From Acidobacteriaceae bacterium (GTDB taxonomy: Bacteria > Acidobacteriota > Terriglobia > Terriglobales > Acidobacteriaceae): 64,000 nucleotides of DNA. The stretch covers positions 62,001 through 126,000 of the forward strand of contig JAPWKG010000026.1 of assembly GCA_028283625.1 (NCBI GenBank), in the 5' to 3' direction. Positions 1-64,000 of this stretch are shown here, in pieces (position 1 is the first letter of the stretch; every line of letters begins with the position of its first letter). Under the pieces are notes generated by a model. That model saw nothing but the letters and a program-made list of their open reading frames with translations, had not been told where the DNA came from and made no database searches. Made by a program: the position numbers and the translations under genes.

Positions 1-172
1 GGGCAAAGCCAATGCAGCGCTCACGGAGTTTCTGGCAGAACTCTTCGGCGTTGCGCGGCGTGAGGTGGTGCTGCTGAGCGGGGAGACGAGTCGCAGCAAA
101 CGCTTGCTGGTGCGTGGCGTGAGCGTGCAGCACGGGATCGCGTGTTTGGAACGTGTTTTGCAGAGAACCTAG
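1..172 (+). CDS. DUF167 (YggU) family protein, 3' fragment
   Basis: The gene is open at the left edge and is read from base 2; 56 residues precede a TAG stop. The fragment begins GKANAALTEFLAELF and contains a GETSRSKRL segment. These match the conserved C-terminal half of the DUF167/YggU family: an alanine/asparagine helix followed by a glycine-serine-arginine-lysine loop. Family members are small (about 75-100 aa) and their function is poorly defined. The 5' end lies outside the window, so the start and any upstream partner cannot be judged. The ORF track misses it because no start codon is present. Confidence 0.75.
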   Translation, partial: GKANAALTEFLAELFGVARREVVLLSGETSRSKRLLVRGVSVQHGIACLERVLQRT

Positions 173-238
173 CGCTCGATATTTTTCTTTCGTGAATAAC
201 AGGCGGGCACTGTGCGGTTTTCGGGCACGCTGCGACCA

Positions 239-282
239 TGTTTTTCTCCTGTTCGCAGCGTAGTCACATAGCGGTAACACGG
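239..282 (+). promoter_or_regulatory. Putative PHO box array upstream of TonB receptor/phosphoesterase operon
   Basis: Four consecutive 11-bp units run from 239: TGTTTTT, TGTTCGC, TAGTCAC and CGGTAAC, each followed by a 4-bp spacer. A 7-bp repeat on an 11-bp pitch is the architecture of PhoB sites (E. coli CTGTCAT). The TGTTCGC unit is identical to one in the array upstream of the porin in the phosphate island of this window. The array ends about 40 bp before the start of the receptor gene. Binding by PhoB is inferred. Confidence 0.6.
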
Positions 283-322
283 CGCGAAGACCCTTGTATC
301 CAGATCGATATAGGGAGTTTTC

Positions 323-3300
323 ATGCATAAACTCTGCCGTAAGGGGTGCCGTCTTTTCTCGACACTCTTTCTGCTGTGCTTTGCCGGTGCTGGTGTTTCA
401 CTTGCTCAGTTTGACGCTGCATCTGTTCTTGGTACGACACGCGACTCCTCTGGTGCTGCCGTTGCGCACAGCCGCGTTGTTCTCGCAAACGTCACCACGG
501 GTGTGACGCGAGAGGTTACAAGCGACGACGAGGGTCGCTTCAACTTCGCCAGTGTGCCCATTGGCGAATACAAGCTTTCGGGCGACTCGGCTGGCTTCCG
601 TCACACGGAAACTCCTGCGTTCGCTCTTACGGTCAATGCGCATCAGCGTTATGACCTGACGATGGCGGTCGGTTCTTCGGACACCTCAGTCGAAGTTGTT
701 GGTGGGCCGACACTGCTTGAGACCGAAACCAGCTCGCGCGGACAGGTGATCGGTCAGCGCCAGGTGGAGAACCTGCCGCTGAATGGCCGTTCTTATGCTG
801 ACCTTGCGTTGCTCTCTCCCGGTGTGCGTCGCTCGACGCTGGAGAATCAGAGCACCTCGAACCGCGAAGGTTCGTTCAACGTGAACGGTCAGCGTTCGGC
901 GTTCAACAACTTCCTGCTCGACGGTGTGGACAACAACAACTACGGCACCTCGAACCAGGGTTTTGCGAACGAGAACATCTCGCCTTCGCCGGATGCGGTG
1001 GAAGAGTTCCGCGTGGATACCGACAACTACTCGGCTGAGTTTGGTCGCTCGCCGGGTGCGGTGATCAACGTATCGCTGCGCCGCGGTTCGAACAAGTTCC
1101 ACGGCCATGTGTGGGACTACAACCGCAACACGGACTTCAACGCCTCTGGTCCGTTCCTGCCGGTTGGCGGCAATCCGAAGTTCATCCGTAACCAGTTCGG
1201 CGCAACCTTCGGTGGCCCGATCTGGAAGGATCGCACCTTCTTCTTCGCCGACTACGAAGGTGTGCGTCAGATCTTCAACAACACGAACACGAGCTCGACG
1301 CTGCCGACCGCAAATCAGCGTAACGGCCTCTTCTACCTGAACGACGACACCAGCAATCCGGACTTCGCGATTCCGCTGCGTGATCCGATCTCGGGTCAGA
1401 CCTATCTTGGTCAGCTTCCGACCTCGGCGCGTACTTCGTTCGCGCGTGCTGTGATGGCGGCGCTGCCGACCAACACCAGCGGCGGCATGTCGAACAACTA
1501 CTCGTACACACCGCGCGGCGTCATCAACGACGACAAGGGCGATGTTCGCATCGACCATACCTTCAGCCAGAAGACGACGATCTTCGGCCGTTACAGCCAG
1601 CACGCTGGCTACATCTTCGATCCTCCGGGAATTCCGGGACGCGCGGGTGGAAACTCGAACGGCAACACGAACATCACCAACAAGGCCATCGCTGCAGGTC
1701 TGACGTATGCCTTGCGTCCGAACCAGCTGTTTGACGTTCGCTTTGGCTGGTCGTTGAACAAGGGTGGCAAAACTCCGATCGGCTTTGGCGACGAGTCGCT
1801 GCTGACGGAGAACGGCATCACCGACGGTTTGCCGGCGGCCTCGACCCGCGATCTGAATACGCAGGCGATCACTGGCTTCACGCAGCTCGGTGCGCAGAAC
1901 TCCAACCCCCAGTTCCAGAACCCGGAGATCTACAACCCGAAGGTGAACTACACCTGGATTCACGGCCGCAATACGCTGAAGGCCGGCTATGAGTTCCAGG
2001 CTGTGCACACGCAGGTGAATGACTTCAACCCGAGCTACGGCGCCGATACCTATGGTGGTCAGTTCTCGGCAAACGGTAACCCCTCGGACACGACGATTGA
2101 AGGTTCCAACCCGAATTTGTCGAACCAGCTGAAGCAGGTACAGAACCTGGCCGACTTCTATCTTGGCAACCGCAGCCAGTATGCGTTGACCAACTATGCT
2201 GTCGTGAACCTTCGTCAGCGCTACAACTTCATGTACGTGCAGGATGACCTGCGCCTGAGCGATCGCCTGACCATCAACGCTGGTCTGCGTTATGAAATTG
2301 TGACGCCGCAGTGGGAAGCCAACAATCACCTGGCGAACTTTGACCCGACCAGCAACACGCTGATTCAGGCCAAGGGAGGCAGCATCTACAACCAGTCCCT
2401 GGTGCATACGCCGATGAACAACTTCGGTCCGCGCTTCGGCTTCAGCTACCAGGCGTCTCCGAACACGGTTCTGCGTGGCGGTTACGGCATCATGTACACG
2501 CAGTGGAACCGCGCAGGTGGCGAGAACAACCTCACCTACAACGGTCCTTATGTTGTGAACGCAACGATTACCCAGGACCCGACAAAGTCTGCTCTTTGCA
2601 CCACGGATACACAGCTGCAGAGCAGCTGCTTCCGCCAGACGCAGCAGGGCTACTCCGATGTTCTGACCTCCGCGGCATTCTTCAATCCGCTGAACGTGAC
2701 CACGCGCTATATCCCGAAGGATTTCAAAACGGGTTATGTGCAGGAGTACTTCGCAGGCGTGCAGCAGCAGGCTGGCAAGTGGCTCTTTGACCTCTCCTAC
2801 GTTGGCAACAAGGGAACTCATCTGCAGACGCTGGCCGATTACAACCAGGCAACGTCGTGCAATACGGGTGACTGCGCTTCGTACAACGCTCGCCGCCCCA
2901 TCACGACCTTCGGCCCGATCGAAATCGCGTATGGCATCGGTATCTCCAACTACAACGCACTGCAGTTCCGCATCGAACGCCGCACGCACATGGGCCTGTA
3001 CCTGCTGAACTCGTTCACCTACAGCCGTACGTTCGATCTTTCGAGCGGTCATCTGGAGTCCGGAGCAGGCGATACTTCGCGCGTGGATTATCTGCACCCG
3101 AAGGCAAGCTACGGTCCTTCTGCCTATGACATGCCTCTGAACGATACGCTCTCCATCGTGTACGACCTGCCGTATGGTCGTGGACGCCAGTGGGGCAGCG
3201 GTGCAGGACGTCTGACACAGGCGGTCCTGGGTGGATGGCAGCTGACGCTGATCAACACGCTTTCGAGCGGGCAGCCGATGAACATCACCTACTCCCTGAA

Positions 3301-3706
3301 CTCGAGCTCCGGTCTCTACACCTCGGGCTTTATCAACTATCGTCCGGATCGTGTGGAAGGGCAGCCGCTCTTTGCCAAGAAGTCCAGCCGCGTGAAGAAC
3401 GCGACCTCGGTTTCTGGAGTTTTGAACGCGCAGGCCTTCGCGGCGCCGACGACGTACGGTATGGGTTCGATGTCGCGTAACGCGCTTCGTTCGGATAGCT
3501 ACTATGACTCCGACCTTGGCTTGCACAAGCAGTTTGCGCTGTGGAACGATCACTCGTTCTTCGACTTCCGCGCAGAAGCGTTCAACGTGCTGAACAAGGT
3601 CAACTACGGCGCACCGGATACGACGACAACCGATAGCTCGTTCGGCTCCATCACCAGCGCATATCCTGCACGTCAGCTTCAGCTGGCTGCGAAGATTCTC
3701 TTCTAG
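323..3706 (+). CDS. Oar-like TonB-dependent outer-membrane receptor
   Basis: This 1127-aa protein has a signal peptide in about the first 28 residues. A carboxypeptidase-regulatory-like (Ig-fold) domain covers roughly residues 30-115, and a plug-like region contains QVENLPLNGRSYADL. A very long beta-barrel then ends in a C-terminal phenylalanine (KILF), the usual BAM recognition residue. The start is supported by AGGGAG upstream of the ATG. The domain order is that of the Oar-like receptors expanded in Acidobacteriota; substrates cannot be read from sequence. The next gene, a Tat-exported metallophosphoesterase, begins 17 bp after the stop and is probably cotranscribed. With the upstream PHO-box-like array this suggests uptake linked to phosphate-ester scavenging (inference). 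Confidence 0.88.
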   Translation: MHKLCRKGCRLFSTLFLLCFAGAGVSLAQFDAASVLGTTRDSSGAAVAHSRVVLANVTTGVTREVTSDDEGRFNFASVPIGEYKLSGDSAGFRHTETPAFALTVNAHQRYDLTMAVGSSDTSVEVVGGPTLLETETSSRGQVIGQRQVENLPLNGRSYADLALLSPGVRRSTLENQSTSNREGSFNVNGQRSAFNNFLLDGVDNNNYGTSNQGFANENISPSPDAVEEFRVDTDNYSAEFGRSPGAVINVSLRRGSNKFHGHVWDYNRNTDFNASGPFLPVGGNPKFIRNQFGATFGGPIWKDRTFFFADYEGVRQIFNNTNTSSTLPTANQRNGLFYLNDDTSNPDFAIPLRDPISGQTYLGQLPTSARTSFARAVMAALPTNTSGGMSNNYSYTPRGVINDDKGDVRIDHTFSQKTTIFGRYSQHAGYIFDPPGIPGRAGGNSNGNTNITNKAIAAGLTYALRPNQLFDVRFGWSLNKGGKTPIGFGDESLLTENGITDGLPAASTRDLNTQAITGFTQLGAQNSNPQFQNPEIYNPKVNYTWIHGRNTLKAGYEFQAVHTQVNDFNPSYGADTYGGQFSANGNPSDTTIEGSNPNLSNQLKQVQNLADFYLGNRSQYALTNYAVVNLRQRYNFMYVQDDLRLSDRLTINAGLRYEIVTPQWEANNHLANFDPTSNTLIQAKGGSIYNQSLVHTPMNNFGPRFGFSYQASPNTVLRGGYGIMYTQWNRAGGENNLTYNGPYVVNATITQDPTKSALCTTDTQLQSSCFRQTQQGYSDVLTSAAFFNPLNVTTRYIPKDFKTGYVQEYFAGVQQQAGKWLFDLSYVGNKGTHLQTLADYNQATSCNTGDCASYNARRPITTFGPIEIAYGIGISNYNALQFRIERRTHMGLYLLNSFTYSRTFDLSSGHLESGAGDTSRVDYLHPKASYGPSAYDMPLNDTLSIVYDLPYGRGRQWGSGAGRLTQAVLGGWQLTLINTLSSGQPMNITYSLNSSSGLYTSGFINYRPDRVEGQPLFAKKSSRVKNATSVSGVLNAQAFAAPTTYGMGSMSRNALRSDSYYDSDLGLHKQFALWNDHSFFDFRAEAFNVLNKVNYGAPDTTTTDSSFGSITSAYPARQLQLAAKILF

Positions 3707-3723
3707 CAACAGAAAGAGTATTT

Positions 3724-4719
3724 GTGTCCATTACCCGCAGAAACTTTGCACAACTGGGCGCCGCTTCCTTGGGAGCGGCGCTCACGCCATTTCGCCTTTC
3801 GGCGCAACCTGCTGCAGCTGCCGCAGCCATGGACTTTCCGGTGACAACGCCGGAACCACGCAGCGATCGTTTTCACTTTGCGGTCCTTTCCGACACGCAC
3901 ATTATCGACCGCTTTTATAAGCCCGGATCTGAGAACGGTGCCGAGGACAATGAAAGCATTCTCAAGGCGAATGATCGCCTGGTGGCAGCGCGCGAGGTGC
4001 TCAACAACGTCCGCTTCTCAGACGGCAGCCGCATTGAGCAGTACTTCCTGCCGGGCGATGTCTTCCATAACTATCCCTCCGCCGATTACGACTTCTACTT
4101 CCAGAACGAAACCCGTCTGGATATCGCCAAGAAGCTGCTCGACGGCTTCAATGCGCCGGTGCATGTGGGCTGGGGCAATCACGACTACGATGTACCGCGT
4201 GTCTCGCGCGAGATGTCGCACAGGCTGTTCGAGGCCAAGTTTAAGACCAAGCCTTACTGGGCGATGGACATGCACGGCTTCCGCATTCTCATGCTGAACA
4301 ACTTCCTGGGCGATACGTGGGATAGCAAGTCGCCGAACTTCCATAAGGATCTCGGCTCACTGGGCGAAGAACAGTTGCAGTGGCTTGAGGCGCAGCTGGC
4401 TGAGCGCAAGCCGACGCTGATCTTCATCCACTATCCGCTGTGCAGCGTTGTACCGGTCGAGGTCCGCGACTTCGGTCTGTATCCTCTGCTGCGCCGCTAC
4501 CAGACGACGATCCAGATGGTGATCGCCGGTCATTGGCACAAGTGGATTGACTTTGCGCACACCTACGGCCCCAAGCACATGGTCATCGCGTCAACGCGCT
4601 ACGACGAGCACGCCTACATGCTGTTTGAAGCCAATGCGCGCGATGGCGTGATCCGTTGGCTGGATAACTCACGCGTGGAGTGGGCCACCCACTTCTCGGA
4701 GCCGTATCCGCTGGGATAG
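3724..4719 (+). CDS. Tat-exported calcineurin-like metallophosphoesterase
   Basis: The protein has 331 aa and a GTG start. Its N-terminus reads MSITRRNFAQLG followed by a hydrophobic stretch, a twin-arginine signal. The calcineurin-like motifs appear in order: LSDTHI near residue 58, LPGDVFH near 113, WGNHDYD near 152, an FIHYP histidine near 238, and GHWHKW near 263. These supply the two-metal site of the superfamily, which hydrolyses phosphomono- or diesters in the periplasm. The gene lies 17 bp downstream of the TonB receptor and converges on recG, whose stop is 17 bp away. The exact substrate is unknown. The operon with the receptor and the PHO-like array make a role in organic phosphate acquisition the simplest reading. 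Confidence 0.85.
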   Translation: MSITRRNFAQLGAASLGAALTPFRLSAQPAAAAAAMDFPVTTPEPRSDRFHFAVLSDTHIIDRFYKPGSENGAEDNESILKANDRLVAAREVLNNVRFSDGSRIEQYFLPGDVFHNYPSADYDFYFQNETRLDIAKKLLDGFNAPVHVGWGNHDYDVPRVSREMSHRLFEAKFKTKPYWAMDMHGFRILMLNNFLGDTWDSKSPNFHKDLGSLGEEQLQWLEAQLAERKPTLIFIHYPLCSVVPVEVRDFGLYPLLRRYQTTIQMVIAGHWHKWIDFAHTYGPKHMVIASTRYDEHAYMLFEANARDGVIRWLDNSRVEWATHFSEPYPLG

Positions 4720-4735
4720 GGTTTCCGGTTTCACG

Positions 4736-7171
4736 CTAAGCCTCGATGAGGCCGTATCGACGCTGCCACTGTTGTTTGAGGCGCGTCCATACGGCCTCTC
4801 GTTCTTGCGGCGAGATGGCGGGGGCGGCCGCGGCGGAGTCGATGAAGCGGGCGGCTTCGTGCTTGGCCAGCTCCAGTAAGTCGCGATCACGCACCAGGTT
4901 GGCGACGCGGAACTCAGGTACGCCTGCCTGCCGCGTACCGAAAAACTCGCCGGGGCCACGTTGCGCAAGATCGAACTCGGCAAGTTCAAAGCCATTCTGC
5001 GTGCGCACCATGGCGTCGAGCCGCAACTCCGCCTCCGGTGAGACGCGTTCGCCGGTGACGAGCACGCAGTAGCTGCGCGCCGCCCCACGCCCCACGCGGC
5101 CGCGCAGCTGATGCAGCTGGGCGAGTCCGAAGCGTTCGGCGTGCTCGATGACCATGACGGTGGCGTTCGGTACATCGACACCGACTTCGATAACGGTGGT
5201 GGAGACCAGGACGTGGATCTCGCCGCGTTTGAAGCGCGCCATCGTGACGTCTTTATCGTCAGCGGACATGCGGCCGTGCAGCAGGCCAAGTTTTAGCCCG
5301 GCGAGCTGGCCGTGTTGCAGCTCTTCAAAGGCCTCGGTGGCGGAGCGCAGCTTGGGCTTACTGGTGGCGGCTTTGTCTCCGGCGGCTTTGGCGGCTCGCT
5401 TCCCTTTGCCTTTGCTCTTGGTGGGGGCTGTGCTCTGCTGCGCGTCGCCGGCAAAGTCGAGCTCAGGCTGGTCATCCCGCTCGCCTTCGATGACGGGATA
5501 GACGATGTAGGCCTGGCGTCCCTGTTCGACCTGCTTGCGAATGAATTCGAAGGCTTCTGCTGAACGGCGGCCTTCAAGGCGGCGCGTGGTGATGGGGGTG
5601 CGGCCTGGCGGCAGCTCGTCGAGCACGCTGGCTTCGAGATCGCCGTACATGGTGAGGGCGAGTGTGCGCGGGATTGGCGTTGCGGTCATGACCAGCACAT
5701 CGGGCTCGGTGGCCTTGCCGTCGGCACCGGGCTTGCGCATGAGCTGAAAGCGCTGCTGTACCCCGAAGCGGTGCTGCTCGTCGACGATGACGAGGCCAAG
5801 GTTGGCAAAGTCCACGTTTTCTTCCACCAGCGCGTGCGTGCCGATGGCCAGATCGGTTTCGCCGCGGAAGATGCGGCCACGGGCTTCCTTTTTGCTGCGC
5901 GGGTCCAGCGATCCGGTAAGCAGCGTGACACGGTAACGCTTGCCGGTGGAGGGAGAGATCGCGTTGGCCAACAGTTTGCGTGCGGACAGGTAGTGCTGCG
6001 TGGCCAGAATTTCGGTAGGCGCCATCATGGCCGCCTGATAGCCGTTTTCGATGGCGACGAGCGCGGCTTCGAGCGCGACGATGGTCTTGCCGGAGCCGAC
6101 GTCTCCCTGCAGAAGGCGGCGCATCGGATGCGGCGAGCGCATATCGTTCACAATCTCGCCGAGCACGCGTTTCTGTGCGCCGGTGGGCTTGAAGGGGAGA
6201 ACCTGCTTGAGGGCTTCGCGGACTTTCTCGTTGGTGTGAAACGCTGTTCCGTTGCGCTCACGCAGGCGGCGGCGTTTGAGCTCGAGCCCAAGCTCCAGAT
6301 ACCAGAACTCCTCAAAGATAAGGCGGCGGTGCGCCGGGGTTTGCGCCGCCTGCAGCTCGGACAGAGGCGTGCCGGCCTCAGGGAAGTGCAGCGCACGCAG
6401 AGCTTCCATGCGGCCGGGCAGCCTGAGCCGTTCGAGCAGGGCGCGGGGCAGCGTTTCGCTGGCCTGAGTGTTGGTTTCGGCAAGGTCTTTAAAAACAGCC
6501 CAGAGCACGCGCCGGAGCCAGCGCGAGGTGAGCTTGGCGCCCCAGGGGGTGGTGCCGCCCAGCGACTCGTAGACGGGCACGATGCGGCCCATCTCGAGCA
6601 TGGTGAACTCCGCGTCCTCGCCCGGGGCGTTGCCTTCGGGGATGATCTCGAAGGTAGGCTGCACCATCTTGAAGCGCGAGGCTCCGGGCAGGGCGTTGGC
6701 GCTGCTGCCGGAGCGCGAGGTATCAAGCTTGCCGTAGAGCGCGATCTGTTGCCCGATGCGGAATTTGTCGCGCAGGTACTGACCGTGGAACCAGAGGCAT
6801 TTGACGCTTTCCAGTGCCTGCGGCGGAGGCTGCAGAAGCCCCTCCATGGCGGCGTCGCTCTCGGGCCGCGGAGGGGTGAGCGAGACGGTGAGCTCGAAGA
6901 TCGGCGCGGAGCGGGTGCGAACGAAGCCTGTGGCGGTAACCGTGCCGAGCAGGGAGGCCATGTCGCCGGCGCGGTAGGCCGAGAGCGGCTTGGGGTGCAG
7001 GCGGTCTTCGTACCGGAAGGGCAGGTGGTAGAGCAGGTCCTCCACGGTGGAAACGCCGCGCTCCGCAAGCCCGGCGGCGACACGTTCGCCAACGCGTTTG
7101 AGAAACTTGACCGGCGTTGCGAACTCAAGGGGCACGGCTTGAGTGTAGTGCGTGCCCCGGTCCGGAGGCAT
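4736..7171 (-). CDS. recG: ATP-dependent DNA helicase RecG
   Basis: The 811-aa protein has a N-terminal wedge/OB region (residues about 50-200) and a helicase core. The core carries Walker A GDVGSGKT, a DEQHRFGVQQR box (DEAH-equivalent plus RecG-specific residues), the motif VMTATPIPRTL and a C-terminal LRGRVGRG motif VI. RecG remodels stalled replication forks and Holliday junctions. It is longer than the usual 680-700 aa, partly because of a lysine/alanine-rich low-complexity insertion at about residues 575-615 between the two helicase lobes (KSKGKGKRAAKAAGDKAA). The ATG at 7171 is used here, but a GTG at 7135 (followed by PLEFATPVKFL) also fits the family N-terminus. The gene is divergent from mreC. 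Confidence 0.95.
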   Translation of the reverse strand: MPPDRGTHYTQAVPLEFATPVKFLKRVGERVAAGLAERGVSTVEDLLYHLPFRYEDRLHPKPLSAYRAGDMASLLGTVTATGFVRTRSAPIFELTVSLTPPRPESDAAMEGLLQPPPQALESVKCLWFHGQYLRDKFRIGQQIALYGKLDTSRSGSSANALPGASRFKMVQPTFEIIPEGNAPGEDAEFTMLEMGRIVPVYESLGGTTPWGAKLTSRWLRRVLWAVFKDLAETNTQASETLPRALLERLRLPGRMEALRALHFPEAGTPLSELQAAQTPAHRRLIFEEFWYLELGLELKRRRLRERNGTAFHTNEKVREALKQVLPFKPTGAQKRVLGEIVNDMRSPHPMRRLLQGDVGSGKTIVALEAALVAIENGYQAAMMAPTEILATQHYLSARKLLANAISPSTGKRYRVTLLTGSLDPRSKKEARGRIFRGETDLAIGTHALVEENVDFANLGLVIVDEQHRFGVQQRFQLMRKPGADGKATEPDVLVMTATPIPRTLALTMYGDLEASVLDELPPGRTPITTRRLEGRRSAEAFEFIRKQVEQGRQAYIVYPVIEGERDDQPELDFAGDAQQSTAPTKSKGKGKRAAKAAGDKAATSKPKLRSATEAFEELQHGQLAGLKLGLLHGRMSADDKDVTMARFKRGEIHVLVSTTVIEVGVDVPNATVMVIEHAERFGLAQLHQLRGRVGRGAARSYCVLVTGERVSPEAELRLDAMVRTQNGFELAEFDLAQRGPGEFFGTRQAGVPEFRVANLVRDRDLLELAKHEAARFIDSAAAAPAISPQEREAVWTRLKQQWQRRYGLIEA

Positions 7172-7305
7172 GTGGAACAGTGCACAACGGGTTGCGTGTC
7201 TTCATGCCGTTACCCGCTAACGCCCGTGGGCCTTTAGGATGTTTCGGAGAGGGAGCGTTTTTCAGACGCTCCTGCAATCCTTATTTCACCGTTGCGTCGT
7301 TTACC
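7172..7305. promoter_or_regulatory. Divergent recG / mreC upstream region
   Basis: These 134 bp separate the recG start from the preferred mreC start and must hold promoters for both directions. I could not identify convincing -35/-10 pairs. The region includes an alternative in-frame ATG for mreC at 7204. Confidence 0.35.
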
Positions 7306-8460
7306 TTGGATAGTTTCTTCAGCCGTTTCCGGAATTCGCTGACGTTGATCGCCATTGTGCTGGTGCAGGTGCTGGCGTTGGCCGTGCAGGTGCAGCGCCC
7401 GGCAGAGGACGCCGCAGGTGTAGAAGATGGCCGGAAGGTGACGCTGCTGCGCCGTTGGGTGCTGGCCGTGGTGACGCCGTTTGAGCGCGTCTCGCATGGC
7501 ACAGGCACCGGGGTTCGTTCTGCCTGGTCCAGCTATATTGCGCTGCGGCATACGCACGAAGAAAACAAGGCGTTGGAGCAGGAGATCGCCCGGCTGCGGA
7601 CCGAAGAGGCGGAGTTTGCCGAGGATGCTCGCGAGGGGCGGCGCCTGGCTGCGCTGCTGCAGTTCAAGCAGCACTACATCTCCTCGACGGTGGTTGCCGC
7701 GGTGATTGGAACGAGCGGTTCGGACCGCGCTCGCATTTTGACGCTGGATAAAGGTGCCGCCGATGGCCTGAAGCCGGATATGGCGGTCATGACGCCGGAT
7801 GGCGTTGTGGGCAAGCTGCGCGATGTACAGAGCCACACCTCGGAGCTGCTGCTGCTGAACGATCCGACCTCGGGAGCCGGGGTCATTCTGGCGGCAACCC
7901 GTATTCGCGGTATTCTGCGCGGCACGGCCGCCGGACAGGTGGAGATCAATAATCTGACGGCGGACTCACGCATCAAGCCCGGGGAGCAGGTGCTGACCTC
8001 CGGGGGAGACGGGGTGTTTCCGCGCGGTCTTCCGGTGGGGGTGATCGAGTCGATTGCACCGGATCCGGTGCACCAGCCGTTTACGGCGATCCGCATCAAG
8101 CCATATGCGAACCTTTCCCGTCTGGAAGAGGTTCTGGTGGTAACGGGCTCGCAGGAGGGCCTGCCGCCCGCCGCTGCCGCCGATGCGACGTTGGCCGATG
8201 CGATGGCCGAGGCCAACAAGAGGGCCGCCGATATGGTCGCCGAGCGTTTACCGAGCCTGCATGAGGATAAGGACGCGACGGTGGCGCAGCCTGCGCAGGA
8301 TCAGGGCAATGCTGCAGCGCCGCCGGCGGCGCTGCCACGGCCCAGGCCCGTTCTGCATCCGGACCGCTACTCGCCGGACTCCTCGCCGCCGGCTGGTGAG
8401 ATGCAGCCAGGCGCACCGGCACCGTCGCAGGACTCTGACTCGAAGGCGGGGGATCACTAA
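7306..8460 (+). CDS. mreC: Rod shape-determining protein MreC
   Basis: With a TTG start at 7306 the protein has 384 aa and begins LDSFFSRFRNSLTLIAIVLVQ, the typical MreC cytoplasmic tip and single transmembrane helix. A coiled-coil (ENKALEQEIARLRTEEAEF) follows, then the periplasmic double beta-barrel domain (about residues 115-280). The C-terminal tail of roughly 100 residues is Pro/Ala-rich. MreC scaffolds the elongasome in the periplasm and binds PBP2. Start choice is uncertain: the ORF track starts at 7117 inside antisense recG, and an ATG at 7204 is also in frame, but neither has a clear Shine-Dalgarno sequence. The TAA overlaps the mreD ATG by one base. mreB is not in the window. Confidence 0.9.
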   Translation: MDSFFSRFRNSLTLIAIVLVQVLALAVQVQRPAEDAAGVEDGRKVTLLRRWVLAVVTPFERVSHGTGTGVRSAWSSYIALRHTHEENKALEQEIARLRTEEAEFAEDAREGRRLAALLQFKQHYISSTVVAAVIGTSGSDRARILTLDKGAADGLKPDMAVMTPDGVVGKLRDVQSHTSELLLLNDPTSGAGVILAATRIRGILRGTAAGQVEINNLTADSRIKPGEQVLTSGGDGVFPRGLPVGVIESIAPDPVHQPFTAIRIKPYANLSRLEEVLVVTGSQEGLPPAAAADATLADAMAEANKRAADMVAERLPSLHEDKDATVAQPAQDQGNAAAPPAALPRPRPVLHPDRYSPDSSPPAGEMQPGAPAPSQDSDSKAGDH

Positions 8461-8999
8461 TGGCCGAGCATAGTTACACCTCGCGGCGTGAGCTGGACCA
8501 GTACTACTTTCATCCTCTGGTGACGGTGCTGGTGCCGTTGGCGTTGATCGTGTTGCAGGCGATCTTGCCCAGGCTCTTTCCGCGCGTGGCGATCTTTGAC
8601 CTGCCGCTGATTGCGGTGATCTTCTTTTCGGTCGCCCGCCGCTCCCCGATTGCGGGCGCGTTGACGGGCATGGGGATCGGGCTCTTTCAGGACGGGTTGA
8701 CGAATCATCCGTTTGGCGTCTTCGGCATCGCGAAGTCGATTGTGGGGTATCTGGCGGCGAGCATCGGGTTTGCCATCGACATGGACAACCTGATGAATCG
8801 TGCCGCGCTGACCTTTGTCGCGAGCCTGCTGCAGAGCGTGATGCAGCTCCTGATCGAGCGCCTGATGCTGGGCGATAAGAGTTGGCGGGTGTTGCCGTTG
8901 CAGGGCTGGCCGCTGCATGAGCTGCTGCGCGCGGCGGTGAGCGTGGCCGTGGCGATTCCGCTGTTTCTGCTGCTGGACCGCTTCAAGCAACGCGACTAG
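8460..8999 (+). CDS. mreD: Rod shape-determining protein MreD
   Basis: This 179-aa polytopic membrane protein has about five hydrophobic segments, starting with VTVLVPLALIVLQAILPRLF. A glycine-rich ALTGMGIGLFQDGL stretch follows, typical of MreD. MreD links MreC to the cytoplasmic rod complex during lateral wall synthesis. Its ATG overlaps the mreC stop codon by one base (TAATG), so the two are translationally coupled. The PBP2 and RodA genes follow directly. Confidence 0.9.
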   Translation: MAEHSYTSRRELDQYYFHPLVTVLVPLALIVLQAILPRLFPRVAIFDLPLIAVIFFSVARRSPIAGALTGMGIGLFQDGLTNHPFGVFGIAKSIVGYLAASIGFAIDMDNLMNRAALTFVASLLQSVMQLLIERLMLGDKSWRVLPLQGWPLHELLRAAVSVAVAIPLFLLLDRFKQRD

Positions 9000-9075
9000 C
9001 GCTGCCGCAGGCGGGGTTGCTACGTCCATACAATAGATTCAGACACGGCATCGAGCGTGTTTGCCCAGGGACACG

Positions 9076-11031
9076 ATGGAATCGCAAGAGAAATTCAGCC
9101 GCGAAGAAAAGCTGGACGCCACGAAGCTGCATGTGGCGCAGTACCTTATCGCGTTGATTCTTCTGGGGCTGGGCGTGGGGCTGTGGCGTCTGCAGGTGCT
9201 GGGCGCGGACAGCTATCGCGTGCTGGCGGAACAGAATCGCATCCGTAAGGTGCCGGTGCTGGCGCCCCGTGGCAAGATTTTTGACCGCGAAGGCCGCATC
9301 ATCGTGGACAACTACCCTTCGGTGAGCTGCTACCTGCTGCGCGAGCAGCAGAAGAATCTGCAGGCGGACCTTCCGCGCATTGCGCAGGGGCTGCACATGC
9401 AGGTGGACCAGATTGACGCGTTGCTGAAGCGTTATGCCTACGCTCCCAAGTATCAGCCGATTCCGTTGAAGCAGGACATTACGCCGGACGAACAGGCGTT
9501 TATCGAAGCGCACAGGAATGAGCTGCCGGAGCTGCAGACGCTGGAAGAGGAGCGTCGTCTGTATCCGCGCGATGGCTTCATGGCGCATGTGATCGGGTAT
9601 GTGGGTGAGGTCAGCGAGAACGATCTGAACAACTCGAAGTTTGCGTTTTACTCGCCGGGCGATGTGGTGGGTAAGGGCGGCATCGAGGAGGCGTACGACG
9701 AGATTCTGCGGGGACAGGATGGCTCTCGCGATGTCATCGTGAACTCGCACGGCAAGGAGGTCGGGTTGATGGGGCAGGAGGTCGCCCGTCCGGGCCGCGA
9801 TCTTCGCCTGACGATCGACCTTGATCTGCAGAAGGCCGCGGAACGTGCGCTTGAGGGTAAAAACGGCGCGATTGTGGCCATGGACCCGCATACGGGCGAG
9901 ATTCTGGCGATGGCCTCACGCCCCACGTTTGATCCGAACCAGTTCTCCGTGCGTTTGACCAAGGCGTATTGGAACCAGATTCTGACCGATCCGAATCACC
10001 CGCTGCTGAACAAGGCGATTCAGGCTCAGCTGGCGCCGGGCTCTACCTTCAAAGTCATTATGACGATGGCCGGATTGCAGGAGAATGTGGCGCAGGATAT
10101 GAAGGTGACCTGCAACGGAGGCGCAACCTTCTATGGCCATTTCTTTGCCTGTGACCGGAGCCACGGCTACGTCGATATTCATAACGCGCTGCCGTACTCC
10201 TGCGATACGTTCTATTACACGCTGGCCAATCGCCTGGGCATCGATACGATGGCGCGTTATGCGACCTCGGTGGGGATCGGCGAGAAGACCGGGGTTGATC
10301 TTCCGAATGAGGCCGCCGGTGTTATGCCGAGCGAAGCCTGGAAGATGAAGGTGCTGCACGACAAGTGGTATGCCGGCGAGACGATCTCCGTGGGCATTGG
10401 CCAGGGAGCGATTCAGGCTACACCGCTGCAGCTGGCTCGTGCGCTCTCTGGCATTGCGTCCGGTGGCGTGTTGCGCCGACCTCACCTGGTCTTTGACGAG
10501 GAGTTGGCTCCGGACGAGCTTTCGGCCCTGCACGATACCTATCCGGGGTCGGGCGAGAAGCGGGTTCCGCTGACGCCGGAGAACTGGCAGATTATTACCG
10601 ACGATCTGGCGAATGTAACCGGGCCGATCGGGACAGCGGCTTCGGCACATCTGGAAGGCGTGGACTTTGCCGGCAAGACGGGAACGGCGCAGGTGGTGAG
10701 TCATAGCGCGTTGTCGAAGGTGGCCAAGGGAACGAATACGCTGCCCAACGCCTGGTTTGTCGGGATGACGCCGCGTCGTAATCCGGACATTGTGGTGGCG
10801 GTGCTGTGGGAGCATGGCAACTGGGGGAACAATGCCGCGAACCTGGCCAGCGAGGTGATTACGGCGTTTGTGAACAAGCAGCGCCAGCGGGCAGGCAATC
10901 TGGTGAAGCTGGCTGAGGTGAAGCCGGCTGCTGGGGTTGCGGGCTCGGCCGCGTCTTCAAACGCGGCGACAGGAGCGGAGACGACGGCGGAGAAAGCTGC
11001 TGCGCCGCAGACGCAGAGCGAAACTCCCTAA
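9076..11031 (+). CDS. mrdA: Penicillin-binding protein 2 (elongasome transpeptidase)
   Basis: Starting at the ATG at 9076, preceded by AGGGA, the protein has 651 aa. There is a N-terminal membrane anchor (LIALILLGLGVGLW), then the PBP dimerisation domain (PRGKIFDREGRII). The transpeptidase domain carries the active-site SxxK (GSTFK, near residue 325), the second motif YSCDTFYY and the KTGT motif (GKTGTAQ). PBP2 crosslinks peptidoglycan during elongation and works with RodA. A TTG at 9061 gives a five-residue longer protein but has no better ribosome site. A TACAAT at 9029 could be part of an internal promoter, but no matching -35 is seen. The C-terminus is Ala/Thr-rich low complexity. Confidence 0.95.
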   Translation: MESQEKFSREEKLDATKLHVAQYLIALILLGLGVGLWRLQVLGADSYRVLAEQNRIRKVPVLAPRGKIFDREGRIIVDNYPSVSCYLLREQQKNLQADLPRIAQGLHMQVDQIDALLKRYAYAPKYQPIPLKQDITPDEQAFIEAHRNELPELQTLEEERRLYPRDGFMAHVIGYVGEVSENDLNNSKFAFYSPGDVVGKGGIEEAYDEILRGQDGSRDVIVNSHGKEVGLMGQEVARPGRDLRLTIDLDLQKAAERALEGKNGAIVAMDPHTGEILAMASRPTFDPNQFSVRLTKAYWNQILTDPNHPLLNKAIQAQLAPGSTFKVIMTMAGLQENVAQDMKVTCNGGATFYGHFFACDRSHGYVDIHNALPYSCDTFYYTLANRLGIDTMARYATSVGIGEKTGVDLPNEAAGVMPSEAWKMKVLHDKWYAGETISVGIGQGAIQATPLQLARALSGIASGGVLRRPHLVFDEELAPDELSALHDTYPGSGEKRVPLTPENWQIITDDLANVTGPIGTAASAHLEGVDFAGKTGTAQVVSHSALSKVAKGTNTLPNAWFVGMTPRRNPDIVVAVLWEHGNWGNNAANLASEVITAFVNKQRQRAGNLVKLAEVKPAAGVAGSAASSNAATGAETTAEKAAAPQTQSETP

Positions 11032-11122
11032 GCGTCTTCTCGCTCCGTGATTGAGCCGGCCTGCTCTGACCCGGTGGCTGAAGCCTGAGCGGGCCGGGAA
11101 AAAGCCGAATAGACTGTTGCTG

Positions 11123-12232
11123 ATGGCTCGCAGAGGATTTCGCGATTTCGACTGGACGTTGCTGGCGTTTGTGCTGGTTTTGTCTGTGATCAGTGTGCTC
11201 GAGATTCGCTCGGCCACGGCGATGACGAAGTTTCACGGCTTTGAGGTCAAGCAGCTTCTCTTTCTTCTGGTGGGCATCGGGTTGATGTTCGCGATGTCGA
11301 TGGTGGACTACCACCGGTTGCTGGACGTTGCCAATATTGCCTATGGCGCAAGCTTGTTCTCGCTGGTGGCTGTTCTGATTCCGCATGTCGGTCAGAAGGT
11401 TCTGGGCGCGCGGCGCTGGATCAACCTGGGCGGGGGAGCGCACTTTCAGCCCTCGGAGTGGGTGAAGCTGGTGCTGATTGTGGCCATGGCCCGCTTTTTG
11501 TGGGGGCGCGCGGGCGAAGGCAAGGAGCTGAGCTGGAAGGACGTCGGCAAGGCCTGCGCGCTGGTGCTGGTGCCGATGGCGCTGGTGTTGAAGCAGCCGG
11601 ATCTCGGCACATCGCTGACCTACCTGCCGGTGCTGGTCGCGGGCCTGTTTCTGGGCGGCATGCGGTTGAAACAGGCGGGAATCATCGTGCTCGGACTGGT
11701 GGTGGTGCTGGGCATCGGCTACGGCGCGGGGAAGCGGCTGAAGCCTTACCAGCAGAAGCGTATCGATGCGTTTTTGAACCCGGATTCGGATCCGAAGGGC
11801 TCGGGCTACCAGATCAAGCAGTCGTTGATTGCGGTGGGTTCGGGCGGTGTCTGGGGGCAGGGCACCAACAAAGGCTCACAGACGCAGGGCGACTTTCTGC
11901 CCATCCCTTATACGGACTTTATCTTCGCGGCGTTTTGCGAAGAGCATGGCTTTGTCGGGGCCACCTTTGTGCTGCTGCTGTATTTTCTGATTCTGGTCCG
12001 GCTGGTGCAGAACGCCCAGACCGCGAGCGATCCTCCCGGGACGCTGCTGATTATGGGGATTACCGGGGTGATGCTCTTTCAGATCGCAATCAATATCGGC
12101 ATGTGCATCGGGTTGATGCCGGTGACGGGAATTCCGCTGCCGTTGATGAGCTACGGCGGTTCCTCGATTATTTTTACCTTTCTTTCCCTTGGGATCGTTA
12201 TGAACGTGCGAATGCGGCGGTTTGTGAACTAG
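11123..12232 (+). CDS. rodA: Peptidoglycan glycosyltransferase RodA (SEDS family)
   Basis: From the ATG at 11123 the protein has 369 aa and about ten transmembrane helices. The family signatures include GARRWINLG, KQPDLGTSLTYLP and the C-terminal GLMPVTGIPLPLMSYGGSS, all diagnostic of FtsW/RodA/SpoVE proteins. RodA polymerises glycan strands from lipid II and pairs with the PBP2 encoded immediately upstream. The ORF track extends to a TTG at 11051, which adds 24 residues unlike the family; the MARRGFRDFDW start fits better. This is the last gene of the mreCD-mrdA-rodA block. A 542-bp gap separates it from the RNase gene. Confidence 0.93.
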   Translation: MARRGFRDFDWTLLAFVLVLSVISVLEIRSATAMTKFHGFEVKQLLFLLVGIGLMFAMSMVDYHRLLDVANIAYGASLFSLVAVLIPHVGQKVLGARRWINLGGGAHFQPSEWVKLVLIVAMARFLWGRAGEGKELSWKDVGKACALVLVPMALVLKQPDLGTSLTYLPVLVAGLFLGGMRLKQAGIIVLGLVVVLGIGYGAGKRLKPYQQKRIDAFLNPDSDPKGSGYQIKQSLIAVGSGGVWGQGTNKGSQTQGDFLPIPYTDFIFAAFCEEHGFVGATFVLLLYFLILVRLVQNAQTASDPPGTLLIMGITGVMLFQIAINIGMCIGLMPVTGIPLPLMSYGGSSIIFTFLSLGIVMNVRMRRFVN

Positions 12233-12774
12233 GGGGGCCTAAACGCGAGGCTAAGAAAGAAGGGGCAGGATGGCAGGAGACTTGCCCCCAAAAATGTTGC
12301 ATACTAGGGGAAGACATCGTCCTGGTCTGACGCCAGCACGGTGAGCAGTAAGCCGGTCTCCGCGGATGACGATTTTCCCGCCGGGGCCGAGACACACAAG
12401 TTTAGATAGAAGGCCGGCCAGGCACCGATCTCATTTTTGCGGGCCGGACAGGTTTGAGGATGCACCGAAACGGACGGCTAACGGCCCCGCCTCAGCATGA
12501 GGCAGTGTTGGTCACAAACTCCGTTTTTGGCGTCTCGCGCTACGGCGCACGCGGTTACACACTGAACATCAGGGCACAACTCGACAGCCTGCGTCTTCGC
12601 TCTCAGCGGAGCGGCGGGCTGTGGTTTTTGTCGAGCGCTCCACCTGTTCTTCCCGCCCCTCAAACCCTGTCCTCAACCGCGAAGGTGGTCTGCGTGGCTT
12701 AGGCCACGCGGTCGATTCAGATTGGGTCTGTTCCGGCAGCTCGTCCTTCAAGACGGGCAGAAAGCGGGACAGCA
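12233..12774 (+). other. Long non-coding leader/promoter region of the RNase E/G gene
   Basis: These 542 bp lie between rodA and the RNase E/G gene. The short ORFs on either strand have no family resemblance and run through each other, so I call no gene. A 7-bp stem with a TTAG loop (GCGTGGC/GCCACGC, 12692-12709) and a small GCCTC/GAGGC hairpin near 12490 are visible. No clear promoter hexamers were found. A long leader is notable because E. coli RNase E controls its own mRNA through its 5' UTR. Confidence 0.4.
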
Positions 12775-15700
12775 ATGTCGAAGGAAATTTATATCTCCAG
12801 CACGCCGCAGGAAACGCGGCTAGCGATCGTCGAAAGCGACGCACTCTCGGAGATTTACTACGAACGTGAGAACGAATACACGCTTGCGGGCTCCATTTAT
12901 AACGGGCGCGTAACCCGTGTGCTGCCAGGCATGCAGTCGAGCTTTGTCGACATCGGCCTGGAGCGCGATGCCTTCCTGTACATCACGGACTTTATGGAAG
13001 AGGCCGGTGAGTCGGCCGAGTTTGAAGGCGAACGGTCTTCGGGCGGTAGCGGAAATGGTGGTGGCGGTGGCCGTCGCCGTGGTCGCCGTGGCAACGGAGA
13101 GCGTCCGCGCGTGGAAGGCGAAAGCACCGAGGAAACCACGGATCTGCAGGCTGAGGACGGCGGCGAAGAGTACGCTGCGGAAGGCTCGCCGCGTGAAGAG
13201 GAAGAGATTGGCGAAGGTGCTCCGGGGGCCGATGGCAGCCGTCGCTGGCGTGGCCGTCGTGGTCGCCGTCGTGGCCGTGGTGGCGATCGTGGCAACGAGC
13301 GCGGCGCAGCCGGTCAGGCGCAGCCTTCGGAGGAGCCGCAGGTGGTCGTGGAGGGCGGCTATGACAATGCGGAGCCGTTTGCGGCTGCGGAAGAGCCACA
13401 GGCCGTTGAGGAGTCCTCGTTCGAGGCGCCGCGTCGTGAAGGGGGCCGTCGTGAAGGCCGTCGCGGCCGTCGTGACCGTGACCGTGGCGAGCGCCGCGAG
13501 CGTGGTGAACGCGCCCAGGCTGAGCCGCAGGCAGAGAGCCTTGCGTTTGAGGCAGCTGCAGGGGAGCCGTTCATTCTGCCGGGCGAGAGCCTTTCGAAGT
13601 ATCGTCCGCGCGCTGAAGGCGAGACCGACGAACCGAAGGAAGAGCTGAAGGCCACTGCGCCGGTTGTGGATGCGTTTGTCGCCGCTGGTTGGGACGGCGG
13701 TCTGGTGCTTCCCGGTGAGACGCTGCGTTCGCGCGGTGCTTCTTCCAGTGCGGCGCCGGCTGCGGATGTTGCCAGCGATGAGGATATTCGCCGTTACGCA
13801 CGCGCGGAGCGTGGTGAGGCTGCTGAGGGTGGCCGTGATCGCCGCCGTGATCGCGATGGCCGTCGTGGCCGCCGCGAGCGGGCCATTGATCCGGCTGAGG
13901 CGGTTCTGCCGGCGGTGACCAGCCAGCACGAGCCCGAAGCCACTGTGCTGCCGCTCACCGACGATGCGCCTTCGTTTGAAACGGCGGAGACCGAAGAGCG
14001 TTTTGCCGAAGCGCACGCTCATGAGCAGGACACCGCGCATGCCGAGTTTCTGGCACAGCGCCAGCAGGCACAGGCCGAGGCGGAGCTCGAGGTCGAAAGT
14101 CTGGTGATTGACGCTGCACCGGCCGAGCCTGCGGTGAGCGAAGAGGTTGTGGAAGCCACGGAGGAGTTTCACGAAACCGTTGCCGAATACGAGCCGGAAG
14201 AGAATGCTTCGGCATCGTTCCGCGTAGACACGGGCGAGACGCGTGAGTTCCGTCAGAGTGCACCGGCAGAAGAGCCTGCGGCGGAAGAGCATGAGTTTAC
14301 CTCGGTGCAGTCGTCGGGCGAGATGCTCTCTGAGCCGGTGGTGGTCGAAGAGGGGGCGGAGGAAAGCTCTCCGATCGAGCACGAAGGCGCGGTGCTGGAT
14401 GTGCACGCGGGCGAGAGCGAATCGGCTCCGCTGGCAGCGCAGCAGCACTTTGAGCCGGGGGAAGGCGATCTGGAGGAAGAGCTGCTCGACGAGGAGGACG
14501 ACGGTGTTCTCACGCTGCAGGCTTCCGACTTTGACGACACGGAAGAAGAGACGCTGGAAGCTGCCCCCGAGCTGGGTGCGCTGCTGAACGACATGTCGCT
14601 GGACGCGCTGGTGATTCCGGATGTGGCCGAGGACGATCTCGACGAAGAAATGGACTTCGAGGACGAAGACCTTGAAGAGGACGAGCTGGACGAAGGCGAA
14701 GAGCTTTCGGGATCGGATATCAGCGAGGCCGAGGAAGAGGCCTTTGTTGCCAGCGATGAGTTTGAAGAGTCTGACGATGCGGTGATTACGGAGAACCCGG
14801 AGCGCCGTGAGCGCAGCGGCCGTCGTGGCCGTGGCCGCCGTGGCGGTAGCCGTGGCGCCCAGCGCGAACGGGCGCAGGTGGAGAGCGCACCGGAGCGCAG
14901 TGAGCCTCGCGAGGAGCGCAGCGAAGGCGGGGAGCCGCGCGCAGAGCGCAGCGAGCGCCGCCGTGATCGTCGCGGAATGGCTGGTTCGCGTTCCGGCGGC
15001 CGTATGTCGCGTGCCTCGGCACAGTTGACTAACCTGCCGGCGATCAGCGACCTGCTGAAGCCCGGGCAGGAAGTTCTGGTGCAGATTGCCAAGGAGCCGA
15101 TTGCGAAGAAGGGTGCGCGTATTACCTCGCACATCGCTCTTCCGGGACGCTTCCTGGTCTTCATGCCGACCGTGTCGCACGTAGGTGTTTCGCGCAAGAT
15201 CGAGTCCGATGGCGAGCGCCGTCGTTTGAAGGAGATTCTGCTCAGCGAGCGTGGCGAGGCTTCAGGAGGCTTCATCGTGCGCACGGCCGCGGCCGGTGCA
15301 AGCGAAGAGGAGTTGCGCAGTGATCTGCGTTTCCTGTTGAACCTGTGGGCCGATATCAAGCAGCGCTCCGAGGCGTCGAAGTCTCCGGCGCTGATCTACC
15401 ACGATCTCAATCTGGTCGAGCGCATCCTGCGCGATCAGGTCACCGATAACTTCTCGGCGATCTGGGTAGATACGGAAGATGCGTATGAACGCGTGCTGCG
15501 CTTCCTGCAGCGCTTCCAGCCGAGCCTGATTCGCCGCGTGAAGCTGTACACCAAGGAGACGCCGCTGTTTGAGCAGTTCGGTATCTCCGAGGAGATCAAC
15601 AAGGCGCTGCGTTCCAAGGTGTGGCTGAAGTCGGGTGGATCGATCGTGATCAACCAGACCGAAGCGCTTGTCGCAATCGATATCAACACGGGCAAGTACG

Positions 15701-16236
15701 TTGGAAAGACGGCTCGCCTGGAAGACACGATTGTGAAGACGAACCTCGATGCGATCCCCGAGATCGTTCGCCAGATTCGTCTGCGCGATCTGGGCGGCAT
15801 CATCGTGATCGACTTCATCGACATGGACGAGCGCAAGAATCGCCAGAAGGTGCTGCAGGCTCTGGAAGAAGAGCTGAAGAAGGATCGTGCTCCGTCGAAG
15901 GTTCTGCAGTTCAACGACTTCGGTCTGGTGGCGATTACCCGCAAGCGCGTGAAGCAGTCGCTGGAGCGTACGCTTTCGACGACGTGCTCGATCTGCGCCG
16001 GTACCGGCATGGTCAAGAGCCCGGTCACGGTCTGCAACGAGATCTACATCGAGCTGCGCAAGATGCACAAGCATCTGGACAAGGGCGATGTGATGCTGCG
16101 CGTGCATCCTGAGGTGGTCAAGCACCTGAAGCTGAACAACGCCAAGTGGCTGCAGGAGATGGAAGAGATGTCGAGCAAGACCATCCTGGTCAAGAGCGAT
16201 CCGAGCCTGCATCCGGAGCAGTTCGATATTCACTAA
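12775..16236 (+). CDS. rng: RNase E/G family endoribonuclease with giant S1-domain insertion
   Basis: The 1153-aa protein starts MSKEIYISSTPQETRLAIV, followed by the first half of the S1 domain (to about residue 80). A 660-residue low-complexity insertion follows: Arg/Gly-rich RGRRG blocks flank a strongly acidic Glu/Asp centre. The S1 domain resumes near residue 748 (DLLKPGQEVLVQIAKEP). The catalytic DNase I-like domain has VAIDINTGKYVG and IVIDFIDMDER, whose aspartates bind Mg2+. A CSICAGTGMV zinc-link cysteine pair follows. The enzyme cleaves single-stranded AU-rich RNA in mRNA decay and rRNA maturation. The C-terminus ends soon after the zinc link, so it is RNase G-like in layout. Gene order after rodA echoes the mreBCD-rng linkage of proteobacteria. 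Confidence 0.93.
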   Translation: MSKEIYISSTPQETRLAIVESDALSEIYYERENEYTLAGSIYNGRVTRVLPGMQSSFVDIGLERDAFLYITDFMEEAGESAEFEGERSSGGSGNGGGGGRRRGRRGNGERPRVEGESTEETTDLQAEDGGEEYAAEGSPREEEEIGEGAPGADGSRRWRGRRGRRRGRGGDRGNERGAAGQAQPSEEPQVVVEGGYDNAEPFAAAEEPQAVEESSFEAPRREGGRREGRRGRRDRDRGERRERGERAQAEPQAESLAFEAAAGEPFILPGESLSKYRPRAEGETDEPKEELKATAPVVDAFVAAGWDGGLVLPGETLRSRGASSSAAPAADVASDEDIRRYARAERGEAAEGGRDRRRDRDGRRGRRERAIDPAEAVLPAVTSQHEPEATVLPLTDDAPSFETAETEERFAEAHAHEQDTAHAEFLAQRQQAQAEAELEVESLVIDAAPAEPAVSEEVVEATEEFHETVAEYEPEENASASFRVDTGETREFRQSAPAEEPAAEEHEFTSVQSSGEMLSEPVVVEEGAEESSPIEHEGAVLDVHAGESESAPLAAQQHFEPGEGDLEEELLDEEDDGVLTLQASDFDDTEEETLEAAPELGALLNDMSLDALVIPDVAEDDLDEEMDFEDEDLEEDELDEGEELSGSDISEAEEEAFVASDEFEESDDAVITENPERRERSGRRGRGRRGGSRGAQRERAQVESAPERSEPREERSEGGEPRAERSERRRDRRGMAGSRSGGRMSRASAQLTNLPAISDLLKPGQEVLVQIAKEPIAKKGARITSHIALPGRFLVFMPTVSHVGVSRKIESDGERRRLKEILLSERGEASGGFIVRTAAAGASEEELRSDLRFLLNLWADIKQRSEASKSPALIYHDLNLVERILRDQVTDNFSAIWVDTEDAYERVLRFLQRFQPSLIRRVKLYTKETPLFEQFGISEEINKALRSKVWLKSGGSIVINQTEALVAIDINTGKYVGKTARLEDTIVKTNLDAIPEIVRQIRLRDLGGIIVIDFIDMDERKNRQKVLQALEEELKKDRAPSKVLQFNDFGLVAITRKRVKQSLERTLSTTCSICAGTGMVKSPVTVCNEIYIELRKMHKHLDKGDVMLRVHPEVVKHLKLNNAKWLQEMEEMSSKTILVKSDPSLHPEQFDIH

Positions 16237-16274
16237 ACCGCTTCCGTTGTGGAAGTGATCGCAGAACAGAGAGA

Positions 16275-16302
16275 CGGCGACCTTCGGGCCGCCGTTTCTT
16301 TT
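16275..16302 (+). terminator. Rho-independent terminator after the RNase E/G gene
   Basis: CGGCGACC and GGCCGCCG form an 8-bp stem with one A-C mismatch around a TTCG tetraloop. A TTTCTTTTT tail follows, 38 bp after the RNase stop. Confidence 0.8.
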
Positions 16303-16333
16303 CCCGCAGAGGGTGTGGGCAGGAGGGGGACGG

Positions 16334-17812
16334 ATGGAGGAGAGCGTAATGGAGCAGAGGACAACGGGCGTTGTGACGGTGGCGCGTCAGGAGGTTCTGG
16401 CTGGTTTGACCTCGGCGCTGTCGCTGGTGCCGGAGGTGGTGGGCTTTGCGCTGGTAGCGCATGTGAATCCTCTGACGGGCCTGTATGCGGCGTTCATCCT
16501 TTGTCTTGTGGCGGCGATCTGGGGCGGACGTCCTGGCATGATCTCCGGTGCGGCGGGTTCGATGGCGGTGGTGAGTGCAGGGCTGGTGCTGCAGCATGGG
16601 GTAGAGTACCTGTTTGCCACGATCGTGCTGACGGGTGTGATCCAACTGCTCTTTGCGTGGCTGCGGCTGGGCAAGCTGATTCGGATGGTGCCGCATGCGG
16701 TGATGGTGGGCTTTGTCAACGGTCTGGCGATCATCATCGGCTCAGCGCAGCTGCAGCACCTGAAGGAGAACGGGCACTGGATGGCGGCGCCGAAGCTGCT
16801 GACGATGCTCGGCCTGGTTGCGATCACCGCAGCCGTGACGGTGCTGTTGCCGAAGTGGACGAAGGCGATTCCTTCGGCGCTGGCAGGCATTCTGGCCGCA
16901 ACGGGTGCGGCCCTGCTGCTGCACCTTCCGGTACGTACGGTGGGGGATCTGGCCTCAATCCATGGCTCGCTGCCCCATGTTCATCTTCCCCAGGTGCCCT
17001 ACACGCTGGAAACGCTGAAGATCTGCCTGCCGTATGCGCTCATGCTGGCGACGATCGGGCTGGTGGAGACCTTGCTGACGCTGAACCTGATCGACGAAAT
17101 GACGGAGACGGCCGGTGCGCCGAACCGGGAGTCGATGGCGCAGGGTATCGGCAATTTGGTGGGGGCGTTGCTGGGCGGCATGGGCGGTTGCGCCATGATC
17201 GGGCAAAGCATGATCAACCTGAACGCGGGTGGGAGAAAGCGTTGGTCGGGTGTGGCGGCGGGGCTGTTTCTGCTTTCGTTCATTCTGTGGGGGTCGCATT
17301 GGATTGAGCGGATTCCCCTGGCGGCGCTGGTCGGTGTCATGTTCGTGGTCTCGTTTGAGACCTTCAACTGGAAGAGTCTGGGGTCGCTGGGCAAGGTGCC
17401 GGGACATGATGCGCTGGTGATGATTGTGGTGACCGTCGTGACGGTGCTGACGAATCTGGCCATCGCGGTCGTCTCCGGCATTGTGATTGCGGCGCTGGTC
17501 TTTGCCTGGGACCATGCGCAGCAGCTGGAGGTGGAGACCGAAGAGCGGGAGGATGCGAAGGTGTATCACCTGGACGGCTCGCTCTTCTTTGCCTCGGCGG
17601 CGCAGTTCAAAGGTTTCTTCTCGCCCCGTACAGACCCGGATCGGGTGGTGCTGGTTTTTGAGCAGGCGCGGGTGCTCGATGGTTCGGCGCTCGATGCGAT
17701 TGCCTCGGTGCAGGAAAAGTACGCGAAGCTGGGCAAGCGTATGGAGATGGTCGGGCTCAGTCAGCACTGTGACCGCTTGTTGCGTCGTAAAGGCCTGCTG
17801 CCGCAGGCATAA
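16334..17812 (+). CDS. SulP-family anion transporter with C-terminal STAS domain
   Basis: With the ATG at 16334, preceded by AGGAGG seven bases away, the protein has 492 aa. A hydrophobic core of about 10-14 helices contains the N-terminal LAGLTSALSLVPEVVGFALVAHVNPLTGLYAAF signature region of SulP permeases. The C-terminal 90 residues form a STAS domain (VYHLDGSLFFASA, then VLVFEQARVLDGSALDAIASV). SulP proteins move sulfate, bicarbonate or other inorganic anions across the inner membrane; the substrate cannot be decided here. An ATG at 16349 also has a good ribosome site. The gene stands between two strong terminators, so it is probably monocistronic. Confidence 0.88.
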   Translation: MEESVMEQRTTGVVTVARQEVLAGLTSALSLVPEVVGFALVAHVNPLTGLYAAFILCLVAAIWGGRPGMISGAAGSMAVVSAGLVLQHGVEYLFATIVLTGVIQLLFAWLRLGKLIRMVPHAVMVGFVNGLAIIIGSAQLQHLKENGHWMAAPKLLTMLGLVAITAAVTVLLPKWTKAIPSALAGILAATGAALLLHLPVRTVGDLASIHGSLPHVHLPQVPYTLETLKICLPYALMLATIGLVETLLTLNLIDEMTETAGAPNRESMAQGIGNLVGALLGGMGGCAMIGQSMINLNAGGRKRWSGVAAGLFLLSFILWGSHWIERIPLAALVGVMFVVSFETFNWKSLGSLGKVPGHDALVMIVVTVVTVLTNLAIAVVSGIVIAALVFAWDHAQQLEVETEEREDAKVYHLDGSLFFASAAQFKGFFSPRTDPDRVVLVFEQARVLDGSALDAIASVQEKYAKLGKRMEMVGLSQHCDRLLRRKGLLPQA

Positions 17813-17827
17813 CGAAAATCATCGAAT

Positions 17828-17866
17828 CGAACCGTAGGTGGCGGCTACGGTTCGGTTTGTTTTTCC
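17828..17866 (+). terminator. Rho-independent terminator after the SulP gene
   Basis: A perfect 10-bp stem (CGAACCGTAG/CTACGGTTCG) with a 7-nt loop is followed by GTTTGTTTTT. Confidence 0.85.
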
Positions 17867-17890
17867 GCTGCAGGATTGCCATAATTGTCC

Positions 17891-18973
17891 ATGGCAAACA
17901 ACTCCTCTGTATTGGCCTCTGCGGCATCCCTTGCCAGCGGCGGACAAAGTCTTTCCGGCTCGCTTCCTCGCGACTGTACCTTTACGCCTTCTGACTGGCA
18001 TGCGCTCTCCAGGCATTGGTACCCGGTGGCGTTCTCTCATGAAGTGACCGACAAGCCTTACGCGGCGAAGTTGCTGGATGAGCGTGTGGTGCTCTACCGG
18101 ATCTCGGATGGAAGCATTCGCGCGGCCAAGGATATCTGCTATCACCGCGGCGCGCCGATGAGCATGGGCTGGGTGCAGGGCGATGAGATCGTCTGCGCGT
18201 ATCACGGGCTGCGCTACAACGAGAAAGGACAGTGTGTTTGTATTCCGGCGCACCCCAAGGGCGCAATCTCTCCGCGACTGCGGCTGCATATGTTGGGCGC
18301 ACAGGAGGCCTTTGGGCTGGTGTGGGTGCAGCTGGTGGAAGACGCCCAGGCGCAGCTGCCGGTAATGGAAGAGTGGGACGATCCGGACTATCTGCAGGTG
18401 CTGCCCAACAGCGTTCCGATGGAAGCTGCCGCCGGCCGGCAGATCGAAGGCTTTCTGGACGTGAGCCATTTCTCGTTTGTGCATGTGGCTACGTTTGGCG
18501 AGCCGGAAAACACGGAGGTTCCGGATTACAAGGTGACGCAGACGACGCGTGGTTTTGTGGCCGATTACATCAGCTCGGTCAGCAATTACTCCGTGGGCTT
18601 CAAGCACCTGAATCCGCCGGGCTTTCTGTGGCACCGCCGCTTTGAGACGTTCCTGCCGTTCACCGCGAAGCTAACGGTAACCTTCCCGAACGGCAAGTTG
18701 CACATCCTGAACACGGCCTCACCGGTATCGGCACGCAAGACCAAGCTGTTTGTTCCGATCTGCCGGAACTTCGACAAGGATGCCCCACTGCAGGCGACGC
18801 TGGACTTCAATCACCAGGTCTTTGCTGAAGATCAGGCGATCGTGGAGCAGCAGTACCCGGAGGATCTTCCGCTGGATCTGCAGGCCGAGGCTCATTTTCC
18901 CGCCGACCGCAGCTCGATTGCCTACCGCAAAGGGCTGGCAGCGATGGGGCTGGGGAGAAGCTTTACGGCCTAA
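17891..18973 (+). CDS. Rieske [2Fe-2S] aromatic ring-hydroxylating oxygenase, alpha subunit-like
   Basis: The ATG at 17891 gives 360 aa. The N-terminal Rieske domain has CYHRGAP (C-x-H) and CAYHGLRYN (C-x2-H) at about residues 80-105, the four ligands of the 2Fe-2S cluster. The catalytic domain has EGFLDVSHFSFVH near residue 190, which supplies the Asp-x2-His-x4-His of the mononuclear iron site. A later EDQAIVEQQ may supply the third ligand. The layout is that of VanA/pheophorbide-oxygenase-type monooxygenases, which need a separate reductase. No reductase is adjacent, so electron donor and substrate are unknown. The ORF track begins at an upstream TTG at 17885. Confidence 0.88.
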   Translation: MANNSSVLASAASLASGGQSLSGSLPRDCTFTPSDWHALSRHWYPVAFSHEVTDKPYAAKLLDERVVLYRISDGSIRAAKDICYHRGAPMSMGWVQGDEIVCAYHGLRYNEKGQCVCIPAHPKGAISPRLRLHMLGAQEAFGLVWVQLVEDAQAQLPVMEEWDDPDYLQVLPNSVPMEAAAGRQIEGFLDVSHFSFVHVATFGEPENTEVPDYKVTQTTRGFVADYISSVSNYSVGFKHLNPPGFLWHRRFETFLPFTAKLTVTFPNGKLHILNTASPVSARKTKLFVPICRNFDKDAPLQATLDFNHQVFAEDQAIVEQQYPEDLPLDLQAEAHFPADRSSIAYRKGLAAMGLGRSFTA

Positions 18974-19023
18974 GGCTTTTTGCCGGGTAGTCCGATGGTC
19001 CACAGGGTGCATCTCACCCGCAC

Positions 19024-19353
19024 ATGTGGACCATTCTGCTTTTGTGCGGCTCGAATATTTTTATGACCTTTGCGTGGTACGGGCATCTAAAGTATCGCGA
19101 CGTGGCTCTCTGGAAGGTGATTCTTGTGAGCTGGTCGATCGCGTTTTTTGAGTACTGTCTGCAGGTTCCGGCCAATCGAATGGGCGCAAAGACGTTCTCC
19201 CCAGATCAGCTTAAAGTGATGCAGGAAGTCATTACCTTAGCCGTTTTTGGGGTTTTCAGCGTCTTTTACTTTGGGGACAAGTTGCACTGGAATCACTTCG
19301 TTTCTTTCGGAATGTTGATCGGTGCGGCATTCTTTATGTTTCACAAGTTTTAG
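19024..19353 (+). CDS. DUF486 family small membrane protein (DMT-like)
   Basis: This 109-aa protein has four predicted membrane helices (WTILLLCGSNIFMTFAWYGHL at the start, GMLIGAAFFMFHKF at the end). The central segment reads FFEYCLQVPANRMG, matching the DUF486 family, which belongs to the drug/metabolite transporter superfamily. Substrate is unknown. It lies 50 bp after the Rieske oxygenase gene and 43 bp before the MntR-like regulator, all on the same strand, so it may be cotranscribed with either. Confidence 0.85.
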   Translation: MWTILLLCGSNIFMTFAWYGHLKYRDVALWKVILVSWSIAFFEYCLQVPANRMGAKTFSPDQLKVMQEVITLAVFGVFSVFYFGDKLHWNHFVSFGMLIGAAFFMFHKF

Positions 19354-19396
19354 AGGTAGCTGCCGCTGATATGCTGGGCGGCGGCGTAGAAGAGTG

Positions 19397-19894
19397 ATGA
19401 GTGCAAGACGGCGGCATACGGACGTAAGGCGCAGCGAGTCGGTTGACGACTATCTGAAGGCGATCTATAGCCTAAGCGGGGAGATGCAGCGACGCGTCGG
19501 CAGCTCCGCGCTTGCGGCGCGGCTGGGGGTGGCCCCAGCCTCCATCACGAACATGCTGCAGAAGCTGGCCGGTGCGGAGAACTCGCTGCTGGATTACGAA
19601 CGCGGCCGCGGGGTGCGGTTATCCGTAGCCGGACGGCGCCGGGCGCTCGAGATTGTGCGCCATCACCGTCTGATCGAGACGTTTCTCTTTGAGGTGCTGG
19701 AGTATCCGCTGGCAGAGCTGCATGACGAGGCGGAGAAACTGGAACACTTCATCAGCGAGAACTTTGAAGCGCGCATTGCGGCTAAGCTCGGCAATCCGAC
19801 CGCCGATCCGCACGGGCACTGTATTCCGGCGCTGGATGGCGCGATGCCCCCGGAGCATGGCGTGAGCTGCCGTTGCGATACGCCGGAGTTTTAG
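19397..19894 (+). CDS. MntR/DtxR-family metal-dependent transcriptional regulator
   Basis: The 165-aa protein starts at the ATG at 19397; a GTG one codon earlier is the ORF-track start. The N-terminal winged helix-turn-helix begins VDDYLKAIYSLSG and contains ALAARLGVAPASITNMLQKL. The dimerisation domain holds the metal ligands: RHHRLIETFL and then HDEAEKLEHF. The position that is Cys102 in DtxR/IdeR is glutamate here, as in MntR, which points to manganese sensing. The characteristic LGNPTADPHGHCIP follows. There is no SH3/FeoA-like third domain. The protein ends with an unusual CRCDTPEF. Its target genes are not evident; no metal transporter of the MntH or SitABC type is in the window. Confidence 0.87.
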   Translation: MSARRRHTDVRRSESVDDYLKAIYSLSGEMQRRVGSSALAARLGVAPASITNMLQKLAGAENSLLDYERGRGVRLSVAGRRRALEIVRHHRLIETFLFEVLEYPLAELHDEAEKLEHFISENFEARIAAKLGNPTADPHGHCIPALDGAMPPEHGVSCRCDTPEF

Positions 19895-19924
19895 GTCCAG
19901 CCCTGGGATCTTCCCCTAAGTGAA

Positions 19925-19951
19925 AACGCCAGCCGAAGGTCGGCTGGCGTT
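19925..19951. terminator. Bidirectional terminator between the mntR-like and lipoprotein genes
   Basis: An 11-bp stem (ACGCCAGCCGA/TCGGCTGGCGT) with a 3-nt loop sits between convergent genes. Read on the minus strand it is followed by TTTTCACTT, so it is best suited to the lipoprotein gene. Confidence 0.8.
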
Positions 19952-19975
19952 CTGTTGTCGGGCGAGTGTTGAGGC

Positions 19976-22189
19976 CTACGGAGCAGACACGATTGTGCCC
20001 GGGGTGGCGCCCACCGTGTTGTTCTTGAGCCCGAGAGCGATGGGGGTCACGACAGGAACTGCCGCGCCGACGATCTCCACCAGGCCGCCCGGTGTATCGG
20101 CATCCGTGGCCAGGACACCCTGTGCGATCCAGACGTTTCCGGAAGGATCCACGGCAATGCCCTTGGGGTAGTTGACGAACAGGGACTTCTGGAAGCCACC
20201 GATCGCAGTTGACCCGGTCGTAGCGTCCGTGCAGGTTCCGTTGTACGCGGGGGAAAGAGCCGTGCCCGATGCGCTCAGCTCGGAGACCGAGCCGCCGGTC
20301 AGGTTGTAGTTCGTGACCCAGACGTTCTGAGCGCCGTCGATCGCGATGTTACGCGGACGGAAGATTCCGCCTGCGCAGGCTGCTGTCGCGGTGCCGACGG
20401 TCGGTGTGTTTTTGCTAAAGGTAATCGGCACCAGCGTGTTGGCGATTCCCGGGAAACGGCAGGCGCTCGAAGAAGCAGAGCAGTAGTTGCCGACCCAGAA
20501 CGAGCTGGTCTGCTTGTAGACGTTGCTGCTGCTGACCGCAACGGCGTAGGTGTAACCAAAGAGGCCTGAGGCGTTACCGATCGATGCCACGGAGAAGTTC
20601 GTGGTGCTGGAGGAATCGGCCGTCAGCAGGTAAGGCGCGCTTAGGCTGCTGGTGGTCGTGGCGTTCACGATCAGGGTGTTGGATAAGCCATCCGTTGCCA
20701 TGGCCACGCCGTACGAGGGGCCGGTGGTCGAGCCTACGACGCTAGGGATCGGTTGGCTGCCAGCGGAGCTTGCGCTCGCAGCGCCACCGTAATCATAGGC
20801 TTGATGAGCGCTGTAATCGTAGGCGAAGAGATCACCGTTGTTGTTTAAGCTAAGCCCTTCGATCGTTCCAGAAGGCTGGCTCCAGAGTGAGGTCGACCCG
20901 GACGCCGTCTGAACCAGCATGTGGTCGGTGGCTGATGCTGAGGTGGTGTAGGTCGACATGTAAACGCTGTCATTGCTGTCGATGGCCAGACCGTAGCTGG
21001 AGCCGTAGAGCGAGCTGTTGCCCGCGCAAAGGATCGGACCACCGTTGGGTGCGAAGCCTCCGAGAGTGGGCGATGCGGTGACCGAGTTGTTGACGTAGAC
21101 GTTGCCCGACGAGTCGATTGCGACGTTGTTCGGATAAGAAAGCAGGCTGCCGATGGAGCAGGCGCTGGTGGAGTTGTACCTGATGCCGATGGTCCAGTCC
21201 GAAGGTGCGCTGGTGAGGGTCGGCTGGAAGGGAGCTGCTGCGGTCACGAGGCCGTAAAGATTCGTCAGCGCGGTTGTTGAGCCGTTGGTCGGATTGATCA
21301 GCATGTAGTAAAGCGCCTGCAGCACGTTGTTCGGCGAGCTGGGGTAGCTGATCGACGGTTGGCTGGTGACGGAGGCCGAGCTCGGGACGGCTGCGTTGCT
21401 GAAGAGCGTGGTGCAGCTGGTGGAGCTCGCGGTGGCGCTGTTCACGCAGGAGGCGATGATATCGGCAAGGGTGTTCAGCTTCTGATACTCAGGCGTTGCC
21501 GTCACGGTTACGTCGTTGAGCGTTCCTGTTGGCGTCGTGCTGGTGGCTGCAACGCCTGTGCTGATGTTGACCAGGTTCGCGATCGTGGTCACGGCGTTTG
21601 CGAAGCCGGTCTGCGCCTGCGTGGCCGAAGGTGCGCCCAGGCTCAGAGTGTTCGGGTTGAAGTACTGCTGCAGGGCGGCCATAGTGGCTGCGCTGGTGAC
21701 CTCGTTCATGTTGACAAAGGTCGAGTTGGTGATGGTGGAGCAGGCACCGAGAGCGGCGATCATGCCGATGGCCGAATTGGTGCTGGCTCCGCTCGTTCCG
21801 TAGTTGCCCTGGGAGTTTCCTCCGGTGGCCACCAGGTACATCTGCGGATCGCCGGAGGAGGGGCAGCTCCAGGCACTGCCGCTGGAGTCTATGATGCCGC
21901 TGGTGTCTGACTTCTGGAAGGCGAACGAACCGTAAGCGTCGTTCTGCGAGGTGGTTTGGGCATACAGTGTGGATGCGGAGCCATAGCCGGAGGTGCCCGC
22001 CGCGTAGAGCATCACGTTGGCGCCGACGACTGGCTGGTTACCGCCCAGCAGGTGGCCGCCCAGTTTGGCTGAAGTGGATGTCGTGTTGGTGGCCGGGGTC
22101 ATGCTGGCACATCCCGACAACAAAGCCGCAGAGGCTCCGGCCGCTACGAGCAAGGCTGATCGTAAGGAGAAGAAGTAGTTAGAAGTCAC
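19976..22189 (-). CDS. NHL-repeat-like secreted lipoprotein, function unknown
   Basis: The 737-aa protein starts MTSNYFFSLRSALLVAAG and has a lipobox LLSGC with the lipidated cysteine near residue 27. A Ser/Thr-rich segment follows with a possible carboxypeptidase-regulatory-like fold (GGHLLGGNQPVVGANVML, about residues 43-85). The C-terminal half contains NHL/beta-propeller units such as NVAIDSSGNVYVNN, LAIDSNDSVYMS, IAIDGAQNVWVTNYN and IAVDPSGNVWIAQ. It is probably anchored in a membrane facing the periplasm or exterior. NHL propellers usually bind proteins or ligands; no catalytic motif is seen. It stands alone between two terminators. Confidence 0.75.
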   Translation of the reverse strand: MTSNYFFSLRSALLVAAGASAALLSGCASMTPATNTTSTSAKLGGHLLGGNQPVVGANVMLYAAGTSGYGSASTLYAQTTSQNDAYGSFAFQKSDTSGIIDSSGSAWSCPSSGDPQMYLVATGGNSQGNYGTSGASTNSAIGMIAALGACSTITNSTFVNMNEVTSAATMAALQQYFNPNTLSLGAPSATQAQTGFANAVTTIANLVNISTGVAATSTTPTGTLNDVTVTATPEYQKLNTLADIIASCVNSATASSTSCTTLFSNAAVPSSASVTSQPSISYPSSPNNVLQALYYMLINPTNGSTTALTNLYGLVTAAAPFQPTLTSAPSDWTIGIRYNSTSACSIGSLLSYPNNVAIDSSGNVYVNNSVTASPTLGGFAPNGGPILCAGNSSLYGSSYGLAIDSNDSVYMSTYTTSASATDHMLVQTASGSTSLWSQPSGTIEGLSLNNNGDLFAYDYSAHQAYDYGGAASASSAGSQPIPSVVGSTTGPSYGVAMATDGLSNTLIVNATTTSSLSAPYLLTADSSSTTNFSVASIGNASGLFGYTYAVAVSSSNVYKQTSSFWVGNYCSASSSACRFPGIANTLVPITFSKNTPTVGTATAACAGGIFRPRNIAIDGAQNVWVTNYNLTGGSVSELSASGTALSPAYNGTCTDATTGSTAIGGFQKSLFVNYPKGIAVDPSGNVWIAQGVLATDADTPGGLVEIVGAAVPVVTPIALGLKNNTVGATPGTIVSAP

Positions 22190-22329
22190 TATGCTCCATA
22201 GAAGATGTCAAGGAGAGGCTCGAGAGACCCCGGGCCTTGGCTTGTTTAATTTTTCGAGAACTGCCGCGATTCTAAGCGTAAGGGGCTCATTATGGAAGCG
22301 ATGGAATCGGAATGTGGTCGCTAAACGAA

Positions 22330-22366
22330 ATATGGCGGCATGGGAAGGACTCCCATGCCGCCATAT
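22330..22366 (-). terminator. Terminator of trxB (16-bp perfect stem)
   Basis: A perfect 16-bp stem (ATATGGCGGCATGGGA with its complement) and a 5-nt loop lie 28 bp beyond the trxB stop. On the minus strand the stem is followed by TTCGTTTAG. Confidence 0.82.
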
Positions 22367-22393
22367 GTGTCGGAAACGAACGAATGTGAAGGG

Positions 22394-23344
22394 TTAGCGC
22401 CCCAGCTCCTCGAGGAACTTTTCGACTTCAAGAGCTGCCATGCAGCCGGTTCCGGCAGCGGTAATTGCCTGACGGTAGCGGCGATCCTGTACGTCGCCGC
22501 AGGCATATACGCCGTGGATCTGCACGCCGTTGCGTGTGACGAAGACGTTGTGTTCGGTCTTGATGTAGCCATCCTCGTCGAGGTCGATCTGGCCCTGGAA
22601 CATGGTGGCGTTCGGCTCGTGGCCGATGCCGAGGAACATGAACTGCACGGGCAGGGTCCAGCGCTCGCCGGTCTTGGTGTTGTGCACCTTCAGTCCCTTC
22701 ACGTCTTTTTCTTCAACGCCCAGCACCTCTTCGACCACGGTGTTGTGCAGGAACTCGATCTGCGGGTGCGCAATGGCGCGCTCCAGCATGATGCGGCTGG
22801 CGCGGAAGTTTTCCGAGCGGTTGATGAGGGTGACCTTCTTGGCAAAGCGGGTGAGGAAGAGTGCCTCTTCCATGGCCGAGTCGCCCCCGCCGACGACGGC
22901 GATCTCTTTGCCGGAGGCGAAGAAACCGTCGCAGGTGGCGCAGGAGCTGACACCGAAGCCGACAAGCGCCTTCTCGCTGGGCAGACCGAGCCAGCGGGCA
23001 GAAGCGCCGGAGGCGATGATGAGCGTACGCGTTTTGATGATCTCTTTGCCGACCTGCAGCTCAAAGGGCGAGGTGAGCAGGTTGGCGCTTGTCAGATGCG
23101 CCATGCGCAGCTCGGCGCCGAAGCGTGTGGCCTGCTTCTTCATGTTTTCAATCAGCTCAGGACCTTGTACGCCCTCCGGCCAGCCGGGAAAGTTTTCCAC
23201 CAGCGTGGTGATGGAAAGCTGTCCGCCGGGCTCATGGCCTTCCAGAACAAGAGGCTTAAGGTTGGAGCGGCCAGCATAAATGGCGGCGGTGAGTCCGGAG
23301 CATCCGGAGCCGAGAATAACGGTATCGCGTACGGTTTCAGACAT
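22394..23344 (-). CDS. trxB: Thioredoxin-disulfide reductase
   Basis: The 316-aa flavoprotein has the FAD-binding GSGCSGLTAA (residues about 12-21), the NADPH-binding VVGGGDSAMEEA, the redox centre SCATCDGFF (CATC, near residues 133-136) and the C-terminal YACGDVQDRRYRQAITAAGTGCMAA. It transfers electrons from NADPH to thioredoxin in the cytosol. The nucleotide loop has GSGCSG where most family members have GSGPAG; all three glycines are kept. The gene is monocistronic, with a strong terminator downstream, and is divergent from a small unknown gene 88 bp away. Confidence 0.95.
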   Translation of the reverse strand: MSETVRDTVILGSGCSGLTAAIYAGRSNLKPLVLEGHEPGGQLSITTLVENFPGWPEGVQGPELIENMKKQATRFGAELRMAHLTSANLLTSPFELQVGKEIIKTRTLIIASGASARWLGLPSEKALVGFGVSSCATCDGFFASGKEIAVVGGGDSAMEEALFLTRFAKKVTLINRSENFRASRIMLERAIAHPQIEFLHNTVVEEVLGVEEKDVKGLKVHNTKTGERWTLPVQFMFLGIGHEPNATMFQGQIDLDEDGYIKTEHNVFVTRNGVQIHGVYACGDVQDRRYRQAITAAGTGCMAALEVEKFLEELGR

Positions 23345-23432
23345 GACTATTTGATTGTAGAAGGTTGCGGGAAGGTTCAGGTTCCGGATAAGCCGCGAAA
23401 CGCCGTCTCCTCAAAGGCGTAGCATCGCATGT

Positions 23433-23633
23433 ATGGCAAATCTTGTTCTTGTTTACGGTATGCGTCTTCTTCCAGCCGAGGAGGTCGCGGGCGTGCAGGC
23501 GGCTCCGGTCGAGCTCAAAAATGGCAAGGAAACGCCGGTGACGATGCATATCCTTGAGGGAACGCGCGAGCAGATTGAGGCTCAGCTGCGGCACAGCATC
23601 GATGCATTTTTTGATTTCTACCCGCAGATTTAA
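23433..23633 (+). CDS. Small hypothetical protein (66 aa)
   Basis: The protein starts MANLVLVYGMRLLPAEEV and ends SIDAFFDFYPQI. It has no signal peptide and no cysteines. A beta strand, a KNGKETPVTM turn and an amphipathic helix (GTREQIEAQLRHSIDAF) are suggested. I recognise no family. The ATG lies 88 bp from the divergent trxB start. The compact sequence with a balanced charge pattern looks like a real short protein, but there is no functional clue. Confidence 0.6.
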   Translation: MANLVLVYGMRLLPAEEVAGVQAAPVELKNGKETPVTMHILEGTREQIEAQLRHSIDAFFDFYPQI

Positions 23634-23762
23634 TCTGCGCCCGGCTGTGCGGGGGCTGTGCGTCGGCCTCCGTGGCTGGAAGCTGAGCCTTGTCCTAGAT
23701 CGGGACAGTGCGTTGTCTCAAAACACTCCACGACGAAGAAGCAGGTGGAGGAGTTTTGCGGG

Positions 23763-24413
23763 ATGCGCGTTTCGCGGCGGGTAGTCTGGCTTTTGGTCTT
23801 GGGGTGGGCGAGCGTACTGCCTGCGCAGTCGGTGTCGCCGCCGGACGCTTCGGTTGGGGCGGCGTTGCGCTCGCTTGCGCTGCGCGCGGGCACGGTGTTC
23901 GTCGGCCAGGTGCAACGCATCGAACGGCGCAACAGTGTTGTGCTCATTCATTTTTCGGTGGAGCAGACGCTGCAGGGCAGCGCCGGCAACGAGTACATTT
24001 TGCGGGAGTGGGCGGGGTTGTGGCCGCCGGGGCAGCAACGCTATTACGCAGGGGAACGTGCCCTGCTGTTTTTGCGTCCTGCATCTGCGGGGGCGTTGAG
24101 CACGCCGGTGGACGGTGCGGAAGGTGTGCTGCCGGTGCAGCAGCCGGAGGTAGCGGGCGGCGCGGCCACCGTAGACATCCGCAGGATTGCCACGAGGGTG
24201 CTGCGTGGGCCGCAGGAGCCGTTGGCCAGTGTGGCGAACGGCGCGATTTCCATGACCGAGGCAACAGCGCTGATCGCATCTGCGGGGCGCAGTCTGTGGC
24301 ATGAGCCGGTTCGCGTAAGGCTTCCGGTACCGGTCCGCATCGTGCTTTCCGGTGGTGGGGCAGGGGGCGGAGTTTCGGGACAGTCGCCTGTGAGGTTGCG
24401 GGATGCGCGTTAG
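23763..24413 (+). CDS. Secreted protein with possible TIMP/NTR-like domain
   Basis: From the ATG at 23763 the protein has 216 aa and a signal peptide (RRVVWLLVLGWASVLPAQS). The ORF track extends it to 23658, but MRVSRRVVWLL is the natural export start. The mature part reads LRAGTVFVGQVQRIE, then VVLIHFSVEQTLQG and YAGERALLFL. This order (surface-exposed VFVG strand, a FxVE..L.G strand, then a GE..LLF strand) resembles bacterial TIMP/netrin-like OB-fold domains. The cysteines usual in that family are absent. The stop overlaps the start of the next gene by 11 bp, so the two are coupled. The family assignment is tentative. Confidence 0.6.
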   Translation: MRVSRRVVWLLVLGWASVLPAQSVSPPDASVGAALRSLALRAGTVFVGQVQRIERRNSVVLIHFSVEQTLQGSAGNEYILREWAGLWPPGQQRYYAGERALLFLRPASAGALSTPVDGAEGVLPVQQPEVAGGAATVDIRRIATRVLRGPQEPLASVANGAISMTEATALIASAGRSLWHEPVRVRLPVPVRIVLSGGGAGGGVSGQSPVRLRDAR

Positions 24414-27345
24414 CCTCTGGAGCTCTGGTGGGAGCAGACGCCGTACGGCGCACGTCTGGGTATTGCTTCCCGTGCTGCTGTTGATGGCCGGGCGTTGTGC
24501 GTATGCCGGCGGTCCCCGCTTCGTTACGGGAACAACCTACGCGAATCAGGGGCAGTGGATGGCGTTTCGGACGCCAAACGTCAGCTACTATACCGACCCC
24601 GGAGACTTGAACGCTTCGGTGGCTCATGCGCAGGCGGATGCGATTGTGGCCGCGGCCGCGGCGGTGTGGAACGTGCCTTCGGCGAGCCTGGTGCTGGCGC
24701 AGGGCGGAGCTTTGAGCGAGCACGTCAGCTCGAAGAACACCTACTTCGATGGTGAGAACGTGATCTTTCCTGCCGATGTGCAGGCGACGAACTTTCTGGC
24801 CAAGCCGGTTGCGGTGATCTACGACTCGGATGGCTCGGTGATTGATCTTTTACTCGGGGTGAGCGCGAGCGATCCTTCGAGCTGCCGCCAGAATTCGGTG
24901 GTGGAGAGCGTGGATGGGTTTGGCGCGACGGGAACCATTGACCATGCGTTGTTGATCCTGAACGGCCGCTGCGTGACGAATACGGCGGACTCCCTCAAGC
25001 AGATGCAGTATTACCTGATGCGGGGCTTTGGCCGGGTGCTGGGCTTGGCGTGGTCGCAGACCAATGACAATGTCTTTACCGCGTCGCCTTTGCCGAGCGC
25101 ATCGCAGATGGCGTACTGGCCGGTAATGCATCCGATCGACGTGCTCTGCGGGCCCTACACCTATCTGTGTATGCAGAACCCCTTTGTGCTGCGTCCGGAT
25201 GACCTGAGCGCCTTGGCGATGCTGTATCCGGTGACCGCCAGTAACCTGAGCGCGGGCAAGGTGCTGAGTGATACCGGCAGTGCCCAGATCTGGGGCTACC
25301 TGCGCTTTCCCGATCCGTTCGTCGTCGGTGTGGATGAGGTCAACGTGACCATCAACATCTCCCAGCTGTTTCACGCGCAGCACGACTACCAGATCGCATC
25401 CGGACTGAGCGGCATTCTATTCCAGCAGAACAACGGCAACCCGATGACGGGGCCGGAGCCGGACGAGGAGAACGTGGGCTCGGTGCAGGACAGGAACTCG
25501 GCCGGGTACTACGACGTGCATCGCATCCCTCATCCGGATTCGGATACGTGGGTGATGGAGGTCTTCGAGTCGATTAACCCGTTGTACAGCGGGGAGTACG
25601 CTCTGGGATCCTTTGAACGGCCGCCTGTGAGCTTCGATATCGATGCCGCGACGATTTACGCGGTACTGCCGTCGAGCGGTTCGCAGTCGATGGAGATCTA
25701 CCAGTTCTTTGACAATGCGGCGAACACCTGCCGCACCGCGACCAACGGCGCCATCGACGCACCTCCGGTGGTGGCGAGCAGCGGCTGGTGGACGGACGTG
25801 TTGTGCGACTCGAACTGGCCTGCCTGGAAGCAGGCGAGCCTGAAGGCGGGGCACAGCTGGACGCTGGAGTCCACGGCGCTGGATAGCGCAGGCAACATCT
25901 CGGCGGCGAAGGCTCAGCCGGTCTTTGGCGTGTGGTACACGAGCGATCGCTATGACGCGTTGCCTACGGTGGCCGCGAATACGGTGCCGATGAACGGCGC
26001 GACGAACGGGCTGACGCAGTTACATGTTGCCGCGGCGAGTGCGGATGCGACGTATCGCATTGGGCTGGCGGACTACTACAGCGAAGGCCGTCCGGACTTC
26101 TTTTATCGTGCCCGGTTGCTGTACGCCGACGCGCTGGCTCCTGCCAGCGTGGGCGCTGCGGGGGGAACGGTCACGGTGACCGGGATGGGCTTTGCCAATG
26201 GCAATCGGGTGACGGTGAACGGCGTAACGGCCAAGGTGGTGAGCTGGTCGCCCAGCAGCATTACGGCGGTTGCGCCTTCAAGCACGGCGGCGGGAGCGAA
26301 GGCGGGTGTTCCGGTAACGGTTGCGGTAACGGATCTGACGACGGGAGGAAGCACAGCCATCACGGGAGCGCTGCGCTATGGTGCGGCGGGGGCGTATGGT
26401 GTGCTGTTGCTGAGTGCGCCCTCGGCCCTGAGTACGGGCAGCGTTGCTGCGACGCCGTTTCAGGTCAAGGTTGTTGCGGCCGATGGGGTGACGGCGATTG
26501 CGGGAGCGAAGGTGAGCTTTGCGGTCGCGGTGGGTTCGGCGATGTTGAACGCGTGCGGTTCACCGCAGAGCTGCACGCTGGTGACGGACGCCAGCGGTAC
26601 GGCTTCGACGACCGTAACGGGGACGTCTGCGGGAGCTGTGGTGCTGACGGCGACGGAGAGCAGCGGCGGGGCAAGTGTATCGGTGCAGCTGACCGATACC
26701 GACCCGGTGCGGTCGGTGCTGATGCGCAGCGCGCCGTTGTATGTTGCAGCCGGCGCGAGCTGGAGCACGCCGATTCAGCTGTATGCCCTTCAGGATGGCG
26801 CGGCGGCCTCGGCGGCGCCGGTGATCTGGAGCGCGAGTGCGGGTCTGTTGCTGAGCTCGGTGTCAACGCTGACCGACGCTGGCGGTGCTGCCTCCGCCAC
26901 GGTGCTGGACAACGCGCTTGCGGCGGGGCAGGCGAGCGTGCAGGGGTGCGTCTGGACGACGGTGTGCGCAAGCTGGACGCTGGTGAGCGTGGACCCCTCG
27001 CTGTGGCAGGTGGCGGTCGTCAGCGGTGCGGGCCAGAGCGTCGAGATTCCGGCAGCGTTGGCGCCGGTGACGCTGCAGCTCACCGATGGTTCGGGCCACC
27101 CGCTGGCGGGGGCTCCGGTTAGCGTAGCCCAGACGGTGACCGCATGGGAGGGGGAGTGCCCGGATCGCGGCCGCTGCCCGGCAGCGCCCGTGCTGGCGAG
27201 CGCACAGAGCATGGCGGCAAGCGATGCCAATGGTCTGGTGAGTGTGGCACCGCTCAGTGTCGCGGCAAGTGCGGGCATGACGAACATCGCCGTGTCGACC
27301 GGCAACAACGGCTTTGTCTCGCTTACTCTGGCGCGAGCTCCTTAG
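24403..27345 (+). CDS. Large secreted protein: degenerate matrixin-like domain plus IPT/TIG and Ig-like repeats
   Basis: The 980-aa protein has a signal peptide (VLLPVLLLMAGRCAYAG). Residues about 35-290 look like a matrixin-type metalloprotease: an N-terminal FRTPNVSYYTDPGD strand, a helix with LMRGFGRVLGLAWS near residue 205, a YWPVMHPI Met-turn and LRPDDLSALAMLYP. In active enzymes the helix reads HExGHxLGLxH; here the His, Glu, His and third His are replaced by Arg, Gly, Arg and Trp, so zinc catalysis is not expected. Residues about 580-660 form an IPT/TIG domain (GGTVTVTGMGFANGNRVTVNG). Two or three bacterial Ig-like modules complete the chain. The start lies within the preceding gene's last codons. 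Confidence 0.72.
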   Translation: MRVSLWSSGGSRRRTAHVWVLLPVLLLMAGRCAYAGGPRFVTGTTYANQGQWMAFRTPNVSYYTDPGDLNASVAHAQADAIVAAAAAVWNVPSASLVLAQGGALSEHVSSKNTYFDGENVIFPADVQATNFLAKPVAVIYDSDGSVIDLLLGVSASDPSSCRQNSVVESVDGFGATGTIDHALLILNGRCVTNTADSLKQMQYYLMRGFGRVLGLAWSQTNDNVFTASPLPSASQMAYWPVMHPIDVLCGPYTYLCMQNPFVLRPDDLSALAMLYPVTASNLSAGKVLSDTGSAQIWGYLRFPDPFVVGVDEVNVTINISQLFHAQHDYQIASGLSGILFQQNNGNPMTGPEPDEENVGSVQDRNSAGYYDVHRIPHPDSDTWVMEVFESINPLYSGEYALGSFERPPVSFDIDAATIYAVLPSSGSQSMEIYQFFDNAANTCRTATNGAIDAPPVVASSGWWTDVLCDSNWPAWKQASLKAGHSWTLESTALDSAGNISAAKAQPVFGVWYTSDRYDALPTVAANTVPMNGATNGLTQLHVAAASADATYRIGLADYYSEGRPDFFYRARLLYADALAPASVGAAGGTVTVTGMGFANGNRVTVNGVTAKVVSWSPSSITAVAPSSTAAGAKAGVPVTVAVTDLTTGGSTAITGALRYGAAGAYGVLLLSAPSALSTGSVAATPFQVKVVAADGVTAIAGAKVSFAVAVGSAMLNACGSPQSCTLVTDASGTASTTVTGTSAGAVVLTATESSGGASVSVQLTDTDPVRSVLMRSAPLYVAAGASWSTPIQLYALQDGAAASAAPVIWSASAGLLLSSVSTLTDAGGAASATVLDNALAAGQASVQGCVWTTVCASWTLVSVDPSLWQVAVVSGAGQSVEIPAALAPVTLQLTDGSGHPLAGAPVSVAQTVTAWEGECPDRGRCPAAPVLASAQSMAASDANGLVSVAPLSVAASAGMTNIAVSTGNNGFVSLTLARAP

Positions 27346-27394
27346 CGTTTGCTGGGGGGCGCGTTCTCCTCTGGCGAGGCGAGGCCGGCAAAGG

Positions 27395-27431
27395 CAACGG
27401 CGGCAGGAGTGGGAACTCGCTGCCGCCGTTG
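27395..27431. terminator. Stem-loop between convergent genes
   Basis: A 12-bp stem (CAACGGCGGCAG/CTGCCGCCGTTG) with a 13-nt loop lies between the matrixin-like and MFS genes. T-tails on both strands are poor, so it may be a bidirectional terminator or only a barrier. Confidence 0.6.
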
Positions 27432-27469
27432 GGCTGTTGGGTGGATCGTCCGGTCGATCGTTCGGTCGT

Positions 27470-28825
27470 TTACGCGCCGGAGGCTACGGAGCGCTTGATG
27501 GCCACGAACCCGAAGATGGCGATGTAGATGTAGCAGAAGGCCGGGATGATGAAGGCCGGGTGCAGCCCGATATGGTCAGCCAGAGTTCCGGTCAGATACG
27601 GAATGACGGCTCCGCCAAGAACCGCTGCGATCATCAGGCTGGAGCCTTTGCTCGTGAGCGAACCAAGGTCCTGAATACCGAGCGTAAAGATGGACGGGAA
27701 CATGATGGAGTTGAAGAAGCCGACGGCCAGCAACGCCCACATGGCGGTATGTCCATGGGTGAGCAGCGAGAGCGCAACCAGCAGGAGAGCGCCGATACCG
27801 GCAATGCCGAGCGCCGTTCCGGTTTTGACCTTCTGCAGGATCGCCGAGCCGATGAAGCGGCCAATCATGGCGCCGCCCCAGTAGAGCATCAGCAGCTTGG
27901 CGGCATGGGTTTCCGGCACCCCGCCGATCTCGGGCAGTCCCATAAAGTTCACCAACAGGGAGCCGATGCTGACCTCTGCGCCGACATAGACGAAGATGCC
28001 CAGGGCGCCGAAGAGGAGCCAGGGATGCCGCCAGATGGAGTCCGCGCTGTAGAGCGCCTCCGCAAACGCGCCGGGACGGAAGTCCTGCGTGTTTTGCGAG
28101 ATGCCGTGCTTGGTCTTGAGCTTGATGGTGGCCAGAGCGATGGCCAGCAGAACCAGCGTGAGCCCGATGCCGATGTAGGGCATGCGCACCGTTGAGGCCT
28201 GCGCTGCGCGGTAGCTCTGCCGCGCGATCTCGGTCATGGAGCTAAGCTTCTCCGGCGTAGCCGGGGCCGGTGCGGTTGCGAGGATGAGCACGGAGCCAAA
28301 GAAAGGGGCAATAAACGTGCCGACCGAGTTGAACGCCTGCGCCAGGTTGAGCCGTGAGGATGCGGTCGCGGGAGGACCGATGACCGTCACGTAAGGGTTC
28401 ACCGCCACCTGCACGATCGTCATACCGGCGGCGAGCACCACCAGCGCGAGCAGGAAGATGGGGAAGAGAGCGCTTCCGGCAGCGGGCAGAAAACCGAAGG
28501 CTCCGCAGGCCATGACGAGAAGCCCGGCCACCATTGTCTTTTTGTAGCCGAACTTGTCGACGAGCTTCCCGGCGGGGTAGCTGAAGACAAAGTAGGAGGT
28601 GAAGAAGGCGAGCTGCACGAAGAGCGCCTGCGCGTAATTCAGCTCAAAGATGGATTTGAGGTGCGGGATCAGGACATCGTTCAGGCAGGTGAGAAAGCCC
28701 ACCATGAAGAACAGCGCCGTGGCGACGCTCATCGCGCGGGTGTCGGTTTGCAGGTACGCGTCTTCGCCGTAGCCAGGCGCGCTGGGGTTGCGGAGGGAAA
28801 CGGCCAAGGTCTGGTGCTCCTTCAA
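27470..28825 (-). CDS. FucP/GluP-type sugar MFS transporter
   Basis: This 451-aa major facilitator protein has twelve predicted helices. The first reads ALFFMVGFLTCLNDVLIPHLKSIFELNYAQA, which is characteristic of the fucose/glucose/galactose:proton symporter family (FucP, GluP). The intracellular loop GKLVDKFGYKKTM is the MFS signature. It imports a monosaccharide across the inner membrane. It lies downstream of a GH31 glycosidase gene on the same strand, 144 bp apart, so it probably takes up the sugar released by that enzyme. Confidence 0.88.
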   Translation of the reverse strand: MKEHQTLAVSLRNPSAPGYGEDAYLQTDTRAMSVATALFFMVGFLTCLNDVLIPHLKSIFELNYAQALFVQLAFFTSYFVFSYPAGKLVDKFGYKKTMVAGLLVMACGAFGFLPAAGSALFPIFLLALVVLAAGMTIVQVAVNPYVTVIGPPATASSRLNLAQAFNSVGTFIAPFFGSVLILATAPAPATPEKLSSMTEIARQSYRAAQASTVRMPYIGIGLTLVLLAIALATIKLKTKHGISQNTQDFRPGAFAEALYSADSIWRHPWLLFGALGIFVYVGAEVSIGSLLVNFMGLPEIGGVPETHAAKLLMLYWGGAMIGRFIGSAILQKVKTGTALGIAGIGALLLVALSLLTHGHTAMWALLAVGFFNSIMFPSIFTLGIQDLGSLTSKGSSLMIAAVLGGAVIPYLTGTLADHIGLHPAFIIPAFCYIYIAIFGFVAIKRSVASGA

Positions 28826-28889
28826 CGTGGTGCAGAAAATCTACGCCCACAAGGGTAAATGATGCCATGCACGGTTGGCTTGCTACGAA

Positions 28890-28938
28890 AGGCGGAGAGG
28901 GGGTGACTCCTGCGAGCCACCCCCCCCCCTCTCCGCCT
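28890..28938 (-). terminator. Hairpin between GH31 and MFS genes, with a C10 run
   Basis: AGGCGGAGAGGGGG (28890-28903) pairs with the complement at 28925-28938, with extra cytosines bulged. A run of ten C occupies 28920-28929. On the minus strand the stem is followed by TTTCG, so it may weakly terminate GH31 transcripts before the MFS gene. Confidence 0.5.
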
Positions 28939-28969
28939 CTGTGGGGCCAGGCGCTTCCGGCGCGAGGTT

Positions 28970-31408
28970 TTAGCGAAAAAGAATGGTCTGCGGCTTGCCG
29001 GTATCGGCCACGGTCAGGGCAGAGCCGAGACTGGTCTTTTCGGCCTTCGCGGCGTGTACGCCAACGGCTTCGACCCGGAAGCTGCTCCACCAGGGGGTGA
29101 AGGAGCCCTCCCGTGCGCCGATGCTGACGCTCAACGCCCCATCCGGCGCGACGGTGCAGGTGAACTGCACGCGGGCAAACTGACCTTTGCGGAAGTCAAA
29201 GCTTACGCCGTCGTCTGTATAGACCGACCCGGAGCAGGCTTCGCCCGGCGCGGGAGGAAAGACGCGCAACGTCAGAGGGCCCTTCGGCGTTTCGCTGGTG
29301 GATTGCACCAGCGGAGCCATGGGGAGGATGGCGCCCCCGTGGGCGTAGACGGGCAGGACGTCGAGCTTCGGTTTTACCTCGATGGGAGGAAGGCTGCGGG
29401 CGGCGTCGCGGATCTCGTGGTCACTGCTCTCGATCGGTGCGCGGCGGTCAAAGCGTGCGCCGGTCCAGTAGTCGTACCAGACGCCCGGGGGCAGGTGGAT
29501 TTCATAGGTGCCGACGTCATCGGGGTTGGGGTCTTCGGCAACGAGCAGAGAGCTGCCGAAGAGGAACTCGCCGGTCGCGTCGTTATCCAGCGGATGATTG
29601 TCGGCGGCGGCGTGCGGAAACTCGAGGAAGAGGGGGCGGTCGATGGGGAGACCGGTGCGCGACATCTCCTCGGCGGTGGTGTAGAGGTAGGGCATCAGGC
29701 GGTAGCGTTCTTCGATGAAGCGGCGCCGGATGGCCTCGTGCACCGGGCCGTCGACCCAGGGCTCATGCGGGTTGGTGCCCTTGGCGGAGTGGTCGCGGTC
29801 GATGGGCTGGAAGGCGGCGAGCATGAGCCAGCGAGTGAGCAGATCCGCGGAGGGGGAGCCGCCGAAGCCGCCCACATCCGCACCGGCCATCGCAAAGCCG
29901 GAGAGCCCTAGGTTTTCCAGCTGCGGAGTGGTTTGGCGAAGGTGGTTCCAGGTGGCGAGGTTGTCCCCGGTCCAGGTCACGGCGTAGCGCTGGCCGCCGG
30001 CGAAGGAGGCACGCGTCATGACGAAGGGGCGAGTATTGGGGCGCAGCGCAAGCTGGCCTTCCATGGTGCCGCGGGAGTTTTCCATGCCGAAGACGTTGTG
30101 GATCTCCGGATGCAGCGCGGTGCGGTCCTGGAAGCCCTGCTCCTGGTTGCCGGCGATGCGGTGTACGACGTCGTCGGGCATGGTCTTGGAGGGATACCGG
30201 AAGACCGCAGGCTCGTTCATATCGTTCCAGAAGCCTGCAACCTTGTCGTTGACGAACTCCTGGAAGAGCGTGCCCCACCACTGGCGGGTGCTGGCCTGTG
30301 TGAAATCCGGGAAGACGCTGGGCCCCGGCCAGACGTTGCCGACGTACTCCTGCCCGTTCTCCTTCACGAAGTGATCGCCTGCGTGGCCGGAGTCATAGGG
30401 CGCGTAGTTTTGACCGGGCAGGTGAGCCACGTGCAGGTCCGTGATGACGATGGTCTTGAAGCCATCGTGGTCCAGATGAGCGATCAGACCCTTGAAGTCC
30501 GGGAAGATCGCCTGATCGACCGTGAAGGGGCGGTTCTTGTACTGGAAGTCGATGTCGAGCCAGATCACATCGGTCGGGATGCGGTCGTGGCGCAGGCGTG
30601 TGGCCACCTCCTCCACCTTTGCCTGCGGATAGTAGGAGTAGCGAGACTGCTGGAAGCCGAGGGACCAGAGCGGCGGCAGGGGAGTCGGTCCGGTCAGCCA
30701 GGCGTAGTCCTCCACCACCTGCTTGGGCTCGGGGCCGTAGAGCAGGTAGTAATCCAGCGGCCCGGCGGGCGCAGAGAAGCTGTACCGGTCGGCGCGCTCG
30801 CGGCCGAAGTCGAAGAAGGTGCGGAAGGTGTTGTCGAAGAGAACGCCGAGGGTGCGGCCGTCGTGCATTTCAAGGAAGAAGGGGATGGACTTGTAGATCG
30901 GGTCCGTGGACTCCTGCCAGCCGAAGCTGTCGGTGTTCCACATGGCGAAGGTTTCCCCGGCGCGGTCCAGCGGCCCGGGTTTGTCGCCGAGCCCGAAGAA
31001 GTGGTCGAGCTGGGTCTTGGTCTTGGTCACGCGGAAACCGTCACGGCTCCAGGCGACGGGGAGCGCGTCCTGCTGCAGGATGTTGCCTGCCAGGTCGAGG
31101 ACGGTCAGCTTGCCGTCGGCGTCGAGCCGCACGCGGAGCCTGGAGGTGTGGAAGCCGTCGGCGTCAGCGGTGACCGTGACGCGTGCTGTGCGGCTGGCGG
31201 GCAGCACAGCCCAGGAGGCGTCTTCTGCCGGGTGCCCGGTGGGGTAAACCCGAACGCGCAGAACATCCTCGCGCAGAGCATCCACCCTTGTAGTGAGCTG
31301 CGGGCCGGTGGCTTCCAGGCCGTTGGCGGTGTGAGTCAATCCCTGGGCCGAGAGCGCCAGGGAAGAGGCCAGAAGGCCCAGGAGCGTGCAGGAAGTGGAA
31401 AGTCGCAT
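28970..31408 (-). CDS. Secreted glycoside hydrolase family 31 (alpha-glucosidase/xylosidase-like)
   Basis: The 812-aa enzyme has a signal peptide (CTLLGLLASSLALSAQ) and an N-terminal beta-sandwich. The GH31 barrel includes DVIWLDIDFQYKNRPFT, the nucleophile motif FWNDMNEPAVF (Asp near residue 396) and the acid/base region GADVGGFGG (near 511). A C-terminal beta domain follows. GH31 enzymes release alpha-linked glucose or xylose from non-reducing ends by a retaining mechanism; here it acts outside the cytoplasm. It lies upstream of a FucP-type importer and near a GH13 enzyme, consistent with alpha-glucan degradation, though alpha-xylosidase activity cannot be excluded. Confidence 0.9.
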   Translation of the reverse strand: MRLSTSCTLLGLLASSLALSAQGLTHTANGLEATGPQLTTRVDALREDVLRVRVYPTGHPAEDASWAVLPASRTARVTVTADADGFHTSRLRVRLDADGKLTVLDLAGNILQQDALPVAWSRDGFRVTKTKTQLDHFFGLGDKPGPLDRAGETFAMWNTDSFGWQESTDPIYKSIPFFLEMHDGRTLGVLFDNTFRTFFDFGRERADRYSFSAPAGPLDYYLLYGPEPKQVVEDYAWLTGPTPLPPLWSLGFQQSRYSYYPQAKVEEVATRLRHDRIPTDVIWLDIDFQYKNRPFTVDQAIFPDFKGLIAHLDHDGFKTIVITDLHVAHLPGQNYAPYDSGHAGDHFVKENGQEYVGNVWPGPSVFPDFTQASTRQWWGTLFQEFVNDKVAGFWNDMNEPAVFRYPSKTMPDDVVHRIAGNQEQGFQDRTALHPEIHNVFGMENSRGTMEGQLALRPNTRPFVMTRASFAGGQRYAVTWTGDNLATWNHLRQTTPQLENLGLSGFAMAGADVGGFGGSPSADLLTRWLMLAAFQPIDRDHSAKGTNPHEPWVDGPVHEAIRRRFIEERYRLMPYLYTTAEEMSRTGLPIDRPLFLEFPHAAADNHPLDNDATGEFLFGSSLLVAEDPNPDDVGTYEIHLPPGVWYDYWTGARFDRRAPIESSDHEIRDAARSLPPIEVKPKLDVLPVYAHGGAILPMAPLVQSTSETPKGPLTLRVFPPAPGEACSGSVYTDDGVSFDFRKGQFARVQFTCTVAPDGALSVSIGAREGSFTPWWSSFRVEAVGVHAAKAEKTSLGSALTVADTGKPQTILFR

Positions 31409-31436
31409 AGCAGGACCTAAGAGGCGCGATCAGGCG

Positions 31437-31509
31437 ATCTCATCGCAATGCAGAGACGGTCTTTCGTCCGTCAATTCTTCGTCAACAGCTAAATTCTTTG
31501 CGATGAGAT
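31437..31509. repeat. 12-bp inverted repeat upstream of the GH31 gene
   Basis: ATCTCATCGCAA (31437-31448) and its exact complement TTGCGATGAGAT (31498-31509) are separated by 49 bp containing a small GACGG/CCGTC hairpin. The arms sit 29-101 bp upstream of the GH31 start and just after the regulator stop. It could be paired operator half-sites or the stem of a terminator for the regulator gene. Confidence 0.55.
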
Positions 31510-31527
31510 GTTTATCGATACGCCAGC

Positions 31528-33786
31528 TTACTTCTCAAGGTCCAGCGCGTAAAGGTTTCCGGTGTAGGAACGGGTACGAATCAGCGGGGTGCCGTCGGGC
31601 ATAAGCCCGGACAGGATGTAATCGACCGCATCCCGCGCCCGCGAATCCGAGAGCCGGACGATCTCCGTCAGCTTGCCGTCGGGGATGGAGGCACGGAAGA
31701 TCGGCTGTTCCGGATCAAGCGATGCGTGGAAGTACAGGCTCTTGCTGTCGGCCGACCAGATGGGGTCCGCGCCGGAGGAGACCTGGAGCGTCTGCCAGGC
31801 GTGCGTGGCCGTGTTGTAGAGCCGCACCTGCCGCTGATCGAGCGTAAGCGCGGCGATCCAGCGGCCGTCCGGTGACCAGCGCGGGCTGAAGAGACCCTCC
31901 GAGCCGGGGACCGCTTCGGTCTGGCCGGTATCCAGATGGACGATGCGGAGTGTACGCTCGCCACTCTCCTTGCCAAAAACGTCGTTCAGGCGGCCGAAGA
32001 GGATTTGTTTGCCGTCGGGCGACCACGAAGGGTCTCCTGCGTTGCGGGTTTCCTGCAGCACCGGCTGCAGGTTGCCACCGTTGGCGCCCACGGTAAAGAG
32101 CTGCCAGGCCTTGCCCGGTTCGCGTGCCATGAGCGCCAGTCGGGAGCCGTCCGGCGACCAGCGCATCATGAAGACATTGATGGTGTCCGGTGAGAGCTGC
32201 AACCGTTCGCTTCCATCGGCTTTTGCCCGCCAGAGGCGGCCTTCGGTGTCGGTCCAGGCCACCCATTGGCCGTCGCGGGTGTAGTCCACGCGTCCGGCGC
32301 TGGCCAGGAAGGTGCGATCCGGGGTGAGGTCGCCGCTGGGCAGCACACGCTGCACCTCGGAGCGGGAATCGACACCGAGGAAGTAGACGCGCTGTCCGCT
32401 GCGTGCGGCAACCGGGGCCTGGAAGTCGAGTGGGCCGTCGGTGAGCTGCTGGGGCGAGGTGGTGCGCTCGCCCTTGAGCTGCCAGAGGTTTGCCGAGCCG
32501 CCCCGGGAGCTTTGGAAGATGTACGAGCTGCCGTCGGCGGTCCATACCCCGCAGCACTCGCTGGCGGGTTCTGAGAAGCCTGGCAGCAGGCGCTGGGGTG
32601 TCGGGGCCGTGGCCGAGAGCTGGTACAGCGCAGCGATGTGGGTCTGGGGGTCGATCACGGTCAGGCGCAGCAGGTGGCCGTTCGGCTCCCAACGCATCCA
32701 GAAACCGCGTCCCGGAAGCCTGGCAAAAAGCCGGGGTGTGGGAGCGCCGAAGTGCGTTATGAGCAGATCGTTTCCGTTGGCGTAGAGAATGCTCTGGCCG
32801 TCTGGCATCCAGGTGGCGTCATGGGCCAGCACGTTGCCGACGCGCTGCGCCGAGCCGCCAAAAGTCGGGACCACCCAAAGGGGCTGCTCGGACTCGGTCG
32901 AGAGATGGTCGTGGAGTAGAAGATGCGAGCCGTCCGGAGAGATGTCGCCAATCGTGGGGCTGGCAACGTCCGCGGGCAGATGCATCGGGACCGCGGTGCC
33001 CCCGGAAAGCTCGATCGCCGAGATCTGGTAGCGACCCTCTTCCTGGCTTGCGGCATAGAGATACGGTCCGTCAGTGACCATCGACGCCAGGGTTTCGGTT
33101 GCTGGCGACCACGACGCAAGATGCCCGTTATGGGTGATTTGCGTGATGTGTGGCGGGTGCAGGCGGCTATGGTTGCGTCCCACGGTGTAACCAGCGGCCA
33201 GCGCTGCGGCAAGGAGAACGGTGCCGATGGCCAGCTTCCCATACCGCGACGTCTTCGATCTTTCAGGTTTTGCGGGGAAAGAGCGGGAAGCAGCGCTGGT
33301 TATCTCCGGCTGTGAGCTGCTGCTTTGCGGCGGTTCGACTGCTGGTGCGGAAGGCTGCGGAGCGGTTTGCTCTTCGGTAGGCGGGGTGACGTGCGGTTGG
33401 GAGCCGGGAAGGGGAATCGCCACGGAAGGAGCTGCCTGCGGCTCCTGTTCGACCCGGCCTACGGGCGCGATGAAGCGGTAGCCGCGACGCGCGAGCGTTT
33501 CGATGAAGCGTGGGTTTTCCGCCGAGTCTCCCAGCGCTTCCCGGATCTTATTGACGGCTGTGCCGAGCGAGTGATCAAAGTCGACCACGGTGTCCTTGCC
33601 CCAGAGCCGAAGTTGCAGCTCCTCCCGGGTGATCACGTGACCGGGCCGTTCCAGAAGGCAGGCAAGTACCTTGAAGGGCTGGCTTTGCAGCTTGATGCGG
33701 AAGCCAGCCTTATAGAGCTCACCGGTGTCCAGATCGGCCTCAAAGAGGCCGAAGCTCAGACGCGTGTTTTGCTGTGAGGTCTGCAT
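31528..33786 (-). CDS. CadC-like membrane-anchored winged-helix regulator with PD40 propeller
   Basis: Residues about 10-105 of this 752-aa protein form an OmpR/PhoB-type winged helix (KLQSQPFKVLACLLERPGHVITREELQLRLWG and FIETLARRGYRFIAPV). A Pro/Ser-rich linker and one transmembrane helix (LAIGTVLLAAALAAGYTVG, about 183-202) follow. The periplasmic part is a WD40/PD40 TolB-like beta-propeller (repeats such as SPDGSHLLL, WSPDGKQILFG, WSPDGRWIAAL). This is the ToxR/CadC plan: DNA binding in the cytoplasm, sensing in the periplasm, without phosphorylation. It is divergent from the TonB receptor gene and follows that gene's 247-bp upstream region, so it likely controls this sugar locus. Confidence 0.88.
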   Translation of the reverse strand: MQTSQQNTRLSFGLFEADLDTGELYKAGFRIKLQSQPFKVLACLLERPGHVITREELQLRLWGKDTVVDFDHSLGTAVNKIREALGDSAENPRFIETLARRGYRFIAPVGRVEQEPQAAPSVAIPLPGSQPHVTPPTEEQTAPQPSAPAVEPPQSSSSQPEITSAASRSFPAKPERSKTSRYGKLAIGTVLLAAALAAGYTVGRNHSRLHPPHITQITHNGHLASWSPATETLASMVTDGPYLYAASQEEGRYQISAIELSGGTAVPMHLPADVASPTIGDISPDGSHLLLHDHLSTESEQPLWVVPTFGGSAQRVGNVLAHDATWMPDGQSILYANGNDLLITHFGAPTPRLFARLPGRGFWMRWEPNGHLLRLTVIDPQTHIAALYQLSATAPTPQRLLPGFSEPASECCGVWTADGSSYIFQSSRGGSANLWQLKGERTTSPQQLTDGPLDFQAPVAARSGQRVYFLGVDSRSEVQRVLPSGDLTPDRTFLASAGRVDYTRDGQWVAWTDTEGRLWRAKADGSERLQLSPDTINVFMMRWSPDGSRLALMAREPGKAWQLFTVGANGGNLQPVLQETRNAGDPSWSPDGKQILFGRLNDVFGKESGERTLRIVHLDTGQTEAVPGSEGLFSPRWSPDGRWIAALTLDQRQVRLYNTATHAWQTLQVSSGADPIWSADSKSLYFHASLDPEQPIFRASIPDGKLTEIVRLSDSRARDAVDYILSGLMPDGTPLIRTRSYTGNLYALDLEK

Positions 33787-34033
33787 GGCGCGAAAAGCTA
33801 CTGCGATAGCACTCTACATGGTGGACTCGAGTGCTGTCGATAAGTGATGATGGGCGGCTAACTATCTGATATCCCATTGGTTGGCTGGTGACAAAAAAAT
33901 GAGCCACAAACAACGCACGGAGGATTGCGCTTACCTTCCCCGTAATCGCACTGTGGCCCGCGTTGCCCAGAGTTACCGTAAGCCTGCGCCACCAAGACGC
34001 GCAGGGCTGGGCACACCTTTCGGAGGCAAAATC
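33787..34033. promoter_or_regulatory. Divergent regulator / TonB receptor intergenic region
   Basis: These 247 bp hold the start regions of two divergent genes. The ORF track extends the receptor back to 33881, but that extension lacks a signal-peptide context; the ATG at 34034 has GGAGG seven bases upstream. I could not identify a repeated operator here. Confidence 0.45.
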
Positions 34034-37000
34034 ATGAAGCAACTTTTCCCCGCGACCCGGCTTGCACAGACGACGATACGTCTGGCAACGATGGCCGCGA
34101 TCCTTACCGTCGGAGCTGGGCTGGCAGCCGCTCAGACCGATACAGGCCGTGTGACCGGTACTGTGGCCGATGCGACCGGAGCCGTGATTCCGGGCGCGAT
34201 CGTTACCCTGACCAATACGGACAACAATGCGGTGGAGACCAAGACCTCCGGTCCGGACGGCAGCTTTATCTTCCCCGGCGAACAGCGCGGCCACTACAAA
34301 GTCCAGACCACCATGCCGGGCTTTGCCACAGCCGTGCAGCAGTTCGATCTGCAGGTGAGCCAGGTGCAGCAGGTGAACTTCTCGCTGCAGCCGGGTTCGG
34401 AGTCCACCACGGTTGAGGTAACCACCGCAGCCCCGGTCATCGATACCGAAACCAGCTCAACGGGGGAGACGATCTCCGGCCGCCAGGTAACCGAACTGCC
34501 GTTGAACGGCCGTAACTTTACCGGTCTCGCGCTGCTGACCCCCGGCGTGACGCGTGGACAGTATGGCAACTCCGCCTCTGGTGTGAACGGCGATGCGGAG
34601 ACCTTCCGCAACAGCAGCTCGGGTGGCGGTTCGCTCTCGGACAATGGTTTGCGTCCGCAGGCGAACAACTACATCCTCGACGGCATCGATAACAACGAAG
34701 CGCTCGTCAATACGCTGGACTTCTTCCCCAACCTTGAAGGGACGCAGGAGTTCCGCATCAACACCTCCACGGCGCCTGCTGAGTTTGGGCGCGCCGGTGG
34801 CGCCGTAGTACAAAGCTCCATCAAGTCGGGCACCAATGAGATTCACGGTTCGGCATTCTGGTTTGCGCGTTCAAATCTGTTTGACGCGAATCCTGTCTAC
34901 CAGTTCCGCAACGGCTTCTCGCCGCAGCCGAACTTCAAGCGCAATACCTTTGGCGGATCGCTGGGCATGCCGCTGATTAAGGACAAGCTCTTCCTCTTTG
35001 GCGATTACCAGGGGCTGCGGGAAAACCAGCCGCTGAACGCTGAGATCATCAACGTGCCGACCGCACAGATGCGCACCGGCGACTTCTCGCAGCTGCTCGG
35101 CCAGAACATCACCTACCTGCCTACGCAGGGAGGCTGCTCGACGGTCACGACGGCAGCAGGGCGCACCTTCTATACCACCGGCTACGTCGATCGCAACACG
35201 GGTCTGCCCGTGGCGCAGACCTCGCCGAACGCGCAGGTGGCGAACGATTACTTCCAGGCGCAGTCCACCGGCGCGATCTTCGATCCGACCACCTGCTCGC
35301 AGTGGAACTACAACGGCCAGGCAAACGTGATCGATCCAGGCCGGATCAACTCGGCGGGTAAGAACTATCTGAACGCCTATGATGCGACCAACCTGACCGG
35401 CACGAACAACGGCACGCAGAATAACCGCCGCGTAATCCGCCAGGACATTCGCCAGTTCAACACCTTCGACGCTCGCCTGGACTTCCAGCCGACGACGCAG
35501 GATCGCGCGTTCGCCCGCTTTACCTATGACAACTCGAACTTTACGCGGACCTCACGCCTGACACAGCTGCCCGCGGGCTTCGGCTCCGGCGCGAACCTGG
35601 TGCACGGCCGTGGCTACGCTCTGGGAGAGACGCATACCTTTACGGCCAACGTGCTGAACGAACTGCGCCTCGGCTACAACCGCTACACCTTCCGCAACGA
35701 TCCGGTCTTTTCGGGCGTGCCGATCTCGGCCGACCTTGGCATCGTGAACGCCAACCGTACGCCGAACCTTGGCGGCGGCGCTCTGATCGGCGGCAACGGC
35801 AAGATTGAGTACACCGGTGATTACGGCCGCTATGCGGTGCCGGAAAACACCTATGAAATCAACGACGCCGTGACCTGGATTCACAAGCAGCACAGCTTCA
35901 AGTTCGGTGCCAGCGGTATTCGCCGCGATGTGGCGTTCTTCCGTCCTATCGCCGGTAAGGGATACTTCCAGCTGGCGAACGGTGACTTCACGGGCTTTGA
36001 AACCGCAGAGCTTCTGGCCGGCTTTTCGGACAACTACTCGATCGGCGCGCAGGACGGCTTCTTCGGCACGCGGAACTACGAGGTCGGCGTCTTCGGGCAG
36101 GATGACTGGAAGGTTACGCGCAACCTGACGCTGAACCTTGGCGTTCGCTGGGATCTGATCACTTATCCGGTGGAAGAACATAACCGCCAGGCGGCGCTCG
36201 ATCCGAACACCGGCTACATCAATCTGGCCGGGCAGGACGGATTCTCGCGTTCGATCATCAACAACAACTTCCGCAACTTCTCGCCGCGCGTGGGCTTTGC
36301 CTATGACATGTACGGCACGGGTCGCACGGTACTGCGTGGCGGCTACGGCATCTTCTACTTCCTGGATCGCGGCGGTATCGACAACCAGCTTGGCCAGCAG
36401 GTTCCCTACGGCGGCTCGGTGAGCTATGGGGCTGCGAGCGGCTATCGCGTGGCGCTGACGGGGCAGGCTGCGATGAATACGAACGTGAACACGGAGAACT
36501 CGACCGCTGTGGCGACGAACGCGCTGCCGCTGCCGGGCTTCCCGGACTTCAACCGTCTGGCGCCGCCGGTGGGATCGAACGTGTTCTCGGTGTACACCAC
36601 GGAGAAGACGCCGAACGTACAGCAGTACAACCTGCAGCTGCAGCAGCAGTTCGGCACGCGTACGCAGTTCACGCTGGGCTATGTGGGCAACAAGTCCACT
36701 CATCTGGCAACGGGCTACAACTACAACTACCTTCCGGGATTGGCCGGGATGAACACGCCGCGCTTTGCAGAGCTGGGCTCCTCGGCTCAGGTTGTGTTGA
36801 ACGTGAACGACGGCGTTTCGCACTACAACTCGTTGCAGACACAGTTGAACTACAAGGCGTCGAAGGGGCTGATCCTGACCACGTCGTATACCTGGTCGCA
36901 CAACATCGACAATACGGACGGCTACCTGGGCTTCTACTCCATCAGCCAGCTCTATGCGTATGACCACAGCCTGAACAAGGGCAATTCCTCGCTGGACCAG

Positions 37001-37576
37001 CGGAACGTTTTCGCTGCGAGCGCGGTGTATGACCTTCCGTTCGGCCGTGGCCAGCAGTTCGGCAGCAACGCCGGCCGCGCCGTGGATCTGCTGATCGGTG
37101 GATGGCAGATGAACACCGTGGTGCAGGCTGAGAGCGGAACGCCGTTCTCGATTCTGTACTCGCAGTACGGTGGAACGTTCACGCAGCGTGCCGATGCCAT
37201 TGGCCAGATCAAGTACCCGCACTCGATCAACGGTGCCTGGATCAGCGGTACCTTCCAGCGCCCGACCGGCCTGCAGGGCAATACGGGACGCAACCAGTTC
37301 TTTGGCCCGGGCATGGTGGAAGGGGATGTGTCGCTCTTCAAGACGCTGCACATTACGGATCGCGTGCACACAGAGCTGCGTGCCGAGGTCTTCAACGTAA
37401 CCAACACGCCGCAGTTCACGAACCCGGACTCGAACCTGAACGATGGCAACCCGTACTCGTCGGGTACGTTCAACCCGGACGGCGGTAGCTTCGGCCGTAT
37501 CGGTGCGTCCTCTGGTTCTGGCACGCGGAACTACTCCGAGCGCCAGATGCAGATGGCGATTCGCGTTACGTTCTAA
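34034..37576 (+). CDS. Oar-like TonB-dependent receptor of the sugar locus
   Basis: From the ATG at 34034 (GGAGG, spacing 7) the protein has 1180 aa. A signal peptide ends near AAAQTD. A carboxypeptidase-regulatory-like domain follows (TGTVADATGAVIPGAIVTLTN). The plug-like region has TGETISGRQVTELPLNGRNF and the barrel ends in RVTF. The family imports or binds large substrates with energy from TonB. No SusD partner is encoded nearby, as is usual for Acidobacteriota receptors. The gene is divergent from the CadC-like regulator and is followed, after a strong terminator, by a secreted GH13 enzyme; an oligosaccharide substrate is inferred from that context only. Confidence 0.87.
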   Translation: MKQLFPATRLAQTTIRLATMAAILTVGAGLAAAQTDTGRVTGTVADATGAVIPGAIVTLTNTDNNAVETKTSGPDGSFIFPGEQRGHYKVQTTMPGFATAVQQFDLQVSQVQQVNFSLQPGSESTTVEVTTAAPVIDTETSSTGETISGRQVTELPLNGRNFTGLALLTPGVTRGQYGNSASGVNGDAETFRNSSSGGGSLSDNGLRPQANNYILDGIDNNEALVNTLDFFPNLEGTQEFRINTSTAPAEFGRAGGAVVQSSIKSGTNEIHGSAFWFARSNLFDANPVYQFRNGFSPQPNFKRNTFGGSLGMPLIKDKLFLFGDYQGLRENQPLNAEIINVPTAQMRTGDFSQLLGQNITYLPTQGGCSTVTTAAGRTFYTTGYVDRNTGLPVAQTSPNAQVANDYFQAQSTGAIFDPTTCSQWNYNGQANVIDPGRINSAGKNYLNAYDATNLTGTNNGTQNNRRVIRQDIRQFNTFDARLDFQPTTQDRAFARFTYDNSNFTRTSRLTQLPAGFGSGANLVHGRGYALGETHTFTANVLNELRLGYNRYTFRNDPVFSGVPISADLGIVNANRTPNLGGGALIGGNGKIEYTGDYGRYAVPENTYEINDAVTWIHKQHSFKFGASGIRRDVAFFRPIAGKGYFQLANGDFTGFETAELLAGFSDNYSIGAQDGFFGTRNYEVGVFGQDDWKVTRNLTLNLGVRWDLITYPVEEHNRQAALDPNTGYINLAGQDGFSRSIINNNFRNFSPRVGFAYDMYGTGRTVLRGGYGIFYFLDRGGIDNQLGQQVPYGGSVSYGAASGYRVALTGQAAMNTNVNTENSTAVATNALPLPGFPDFNRLAPPVGSNVFSVYTTEKTPNVQQYNLQLQQQFGTRTQFTLGYVGNKSTHLATGYNYNYLPGLAGMNTPRFAELGSSAQVVLNVNDGVSHYNSLQTQLNYKASKGLILTTSYTWSHNIDNTDGYLGFYSISQLYAYDHSLNKGNSSLDQRNVFAASAVYDLPFGRGQQFGSNAGRAVDLLIGGWQMNTVVQAESGTPFSILYSQYGGTFTQRADAIGQIKYPHSINGAWISGTFQRPTGLQGNTGRNQFFGPGMVEGDVSLFKTLHITDRVHTELRAEVFNVTNTPQFTNPDSNLNDGNPYSSGTFNPDGGSFGRIGASSGSGTRNYSERQMQMAIRVTF

Positions 37577-37603
37577 CCATTGTGGACGTGTAGACCACGA
37601 ACG

Positions 37604-37645
37604 CCGGCACTGTGGGGGAAGATCCCGCCACAGTGCCGGTTTTTT
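37604..37645 (+). terminator. Rho-independent terminator after the TonB receptor
   Basis: A 12-bp stem (CCGGCACTGTGG/CCACAGTGCCGG) is followed by six T. It separates the receptor gene from the GH13 gene. Confidence 0.88.
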
Positions 37646-37679
37646 CGAAACAGCTTCAAGACAGAGAGGATCTCTTTTG

Positions 37680-39566
37680 ATGTTTTTGCATCGTTGTGCG
37701 GTAGCTCTTGTGTGTGGGGTGATGGCAGCGTCTGCGGCTGCGCAGGAGTTGAAGGTAGAGAAGGTCGATCCTCCGAACTGGTGGGCTCAGATGCCGGCGC
37801 CGATGTTGCTGGTGAAGGGCGAAGGATTGAAGGCTGCGACGGTAACGCTAAGCGACCGTTCGCTGCAGGTGCAGCGTCTTGTGCCGAGTGAGAACGGTCA
37901 TTGGCTGCAGGTATGGCTTACTGCCGCGCCGAAGGCGCCTGAGACGGTAACGCTGCATTTCCGGAACGGTAGCGAGCAGGCCGAAGCGAAGTATGTATTC
38001 GAGGCGCGGAAGGCCGCTGGCGAAGGCTTTGCAGGCTTCAACGCGCAGGATGTGATGTACCTGATCATGACCGATCGCTTTGCCGACGGTGACCGGCACA
38101 ACGATGGAGCCGAGGCGAACGCTGCAGAAGACAGCGCCGCCGCAGGCGAGCAGCGGGCGCTGCCGCGAGGCTGGCACGGTGGCGATCTGCGCGGCGTGGA
38201 GCAGCATCTGGACTATCTGCAGCAGCTGGGGATGACGGCGGTGTGGACGACGCCGGTGTATCAGAACCACGAGGCGGATAGCTACCACGGCTACGGCGCG
38301 ACAGACATGTACGCGGTGGATGAGCACTATGGTTCGCTGCAGGATCTGCGCTCGCTGGCGCAGTCGCTGCATCGGCGGGGCATGAAGCTGGTGTTGGATA
38401 CGGTGCCGAATCACGTAGGCCCGGCGCATCCCTGGGTAAAGGACGAGCCCGCGCCGGATTGGCTGCACGGCACCCCGGCCGATCATGAAGAGGGAGAGAA
38501 CGACTTCCGCTCCCTGATGAGTCCGCATGCGAGCGACCGCGATCGTCGCGCGACGCTGACGGGCTGGTTTGCCAATACGCTACCGGATCTGAATACGGAG
38601 TCTCCAGCGGTGGCGCAGTATCTTCGTCAGAATGCGATCTGGTGGATCGAGCAGACGGGAGCGGATGCATTGCGGATCGATACGTTTCCGTATGTCGATC
38701 GCGCGTTCTGGAACGGCTTCAACGGTGAGCTTAAGGAGCTGTATCCGCGCCTGACGGAGGTAGGAGAGACTTTTTCGCCGGACCCGGTCTTTGTCTCCTC
38801 TTACGCTGGGGGAGTGACCAGGACAGGAGTGGATACCCGGCTCTACACGCCGTTTGATTTCCCGACGTACTTCGCGGTGCGCGAAACCTTTCTGAAGGGC
38901 GGCTCGATGCTGAAGCTGGACGATGTGCTGGCGGATGATTCGCTGTATCCACACGCCGAGCGGCTGACGGTCTTTCTGGGCAATCACGATACCTCGCGCT
39001 TCCGTGAGGAGGCGGCCTCGGATGCGGTGATGAAGCTGGCGCTTGGCTACATCTTCACCACGCGCGGTATGCCGCAGCTTTACTCCGGCGACGAGCTGGC
39101 CATGCGGGGCAAGGACGACCCGGACAACCGGCGTGATTTCCCCGGAGGGTTTGCCGGAGAGTCGGCTGGCAATAACGCCTTTGTCGCCGCTGAGCGTACG
39201 CCGGAGCAGCAGGGCATGCACGATTGGGTGGCGACGCTGACGCGGTTGCGCAAGGAGCATCCGGCGCTGGCTTGCGGAGGGCTGCAGGTGCTCGATGCCG
39301 ACGATAACTCTCTGGTCTTTTTGCGCGATATGAGCAAGGCTCCGGACGCGGGCTGTGCCGCGGGAAACAAGAGCGACCGGGTGCTGGTGGCGCTGCATCG
39401 CGGCAAGGCGCAGAACCGTTGGGTGCCGACCGATGACACCTGGGCCTTGGGCTGCAAGCTGGACCACCCGGAGCTGGCTTCCTCTGGAAGTTCGGCAACG
39501 GTGAGCGGGGACGAGATGTGGCTGCAACTTCAGGAGGATAGTGTCTTCATCGCAAGCTGCCGCTGA
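37680..39566 (+). CDS. Secreted GH13 cyclomaltodextrinase/neopullulanase-like enzyme
   Basis: From the ATG at 37680 (GAGAGGA upstream) the protein has 628 aa; the ORF track start at 37443 lies inside the receptor gene. A signal peptide (VALVCGVMAASAAAQ) is followed by a cyclomaltodextrinase N-terminal Ig-like domain beginning KVEKVDPPNWWAQM. The barrel starts DVMYLIMTDRFADGD and contains LVLDTVPNHVG, the nucleophile motif DALRIDTFPYVD, the acid/base glutamate in LTEVGETF and FLGNHDTSR. It should cleave alpha-1,4 linkages of cyclodextrins, pullulan or maltodextrins in the periplasm or outside. A short Cys-containing C-terminal beta domain follows. The manA-like gene starts 29 bp later. Confidence 0.9.
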   Translation: MFLHRCAVALVCGVMAASAAAQELKVEKVDPPNWWAQMPAPMLLVKGEGLKAATVTLSDRSLQVQRLVPSENGHWLQVWLTAAPKAPETVTLHFRNGSEQAEAKYVFEARKAAGEGFAGFNAQDVMYLIMTDRFADGDRHNDGAEANAAEDSAAAGEQRALPRGWHGGDLRGVEQHLDYLQQLGMTAVWTTPVYQNHEADSYHGYGATDMYAVDEHYGSLQDLRSLAQSLHRRGMKLVLDTVPNHVGPAHPWVKDEPAPDWLHGTPADHEEGENDFRSLMSPHASDRDRRATLTGWFANTLPDLNTESPAVAQYLRQNAIWWIEQTGADALRIDTFPYVDRAFWNGFNGELKELYPRLTEVGETFSPDPVFVSSYAGGVTRTGVDTRLYTPFDFPTYFAVRETFLKGGSMLKLDDVLADDSLYPHAERLTVFLGNHDTSRFREEAASDAVMKLALGYIFTTRGMPQLYSGDELAMRGKDDPDNRRDFPGGFAGESAGNNAFVAAERTPEQQGMHDWVATLTRLRKEHPALACGGLQVLDADDNSLVFLRDMSKAPDAGCAAGNKSDRVLVALHRGKAQNRWVPTDDTWALGCKLDHPELASSGSSATVSGDEMWLQLQEDSVFIASCR

Positions 39567-39595
39567 GGTACGCTGTGTGCACAGGAGAAGTCTGC

Positions 39596-40492
39596 ATGAG
39601 CCCGAACTCACCGGGACCACTGGTGCTGGAACCTATTTTGACCGAACGCATCTGGGGGGTGCAGGTGCTCCCTGCGCCCTACCCGCAGCCAGAGCCGGGC
39701 AAGCCCGTGGGAGAGCTCTGGCTGACGTCTCTGGAGTGCAGAGTTCAGAATGGCGGCTCCGCCGGCAAAACGCTCGGTGCGATGATGCCCGACTTTCCGT
39801 TGCTGATGAAGGTGTTGCTGCCGAAGGACAAGCTCAGCGTTCAGGTGCATCCCAACGATGAGCAGGCAAAGGCCATCGGTGAGGCGCGCGGCAAAACCGA
39901 GTGCTGGTATGTGCTGCAGGCCGATCCGGGAGCCGAGATTGCACTGGGGTTGAAGCCGGGAGTGATGCTGGAAGATCTTCCTGAGCTGATCGCCGAGGGC
40001 TCGATGGAAGAGAAGCTGCAGATGGTTCCGGTGAAGGCGGGCGATATGATCTTCGTCGACGCGGGAACGGTCCATGCGATTGGGCCGGGCGTCGTGGTGC
40101 TGGAGACGCAGCAGTACTCTGATATCACCTACCGGCTTTTTGACTATGGGCGCCCGCGTGAGCTGCATGTGCAGCAGGCCCTGGCGGTCACCCGCACGGG
40201 CACTTCGGCCGGGCTGGTGTTGCCTGAGTCGATGGGGGAGTTCACGCGTTTGATCTCCTGCAAGTATTTTGTGGTGGATCGCTTTGAGATGCCTGCGGGC
40301 AAGCGCACCGCTTTGCGCCATGCCGACAAGCTGCAGATCCTCATCGCGATGGAAGAAGGAGTGACCCTGCGTGGCGGCGGCGCGGAGATTCCTTTGCCGA
40401 GAGGCAAGGCGGTAGTGTTGCCTTTGGGCAGCGGAGAGTTCGTGCTGGAGGCGCGGGAGCCCGGCGCAACCATGCGCGTGCTGCAGCCGTAA
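39596..40492 (+). CDS. manA: Class I mannose-6-phosphate isomerase
   Basis: The ATG at 39596 has AGGAGA seven bases upstream and gives 298 aa; the GTG at 39575 in the ORF track is less likely. The cupin metal site is visible as LSVQVHPND (Gln and His), GKTECWYV (Glu) and DAGTVHAIGPG (His). The enzyme interconverts mannose-6-phosphate and fructose-6-phosphate with Zn2+ in the cytosol. It is shorter than the 390-aa enteric ManA and matches the short bacterial type. It lies between the GH13 gene and pyrD, all on one strand with gaps of 29 and 39 bp, so one transcript could span sugar and pyrimidine genes. Confidence 0.88.
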   Translation: MSPNSPGPLVLEPILTERIWGVQVLPAPYPQPEPGKPVGELWLTSLECRVQNGGSAGKTLGAMMPDFPLLMKVLLPKDKLSVQVHPNDEQAKAIGEARGKTECWYVLQADPGAEIALGLKPGVMLEDLPELIAEGSMEEKLQMVPVKAGDMIFVDAGTVHAIGPGVVVLETQQYSDITYRLFDYGRPRELHVQQALAVTRTGTSAGLVLPESMGEFTRLISCKYFVVDRFEMPAGKRTALRHADKLQILIAMEEGVTLRGGGAEIPLPRGKAVVLPLGSGEFVLEAREPGATMRVLQP

Positions 40493-40531
40493 ATCCACAG
40501 CCGCAATGGTACCCTTGTAAAGGGTGATTGA

Positions 40532-41617
40532 ATGCTCGCTGCGCCGATGTACAACCCGCGGCTGTCGTACGAAGAGAACTACGACCATGGTCCTTTTGGG
40601 GCCTTTTCCCATCCATTGCAGTCACCACGCGCGGGGCATCCGCGCTTTTCTTTTGTCGGGCAACCGGTAGGGCTTCCGTTCGGAATTCCTGCAGGCCCGC
40701 TGGTGAATGGAAAGTACGTCAAAGCCGCATTGGATATGGGCTTCGATCTTCCGGTGTACAAGACCGTAAGGACGAGAGCCTACAAGAGTCATGCGTGGCC
40801 GAATGTGTTGCCGGTGAAGTTTGAAGGTGACCTGCCGGCCGAGTGCCTGCGTCTTGTCGTGGGTGAAGAGTACGAAGAGCCGCTCTCGATTACGAACTCG
40901 TTTGGTGTTCCGTCGATGTCGCCCGAGGTGTGGCAGCCGGATCTTGCCGAGTGCGTGCGCTATGCGCGCGAAGGGCAGATGGTGATCGGTAGCTACCAGG
41001 GAACGTTGCCGGAGCACGGCGGCGGTGTGCGGGAGTACATCGCGGACTTCCGTCTGGGCGCACGCCTGATGCGGGAAACCGGTGTGAAGGCGGTGGAGGT
41101 GAACTTCTCCTGCCCGAACGAAGGGACGGCGCACCTGCTGTGCTTTGACGCGGAGCGCTCGGTTGCGGTGGTGGAAGCCATTCGTGAGGAGCTGGGCGAG
41201 CTTCCGTTGCTGATCAAGATTGCGTACTTCCGCGACGATGCGCAGCTGGAGCAACTCGTGCGCAGAGTGGGGCCGCATGTTGCAGGCATCAGTGCGATCA
41301 ACACAATCTCTGCTGAGGTGCGCGATGCGGCGGGCAACCAGGCTTTGCCGGGCGAAGGACGCCTGATGAGCGGCGTCTGCGGACGTTCGATCAAGTGGGC
41401 CGGTCTGGCGATGGTGAGCAAGCTGAAGCGCCTGCGCGAGAATCTGGGCTTGTCCTATTCCATCTGTGGCGTGGGTGGTGTGAGCTCGCCGGAGGACTTT
41501 GCGGAGTATCGCGCTGCTGGCGCCGATGCTGTGATGTCGGCCACCGGTGCGATGTGGAATCCGCAGCTTGCGCAGGAGATCCGGCAGGCTGAACAGGTTG
41601 AGGAGATTGTTGCTTGA
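40532..41617 (+). CDS. pyrD: Dihydroorotate dehydrogenase (class 1-like)
   Basis: The 361-aa protein has the FMN-barrel motifs of dihydroorotate dehydrogenases: FGIPAGPLVNGKYV, the lysine in YKTVRTR, and VEVNFSCPNEGT. The cysteine in NFSCPN corresponds to the catalytic Cys of class 1 enzymes (class 2 have Ser). It oxidises dihydroorotate to orotate. Class 1B enzymes need a PyrK subunit, which is not in the window; whether this is 1A-like or a divergent member is open. The start is the ATG at 40532; an ATG at 40547 is possible. Its stop overlaps the pyrE start by four bases. Confidence 0.85.
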   Translation: MLAAPMYNPRLSYEENYDHGPFGAFSHPLQSPRAGHPRFSFVGQPVGLPFGIPAGPLVNGKYVKAALDMGFDLPVYKTVRTRAYKSHAWPNVLPVKFEGDLPAECLRLVVGEEYEEPLSITNSFGVPSMSPEVWQPDLAECVRYAREGQMVIGSYQGTLPEHGGGVREYIADFRLGARLMRETGVKAVEVNFSCPNEGTAHLLCFDAERSVAVVEAIREELGELPLLIKIAYFRDDAQLEQLVRRVGPHVAGISAINTISAEVRDAAGNQALPGEGRLMSGVCGRSIKWAGLAMVSKLKRLRENLGLSYSICGVGGVSSPEDFAEYRAAGADAVMSATGAMWNPQLAQEIRQAEQVEEIVA

Positions 41618-42240
41618 AGCAGATAGCAGAAGCGATTCTGGACATTGGTGCGGCGGGTTTTTGCGCCGCGCAACCGATTACGTTCAAGAGCGGGATCGTG
41701 TCGCCGGTGTACTGCGACAATCGCCGGTTCCCATACTGGCCGCAGCAGTGGCGCAGCGTGATTGAAGGCTTTGCTGCCTTGCTGCAGCAGGAAGGTATCG
41801 CTGCGGAGGTGATTGCCGGGGTTGAGGCCGCGGGCATTCCGCACTCGGCGGCACTGGGCTTTGCGACGGGGAAGCCAAGTGTCTTTGTGCGCAAGCAGGC
41901 CAAGGAGCATGGCACGAAAAAGATGGTCGAAGGCGGCGATGTGGCGGGCAAGCACGTTGTGCTGGTGGAAGACCTTGTAACCACAGGCATGAGCTCGCTG
42001 GCTGCCATCGAGATGCTGCGTGCCGAAGATGCGATCGTGACCGACTGCCTGGCGATCATCAGTTATGGCTTTGCTGAGGCGCAGGAGAAGTTTGCCGCGG
42101 CGGGCGTCCGGCTGCACGCGCTGACCTCTTTTGCCGAGGTGCTGGAAAGCGCCGAAGCGAAGGGCAAAATCAGTGCGCAGGACTCTGAGAGCGTGCGCGT
42201 GTGGCTGCAGGATCCGCGTGCCTGGAGACCTCAGGCATGA
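41614..42240 (+). CDS. pyrE: Orotate phosphoribosyltransferase
   Basis: The 208-aa protein starts at a TTG that overlaps the pyrD stop (TTGA). GAGGAG lies about a dozen bases upstream. The PRPP-binding motif is VVLVEDLVTTGMSSLA near residues 110-125. The N-terminal ITFKSGIVSPVYCDNR is the orotate-binding region of this family, and the FVRKQAKEHGTKKMVEG flexible loop is present. The enzyme joins orotate to PRPP to give OMP. Translational coupling to pyrD on one side and pyrF on the other explains the weak start codon. Confidence 0.93.
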   Translation: MKQIAEAILDIGAAGFCAAQPITFKSGIVSPVYCDNRRFPYWPQQWRSVIEGFAALLQQEGIAAEVIAGVEAAGIPHSAALGFATGKPSVFVRKQAKEHGTKKMVEGGDVAGKHVVLVEDLVTTGMSSLAAIEMLRAEDAIVTDCLAIISYGFAEAQEKFAAAGVRLHALTSFAEVLESAEAKGKISAQDSESVRVWLQDPRAWRPQA

Positions 42241-43043
42241 ACCCGGTACTGGCCAAGTTCAAACGGAAGGCTTCGCTGGTGTGCGTCGGGCTGGACCCGG
42301 ATTTTGCGCAGCTTCCGGAACGTTTTCGCCACCAGGCGCAGCCTCAACTTGCGTTCAACCGTTTCATCATTGAGCAGACACGCGAGTTTGCCGGCGTGTA
42401 CAAGCTGAACGCAGCGTTCTTTGAAGCGCGCGGTGCCGAGGGCGTTCGCGAGATGGAGCAGACCGTCGCGTTTCTGCGCGAGGCCGCACCGGATGCGGTT
42501 ACGATCTGCGATGCCAAGCGCGCCGATATCGGGAACACGAATCGCGGGTACGTTACCTCGATTTTTGACGAGATGGGCTTTGACGCGGTGACGCTGCACC
42601 CGTATCTGGGACGTGAGGCACTGGCTCCGTTTCTGGAGCGTGAGGACAAGCTGAGCATCGTGCTTTGCCGTACCTCGAACCCAGGGGCTGGAGAGTTGCA
42701 GGATCTTGTCGTCGAGGGCGAACCGTTGTGGTTGCGTGTGGCGCGGCAGGTGAGCACGCAGTGGAATGAGCGCGGAAACTGCGCACTCGTGGTGGGCGCA
42801 ACCTGGCCGGAGGAGATGCGCCGTATTCGTGCGGTGGCTCCGGAGCTTCCGTTCCTGGTGCCGGGGATCGGCGCGCAGGGCGGCGATGTGCGTGCGGTGG
42901 TTGATGCCGGAAGCGACGCGCAGGGCGCGGGATTAATGATCTCCAGCTCGCGCGCCATCCTCTTTGCCGAGCAGCCGCGCGCCGCGGCAAAACAGTTGTA
43001 CGACGAAATCGAAGAAGCACGGGTGGTGAAGGGTGCGCATTGA
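42237..43043 (+). CDS. pyrF: Orotidine-5'-phosphate decarboxylase, type 2
   Basis: From the ATG at 42237, which overlaps the pyrE stop (ATGA), the protein has 268 aa; the ORF-track start at 42201 is within pyrE. The catalytic DAKRADIGNTN carries the Asp-x-Lys-x2-Asp triad shared by all OMP decarboxylases. The length and the TSNPGAGELQDL segment identify the type-2 subfamily found in mycobacteria, Acidobacteriota and some others, as opposed to the 240-aa enteric type. It makes UMP from OMP in the cytosol. The 3' end overlaps pyrC by 11 bp. Confidence 0.93.
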   Translation: MNPVLAKFKRKASLVCVGLDPDFAQLPERFRHQAQPQLAFNRFIIEQTREFAGVYKLNAAFFEARGAEGVREMEQTVAFLREAAPDAVTICDAKRADIGNTNRGYVTSIFDEMGFDAVTLHPYLGREALAPFLEREDKLSIVLCRTSNPGAGELQDLVVEGEPLWLRVARQVSTQWNERGNCALVVGATWPEEMRRIRAVAPELPFLVPGIGAQGGDVRAVVDAGSDAQGAGLMISSSRAILFAEQPRAAAKQLYDEIEEARVVKGAH

Positions 43044-44271
43044 AGGCACGCTGGTTTCAGCGGAGAAGACTTGGGAAGGCGCCGTTGAAATTGACGACGC
43101 GACAGGACTGATTACGCACGTCGGGGAGAAGACCGGCCAGAGCGATGTGGAGACAACCGGTTGCCTGATCTTTCCGGGCTTCGGAGACATTCATATCCAC
43201 GCCCGCGAGGACGCGAGCGGCAAGCAGATGTACAAGGAAGACTTCACTACAGCCTCTGCGGCTGCGGTGCACGGCGGCGTGGTGCAGGTTGCCGATATGC
43301 CGAACAACGTGATCGCTCCGGTCAACGATGCGCTGTATGCCGAGAAAGAGAAGCTGACGGCAAAGAGCACGGTGCATGTAACGCTTTATGCGGGCATCGG
43401 GCCGAGCACGCAGCCGCTGGAACGGCACGTACCGTACAAGGCGTTCATGGGGCCTTCGGTCGGGGATCTCTTCTTCACCTCGGCCGAGCAGCTGGAGCAG
43501 GCCATTGCGCGTTACCGCGGAAAGAACGTCAGCTTTCATTGCGAAGATCCGGTCATCATGGACGCGCATAGCGGTGAGCCGACGCATGAAGAGCGCCGCC
43601 CGGCAAAGGCTGAGGTCTCTGCAACGGCGTTGGCGCTGCAGTTGATCGAGCGTTACGAGTTGCAGGGCAAGCTGTGCCACTACTCCACACGCGAAGGCTT
43701 GCCGATGATTCTGGCGGCCAAGAAACGAGGCGTGCGCGTAACCGCTGAGGTCACTCCGCACCATCTGTTCTTCGATAGCTCGATGCTGACGGACGAGAAC
43801 CGTTTGTGGCTGCAGATGAATCCACCGCTGCGCTCTTCTGAGGACCGCGTCGCGATGATTGAGGCACTGCGCAACGGCGAGATCGACTACGTGGCCACGG
43901 ACCACGCGCCACACTCGCATGAGGAGAAGCTGAAGGGGGCCAGTGGCGTGCCGCATCTGGATACGCTCGGCGCATTTGCTACCTGGCTGATGCAGGAGCA
44001 CGGTTTCACCGCAGAGACGGTCTGCCGCGTCTTTGCAACGAACCCCGGCCACTTTGTTCGTGAGTTTCTCCCGGCAGAGCTTGGCGAAGGATTCGGAGTG
44101 ATCGCACCGGGGCACGTCGGTTCACTGACGGTGCTCGATCTGAAGACGCCGTATGCGGTAACGCGCGAATCGGTAAAGACAAAGTGCGCGTGGTCGCCGT
44201 TTGAAGGCTTCACCTTCCCGGGCAGTGTGCGCGCCACCGTTGTAAAGGGAAAGGTTTTTCGTAATGCCTAA
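43033..44271 (+). CDS. pyrC: Dihydroorotase
   Basis: The 412-aa protein starts at a GTG inside the last codons of pyrF. The binuclear metal site includes GDIHIHARED (His54, His56), a YKAFMGPS lysine (probable carbamylated Lys), SFHCEDP, CHYST and VATDHAPHS. It cyclises carbamoyl-aspartate to dihydroorotate, the third step of UMP synthesis. The sequence belongs to the larger amidohydrolase-type dihydroorotases rather than the 350-aa E. coli class. Its stop overlaps pyrB by eight bases. Confidence 0.92.
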   Translation: MRIEGTLVSAEKTWEGAVEIDDATGLITHVGEKTGQSDVETTGCLIFPGFGDIHIHAREDASGKQMYKEDFTTASAAAVHGGVVQVADMPNNVIAPVNDALYAEKEKLTAKSTVHVTLYAGIGPSTQPLERHVPYKAFMGPSVGDLFFTSAEQLEQAIARYRGKNVSFHCEDPVIMDAHSGEPTHEERRPAKAEVSATALALQLIERYELQGKLCHYSTREGLPMILAAKKRGVRVTAEVTPHHLFFDSSMLTDENRLWLQMNPPLRSSEDRVAMIEALRNGEIDYVATDHAPHSHEEKLKGASGVPHLDTLGAFATWLMQEHGFTAETVCRVFATNPGHFVREFLPAELGEGFGVIAPGHVGSLTVLDLKTPYAVTRESVKTKCAWSPFEGFTFPGSVRATVVKGKVFRNA

Positions 44272-45196
44272 GAAGCTGGAACATGTACTGAGCGTGAAGC
44301 AGTTGATGGATACCGATCTGCTGGATGAGCTCTTCTTCGCGGCGCTCCAGTATGAGAAGGATGATGCGACCCGTGCGGCGCGCGTAACCCTCAGCGGCCG
44401 CGTGTTGGCAACGATGTTCTATGAGCCGAGCACGCGCACGCGCTTCTCGTTTGAAGCCGCGATGCTGCGTCTCGGAGGCGCGGTGCTTACGGCCGAGAAT
44501 GCGATGGAGAACTCCTCGGCGGCCAAGGGTGAGTCCATTGCCGACACGGTGCGGGTGATCGGCGGCTACGCCGATGCGATTGTGATGCGGCACTTCGAGC
44601 GTGGTGCGATTCAGGAAGCGGCTTCGGCCTCGCCGGTACCAATGATCAACGCCGGCGACGGAGCCGGGGAGCACCCGACGCAGGCACTGCTGGACGTGTA
44701 CACGATCCGCAAGGAGCTCGGACGCCTGAACGATCTGCATGTTGCGGTGATCGGCGATCTGAAGAACGGTCGCACGGTGCATTCGCTGCTTCCTCTGCTG
44801 AGCCTTTATCCGGGGTTGCATGTAACGTTGATCGCGCCGCCCTCGTTGCGTCTTCCGGAGGAGTACATGGAGCAGCTGCGCGCTCGCGGTGTAACGCTGG
44901 AGGAAACGGAAGACTTTGGCGGCGAAGCGCTGCGGGCTGCGGACGTGGTGTACATGACGCGTGTGCAGCGGGAACGCTTCGGCTCGGACGCAGAGTACGA
45001 TGCGGTCAAGGCGGTCTACGTTCTGACCGAGCACATTGCCGATGAGCTGAAGCCGGAGGCGATTATTCTGCATGCGTTGCCGCGTCTGCAGGAGCTGCCC
45101 GCCGGGGTGGATCGCAATCTGCGCGCCGCCTACTTCCGCCAGGCAAAGAACGGTTTGCACATGCGGATGGCTCTGCTCGCGTATCTTCTCAGCTAA
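44264..45196 (+). CDS. pyrB: Aspartate carbamoyltransferase catalytic chain
   Basis: The 310-aa enzyme has the carbamoyl-phosphate site FYEPSTRTRFSFE (near residue 50), the aspartate-loop region SSAAKGESIADT, NAGDGAGEHPTQALLD and HALPRLQELP. These are the standard catalytic residues of ATCase. It forms carbamoyl-aspartate from carbamoyl phosphate and aspartate. No pyrI regulatory chain or carAB is present in the window, so the enzyme is probably a free trimer or pairs with a distant dihydroorotase. It is the last gene of the pyrDEFCB cluster. Confidence 0.94.
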   Translation: MPKKLEHVLSVKQLMDTDLLDELFFAALQYEKDDATRAARVTLSGRVLATMFYEPSTRTRFSFEAAMLRLGGAVLTAENAMENSSAAKGESIADTVRVIGGYADAIVMRHFERGAIQEAASASPVPMINAGDGAGEHPTQALLDVYTIRKELGRLNDLHVAVIGDLKNGRTVHSLLPLLSLYPGLHVTLIAPPSLRLPEEYMEQLRARGVTLEETEDFGGEALRAADVVYMTRVQRERFGSDAEYDAVKAVYVLTEHIADELKPEAIILHALPRLQELPAGVDRNLRAAYFRQAKNGLHMRMALLAYLLS

Positions 45197-45290
45197 GGAC
45201 CTGTTCGTAGCCGATGCTCTGAGACGCCGCTTGTTTTGAAGCCGCGACAGCTCCCGTGTCTTTGGACTCTGACGGAAGCGAGGCGGCAGC

Positions 45291-46691
45291 ATGAGCGGAT
45301 TGCAGGAGCTGAACGAGATGCCGAAGGCAGGCATCGAGCTGAATCCACAGGCGCAGGGGTTGCGCCGTGGTGTGCTTTCTCCGGTGGAGGTGCTGGCGCA
45401 GTCGATCTCAACGATCGCACCCAGCACCTCTCCTACGCTGACCGTGCCGCTGGTCTTTGCGCTTGCTGGAGAAGGCACGGCGCTGGCCTATGGCTGCGCC
45501 ACCGCGGTCATGTTTCTTGTGGCGCTTTCCGTTGCGCTCTTTGCGCGCGAAAGTGCTTCTCCCGGATCGCTCTACGCTTATGTCCATAAGGCATTACCGC
45601 CGGTCTTTGGTGCGGTAACGGCCTGGGCGCTCTTCTTTGCCTATGTCATGATTGCGGCTTCCTGCGTGGGCGGCTTTGTGAACTACGCGCAGGTGCTGCT
45701 GGGCGCTCATTTGCCAGCGCCTGTGTGGGCGTTGCTGGTCTGCGTGCTCGCGGTGGTACTGGCAGCGCGCGATGTGAAGCTTTCTGCGCGGGTCATGCTC
45801 TGGACGGAGGCGATCTCGGTGTTGCTGATCCTCGTCGTGGTGGTGCTGACGTTGTGGCACTACGGAGCACGTCTGGATGTGGCGCAGCTGGATCTACATG
45901 CGATGTCCGCCGAGAAGGTGCGGCTCGGTGTTGTGTTGGCCATGTTCAGCTTCGTGGGCTTTGAAAGCGCAACGACGCTGGGTGCGGAAGCGCGCAACCC
46001 TCTGCGCACGATACCGCGCGCCGTGATTCTGAGCGCCGTGCTGGCCGGTGCCTTCTTTCTGCTCTGCGTCTACGGCGAGGCGCTGGGCTTCCGTTTGGCG
46101 GGGCAGAATCTGGGCGAGAGCACGGCGCCGTTTCGCCTGCTCGCTACGCGTGCAGGCATCGGCTCGGTCGGCGTTGTGATCGATCTCTGTGTCCTGGTGG
46201 CAATGTTTTCCGCGGTGCTGGGCTGCGTGATGGCTTCTTCGCGCGTGCTGATGCTGATGGCGCAATCAGGCCTTGTGGATGCGCGCCTTGGAAGGACACA
46301 TGCGCGGCATCAGTCGCCGGTTGCGGCAAGCCTGCTGGCAGGCGTGCTGGTGTGCGTGCCTGCGGTACTGCTACTGCTTCAGGGAGTTCGTGGTGCGGAC
46401 CTCTACGGCTACATGGGAACGCTTGCGGTCTTCGGTTTTTTGACGGTGTACTTTCTCTCGGCCATCGCGCTTGCGGTGTATCTGCGCAGGCATGGGCGCT
46501 TGAGGCTGGCGCAGAGCGCGCTCGTGCTGGTCGTGATGTTGGCGATGCTCGCGGCATTGGCGGGCACGTTGTATCCGGTGCCGGGCGGAGCCTATCGGTT
46601 CCTCCCCTATGTCTATCTGGCGTATCTGGTTGTGGGGGCGCTGTGGTTTGCGCTGCGCAAGCCAGCGTCCCCTTGCAGCGTTTCGGAATGA
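45291..46691 (+). CDS. APC-superfamily amino-acid/polyamine permease
   Basis: The 466-aa protein has about twelve transmembrane helices. The first helix region (EVLAQSISTIAPSTSPTLTVPLVFALAGEGTALAYG) is typical of APC-type amino acid permeases. A glycine-rich FARESASPGSLYAYV segment follows, and FSFVGFESATTLGAEARNPLRTIPRAV is the conserved helix 6 region. It imports an amino acid or related cation across the inner membrane; the substrate cannot be decided. It starts 94 bp after pyrB, preceded by GAGGCGG. Confidence 0.86.
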   Translation: MSGLQELNEMPKAGIELNPQAQGLRRGVLSPVEVLAQSISTIAPSTSPTLTVPLVFALAGEGTALAYGCATAVMFLVALSVALFARESASPGSLYAYVHKALPPVFGAVTAWALFFAYVMIAASCVGGFVNYAQVLLGAHLPAPVWALLVCVLAVVLAARDVKLSARVMLWTEAISVLLILVVVVLTLWHYGARLDVAQLDLHAMSAEKVRLGVVLAMFSFVGFESATTLGAEARNPLRTIPRAVILSAVLAGAFFLLCVYGEALGFRLAGQNLGESTAPFRLLATRAGIGSVGVVIDLCVLVAMFSAVLGCVMASSRVLMLMAQSGLVDARLGRTHARHQSPVAASLLAGVLVCVPAVLLLLQGVRGADLYGYMGTLAVFGFLTVYFLSAIALAVYLRRHGRLRLAQSALVLVVMLAMLAALAGTLYPVPGGAYRFLPYVYLAYLVVGALWFALRKPASPCSVSE

Positions 46692-46761
46692 GCTGTCAGC
46701 GGGAAGAGGCCGTAGTGAGACTCATGGCCTGAGACGCCGTTGCGGCCTGATCTCTTTCCTG

Positions 46762-46789
46762 TTGACATCCCATGAATTCTCGATATCTT
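46762..46789 (+). promoter_or_regulatory. Candidate sigma-70-type promoter for the third TonB receptor
   Basis: A perfect TTGACA (46762-46767) is followed after 16 bp by TATCTT (46784-46789). A transcript would start near 46796 and have a leader of about 275 nt. Confidence 0.55.
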
Positions 46790-46796
46790 AGAAAGC

Positions 46797-47071
46797 AATC
46801 ACAACAGACAGCTCATACTCCGGGCGACCGGCTAGCGGGGCTTACGACACGTAGCGTTCCTAACCGTTGGCCTTTTGCGGCTAACGCGCAGTAGACGTTT
46901 TGGAGTTACAAGCCCGCAGGACCTCGCGTACGCGGGAGTAGTCTTCTTTTTTCGTGGCACAAGCTGTTTCTTGATGCAACCCATGTAATTCCGACAAGGG
47001 CCCGTCGTCTTTCGACAGGGTCCTGGCAGAGCTTTATTTTCACTTGCTACATCTGTAGGAGGGCGGCCGAA
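46797..47071 (+). other. Structured 5' leader of the third TonB receptor
   Basis: The leader holds a CGTTGGCC/GGCTAACG stem with one GT pair (46865-46886), a CCCGC/GCGGG hairpin followed by CTTCTTTTTT (about 46913-46952), and an 11-bp stem with one bulge and a TCTTT loop (46997-47024). An AGGAGGG ribosome site at 47057 ends it. The middle hairpin plus T-run looks like an intrinsic terminator, suggesting attenuation. I did not recognise a known riboswitch class. Confidence 0.45.
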
Positions 47072-50000
47072 GTGTATTTTCTACGCAAGTCTCTGATTCT
47101 CAGCTTGTTTGTAGTTTGTTTCTTCTCCTTGTTGTTGCCTGCAGGCGCACAGCAGACGGTGGGTGGCATTGTGGGTACGGTGACCGATGCCAGCGGTTCT
47201 GGAGTGCCAGAGGTAGAGGTCACAGCCATCTCGCTGGCGACAAAGCTCACGCGAACTGTGAAGTCCAGCGGTAACGGTGGCTATGCGATTCCCGATCTTC
47301 CGATCGGTGCCTATACGCTGACGTTCAAGCGTGAAGGTTTCGCCACGCAGCGTTTTCCTTCCATCACCATTCAGTCCGACCGTACTGTGACGTTGCCTGC
47401 GCAGCTGCAGGTGGGCGAGGTGGCCACAGCGGTCAACGTGGACGCGAATCCGCTGCTGAATGCGAGTGACACGACCAACGGATATGTACTGGATAAGAGT
47501 CAGATTGAAAGCATTCCCCAGCCGAACGGTTCGTTCACGGGCCTGGCAACCCTTACCCCCGGCGTGACCGCGGAGCTTCCATCGGGTGCGGGCGCCAATG
47601 ACGGTATGGGCAACCTGCCGATCTGGGCCAACGGGCAGCGCGATACCTCGAACAGTTTCACGATCAACGGTATCGATGCCTCGAACCTCTTCAACGGCAA
47701 GAGTACGAGCTCGGTGGGCTCGTCCCGCCTTGTGAACTCGACCGGTGTTTCCACCAGCACAGGAGCTGGCGGCGTCATTCAGTCGGCTGCTTCGGTTTAT
47801 CTCTCGATCGGTAACGCGTTGCCAACGCCGGCGCCGGAGTTTCTGGAAGAAGTCCGCGTGAACGCCTCCATGTACGACGCGCAGCAGGGCTCAACCTCGG
47901 GCGCGCATATCGGTATGGTCACGGCATCTGGTACGAACCAGATTCACGGAACGATCTACGGAAAGCGCATGACCAACTGGTTGAATGCAGCTCCGTTCTT
48001 CTTCAAGACCGATGACGACATTCCCGATAACCTGAAGAACCCCGGGTTGCACCGTTACCTGGTGGGCGGTACGGTCGGCGGCCCGATCGTAAAGGATAAG
48101 CTCTTCGGCTTCCTCGGATATCAGCATCTGCATGTTGCGGATAACTACCTGGGCAGCGGCTTTCTTGATGTTCCGGCAGGGCTGACGGATGACCGTAGTG
48201 CCTCGGCGCTGGCAAATATCGTGAACCAGAATTATTCCACCACGCTTGGTGCCGGAGATATCGACCATACGGCACTGGCGCTGTTCAATATTCCTGCAGT
48301 AGCGGGTGAAGCTGGAAACTGGCTCATCCCGAACGCTGGCGTAGCCACCCCGACGCCAACGCATCCTTTCAATGCCTATCTTCCCGGCACAGCAAAGTTC
48401 ACTGCGGATATTGCCGTTGGGGATCTTAGCTGGAATGTGTCGCCGAAAGATCAGATGGCGTTGAAGTATTACTGGCAGCATGATCCGACGCTTGCGCCTT
48501 ACGCTTACTCAAGCGTTCCGGGATTTACGGAGCACCTGGATAACGGAGCGCATGTCATCTCGCTGAGCAATACCTATCTGATCAAGCCGAACCTGAGCAC
48601 CGTGGCTACGATCGGATACATCCGCGAAAAAACGTACATGAACAACGAGCAGCCGTTTGGGCCGAGCGCGATCCCTTCTGCAATTGGAACGGTTTCGATC
48701 AACCAGTTCGGCTCAGATTACTTTCCCGGTGTCTCGGTCTATAACGTGCTCGGGGCCACGGGTGAAAATGCGGGCGTTTCTACCGGCGTGCTGAATATCG
48801 GTCCGAATGCGGAAGGGCAGAGCTCGAACACCGGTGTCTTTCAGAACCGCTTCAACCCCTCGGCGGATGCGAACTGGATGCTGGGCAAGCATACGGTCAG
48901 CTTCGGCACGAACTACTCCTACACGCAGCTCAATACGATCGACAACCGTACGAATAAGGGTACGGTTGCAACGGATGACCTGAGCGCCATGATTCAGGGT
49001 CTGGTGACACCGGGCGGCTCATCAACAGGATTCTATGTGTCGTCGTTCCTGCAGGGCAGTGCGTCACGCTACTACCGCGCCAACCAGCTCGGCCTGTACG
49101 TGTCGGACAAATACCAGGTCACGCCAAACCTGACTCTGACTGCGGGACTTCGCTGGGATTGGGACGGCGGCCTTACCGAAAAAGAAGGTCGCATCTTCAA
49201 CTTTGACCCAACACTGTATGGGTACGATTCGAGCACGGATAAGATTACAAACCCCGGCTTCATCATTGCCGGTAACAATGCGAACGGAACGCCGGGGGTA
49301 AGTCCCACGACGCTCACCGGACGGCAATGGGGTTTTGGTCCGCGTCTGGGTGCTGCCTGGCAGCCGGAGAGCTTTCACAACAAGGTCGTCGTGCGTAGCG
49401 GCTTTGGCATGTATTACGACCGCGGTGAACTCTTCAGCTACTTCTCGCCCGGTTACGCGATCGGCACCGTTACAGGTGGCCCCTTCGGCGTGAACCAGCA
49501 GCTGCCGTTCGTAACGGCGCAGAGCTGCCCGGCTACGCAGTACTATGACGGCTACATTCCGACCTGCGGTGGAACGGCTGCTACAGGTAACCTTGCCAAC
49601 CCTTACACCAACGTTCAGAGTGCTCCGCCCACGAACCCCAAGGCTTCCGATCTTGCGGGCTATCTGCCCAATATCTACTCGATCGAGAATCCATCCGCTT
49701 CTGATGCGATTCATGCTGGGCAACCGGTTTCGCTCGGTGTGTATGACCGGGCCAATAAGCTGCCCTATACCTTCAACTACACGTTGGATATTCAGTGGCA
49801 GCCGCGGAATGACCTGGCAATCGACATTGGCTATGTTGGCAATGTCGGTCGGCATCAGGTCATCCCTGTGCCGTTCAACCAGCCAGGGATCGCGACCCCG
49901 GGCTCTCCGATCCACGGTCAAAAGTACACCTACGGCTATACCGTGGAAGGAGCGAACCTGCCTGACGGAAGCAGCTACCTGGCCGATTACGAAGGTGGCA

Positions 50001-50983
50001 ACGTAGACCATCGCGTCCCTTATGTCGGCTACGCGGCAGAGTCGATCGACTACAAGGCTGCCGGCGTGGACGCGTACAACGCTCTGCAGGTGCATGTGGA
50101 TAAGCGCATGGCAAAGGGAGTGCAGGTGGGCTTCAACTACACCTACTCCCACGCTCTTGACGAACACTCGGGCATGGGCCTGTTCTATAACGGCAACAAC
50201 CCTCTGAATCTACGTGAGGCGTATGCGTCTTCGGACTTCGATCGTACGCATATCTTCAATATCAACTACCGCTTCCAGGTGCCGGATTACTTCGGCAAGG
50301 ACACTTGGGCCGGACGCTTTGCGAATGGTTGGGCGCTGGTTGGCCTGACGGTGCTGCAGAGCGGCCAGCCGTACTCGGTCATTGATTACACCGGCGCGGT
50401 GGGTTCCATCTATTACTCCACGAACAATGGCATTACCAACCCAATCGTGCCGCTGGCTCCGGGCTGTACGCCGAAGAACGCGAAGACTGGCAAGTCTGGC
50501 GCGTTTGGCACCGAGGCTCTGAGGCCGGATTGTTTCGTGGTGCAGCCTCTGGAGGCTGGCTCCTTCTCCGGCGGCATCCCTTCCACGGATCCTTATGAGA
50601 CGAACTTCACGACAGGGCAGCGCAACATCTTCCGTCAGGCTTTCCAGAAGCGCGCGGATGCTTCTTTGCTGAAGAACACGACGATCAAGGATCGCTATGT
50701 CCTGAAGTTCAGCCTCGATGTCTTCAACCTGACCAATACAGCCAGCTTTGATATCCCGGGCAACGAGGTTGCACAAAACAGCAATTACAACTCCTTTCCG
50801 AATGCCAGCTACCCGAGCGGCGTTGTGCCGAGCGCGCAAACCTGCAGCACGTCTGCTGGCCGGCAAACCGCAGAATCGTACACCGGGAATTACTTCTACA
50901 ACTGCGCAGATGGCGTGGGTGTGACGACGCATACCATCGGCAGCCCGCGACAGGTGCAGTTTGCGCTCGGATTGAGCTTCTAA
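47072..50983 (+). CDS. Oar-like TonB-dependent receptor (1303 aa)
   Basis: The GTG start at 47072 has AGGAGGG eight bases upstream. A signal peptide (LILSLFVVCFFSLLLPAGAQQ) is followed by a carboxypeptidase-regulatory-like domain (GIVGTVTDASGSGVPEVEVTAI). A plug region carries SFTGLATLTPGVTAELPSGAG, and the long barrel ends in ALGLSF with a terminal Phe. It differs clearly from the other two receptors of the window, for example in a plug lacking the LPLNGR motif (it has SIPQPNGSF). It is flanked by a long structured leader and a strong terminator, so it is monocistronic. No enzyme gene is adjacent, so no substrate can be proposed. Confidence 0.87.
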   Translation: MYFLRKSLILSLFVVCFFSLLLPAGAQQTVGGIVGTVTDASGSGVPEVEVTAISLATKLTRTVKSSGNGGYAIPDLPIGAYTLTFKREGFATQRFPSITIQSDRTVTLPAQLQVGEVATAVNVDANPLLNASDTTNGYVLDKSQIESIPQPNGSFTGLATLTPGVTAELPSGAGANDGMGNLPIWANGQRDTSNSFTINGIDASNLFNGKSTSSVGSSRLVNSTGVSTSTGAGGVIQSAASVYLSIGNALPTPAPEFLEEVRVNASMYDAQQGSTSGAHIGMVTASGTNQIHGTIYGKRMTNWLNAAPFFFKTDDDIPDNLKNPGLHRYLVGGTVGGPIVKDKLFGFLGYQHLHVADNYLGSGFLDVPAGLTDDRSASALANIVNQNYSTTLGAGDIDHTALALFNIPAVAGEAGNWLIPNAGVATPTPTHPFNAYLPGTAKFTADIAVGDLSWNVSPKDQMALKYYWQHDPTLAPYAYSSVPGFTEHLDNGAHVISLSNTYLIKPNLSTVATIGYIREKTYMNNEQPFGPSAIPSAIGTVSINQFGSDYFPGVSVYNVLGATGENAGVSTGVLNIGPNAEGQSSNTGVFQNRFNPSADANWMLGKHTVSFGTNYSYTQLNTIDNRTNKGTVATDDLSAMIQGLVTPGGSSTGFYVSSFLQGSASRYYRANQLGLYVSDKYQVTPNLTLTAGLRWDWDGGLTEKEGRIFNFDPTLYGYDSSTDKITNPGFIIAGNNANGTPGVSPTTLTGRQWGFGPRLGAAWQPESFHNKVVVRSGFGMYYDRGELFSYFSPGYAIGTVTGGPFGVNQQLPFVTAQSCPATQYYDGYIPTCGGTAATGNLANPYTNVQSAPPTNPKASDLAGYLPNIYSIENPSASDAIHAGQPVSLGVYDRANKLPYTFNYTLDIQWQPRNDLAIDIGYVGNVGRHQVIPVPFNQPGIATPGSPIHGQKYTYGYTVEGANLPDGSSYLADYEGGNVDHRVPYVGYAAESIDYKAAGVDAYNALQVHVDKRMAKGVQVGFNYTYSHALDEHSGMGLFYNGNNPLNLREAYASSDFDRTHIFNINYRFQVPDYFGKDTWAGRFANGWALVGLTVLQSGQPYSVIDYTGAVGSIYYSTNNGITNPIVPLAPGCTPKNAKTGKSGAFGTEALRPDCFVVQPLEAGSFSGGIPSTDPYETNFTTGQRNIFRQAFQKRADASLLKNTTIKDRYVLKFSLDVFNLTNTASFDIPGNEVAQNSNYNSFPNASYPSGVVPSAQTCSTSAGRQTAESYTGNYFYNCADGVGVTTHTIGSPRQVQFALGLSF

Positions 50984-51000
50984 ACAAAAACCGAAAGCAT

Positions 51001-51043
51001 CGTCGTGGGACAGATCGAAGATCTGTCCCACGACGTTTTTATT
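51001..51043 (+). terminator. Rho-independent terminator after the third TonB receptor
   Basis: A perfect 16-bp stem (CGTCGTGGGACAGATC with its complement) and a GAA loop are followed by TTTTTATT. Confidence 0.92.
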
Positions 51044-51160
51044 GCAGAATGGTGACAGCGCGTCCGGAAATCCTGCGATTTCAGCGAATTTCACCGCAGC
51101 GAAACACTTGCTCCGGGCTTCGGGTGCGATACTTCCGTCAAACGAAGGCGGGGCGAGGTC

Positions 51161-51865
51161 ATGAGCGTGAGCCAGACAGTATTCGTGCTGGAAGACGATA
51201 TCGACATTCAGCGGCTGGTGCAGTACCAGCTTGAAGCGGCGGGATATGTAGTGCGTGCCTATGGCACACCGGGGCCGATTGTGGCCGATGCGGAGCGAAA
51301 TCCGCCTGCACTTTTTCTGCTCGACATTATGGTTCCGGGGGGCGACGGGCTGGATCTTTGCCGCCGTTTGCGCGCCAATCCGAAGCTCGCAGGTGTGCCG
51401 ATCATCTTCCTGACGGCTCGTGCCAGCGAAAATGATCGCGTTCTGGGTCTGGAGCTCGGCGCGGACGATTACATCACCAAGCCGTTTGCGACGCGTGAGC
51501 TATTAGCGCGAGTCAAAGCCGTGCTGCGCCGTTTTGAGCGCCCTTCCGCGCCCTCGGTGCTCAAGTTCGACGACGTCGAAATCGACCAGGCTGCGATGCA
51601 GCTGCGCGTACGTGGTGAGCTGCAGGCTACAACGGCCACGGAGTTCCGCCTGCTCGACTACCTTGCCCGGCATCCGGGACGCGTGTTCTCGCGTGACCAG
51701 CTGCTGGATGCGGTCTGGGGCGATGCTCGCTTTGTGACGCCGCGGTCGGTGGATGTGTACGTTCGTCGTGTCCGCGAAAAGGTCGAGGAAGATCCTGAAA
51801 ACCCGCGTTATCTGAAGACAATGCGTGGAGCCGGCTATCGTTTTGAAATGCCGAAGGCTAGCTAG
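51161..51865 (+). CDS. phoB: PhoB-type phosphate-regulon response regulator
   Basis: The 234-aa protein has a receiver domain with acidic residues LEDD (11-13), the phosphoacceptor Asp55 in LLDIMVPGGDG, and the conserved lysine in YITKPF. A C-terminal OmpR-type winged helix (TEFRLLDYLARHPGRVFSRDQLLDAVWG, then RSVDVYVRRVREKVE) follows. Position upstream of a PhoR-like kinase, a porin and pst-phoU identifies it as the phosphate-starvation regulator. It is expected to bind the 11-bp-periodic repeats in front of the porin, pstC and the phosphodiesterase. The kinase gene starts 14 bp after its stop. Confidence 0.9.
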   Translation: MSVSQTVFVLEDDIDIQRLVQYQLEAAGYVVRAYGTPGPIVADAERNPPALFLLDIMVPGGDGLDLCRRLRANPKLAGVPIIFLTARASENDRVLGLELGADDYITKPFATRELLARVKAVLRRFERPSAPSVLKFDDVEIDQAAMQLRVRGELQATTATEFRLLDYLARHPGRVFSRDQLLDAVWGDARFVTPRSVDVYVRRVREKVEEDPENPRYLKTMRGAGYRFEMPKAS

Positions 51866-51879
51866 GGTGGAGCACGCAG

Positions 51880-53229
51880 ATGCGCTACTCCTGGACCCTA
51901 CGTCTTCTTCTGGTTACGTTCGTCGCGATCGGTGGCGGCTTTCTTTGCGATGATCTTCTGCTGGCGCAGCCGGTTTACCTGCGTCTGCTGTTCCGTGTCG
52001 TCTGGCTCTTTGGCTCTCTCGTTGCCGCGGTAACGTTGGCGCGGCTGCGCGAAGGTGAGCAGGAGGCGATGCTGCGTGTGCTGGATCGCTTTCCGGAGAC
52101 CTCCGAGCAGGTGACCGCTCTATTGCCTTCGCGTCTGGACGCGGCGGCTCGACAGGTGAGCGGCCGTCTTACGCGCCAGCTTACTTCGCTTGAAGACGAG
52201 CGGCGCAAGCTGGCTGCGGTGCTCGATTCCATGCAGGACTGGGTCGTTGCGGTGGATGCCGGGGGCTATATCCTCTGGGCCAATGAGCCGATGCGTCGCG
52301 TTCTGAATGGAGCGACGCGTTCGGGAAATCCGCTGGTAGCGGCCGTGCGCGATCCGGATGTGCTGCTGGCGGTACGGGTATCGCTGGATGACGGTGTGGT
52401 GACGCATCGCCGCGCAACGAACGTTCTGCCCGGCAAGATTTTTGAAACGCATGTAGCGCCGATTCCCGGTGGTGGCGCGGTTGTGGTGCTGCGAGACTCC
52501 ACACCGATCGAGCAGGCTGAGCGGACGCAGCGGGAGTTTATTGCGAACGTATCGCACGAGCTGCGCACGCCGCTGACGTCAATCTCTGGTTACGTCGAAA
52601 TCCTGCTGGAGATGGAGATTGAGCTGAGCCCAACGGCAACCAACTTCCTGGAGATCATTCTCAAGAACGCGAACCGTATGGCGCGTCTTACAGAAGATCT
52701 GCTAGCGCTGGCCCGCGTGGAAAGTGGGGAGGACAAGTTTTCCCCCGAGCCGCATGCGACGGATCGTCTGGTGACCGATGCCGTAGCCAGTGTGCGCGGC
52801 GTTGTGGAGGATGCCGGCTCGCATCTGCGCGTGGGCGCTCTGCCCAGCACGAAAGTCTTCGCGGCTCCGGATCAGATTGTTCAAGTGCTCTCCAACCTCA
52901 TTGAGAACGCGACTCGTTACGGCAAATCGCGGAACGGCGATCCGGCCGAGGTTGAGGTAAGTGCGTCCGATCAGGGGGAGATGGTGGAGTTTCGGGTGCG
53001 CGACCACGGGGTGGGCATCGCCAGCGAGCATCTGGAGCGTATCTTCGAGCGTTTCTACCGTGTGGACAAGGCTCGCTCGCGCGAGACCGGCGGTACAGGG
53101 CTTGGGCTCGCCATCGCCAAGCACATCGTGGAGCAGCACGGGGGACGCATCTGGGTGGAAAGTAATCTGGGTGCAGGCTCTACGTTCATCTTTACGTTAC
53201 CGGCATCGGCAAAGACCAGCGCGTTGTAA
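51880..53229 (+). CDS. phoR: PhoR-type sensor histidine kinase
   Basis: The 449-aa protein has two N-terminal membrane helices (LLLVTFVAIGGGFLC and VVWLFGSLVAAVTLA) with almost no periplasmic loop. A PAS domain at about 105-205 follows (LDSMQDWVVAVDAGGYILWANEP). The H-box is FIANVSHELRTPLTS, the N-box NLIENATRYG, and the ATP lid includes GGTGLGLAIAKHIV. The lack of a periplasmic sensor loop fits PhoR, which senses phosphate through the Pst transporter and PhoU rather than directly. It phosphorylates the adjacent PhoB-type regulator. Confidence 0.9.
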   Translation: MRYSWTLRLLLVTFVAIGGGFLCDDLLLAQPVYLRLLFRVVWLFGSLVAAVTLARLREGEQEAMLRVLDRFPETSEQVTALLPSRLDAAARQVSGRLTRQLTSLEDERRKLAAVLDSMQDWVVAVDAGGYILWANEPMRRVLNGATRSGNPLVAAVRDPDVLLAVRVSLDDGVVTHRRATNVLPGKIFETHVAPIPGGGAVVVLRDSTPIEQAERTQREFIANVSHELRTPLTSISGYVEILLEMEIELSPTATNFLEIILKNANRMARLTEDLLALARVESGEDKFSPEPHATDRLVTDAVASVRGVVEDAGSHLRVGALPSTKVFAAPDQIVQVLSNLIENATRYGKSRNGDPAEVEVSASDQGEMVEFRVRDHGVGIASEHLERIFERFYRVDKARSRETGGTGLGLAIAKHIVEQHGGRIWVESNLGAGSTFIFTLPASAKTSAL

Positions 53230-53268
53230 CAATTTGAAAACGCAGAAAATCCAAAGAAACGCAGCATT

Positions 53269-53341
53269 CGTTTACCTCCTGTTCATCTTGTGTTGTTCGA
53301 ACGTTTACGCGTTGTTCGCATCGTGTTCATCGCTCGCTGAC
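53269..53341 (+). promoter_or_regulatory. Putative PHO box array, six to seven tandem units, upstream of the porin
   Basis: Seven-base units sit on an exact 11-bp pitch: CGTTTAC (53269), TGTTCAT (53280), TGTTGTT (53291), CGTTTAC (53302), TGTTCGC (53313), TGTTCAT (53324) and a weaker CGCTGAC (53335). The consensus is about YGTTYAY with 4-bp spacers. The 7+4 pattern and the position between phoR and a porin/pst block match PhoB sites. A clear -10 was not found. Confidence 0.75.
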
Positions 53342-53447
53342 AGGATGATCTCAACGGACAGCGTGTGAGCTGAGATCGCGTACGGACACCAAGGGTGCGC
53401 ATACGAAAACTCCGCGTCATTTCGTCCGCTATTGAGAGAGGACAACG

Positions 53448-55283
53448 ATGAAGCGACTTGTGAAAGTAGCTGTGGCCCTGACGCTGAGCAGCGCGGCGAT
53501 GGCCCAGACTGTACCTGCCAAGCACTCCACCAAGAAGAAGGCACCGGCGACGAAGACCACCGCCGCACAGATTGACACGCTCGAAGAGCAGCTCAAGCGC
53601 CAGCAGGAAGAGCTGGACACGCTGAAGGAGCAGCTCGCAACGCGCGACCAGCAGATTTCCGCAGAGAAGAACAACGCCGCAGTCGCACAGCAGACTGCAG
53701 CGGACGCTTCCGCGAAGGCCGATGCCGCCGCTTCCAGTTCCTCTGCTGCACAGCAGAAGGCGGACACGCTCGAAACAACCGTCAACGACCTGAAGACCTC
53801 CAACCAGGGGCTGCAGGAGACCGTTGTCGCGAACCAGGCCAAGCTTAGTGAAGAGCTCGACAACCCTCTGAGCCTCAAGTACAAGGGGCTGCGCATTACT
53901 CCCATCGGCTTCTTCGCTTTTGAAGGTGTTTGGCGCCAGCGTTCGGTCAACTCCGACATCAACACCCCGTTCAACACCATTCCGCTTCCGGGTGCCAACG
54001 AAGGCCACGTAAGCGAGTTGAACTTCTCGGGTCGTCAGAGCCGCATCGGTGGTCTGTTTGAGGCCAACACCGGCAAGCTGAAGCTCACGGGCTTCCTCGA
54101 AGCTGACTTCCTTTCCTCCGGTACGACCTCGAACGACAACCAGTCGAACTCCTACACGCTGCGCCAGCGCCAGTTCTGGGGCAAGGTTGAGACCACCAAC
54201 CGCCTCGCTCTTACCGGCGGTCAGATGTGGTCGCTCGTAACGGAAACCGGCGTCAGCACCGATGCCCACACGGAAAAGCTTCCGGCGACGATCGATCCGC
54301 AGTACATGGTCGGCTTCTCCTGGACCCGCCAGCCTTCACTCCGTCTGCAGAAGCAGTTCGGCGATGTGAAGACCGGCATGCTGACCACCGCAGTGGCAGT
54401 GGAACAGGCTCAGACTCTGAACGTTGGCGTAACCGGTACCGCACCGAACGCTTACTTCTTCCAGGGTGCAGGCGTAGGTGGCGGTCTGTATAACGCCAGC
54501 GCAAACTACTCCAACAACGTTGCTCCTGATGTGATCGTCAAGGCAACGCTGGACTATCGTCACGCTCACTTTGAAGCCGGCGGTTTGGCACGCTTCTTCC
54601 GCACGGTATACAACCCGATCACCGGTGTAACCGGCTCCACCTACACCTATGACACGAGCAAGCAGCTCAAGGACACCAAGACCGGTGGCGGTGCTTTCGT
54701 CAGCGCTCGTGTCTCGCCGAGCAAGTTTGTCACGCTGGCATGGCAGGGTATGGCCGGTACGGGTATCGCACGCTACGGCTCCTCGACCCTGGCCGACGTC
54801 ACGGTGAAGTCGGACGGCACGCTTGAGCCGATCCGCCACTACCACGGTCTCTTCTCGCTGGAAACGCACCCGACCAAGAAGTGGGATGTGTTTGCTTACT
54901 ACGGCGGCGAGTATGATCAGCGCACGCAGTATCAGGTCGGTTCCAACATCTTCGGTTACGGTTCGCGTAACGCCAACAACGCATACTGCTACCAGGTGGC
55001 TCCGCTGCAGGGTACGGGCGCCGCTGGCGGTACGGATGGCTTCAGCTCGTCGACGCCTTGCCAGGGTCTGACCCGCTACATCCAGGAAGGCATGTTCGGC
55101 TTCGCCTATCGCCCGATCGACAGCCCGAAGTATGGCCGCCTGCAGTACTCGGTGACCTATCAGTACCTGCAGCGCAACCTGTGGTCGGGTACGGTTACCG
55201 GCAGCCCGGTTGCCAACATGCCGACCGGCCCGCGTGCCGAGGACAGCATGATCCACGTCGGCATGCGTTACTACATCCCGTAG
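53448..55283 (+). CDS. Outer-membrane porin with N-terminal coiled coil, probable phosphate porin
   Basis: The 611-aa protein has a signal peptide (VAVALTLSSAAMAQ), a Lys/Thr-rich stretch and an alpha-helical coiled coil at about 42-135 (TLEEQLKRQQEELDTLKEQL and an Ala/Ser-rich continuation). A beta-barrel then begins LSLKYKGLRITPIGFFAFEGV and ends MIHVGMRYYIP. The trimeric OprP/OprO porins also pair an N-terminal coiled coil with a barrel, but sequence identity cannot be judged here. The gene lies between phoR and pstS behind a strong PHO-box-like array, so a phosphate or polyphosphate uptake pore is likely by context. Confidence 0.75.
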   Translation: MKRLVKVAVALTLSSAAMAQTVPAKHSTKKKAPATKTTAAQIDTLEEQLKRQQEELDTLKEQLATRDQQISAEKNNAAVAQQTAADASAKADAAASSSSAAQQKADTLETTVNDLKTSNQGLQETVVANQAKLSEELDNPLSLKYKGLRITPIGFFAFEGVWRQRSVNSDINTPFNTIPLPGANEGHVSELNFSGRQSRIGGLFEANTGKLKLTGFLEADFLSSGTTSNDNQSNSYTLRQRQFWGKVETTNRLALTGGQMWSLVTETGVSTDAHTEKLPATIDPQYMVGFSWTRQPSLRLQKQFGDVKTGMLTTAVAVEQAQTLNVGVTGTAPNAYFFQGAGVGGGLYNASANYSNNVAPDVIVKATLDYRHAHFEAGGLARFFRTVYNPITGVTGSTYTYDTSKQLKDTKTGGGAFVSARVSPSKFVTLAWQGMAGTGIARYGSSTLADVTVKSDGTLEPIRHYHGLFSLETHPTKKWDVFAYYGGEYDQRTQYQVGSNIFGYGSRNANNAYCYQVAPLQGTGAAGGTDGFSSSTPCQGLTRYIQEGMFGFAYRPIDSPKYGRLQYSVTYQYLQRNLWSGTVTGSPVANMPTGPRAEDSMIHVGMRYYIP

Positions 55284-55357
55284 TATCCGCAACTTAGAAG
55301 AAAATTCATCCAACTGCAACGGTGAGCAACTAGCATCAGATACGTTGGATCAACTAT

Positions 55358-55390
55358 GAAGGGCCGGCCCAGCAAGGCCGGCCTTCTTTC
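55358..55390 (+). terminator. Stem-loop between the porin and pstS
   Basis: GAAGG and CCGGCC pair with GGCCGGCCTTC (11 bp, one bulged G), followed by TTCTTTCC. It ends just before the pstS ribosome site and may partly terminate porin transcripts. Confidence 0.6.
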
Positions 55391-55404
55391 CGAGGAGAGT
55401 CTTT

Positions 55405-56415
55405 ATGAAGCTGAAGCTGATGGGCCTCGTTGCAACGGTCGCTTTCGGTGCATTGTCCGCAGGAGCGCAGAGCCTGAACGGTGCGGGCGCGACCTTCCCT
55501 AATCCGATTTATTCCAAGTGGTTTGCCGAGTATGCGGCTTCGCACCCCGGCGTGCAGATCAACTACCAGTCCGTGGGCTCGGGCGCGGGTATCCGCCAGG
55601 CGTCGCAGGGCATTGTTGACTTCGGTGCAAGCGACGGCCCGATGACCGACCAGCAGATGTCGGAAGCCAAGGTAAAGCTCTTCCACATCCCGACCGTGCT
55701 CGGCGCCGTGGTTCCCACCTACAACATCCCGGGTGTGAACGCTGAGCTGAAGTTCTCGGGCGACATCATCGCCGACATCTATCTGGGCAAGATCACCAAC
55801 TGGAACGATGCGCGCATCAAGGCCATCAACCCGGGCGTCAACCTGCCCGATCACCAGATTCTGCCGGTGTACCGCTCGGACGGATCGGGTACGACCTACA
55901 TCTTCACCGATTACCTGTCGAAGGTCTCCTCCGACTTCCAGCAGAAGGTTGGCAAGTCCACCTCCGTACGCTGGCCCGTGGGTATCGGCCAGAAGGGCAA
56001 TGAAGGCGTTGCCGGTATGGTGCGTAACAGCCCGTACTCCTTCGGGTACGTTGAGCTGATCTACGCCGTGCAGAACCACATGAGCTTCGGCGTCGTAAAG
56101 AACGCTGCTGGCAAGTTCGTGAAGGCTTCGACCGATTCGGTGACCGCTGCTGCTGCTGGTGCGGCCGCTCACATGCCGGACGACTTCCGTGTTTCGATCA
56201 CCAACGCTCCGGGCGCAGAAGCGTACCCGATCTCTTCCTTCACCTGGCTGCTGATTCCCCTGCAGTCGGCTGATCCGAAGAAGGGTGAGGTTCTCAAGGA
56301 CTTCCTGAAGTGGATGCTGGCCAACGGCGAGCAGCAGGCACCGGCTCTGACCTATGCTCCGCTACCCAAGAACGTAGCGCTGAAGGTTGCCGGCGCGATC
56401 AACTACCTGAAGTAG
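55405..56415 (+). CDS. pstS: Phosphate ABC transporter substrate-binding protein
   Basis: The 336-aa protein has a signal peptide (MGLVATVAFGALSAGAQS) and then SLNGAGATFPNPIYSKWF, the signature of PstS. Phosphate-contacting segments include GSGAGIRQASQGIVDFGASD and YRSDGSGTTYIFTDYLS. It delivers phosphate in the periplasm to the PstCAB transporter encoded next. The ribosome site GAGGAG precedes the start. The gene is followed by a GC-rich hairpin and a separate PHO-like box before pstC, which would let PstS be made in excess over the membrane components, as in other bacteria. Confidence 0.95.
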   Translation: MKLKLMGLVATVAFGALSAGAQSLNGAGATFPNPIYSKWFAEYAASHPGVQINYQSVGSGAGIRQASQGIVDFGASDGPMTDQQMSEAKVKLFHIPTVLGAVVPTYNIPGVNAELKFSGDIIADIYLGKITNWNDARIKAINPGVNLPDHQILPVYRSDGSGTTYIFTDYLSKVSSDFQQKVGKSTSVRWPVGIGQKGNEGVAGMVRNSPYSFGYVELIYAVQNHMSFGVVKNAAGKFVKASTDSVTAAAAGAAAHMPDDFRVSITNAPGAEAYPISSFTWLLIPLQSADPKKGEVLKDFLKWMLANGEQQAPALTYAPLPKNVALKVAGAINYLK

Positions 56416-56437
56416 CCTCTGGAATGAACGCCCCGTT

Positions 56438-56475
56438 CCCGCCCCGCAAGGGTGGGGGCGGGGCTGATTTCATTT
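56438..56475 (+). terminator. GC-rich hairpin after pstS
   Basis: CCCGCCCC pairs with GGGGCGGG over a 9-nt loop, followed by CTGATTTCATTTT. It lies between pstS and pstC and probably reduces read-through. Confidence 0.65.
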
Positions 56476-56510
56476 TGGAAACTGCCCAGATTCTTGGGCA
56501 TTTCGAACGA

Positions 56511-56566
56511 TTTTTACCGTGTGTTCACATTTCGAGGGTACTCTCTTCACAGTCTGCCGATACTCT
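56511..56566 (+). promoter_or_regulatory. Putative PHO box and promoter of pstC
   Basis: Units on an 11-bp pitch are TTTTTAC (56511), TGTTCAC (56522), a poor CGAGGGT (56533) and TCTTCAC (56544). A weak TACTCT -10 begins 10 bp after the last unit, the spacing seen in PhoB-activated promoters. The pstC start is 34 bp further. Confidence 0.6.
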
Positions 56567-56599
56567 GGAGCAGATTTCTGAGAGACCGAACTCCACTGT

Positions 56600-57658
56600 A
56601 TGGCTGACACTCGAATCAAGGATGCGGAACCACCCGCGCTGTTGAAGCTTCAGGTCAATGAGCCGCATGCGGTTGCAGGGCATGCTGTTGAAGGCAAAGC
56701 TCCGGCTGCCATCCGCGAATTTCTTAACAAGCGCGGTTCCGGTGCTGCCGGGGACGGGGCGTTTGGCGCTCTGGTTCTGGCCTGTGCGCTGTCGATCCTG
56801 GGCATCGTCGTTCTGATCCTGTTTGTGTTGATACAGCAGTCCAAGCTGTCTCTGCACGCCTTTGGTCTCAAGTTCTTCATTACCTCGGCCTGGGACCCGG
56901 TCATGGGGGATTTCGGAGCGCTGCCGTTCATCTACGGCACGCTGGTGACCTCTTTCCTGGCCCTGTGCATCGCCGTTCCTCTGGCGCTTTGTGTGGCGAT
57001 CTTCATCATGGAGATCTGCCCGAAGCCCCTGCGCGGGCCAGTAGCCTTCCTGACCGAGCTGCTGGCGGCTATTCCGTCGGTTGTGTACGGTCTCTGGGCG
57101 GTCTTCGTGCTCGTGCCGATCATGCGCGACCACCTCGGCCCCTTTCTCGTGAAGTTCTTTGGCTGGACCGGTCTTTTCAGCGGTACCAACTTCGGGGAAG
57201 GTCTGCTGACGGCCAGCATCATTCTTTCCATCATGATCCTGCCGGTCATCTCTTCGATTACGCGTGAGGTGATGGGTGCCGTGCCGGTGAGCCAGAAGGA
57301 AGGCGTTCTGGCGCTCGGTGCGACACGCTGGGAGATGATTCGGATTGCGGTACTGCGCAATGCGCGCGTGGGCATTGTCGGCGGTGTGATTCTCGGCCTG
57401 GGCCGCGCTCTGGGGGAGACGATGGCGGTCACGATGGTGATCGGTAACCATCCGGACATTGCCAAGAGCCTGTTTGCGCCCGGCTACACGCTGGCTTCTG
57501 TCATTGCGAACGAGTTTACGGAGGCCACGGGCGACCTCTACCTTTCAGCGCTGATCGAAATCGGCCTTGCGCTCTTCCTGGTCACCGTGGTGGTCAACAC
57601 GATTGCGCGTCTTCTGGTGTGGTTTGTTACCCGTAACAGCGCCCGGGAGGCACGATGA
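56600..57658 (+). CDS. pstC: Phosphate ABC transporter permease PstC
   Basis: The 352-aa membrane protein has a 50-residue cytoplasmic N-terminus, then about six to seven helices beginning FGALVLACALSILGIVVLILFVLI. The ABC-permease EAA-type loop reads SQKEGVLALGATRWEMIRIAVL. GPVAFLTELLAAIPSVVYGLWAVFVL is typical of PstC. It forms the phosphate channel with PstA. A PHO-like box lies directly upstream. The stop overlaps the pstA ATG by four bases. Confidence 0.94.
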   Translation: MADTRIKDAEPPALLKLQVNEPHAVAGHAVEGKAPAAIREFLNKRGSGAAGDGAFGALVLACALSILGIVVLILFVLIQQSKLSLHAFGLKFFITSAWDPVMGDFGALPFIYGTLVTSFLALCIAVPLALCVAIFIMEICPKPLRGPVAFLTELLAAIPSVVYGLWAVFVLVPIMRDHLGPFLVKFFGWTGLFSGTNFGEGLLTASIILSIMILPVISSITREVMGAVPVSQKEGVLALGATRWEMIRIAVLRNARVGIVGGVILGLGRALGETMAVTMVIGNHPDIAKSLFAPGYTLASVIANEFTEATGDLYLSALIEIGLALFLVTVVVNTIARLLVWFVTRNSAREAR

Positions 57659-58536
57659 GCACGAACTCTCAGCTCCGTCCGAACCGCGCCAATGTACTGC
57701 GGCGCTCGGCCTCTAATCATTTGGTCACGGCAATTTCTGTACTGGGAACGCTGCTGGTGCTGGTGCCGCTGATCGCCATTCTGGTGTATCTGGTGTACAA
57801 GGGCGCCAGCTCGCTGAACGTGGCCTTCTTTACGCACACGCCGAAGCCTGTAGGAGAGAGCGGCGGCGGCATGGCGAACTCCATTGTGGGTTCGAGCATT
57901 ATTCTGCTGCTGGCAAGTCTGATCGGAATCCCGGTGGGTATTCTGGGGGGCGTGTACCTGGCCGAGTATGGCGCAGGCAAGACCCTTGGTGCAGGTATCC
58001 GTTTTGTGGCGGACGTGCTGAACGGCGTGCCGTCTATCGTCATGGGCATCGCAGGCTACGCGCTGATCGTGGTGCATCAGCGTCACTTCTCCGCTCTGGC
58101 GGCCGGGGTAACGCTGGCGATCATGATGGTGCCGACGGTGACACGTACGACCGAAGAAATGTTGATGACGGTGCCGCATGCGATTCGCGAAGCGGCTTAC
58201 GGTCTTGGCGTTCCGCGTTGGCGCATGATCCTTTCGATCTCGTTGCGTACGGCGGCTCCAGGCATTATCACCGGCTGCATGCTGGCCTTTGCGCGCGTTG
58301 CGGGAGAAACAGCTCCGCTGTTGTTCACCGCGTTTGGCAGCTCGTTCTGGCCGCATAACCTGAATGAGCCGATGGCCGCGCTGCCCCTGCAGATCTTCGT
58401 CTACGCCATGAGCCCGTATGACGAGTGGCATCGCCTGGCCTGGGCGGGCTCGCTCGTGCTCATCACACTGATTATGGTTTCGGTTGGCCTGGTGCGGTAT
58501 GTCACATCGCGCGGCCGCCTCAAGGGAGGACACTAA
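57655..58536 (+). CDS. pstA: Phosphate ABC transporter permease PstA
   Basis: The 293-aa protein has about six helices. It contains [23 protein letters not shown] and the EAA loop [21 protein letters not shown], both standard for Pst[22 protein letters not shown] is also diagnostic. It pairs with PstC in the inner membrane. It starts within the pstC stop (ATGA), and pstB begins two bases after its own stop. Confidence 0.94.
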
Positions 58537-58538
58537 AC

Positions 58539-59297
58539 GTGGGTGTCGGCATTGAAGTCAAGAATCTGAACGCGTGGTACGGCCAGACGCACACGCTGCG
58601 GGATATCAACCTTACGATTCCTGCGAACTCGGCCACCGCGCTGATCGGTCCTTCCGGTTGCGGTAAGTCCACTTTTGTCCGCTGCCTGAATCGTATGCAC
58701 GAGACCAATCCTTCGGCACGGGTTGAGGGCATGGTCAAGGTCGGCGATATCGATATCTACAATGACGCGGCTCCGGTGGAGATTCGCCGCCGCGTCGGCA
58801 TGGTCTTCCAGCGTCCCAACCCATTCCCGACGATGTCGATCTACGACAACGTCGCAAGCGGCCTCAAGCTGAACGGTTTTCATAACCGCAAGGTGCTTGA
58901 CGAGGTGGTGGAGCGCTCGCTGAAGCAGGCCGCTCTCTGGAACGAGGTCAAGGACGACCTGAAGAAGAAGTCCGGTGCCTCGCTCTCCGGTGGTCAGCAG
59001 CAGCGCCTGTGCATCGCACGCGCGCTGGCGGTGGACCCTGAAGTGCTTTTGATGGACGAGCCCGCGAGTGCGCTCGATCCGGCCTCGACCTCGAAGATCG
59101 AAGACCTGATCTTTGAGCTCAAGGATGAGTACAGCATCGTGATCGTGACGCACAACATGCAGCAGGCTGCGCGCGTGGCGGAGAACACAGGCTTCTTCCT
59201 CAACGGTCAGCTGGTAGAGTTTGCGCCGACCAGCACGATCTTTACCAAGCCACACGACAAGCGCACGGAAGATTACATTACGGGGAGGTTTGGCTGA
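58539..59297 (+). CDS. pstB: Phosphate ABC transporter ATP-binding protein
   Basis: The GTG at 58539 has GGGAGGA eight bases upstream and gives 252 aa; the ORF-track start at 58425 is inside pstA. Walker A is GPSGCGKST, the signature [16 protein letters not shown] and Walker [13 protein letters not shown], followed by the [12 protein letters not shown] switch. The sequence [15 protein letters not shown] at the start is typical of PstB. It powers phosphate import and, with PhoU, signals phosphate status to PhoR. Confidence 0.95.
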
Positions 59298-59971
59298 TGC
59301 GTATCAAGTTCCACCAGAATCTCGATGGTTTGAAAGAGCGTCTTCTGGTAATGGCCGGCCTTGCCGAGCAGGCGATTCAGCGCGCGACCGAAGCGTACCG
59401 CACGCGCGACTTTTCGCTTTGCGACCTGGTGTTTCAGTCCGAGCCGGCGATCAATCGCATGGAGCGAGAGATCGACGAGATGGCCTACGAGCTGCTGGCA
59501 ACTGAGCAGCCGATGGCAATCGATCTGCGCTTTATTCTCGCAGTGATCCGTATCAACGCGGATGTTGAGCGCGTTGGCGATCAGGCGGTCAACATTGCTT
59601 CGCGTGCGGTGGAGATGGGCACGCACTCCAACATCGATCTGCCGGTGGATATTCCCAAGCTGGCTTCGTTGGCGCAGGCGATGGTCCGCAAGTCGTTGCA
59701 ATCGTTTATTGAGGCGGATGCTGAGATGGCACGCTCCGTGTTGACGATGGATGACGAAGTCGATGCGATGAACAAGGCGGCGTACAAGGCGCTGACGGAG
59801 ATGATTCAGGTACAGCCTGAGCTTACGCCGCAGGCACTGAACGTGCTCATCATTGCGCGCAACCTGGAGCGCGTTGGCGACCACGCCACCAACATCGCAG
59901 AAGACGTGATCTTCTGGGTGCAGGGTTCGGATGTTCGTCATAGCGGGCCGATTCCGCGCGACGTTCCGTAG
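59297..59971 (+). CDS. phoU: Phosphate signalling protein PhoU
   Basis: The 224-aa all-helical protein contains the two PhoU repeats, with metal-binding motifs seen as EREIDEMAYELLATEQPMAIDLRF, RINADVERVGDQAVNI and, in the second repeat, RNLERVGDHATNIAEDV. PhoU bridges Pst and PhoR and silences the kinase when phosphate is ample. Its ATG overlaps the pstB stop by one base. It is the last gene of pstCAB-phoU and is followed by a strong stem-loop. Confidence 0.95.
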   Translation: MRIKFHQNLDGLKERLLVMAGLAEQAIQRATEAYRTRDFSLCDLVFQSEPAINRMEREIDEMAYELLATEQPMAIDLRFILAVIRINADVERVGDQAVNIASRAVEMGTHSNIDLPVDIPKLASLAQAMVRKSLQSFIEADAEMARSVLTMDDEVDAMNKAAYKALTEMIQVQPELTPQALNVLIIARNLERVGDHATNIAEDVIFWVQGSDVRHSGPIPRDVP

Positions 59972-59994
59972 AAACCGTTTCAGTTTGTGGTTCC

Positions 59995-60025
59995 GATCAG
60001 GCGGGGGATTTTCCCCCGCCTGATC
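59995..60025. terminator. 14-bp stem-loop after phoU
   Basis: A perfect 14-bp stem (GATCAGGCGGGGGA with its complement) has a TTT loop. There is no T-tail, and the right arm runs into the following PHO-like repeat, so it is a transcription barrier at best rather than a classical terminator. Confidence 0.55.
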
Positions 60026-60055
60026 ATCGTGTGTTCACAAACGCTCGGCTAGACT
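60021..60055 (+). promoter_or_regulatory. Putative PHO box and -10 of the phosphodiesterase gene
   Basis: TGATCAT (60021) and TGTTCAC (60032) are 11 bp apart. TAGACT at 60050 lies 11 bp after the second unit, the spacing expected for a PhoB-dependent promoter. The predicted transcript start coincides with the ATG at 60062. Confidence 0.55.
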
Positions 60056-60061
60056 GGTCGC

Positions 60062-62038
60062 ATGTTGACCCGTGGTTCTCTTTTTCTTGCGGCGTTTGCT
60101 GCAACGAGTTTTTGTGCGGCGTCGGTGTGTGCGCAGCAGCCCTCCTCTTCTCACCGTAACGTCATCATCTTTGTTGCGGATGGATTGCGACACAACGCTG
60201 TGACCGCGGAAGACATGCCGACGTTTGTGCGCGTACGTACAGAGGGCGTGAACTTTGCCAACAGCCACTCTGTATTCCCGACCTTTACGACGGCCAACGC
60301 TTCTACGATTGCGACCGGTCACGGGTTGGGCGATACCGGCGATTACAGCAATGTGATCTGGCCCGGCACCTGGCTGACGAAGCCTGAGGTCGAGGATGCC
60401 AGCGGCCACCTCATGCCGTTTTTGGAGAACGACGAAGTGCTGGCGAATATGAATGCCAGCTTCGCGGGCAATTATCTTGGGGAAACGACGCTGCTCGATT
60501 ACGCGCGCGCGCATGGATACGATGTGGCTTCGATCGGTAAGCTGGGGCCGACGGCGATCCAGCAAATCGGGTCGCTTGGCTGGAGCCAGGACGGCTATCT
60601 CGACTCGCACGATGCGATCGTGATTGACGATGCGACCGGACATGGCGGCGGTTTTCCTCTTCCGGCGGATGTGCGTGAGCGCATGCAGAAGGCGGGCCTG
60701 ATGCTGGATGCCCCCATGCGCACCAACGGTTATGCGGAGAGCTCGCAGGGCAACAACGGCTTCGTGGGCGATGCGCAGACTCCTGGAACCCTGATGCCGA
60801 ACAAGGTGCAGCAGCAGTGGCTTTCCGAGGTGGCGACCCAGGTTGTGTTGCCGAAGTTTGCTGAGGAGCAGAAGCCGTTCGTGCTGCTCTTCTGGTCGCG
60901 TGATCCGGATGCGACCCAGCATGATGAAGGCGACAGCCTGCAGATGCTGGACCCGGGTATCAACGGACCGAGCGTTAAGCTGGCGCTGCAAAATGCGGAT
61001 CATTCGTTGAAGAGCCTGCTGGACTGGCTGGACGCGCATCCGGCGATCAAGGCCAACACGGATGTTTTGCTGACCTCCGATCATGGCTTTGCCACAATCA
61101 GCCGTCGTGAGCTGGATGCTACGGGCAAGATGACGGGAGAACCGTCGGCTGCGCTGAGCTATGAAGGCAGCAAAGAGCCGGCCGGAACTCTGCCTCCTGC
61201 TTTTCTGGGCATTGATCTCGGCATTCGGCTGCACCTGAACGTTTTCGACTCTGAGAAGCGCCCTGCAGCGGGGAACGGTGTGTATGCGCAGTTGCAGCTT
61301 TCCGGCGAGAAGTCGCAGGCCCCGTTGGGCTCCGTGCTGCTGGCCAGCAAGTCGCACCAGTTGGATGGTCACGATGCCGAGCTGATGATTGCCTCCAACG
61401 GTGGTTCGGATCTGGTGTACGCTCCCACGCACAACACCGAGCTGGTGCGTCAGGCGGTGGCAACGCTGATGCAGCTGGACTATGTCGCTGCCGTTTTCGT
61501 CAATAAGGACTTTTGTCCGACATTGAAGGACTGCCCCGGAGCGTTGCCGCTGGAAGATGTCGGTCTTGCGGGAGCGAGCAAGGTGCCACATCCTGCAGTT
61601 GTCGTTGCCTTCCGCCACTTCAACCGTGTGGCTTCGGATATGTTGACCGGGGTGCAGGTCTCGGATACGAGCCTTCAGGAAGGGCAGGGTATGCACGGTG
61701 GTTTTGGCCGCGACCAGACGCTGAACAACATGGCCGCGATCGGTCCGGACTTCCGCGCGCACTTCGTCGATGACGCCCCTGTGGGCAACATCGATATCGT
61801 GCCGACGCTGGCGCACATCCTTGGCTTCGAGCTGCCGTCAACGGGCAGCCTGAAGGGGCGCGTGGCCAGCGAAGCTCTTGCCAGCGGCAAGGTGGAGCAG
61901 GGCGAACGCAAGCGGATCTACGCTGAGCCGGCTTCAAACGGAATGCGCACGCTGCTGGAGTATCAGGAGCTGGACGGCGTGCGTTACTACGATCGCGGCT
62001 GCCTGGTTGCTTCAGAGAAGATCACAACCTGCGAGTAA
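60062..62038 (+). CDS. Secreted type I phosphodiesterase / alkaline-phosphatase-superfamily protein
   Basis: The 658-aa protein has a signal peptide (LFLAAFAATSFCAASVCAQQ). The alkaline-phosphatase-fold metal site begins VIIFVADGLRHN (Asp) and is followed by the nucleophile region FPTFTTANASTIATGHG with a Thr nucleophile. Later ligands include SRDPDATQHDEG and LLTSDHGFATIS. The pattern fits nucleotide pyrophosphatase/phosphodiesterase enzymes that release phosphate from nucleotides or diesters in the periplasm or outside. A PHO-like box precedes it and the pst-phoU operon is next to it, so induction by phosphate starvation is likely. There is no Shine-Dalgarno sequence before the ATG. Confidence 0.88.
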   Translation: MLTRGSLFLAAFAATSFCAASVCAQQPSSSHRNVIIFVADGLRHNAVTAEDMPTFVRVRTEGVNFANSHSVFPTFTTANASTIATGHGLGDTGDYSNVIWPGTWLTKPEVEDASGHLMPFLENDEVLANMNASFAGNYLGETTLLDYARAHGYDVASIGKLGPTAIQQIGSLGWSQDGYLDSHDAIVIDDATGHGGGFPLPADVRERMQKAGLMLDAPMRTNGYAESSQGNNGFVGDAQTPGTLMPNKVQQQWLSEVATQVVLPKFAEEQKPFVLLFWSRDPDATQHDEGDSLQMLDPGINGPSVKLALQNADHSLKSLLDWLDAHPAIKANTDVLLTSDHGFATISRRELDATGKMTGEPSAALSYEGSKEPAGTLPPAFLGIDLGIRLHLNVFDSEKRPAAGNGVYAQLQLSGEKSQAPLGSVLLASKSHQLDGHDAELMIASNGGSDLVYAPTHNTELVRQAVATLMQLDYVAAVFVNKDFCPTLKDCPGALPLEDVGLAGASKVPHPAVVVAFRHFNRVASDMLTGVQVSDTSLQEGQGMHGGFGRDQTLNNMAAIGPDFRAHFVDDAPVGNIDIVPTLAHILGFELPSTGSLKGRVASEALASGKVEQGERKRIYAEPASNGMRTLLEYQELDGVRYYDRGCLVASEKITTCE

Positions 62039-62072
62039 GCAGCTGGACCGCTGCTTACCAGTGAAAAGAAGC

Positions 62073-62136
62073 GAACGCCGCGTGCGGGCGCAGGAGCGAA
62101 CCGGCTCTTGCGCTCACACGCGGCGGTTCTTTTTTG
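62073..62136. terminator. Long bidirectional terminator
   Basis: A long two-part hairpin starts GAACGCCGCGTG and closes with CACGCGGCGGTTC, with an inner GCGCAGGAGC stem. T-rich tails are present on both strands (TTCTTTTTT on plus, CTTCTTTTC on minus). It sits between convergent genes. Confidence 0.85.
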
Positions 62137-62154
62137 CTGCAAACGGTGTGACGG

Positions 62155-62820
62155 CTACTCCTGAGAGGGGCTCGCCGGGTTGGTGGAGAAATGGCGCTCC
62201 AGAAAGAGCCGTGTGAGCTGAACGCGCGTGCGCACGCCTGCCCAGTCGAAGAGCTCCTGCACGATGGCCTTCACGCTGCCTTCGGAGAGGTGCATCTGCT
62301 CAGCGATAGCGCGATTGCTCAGGCCGTCGACGACGCCCTTCAGCGCGAGCTGCTGACGCCGGGTGAGAGGGCGGTTGCCGATCCGCGTGGTGGGCTCAGG
62401 CAGAATCGGAGAAGAAGTCGTGGGTGAAGGCTCGATCTGCAGCTCTTTGCTGACGAAGACCTGGCGGATGGCATCCACCAGCTGTTGCGGCTTGCTGTCT
62501 TTGCGCAGAATCCCCGCTGCTCCGGCATCTACGGCTGCACGGATAGCGTGCGCGGGCATGCCGGCGGTTACGAGCAGAACCTGAGGCTTCACCTCGAGAC
62601 TTCCCAGCAGAGCAAACAGCGAGATGCCGAGCTCGGTATCGAGATCGTAGTCCAGCAGAATGATCTCCGGCTGTTGCTGGCTGAGGATGGTCATCGCTTC
62701 TTCGAGCGAGGAAGCCTGTCCCACAACATGCAGCCCTTCCTCTCCGTTGAGCAGGCGCGCCATGCCTTCGCGGAAGAGTTCATGGTCGTCGATGAGCAGA
62801 ATGCCGATAGGCGCGGTCAT
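62155..62820 (-). CDS. NarL/LuxR-family response regulator
   Basis: The 221-aa protein has a receiver domain (LLIDDHELFREGM, phosphoacceptor Asp57 in LLDYDLDTELG, KDSKP near the end). A Ser/Pro-rich linker is followed by a LuxR-type helix-turn-helix (LTRRQQLALKGVVDGLSNRAIAEQMHLSEGSVKAIVQELF). Its start overlaps the end of the kinase gene by four bases, so the two form a two-component system. The regulated genes are not evident; the pair is convergent with the phosphate island and need not be related to it. Confidence 0.88.
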   Translation of the reverse strand: MTAPIGILLIDDHELFREGMARLLNGEEGLHVVGQASSLEEAMTILSQQQPEIILLDYDLDTELGISLFALLGSLEVKPQVLLVTAGMPAHAIRAAVDAGAAGILRKDSKPQQLVDAIRQVFVSKELQIEPSPTTSSPILPEPTTRIGNRPLTRRQQLALKGVVDGLSNRAIAEQMHLSEGSVKAIVQELFDWAGVRTRVQLTRLFLERHFSTNPASPSQE

Positions 62821-64000
62821 AGAAGTGGTTCCTTGCTGGGGGCCTCAGGCAGGGAGAGGAGAAAGCGAGCTCCGTTCTCGATCGGCTGATAGATAAGATT
62901 GCCCCCGCTGGAGCGAGCAAACGCCCGGGAAAGATAGAGCCCGAGCCCGTGATGGTGAGCTCCGGTTTGAAAGGGGCGGAAGAGGCGCGCCGGGTGCGGC
63001 ACACCGCCTCCGTTATCCTCTACCGCAATATAGAGACTGCCGTGGTGATGTGTGGCGGTAAGGCGCAGGCGCGGCTGCTCCACATGGGCGAGCGCGCGCA
63101 GGCTGTTGTTCACGAGATTGAGCAGAATCTGCATGAGCTGCGAGCGCTCCCCGAGCGCTTTGGGTAAGGAGGCTTCCCAAAGGCCCTCATACGCGATGCC
63201 GGCCTGCTGCAGTAATGGTGTAATGACGATCTGCAGCTCTTCGAGAACAGGGGTAATCTCCAGCTCCGAGGGAGCGGTGCCGCCTTCCAGATCCATGTCG
63301 ACGACCGACTCCAGCGCCTCTACCAGTCCGCCCATGGCTTCGAAGTCTTTGTTCTGGTCCAGAAGGTTGGTGCGCTTCAGGTTGTGGTGAACAACGGCGA
63401 TGGCGGTGGAGATGTTGCGGATCTCGTGGCTGATGGCGCTGGCAACAAGCCGTGTCCCGCTCATGACCTGGCGCAGGCTCGCTTCTTCCTGGCGGCGGAA
63501 ACCTTCTGAGGTGTCGAAGACGATGGCAGTAAGCCGCGCGCCCGCTTTGGTGCCGTAAATGGAGAAGCTGATGTCGGCAAGGAAGCTCTGGCCGTTGGAG
63601 CGTATGCCGTGGGACTGGATCATGGCATACGGCTTGGGGTCGATCTCAGGGTGCTGCAGAAAGCGCGAGAGCGCAGGCAGGTAGTTGTGGATGCGCGGTG
63701 GGAGGGCTCCGGGTTGGGTGGAGAAGCCGAGCAGCTGGCGGGCAGCCTCGTTGCAGGTCAGAATCTGGCCTGTAATGTCGGTGGTGAGAATCGCCGCGGG
63801 GCTGGTTTCAATCAGTGCTTCGAGCTGCCGCTCGGTATCGTCCAGGGCATCGCGCTGTGTTTCGATCTCATGAATGTGCAGCAGGGTCAGGAGTTTATTG
63901 CGCTGCACGGTTTGCGCATGGAAGCCCGTGGTGAGAAAAGCTGTGAGGTACACCAGCAGGCGGGAGGTGCCGTCAATGACCGTCACGGGGAATTCGTCGT
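62817..64000 (-). CDS. PAS-domain sensor histidine kinase (5' end beyond window)
   Basis: The reading frame stays open to the right edge, so the N-terminus is missing; the ORF-track GTG at 63986 is probably internal. The visible part begins with the end of a membrane segment (LLVYLTAFLTTGFHAQT) and a short coiled coil. A PAS domain (LEALIETSPAAILTTDITGQILTCNEAARQLLG) follows, then a histidine kinase core with H-box SAISHEIRNIST, N-box NLVNNSLRAL and GLGLYLSRAFARSSGG. It should phosphorylate the LuxR-type regulator encoded immediately downstream with a four-base overlap. The signal sensed is unknown. Confidence 0.85.
   Translation of the reverse strand, partial: DEFPVTVIDGTSRLLVYLTAFLTTGFHAQTVQRNKLLTLLHIHEIETQRDALDDTERQLEALIETSPAAILTTDITGQILTCNEAARQLLGFSTQPGALPPRIHNYLPALSRFLQHPEIDPKPYAMIQSHGIRSNGQSFLADISFSIYGTKAGARLTAIVFDTSEGFRRQEEASLRQVMSGTRLVASAISHEIRNISTAIAVVHHNLKRTNLLDQNKDFEAMGGLVEALESVVDMDLEGGTAPSELEITPVLEELQIVITPLLQQAGIAYEGLWEASLPKALGERSQLMQILLNLVNNSLRALAHVEQPRLRLTATHHHGSLYIAVEDNGGGVPHPARLFRPFQTGAHHHGLGLYLSRAFARSSGGNLIYQPIENGARFLLSLPEAPSKEPLL

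Follow-up and report, generated by a model that had tools for sequence, protein, structure and literature searches.

Organization of the locus

The window analyzed here is a 64,000-nucleotide stretch of an Acidobacteriaceae genome, and this report concerns two adjoining genes on its forward strand (Table 1). The 3' end of the upstream gene overlaps the start of the downstream one by 11 bp, and the latter is a single open frame. An earlier, sequence-only reading of this DNA had proposed that the downstream product keeps the frame of a matrixin in which every zinc ligand, as well as the catalytic Glu, is replaced and that this domain is fused to TIG and Ig-like modules. The helix LMRGFGRVLGLAWS and the motifs VMHPI and DDLSALAMLYP are all present in the 980-aa protein exactly as first quoted. 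The positions occupied by His, Glu, His, and His in matrixins are R207 (codon 25021 to 25023), G208, R211 (25033 to 25035), and W217 (25051 to 25053), so that the replacement of the ligands and the loss of the Glu are both borne out by the ORF. The fusion was also confirmed: TIG scored above the Pfam cutoff and Big_1 below it in this protein, and the two domains were matched in 25 of 28 family members. No anchor was seen at the C terminus by inspection. The region that follows the matrixin domain was delimited from profile coverage, which reaches approximately position 410 to 475 in most of the shorter active relatives.

TABLE 1 Features of the two-gene locus, in window coordinates
Feature	Coordinates	Strand	Basis
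Partner gene, 216 aa, secreted, predicted NTR/TIMP-like OB-fold	23763..24413	+	AF2, Foldseek
NTR-like core domain matched by the partner profile	23838..24287	+	Profile search
Pseudo-matrixin gene, 980 aa	24403..27345	+	ORF and translation
Sec-type signal peptide, residues 1-35 (MRVSLWSS...LLPVLLLMAGRCAYA, followed by GG)	24403..24507	+	Inspection of sequence
Predicted catalytically dead matrixin-fold domain, ~residues 36-280 (~245 residues)	24508..25242	+	Alignment, AF2, Foldseek
Former zinc-binding helix and loop, R207-G208-F-G-R211-V-L-G-L-A-W217, replacing HExxHxxGxxH	25021..25053	+	Alignment
Retained Met-turn VMHPI (M242)	25123..25137	+	Alignment
Final helix DDLSALAMLYP, residues 266-276	25198..25230	+	Alignment, AF2
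Region 3' of the matrixin domain, ~residues 299-450, common to most shorter active relatives	25297..25752	+	Profile coverage
C-terminal extension, absent in most class-level active sisters; conserved Cys pairs 718/724 and 849/855	25753..27342	+	Length and conservation
IPT/TIG domain, residues 584-647	26152..26343	+	Pfam PF01833, E 5e-8, above cutoff
Big_1 Ig-like domain, residues 682-763	26446..26691	+	Pfam PF02369, E 1.7e-5, below cutoff here

Predicted fold of the matrixin-like domain

The AF2 model of the domain, computed from a 41-row alignment, had a mean pLDDT of 89.1 and a pTM of 0.88. In a Foldseek search against the PDB, the best 50 matches listed were all matrix metalloproteinases (MMPs), with E values of 1.1e-5 to 1.6e-4. 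The TM scores by target were mostly 0.60 to 0.68, and the MMP match is therefore clear yet distant. The claim of a matrixin fold thus stands at the level of a predicted structure. Structure prediction, one of the two checks that might have refuted the sequence-only reading, returned an MMP-like fold.

Sequence profiles were less sensitive to this resemblance. The 980-aa protein by itself had no match to the Pfam M10 family (PF00413), which does match four intact sisters in alignment A1 (E values down to 6e-7). A PDB sequence search with profiles yielded weak matches only, MMPs and alkaline protease among them, and NCBIfam contained no family for this domain or for the upstream partner. As judged from the alignment, however, the resemblance is one of homology and not of chance, because 34 relatives in which HExxHxxGxxH is intact can be aligned with the protein, the majority over ~residues 20 to 450. 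The Met-turn is retained, its Met being present in 98% of the dead-clade sequences, but the HExxHxxGxxH motif of matrixins and M10 peptidases is absent, the corresponding stretch reading RGFGRVLGLAW. The N-terminal domain is thus almost certainly, according to the model, a dead matrixin fold. By its fold and its ancestry, the 980-aa protein qualifies as a pseudo-matrixin and not as a matrixin peptidase, a name that is inappropriate because the defining motif was looked for and is absent.

Conservation and origin of the dead site

Profile searches of the relatives and the class gave 144 matching frames, which were classified by motif. The dead form was found in 98 genomes of 32 genera, with one frame each, all in the window's own family. 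HExxHxxGxxH is kept in 34 frames, 8 of them within the same family and the remainder in other families of the class, and a mixed form (RAFGLVLGLGH, in G391) has kept His only at the third ligand. The 98 dead frames have no His at any ligand position and never Glu at the catalytic position. They have (i) Arg at the first His position and Gly three residues on in all 98, (ii) Arg at the second His position in 86, and (iii) Trp, Tyr, or Phe at the third His position in 95. As to whether HExxH persists among the orthologues, which bore on the sequence-only reading, all 98 are dead and none keeps the motif. Named relatives, found in a second genome collection, are members of Granulicella, Edaphobacter, Bryocella, Terriglobus, Acidobacterium, Acidipila, and Silvibacterium; a single-sequence search of these contigs gave no match, and the relatives were found by profile search.

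The dead clade differs from its active sisters in the near invariance of residues E106, P123, D125, C161, D171, H181, C190, Y203, R207, and C256, and H243, which follows the Met-turn, is present in 85% of the clade. The dead proteins also have roughly double the length of their class-level active counterparts (medians, 988.5 and 495 aa). On these sequences, the dead state is retained across most of the family Acidobacteriaceae.

In a tree of 94 domain sequences, from which the four motif columns were left out, the mixed sequence groups with all of the dead ones in a single clade (support, 99/100) on a long stem (0.84). The active or dead state requires one change on this tree, which indicates that the site loss in this family has a single origin. 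The dN/dS ratio of the pseudo-matrixin domain had a median of 0.087 (range, 0.05 to 0.19) over 44 within-genus pairs of >80% identity, values that are not independent, as branches are shared between pairs. They nevertheless exclude neutral decay and show that the pseudo-matrixin is under purifying selection; a selected noncatalytic role is very likely. The NTR partner evolves faster than the pseudo-matrixin (median dN/dS, 0.25).

The upstream gene and its linkage to matrixins

The AF2 model of the partner, computed from a 35-row alignment, had a pLDDT of 86.6 and a pTM of 0.79. Its Foldseek matches in the PDB were the agrin NtA domain, described there as related to N-TIMP-1, the NTR domains of complement C3, C4, and C5, PCOLCE, and meteorin, and TIMP-1 and TIMP-2, with one unrelated entry among the best 50. 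The scores were modest (best E value, 5.6e-4; TM by target, ~0.45 for the best), and it is therefore the uniformity of the match list, together with the gene neighborhood, that supports the NTR assignment. The partner had no Pfam match and, by profile sequence search, no PDB match. Its predicted fold is that of the NTR/TIMP proteins. The translation of the mature window partner has no Cys and hence neither the TIMP Cys1 nor the TIMP disulfides.

Of the 98 dead genes, 70 are directly preceded by an NTR gene on the same strand, as are 31 of the 32 active genes that were assessable, two of the 34 active loci being cut by contig ends. This gene, which the sequence-only reading had overlooked, is the main clue to the function of the pseudo-matrixin. 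A genome-wide NTR search of 46 dead-form genomes gave 34 matches in 31 genomes, all of them adjoining a matrixin-like gene, dead or active, including the divergent M10 genes of G050 and G053, which were picked up independently with PF00413. The NTR neighbor is missing for 28 dead genes, and those of the 46 searched genomes whose dead gene has no such neighbor had no NTR match elsewhere either, except G042 and G053, where copies adjoin an active matrixin. Three changes are needed to place NTR presence and absence on the tree; in one large subclade the NTR gene was lost, and the dead protein persists there.

The linkage extends to the phylum. Among 41 NTR frames at 40 further loci, 32 precede a matrixin, 2 are fused to one, and 3 more overlap a long HExxH matrixin frame (L304, L306, and L321). 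In a second protein set, a single chain combines a matrixin domain with an NTR domain at its N terminus. The phylum-wide relatives retain HExxH, some with Asn for the Gly of HExxHxxG. Relatives scored as "zn=None" were rejected as further dead matrixins, as most of them align as HExxHxxNxxH. In one family of fused proteins (f90), the site reads RNLGLAFGLNF in G690 and HDLGIAFGLDN in G718 and G719; an hhalign comparison of alignment A1 with the G690 protein gave an E value of 8e-5 at a probability of only 62. These three sequences look like an independent loss of the site with the NTR domain present.

W217 is conserved at 100% and 95% in the two NTR-bearing groups and at 46% in the NTR-less group, a pattern that would fit an interface role, though one confounded by ancestry. 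The relaxation of T64, L151, W217, N223, and V224 in the NTR-less lineages was set aside as an interface signal, since that comparison is confounded by phylogeny.

Proposed function and alternatives

We propose that an ancestral acidobacterial module of two genes, encoding a secreted NTR/TIMP-fold protein and then a secreted matrixin protease, may have become a noncatalytic pair through a single conversion in the ancestry of this family. The matrixin would have lost its zinc ligands and Glu, gained invariant residues and candidate disulfides in and around the former active site, and acquired a TIG/Ig-like C-terminal half of ~500 aa. A protein ligand would sit in the former substrate cleft; in the ancestor, this ligand would have been the product of the upstream NTR gene. 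The Ig/TIG half would position the complex outside the cell. From what is known of metzincins, a domain without the ligands should not bind catalytic zinc or hydrolyze peptides. Since the fold is kept dead across most of the family and usually has an NTR neighbor, the protein is probably a binding protein and not an enzyme.

We infer the absence of catalysis, the extracellular location, the binding of the NTR protein, and the use of the cleft as the binding site. Taken as a whole, a neofunctionalized extracellular binding or scaffold pseudo-matrixin with an NTR partner in its ancestry is the explanation that we favor and consider reasonably probable. Direct binding of the NTR protein, where it is present, has about an even chance of being correct. 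Because no NTR gene adjoins 28 of the 98 dead genes, such binding cannot be the sole function, and the pseudo-matrixin must also serve a role that does not depend on the NTR protein. Inhibition of MMPs by TIMPs works through the N-terminal Cys (Cys1), which enters the active site and chelates the zinc; as the partner has no Cys, the geometry must differ from that of TIMPs. A broader scheme, in which a phylum-wide system of matrixins and NTR proteins, separate or fused, became a noncatalytic recognition pair in one family, with the Arg and aromatic residues as the NTR-binding hotspot, is offered tentatively and is the less probable proposal.

Among the alternatives, a surface adhesin, one of the two roles suggested in the sequence-only reading, survives best, although we consider it unlikely. 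The TIG/Ig half and the dead domain would then bind cells, matrix, or surfaces, and the NTR protein would be a co-inherited chaperone or a relic. The signal peptide and the widespread TIG and Big_1 domains are compatible with this, as is the subclade in which the dead protein stays after loss of the NTR gene. Against an adhesin, the NTR gene lies directly upstream of most dead genes, residues are conserved in the matrixin domain and not only in the C-terminal half, and no C-terminal anchor was seen.

The sequence-only reading had also suggested a decoy. In such a role, the dead protein would modulate active matrixins of the same cell, either by sequestering the NTR inhibitor or through competition for substrates. 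Such or accessory roles were proposed for inactive ADAMs (PMC3650047), the NTR partner is common to the active matrixins, and both forms occur together in a few genomes (G001, G038, G042, and G068). The window's own genome (~85% complete), however, has no PF00413 match even at an E value of 10 and contains just one NTR gene and one sequence that matches the full-length protein. PF00413 scored above the cutoff in only 8 of 74 dead-form genomes, although this profile is insensitive and may miss active copies, and the class-wide profile search found one copy per genome in nearly all. The suggestion was thus weakened, as most dead-form genomes have no active NTR-linked matrixin to mimic. With so few dead-form genomes having a recognizable active copy, a decoy is improbable as a general role.

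Slightly less probable still is an enzyme with a rebuilt site, metal dependent or other, made up of residues such as D171, H181, E106, D125, and H243. Unlike in the active sisters, H181 and D171 do not vary within the dead clade, E106 and D125 hardly do, and H243 is frequent after the Met-turn, but the invariant Arg at the first His position argues against a cation there. We know of no metzincin that works without the His ligands. A decaying relic or an annotation or sequencing artifact, which the loss of catalytic residues alone and one MAG with an interrupted copy (G005) would fit, was rejected as extremely improbable on the basis of the dN/dS of ~0.09, the long frames intact in nearly all genomes, and the exact conservation across 32 genera, complete isolate genomes among them.

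Comparison with known systems

Metzincin-type pseudoproteases are known mainly from animals (ADAMs). A literature search of open-access papers retrieved nothing on bacterial matrixin pseudoproteases or acidobacterial matrixins, and with this scope the lack of further reports is not proof of novelty. The pseudo-matrixin described here would be a bacterial metzincin pseudoprotease fixed across most of a family, for which the intact sisters with the same NTR neighbor offer an exact before-and-after comparison. It offers a way to study a zinc center replaced by an Arg/aromatic core, and the linkage data suggest that matrixins accompanied by a TIMP-fold protein occur widely in a bacterial phylum.

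The window protein resembles the matrixins and MMPs (PF00413, MEROPS M10) in its predicted fold, Met-turn, helix spacing, and final helix and differs from them in the replaced ligands and Glu, the lack of a PF00413 match, and the bacterial TIG/Ig C-terminal half. In inactive zincins (inactive ADAMs and the CLCA and BSP families), Arg is a recurrent and nonrandom replacement of the first and second His, with a role that is unknown (PMC3650047). Unlike in those proteins, the loss here is fixed across a family, all ligands are hit, and an NTR partner gene is present. The partner shares its predicted fold with TIMPs and NTR proteins (agrin NtA, C3/C4/C5, and PCOLCE) but, unlike TIMPs, has no Cys1, no Cys in the mature chain, and no Pfam sequence similarity.

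The nearest precedent that we found for the window pair is Mtz-Tim of Listeria, in which an active secreted metzincin cleaves Tim, a TIMP-fold lipoprotein whose phage-linked gene lies downstream of mtz (PMC8235301). The authors of that work, the only paper on a bacterial pair that our search retrieved, stated that they were aware of no further TIMP-like proteins from bacteria (PMC8235301). The likeness, compared by description, is one of layout: in both cases, adjoining genes encode a secreted metzincin fold and a secreted TIMP fold (PMC8235301). Cleavage of the partner by an active metzincin has no counterpart in the window pair, as the active-site residues are absent. Unlike in Listeria, the matrixin of the window is dead, and its NTR gene is located upstream, is chromosomal, and encodes a protein without a lipobox Cys.

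The NTR/pseudo-matrixin gene pair is flanked by a thioredoxin-reductase-like gene and a major facilitator superfamily (MFS) transporter, neighbours common to almost all congeners. In one genome (G052, locus L073), the pair of NTR gene and active matrixin gene, the latter with an intact zinc motif, is present twice, in tandem, at a single locus.

Genes flanking the NTR/pseudo-matrixin pair
Gene	Window position	Strand
Thioredoxin-reductase-like	22394-23344	-
MFS transporter	27470-28825	-

Some pseudo-matrixin copies were unusual. In a metagenome-assembled genome (MAG; L042, G005:C37), the gene is interrupted by a TAG stop codon in frame, and its NTR neighbour is divided between two frames; these interruptions reflect either assembly errors or true decay. 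A dead-clade member (L141, G391) carries RAFGLVLGLGH, in which the third ligand is the sole His, either a reversion or a leftover. The acidobacterial pseudo-matrixin was also present in MAGs whose records bear the names Rhodanobacteraceae and Nevskia soli (L201, L204, and L218); these MAGs are probably mislabelled bins.

Other families within the phylum have proteins in which an NTR domain and an intact matrixin domain are joined in one polypeptide chain (L331, L332, L338-L349, and L351-L354), often several per genome. The matrixins of L303, L309, L310, L315, and L329 have HExxHxxNxxH, with Asn replacing the metzincin Gly. In the NTR-matrixin fusion proteins of family f90, the zinc motif is gone, the corresponding site reading RNLGLAFGLNF in G690 (L326:3901-5913) and HDLGIAFGLDN in G719 (L336) and G718 (L337). 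This loss is apparently a second event, independent of that in the pseudo-matrixins.
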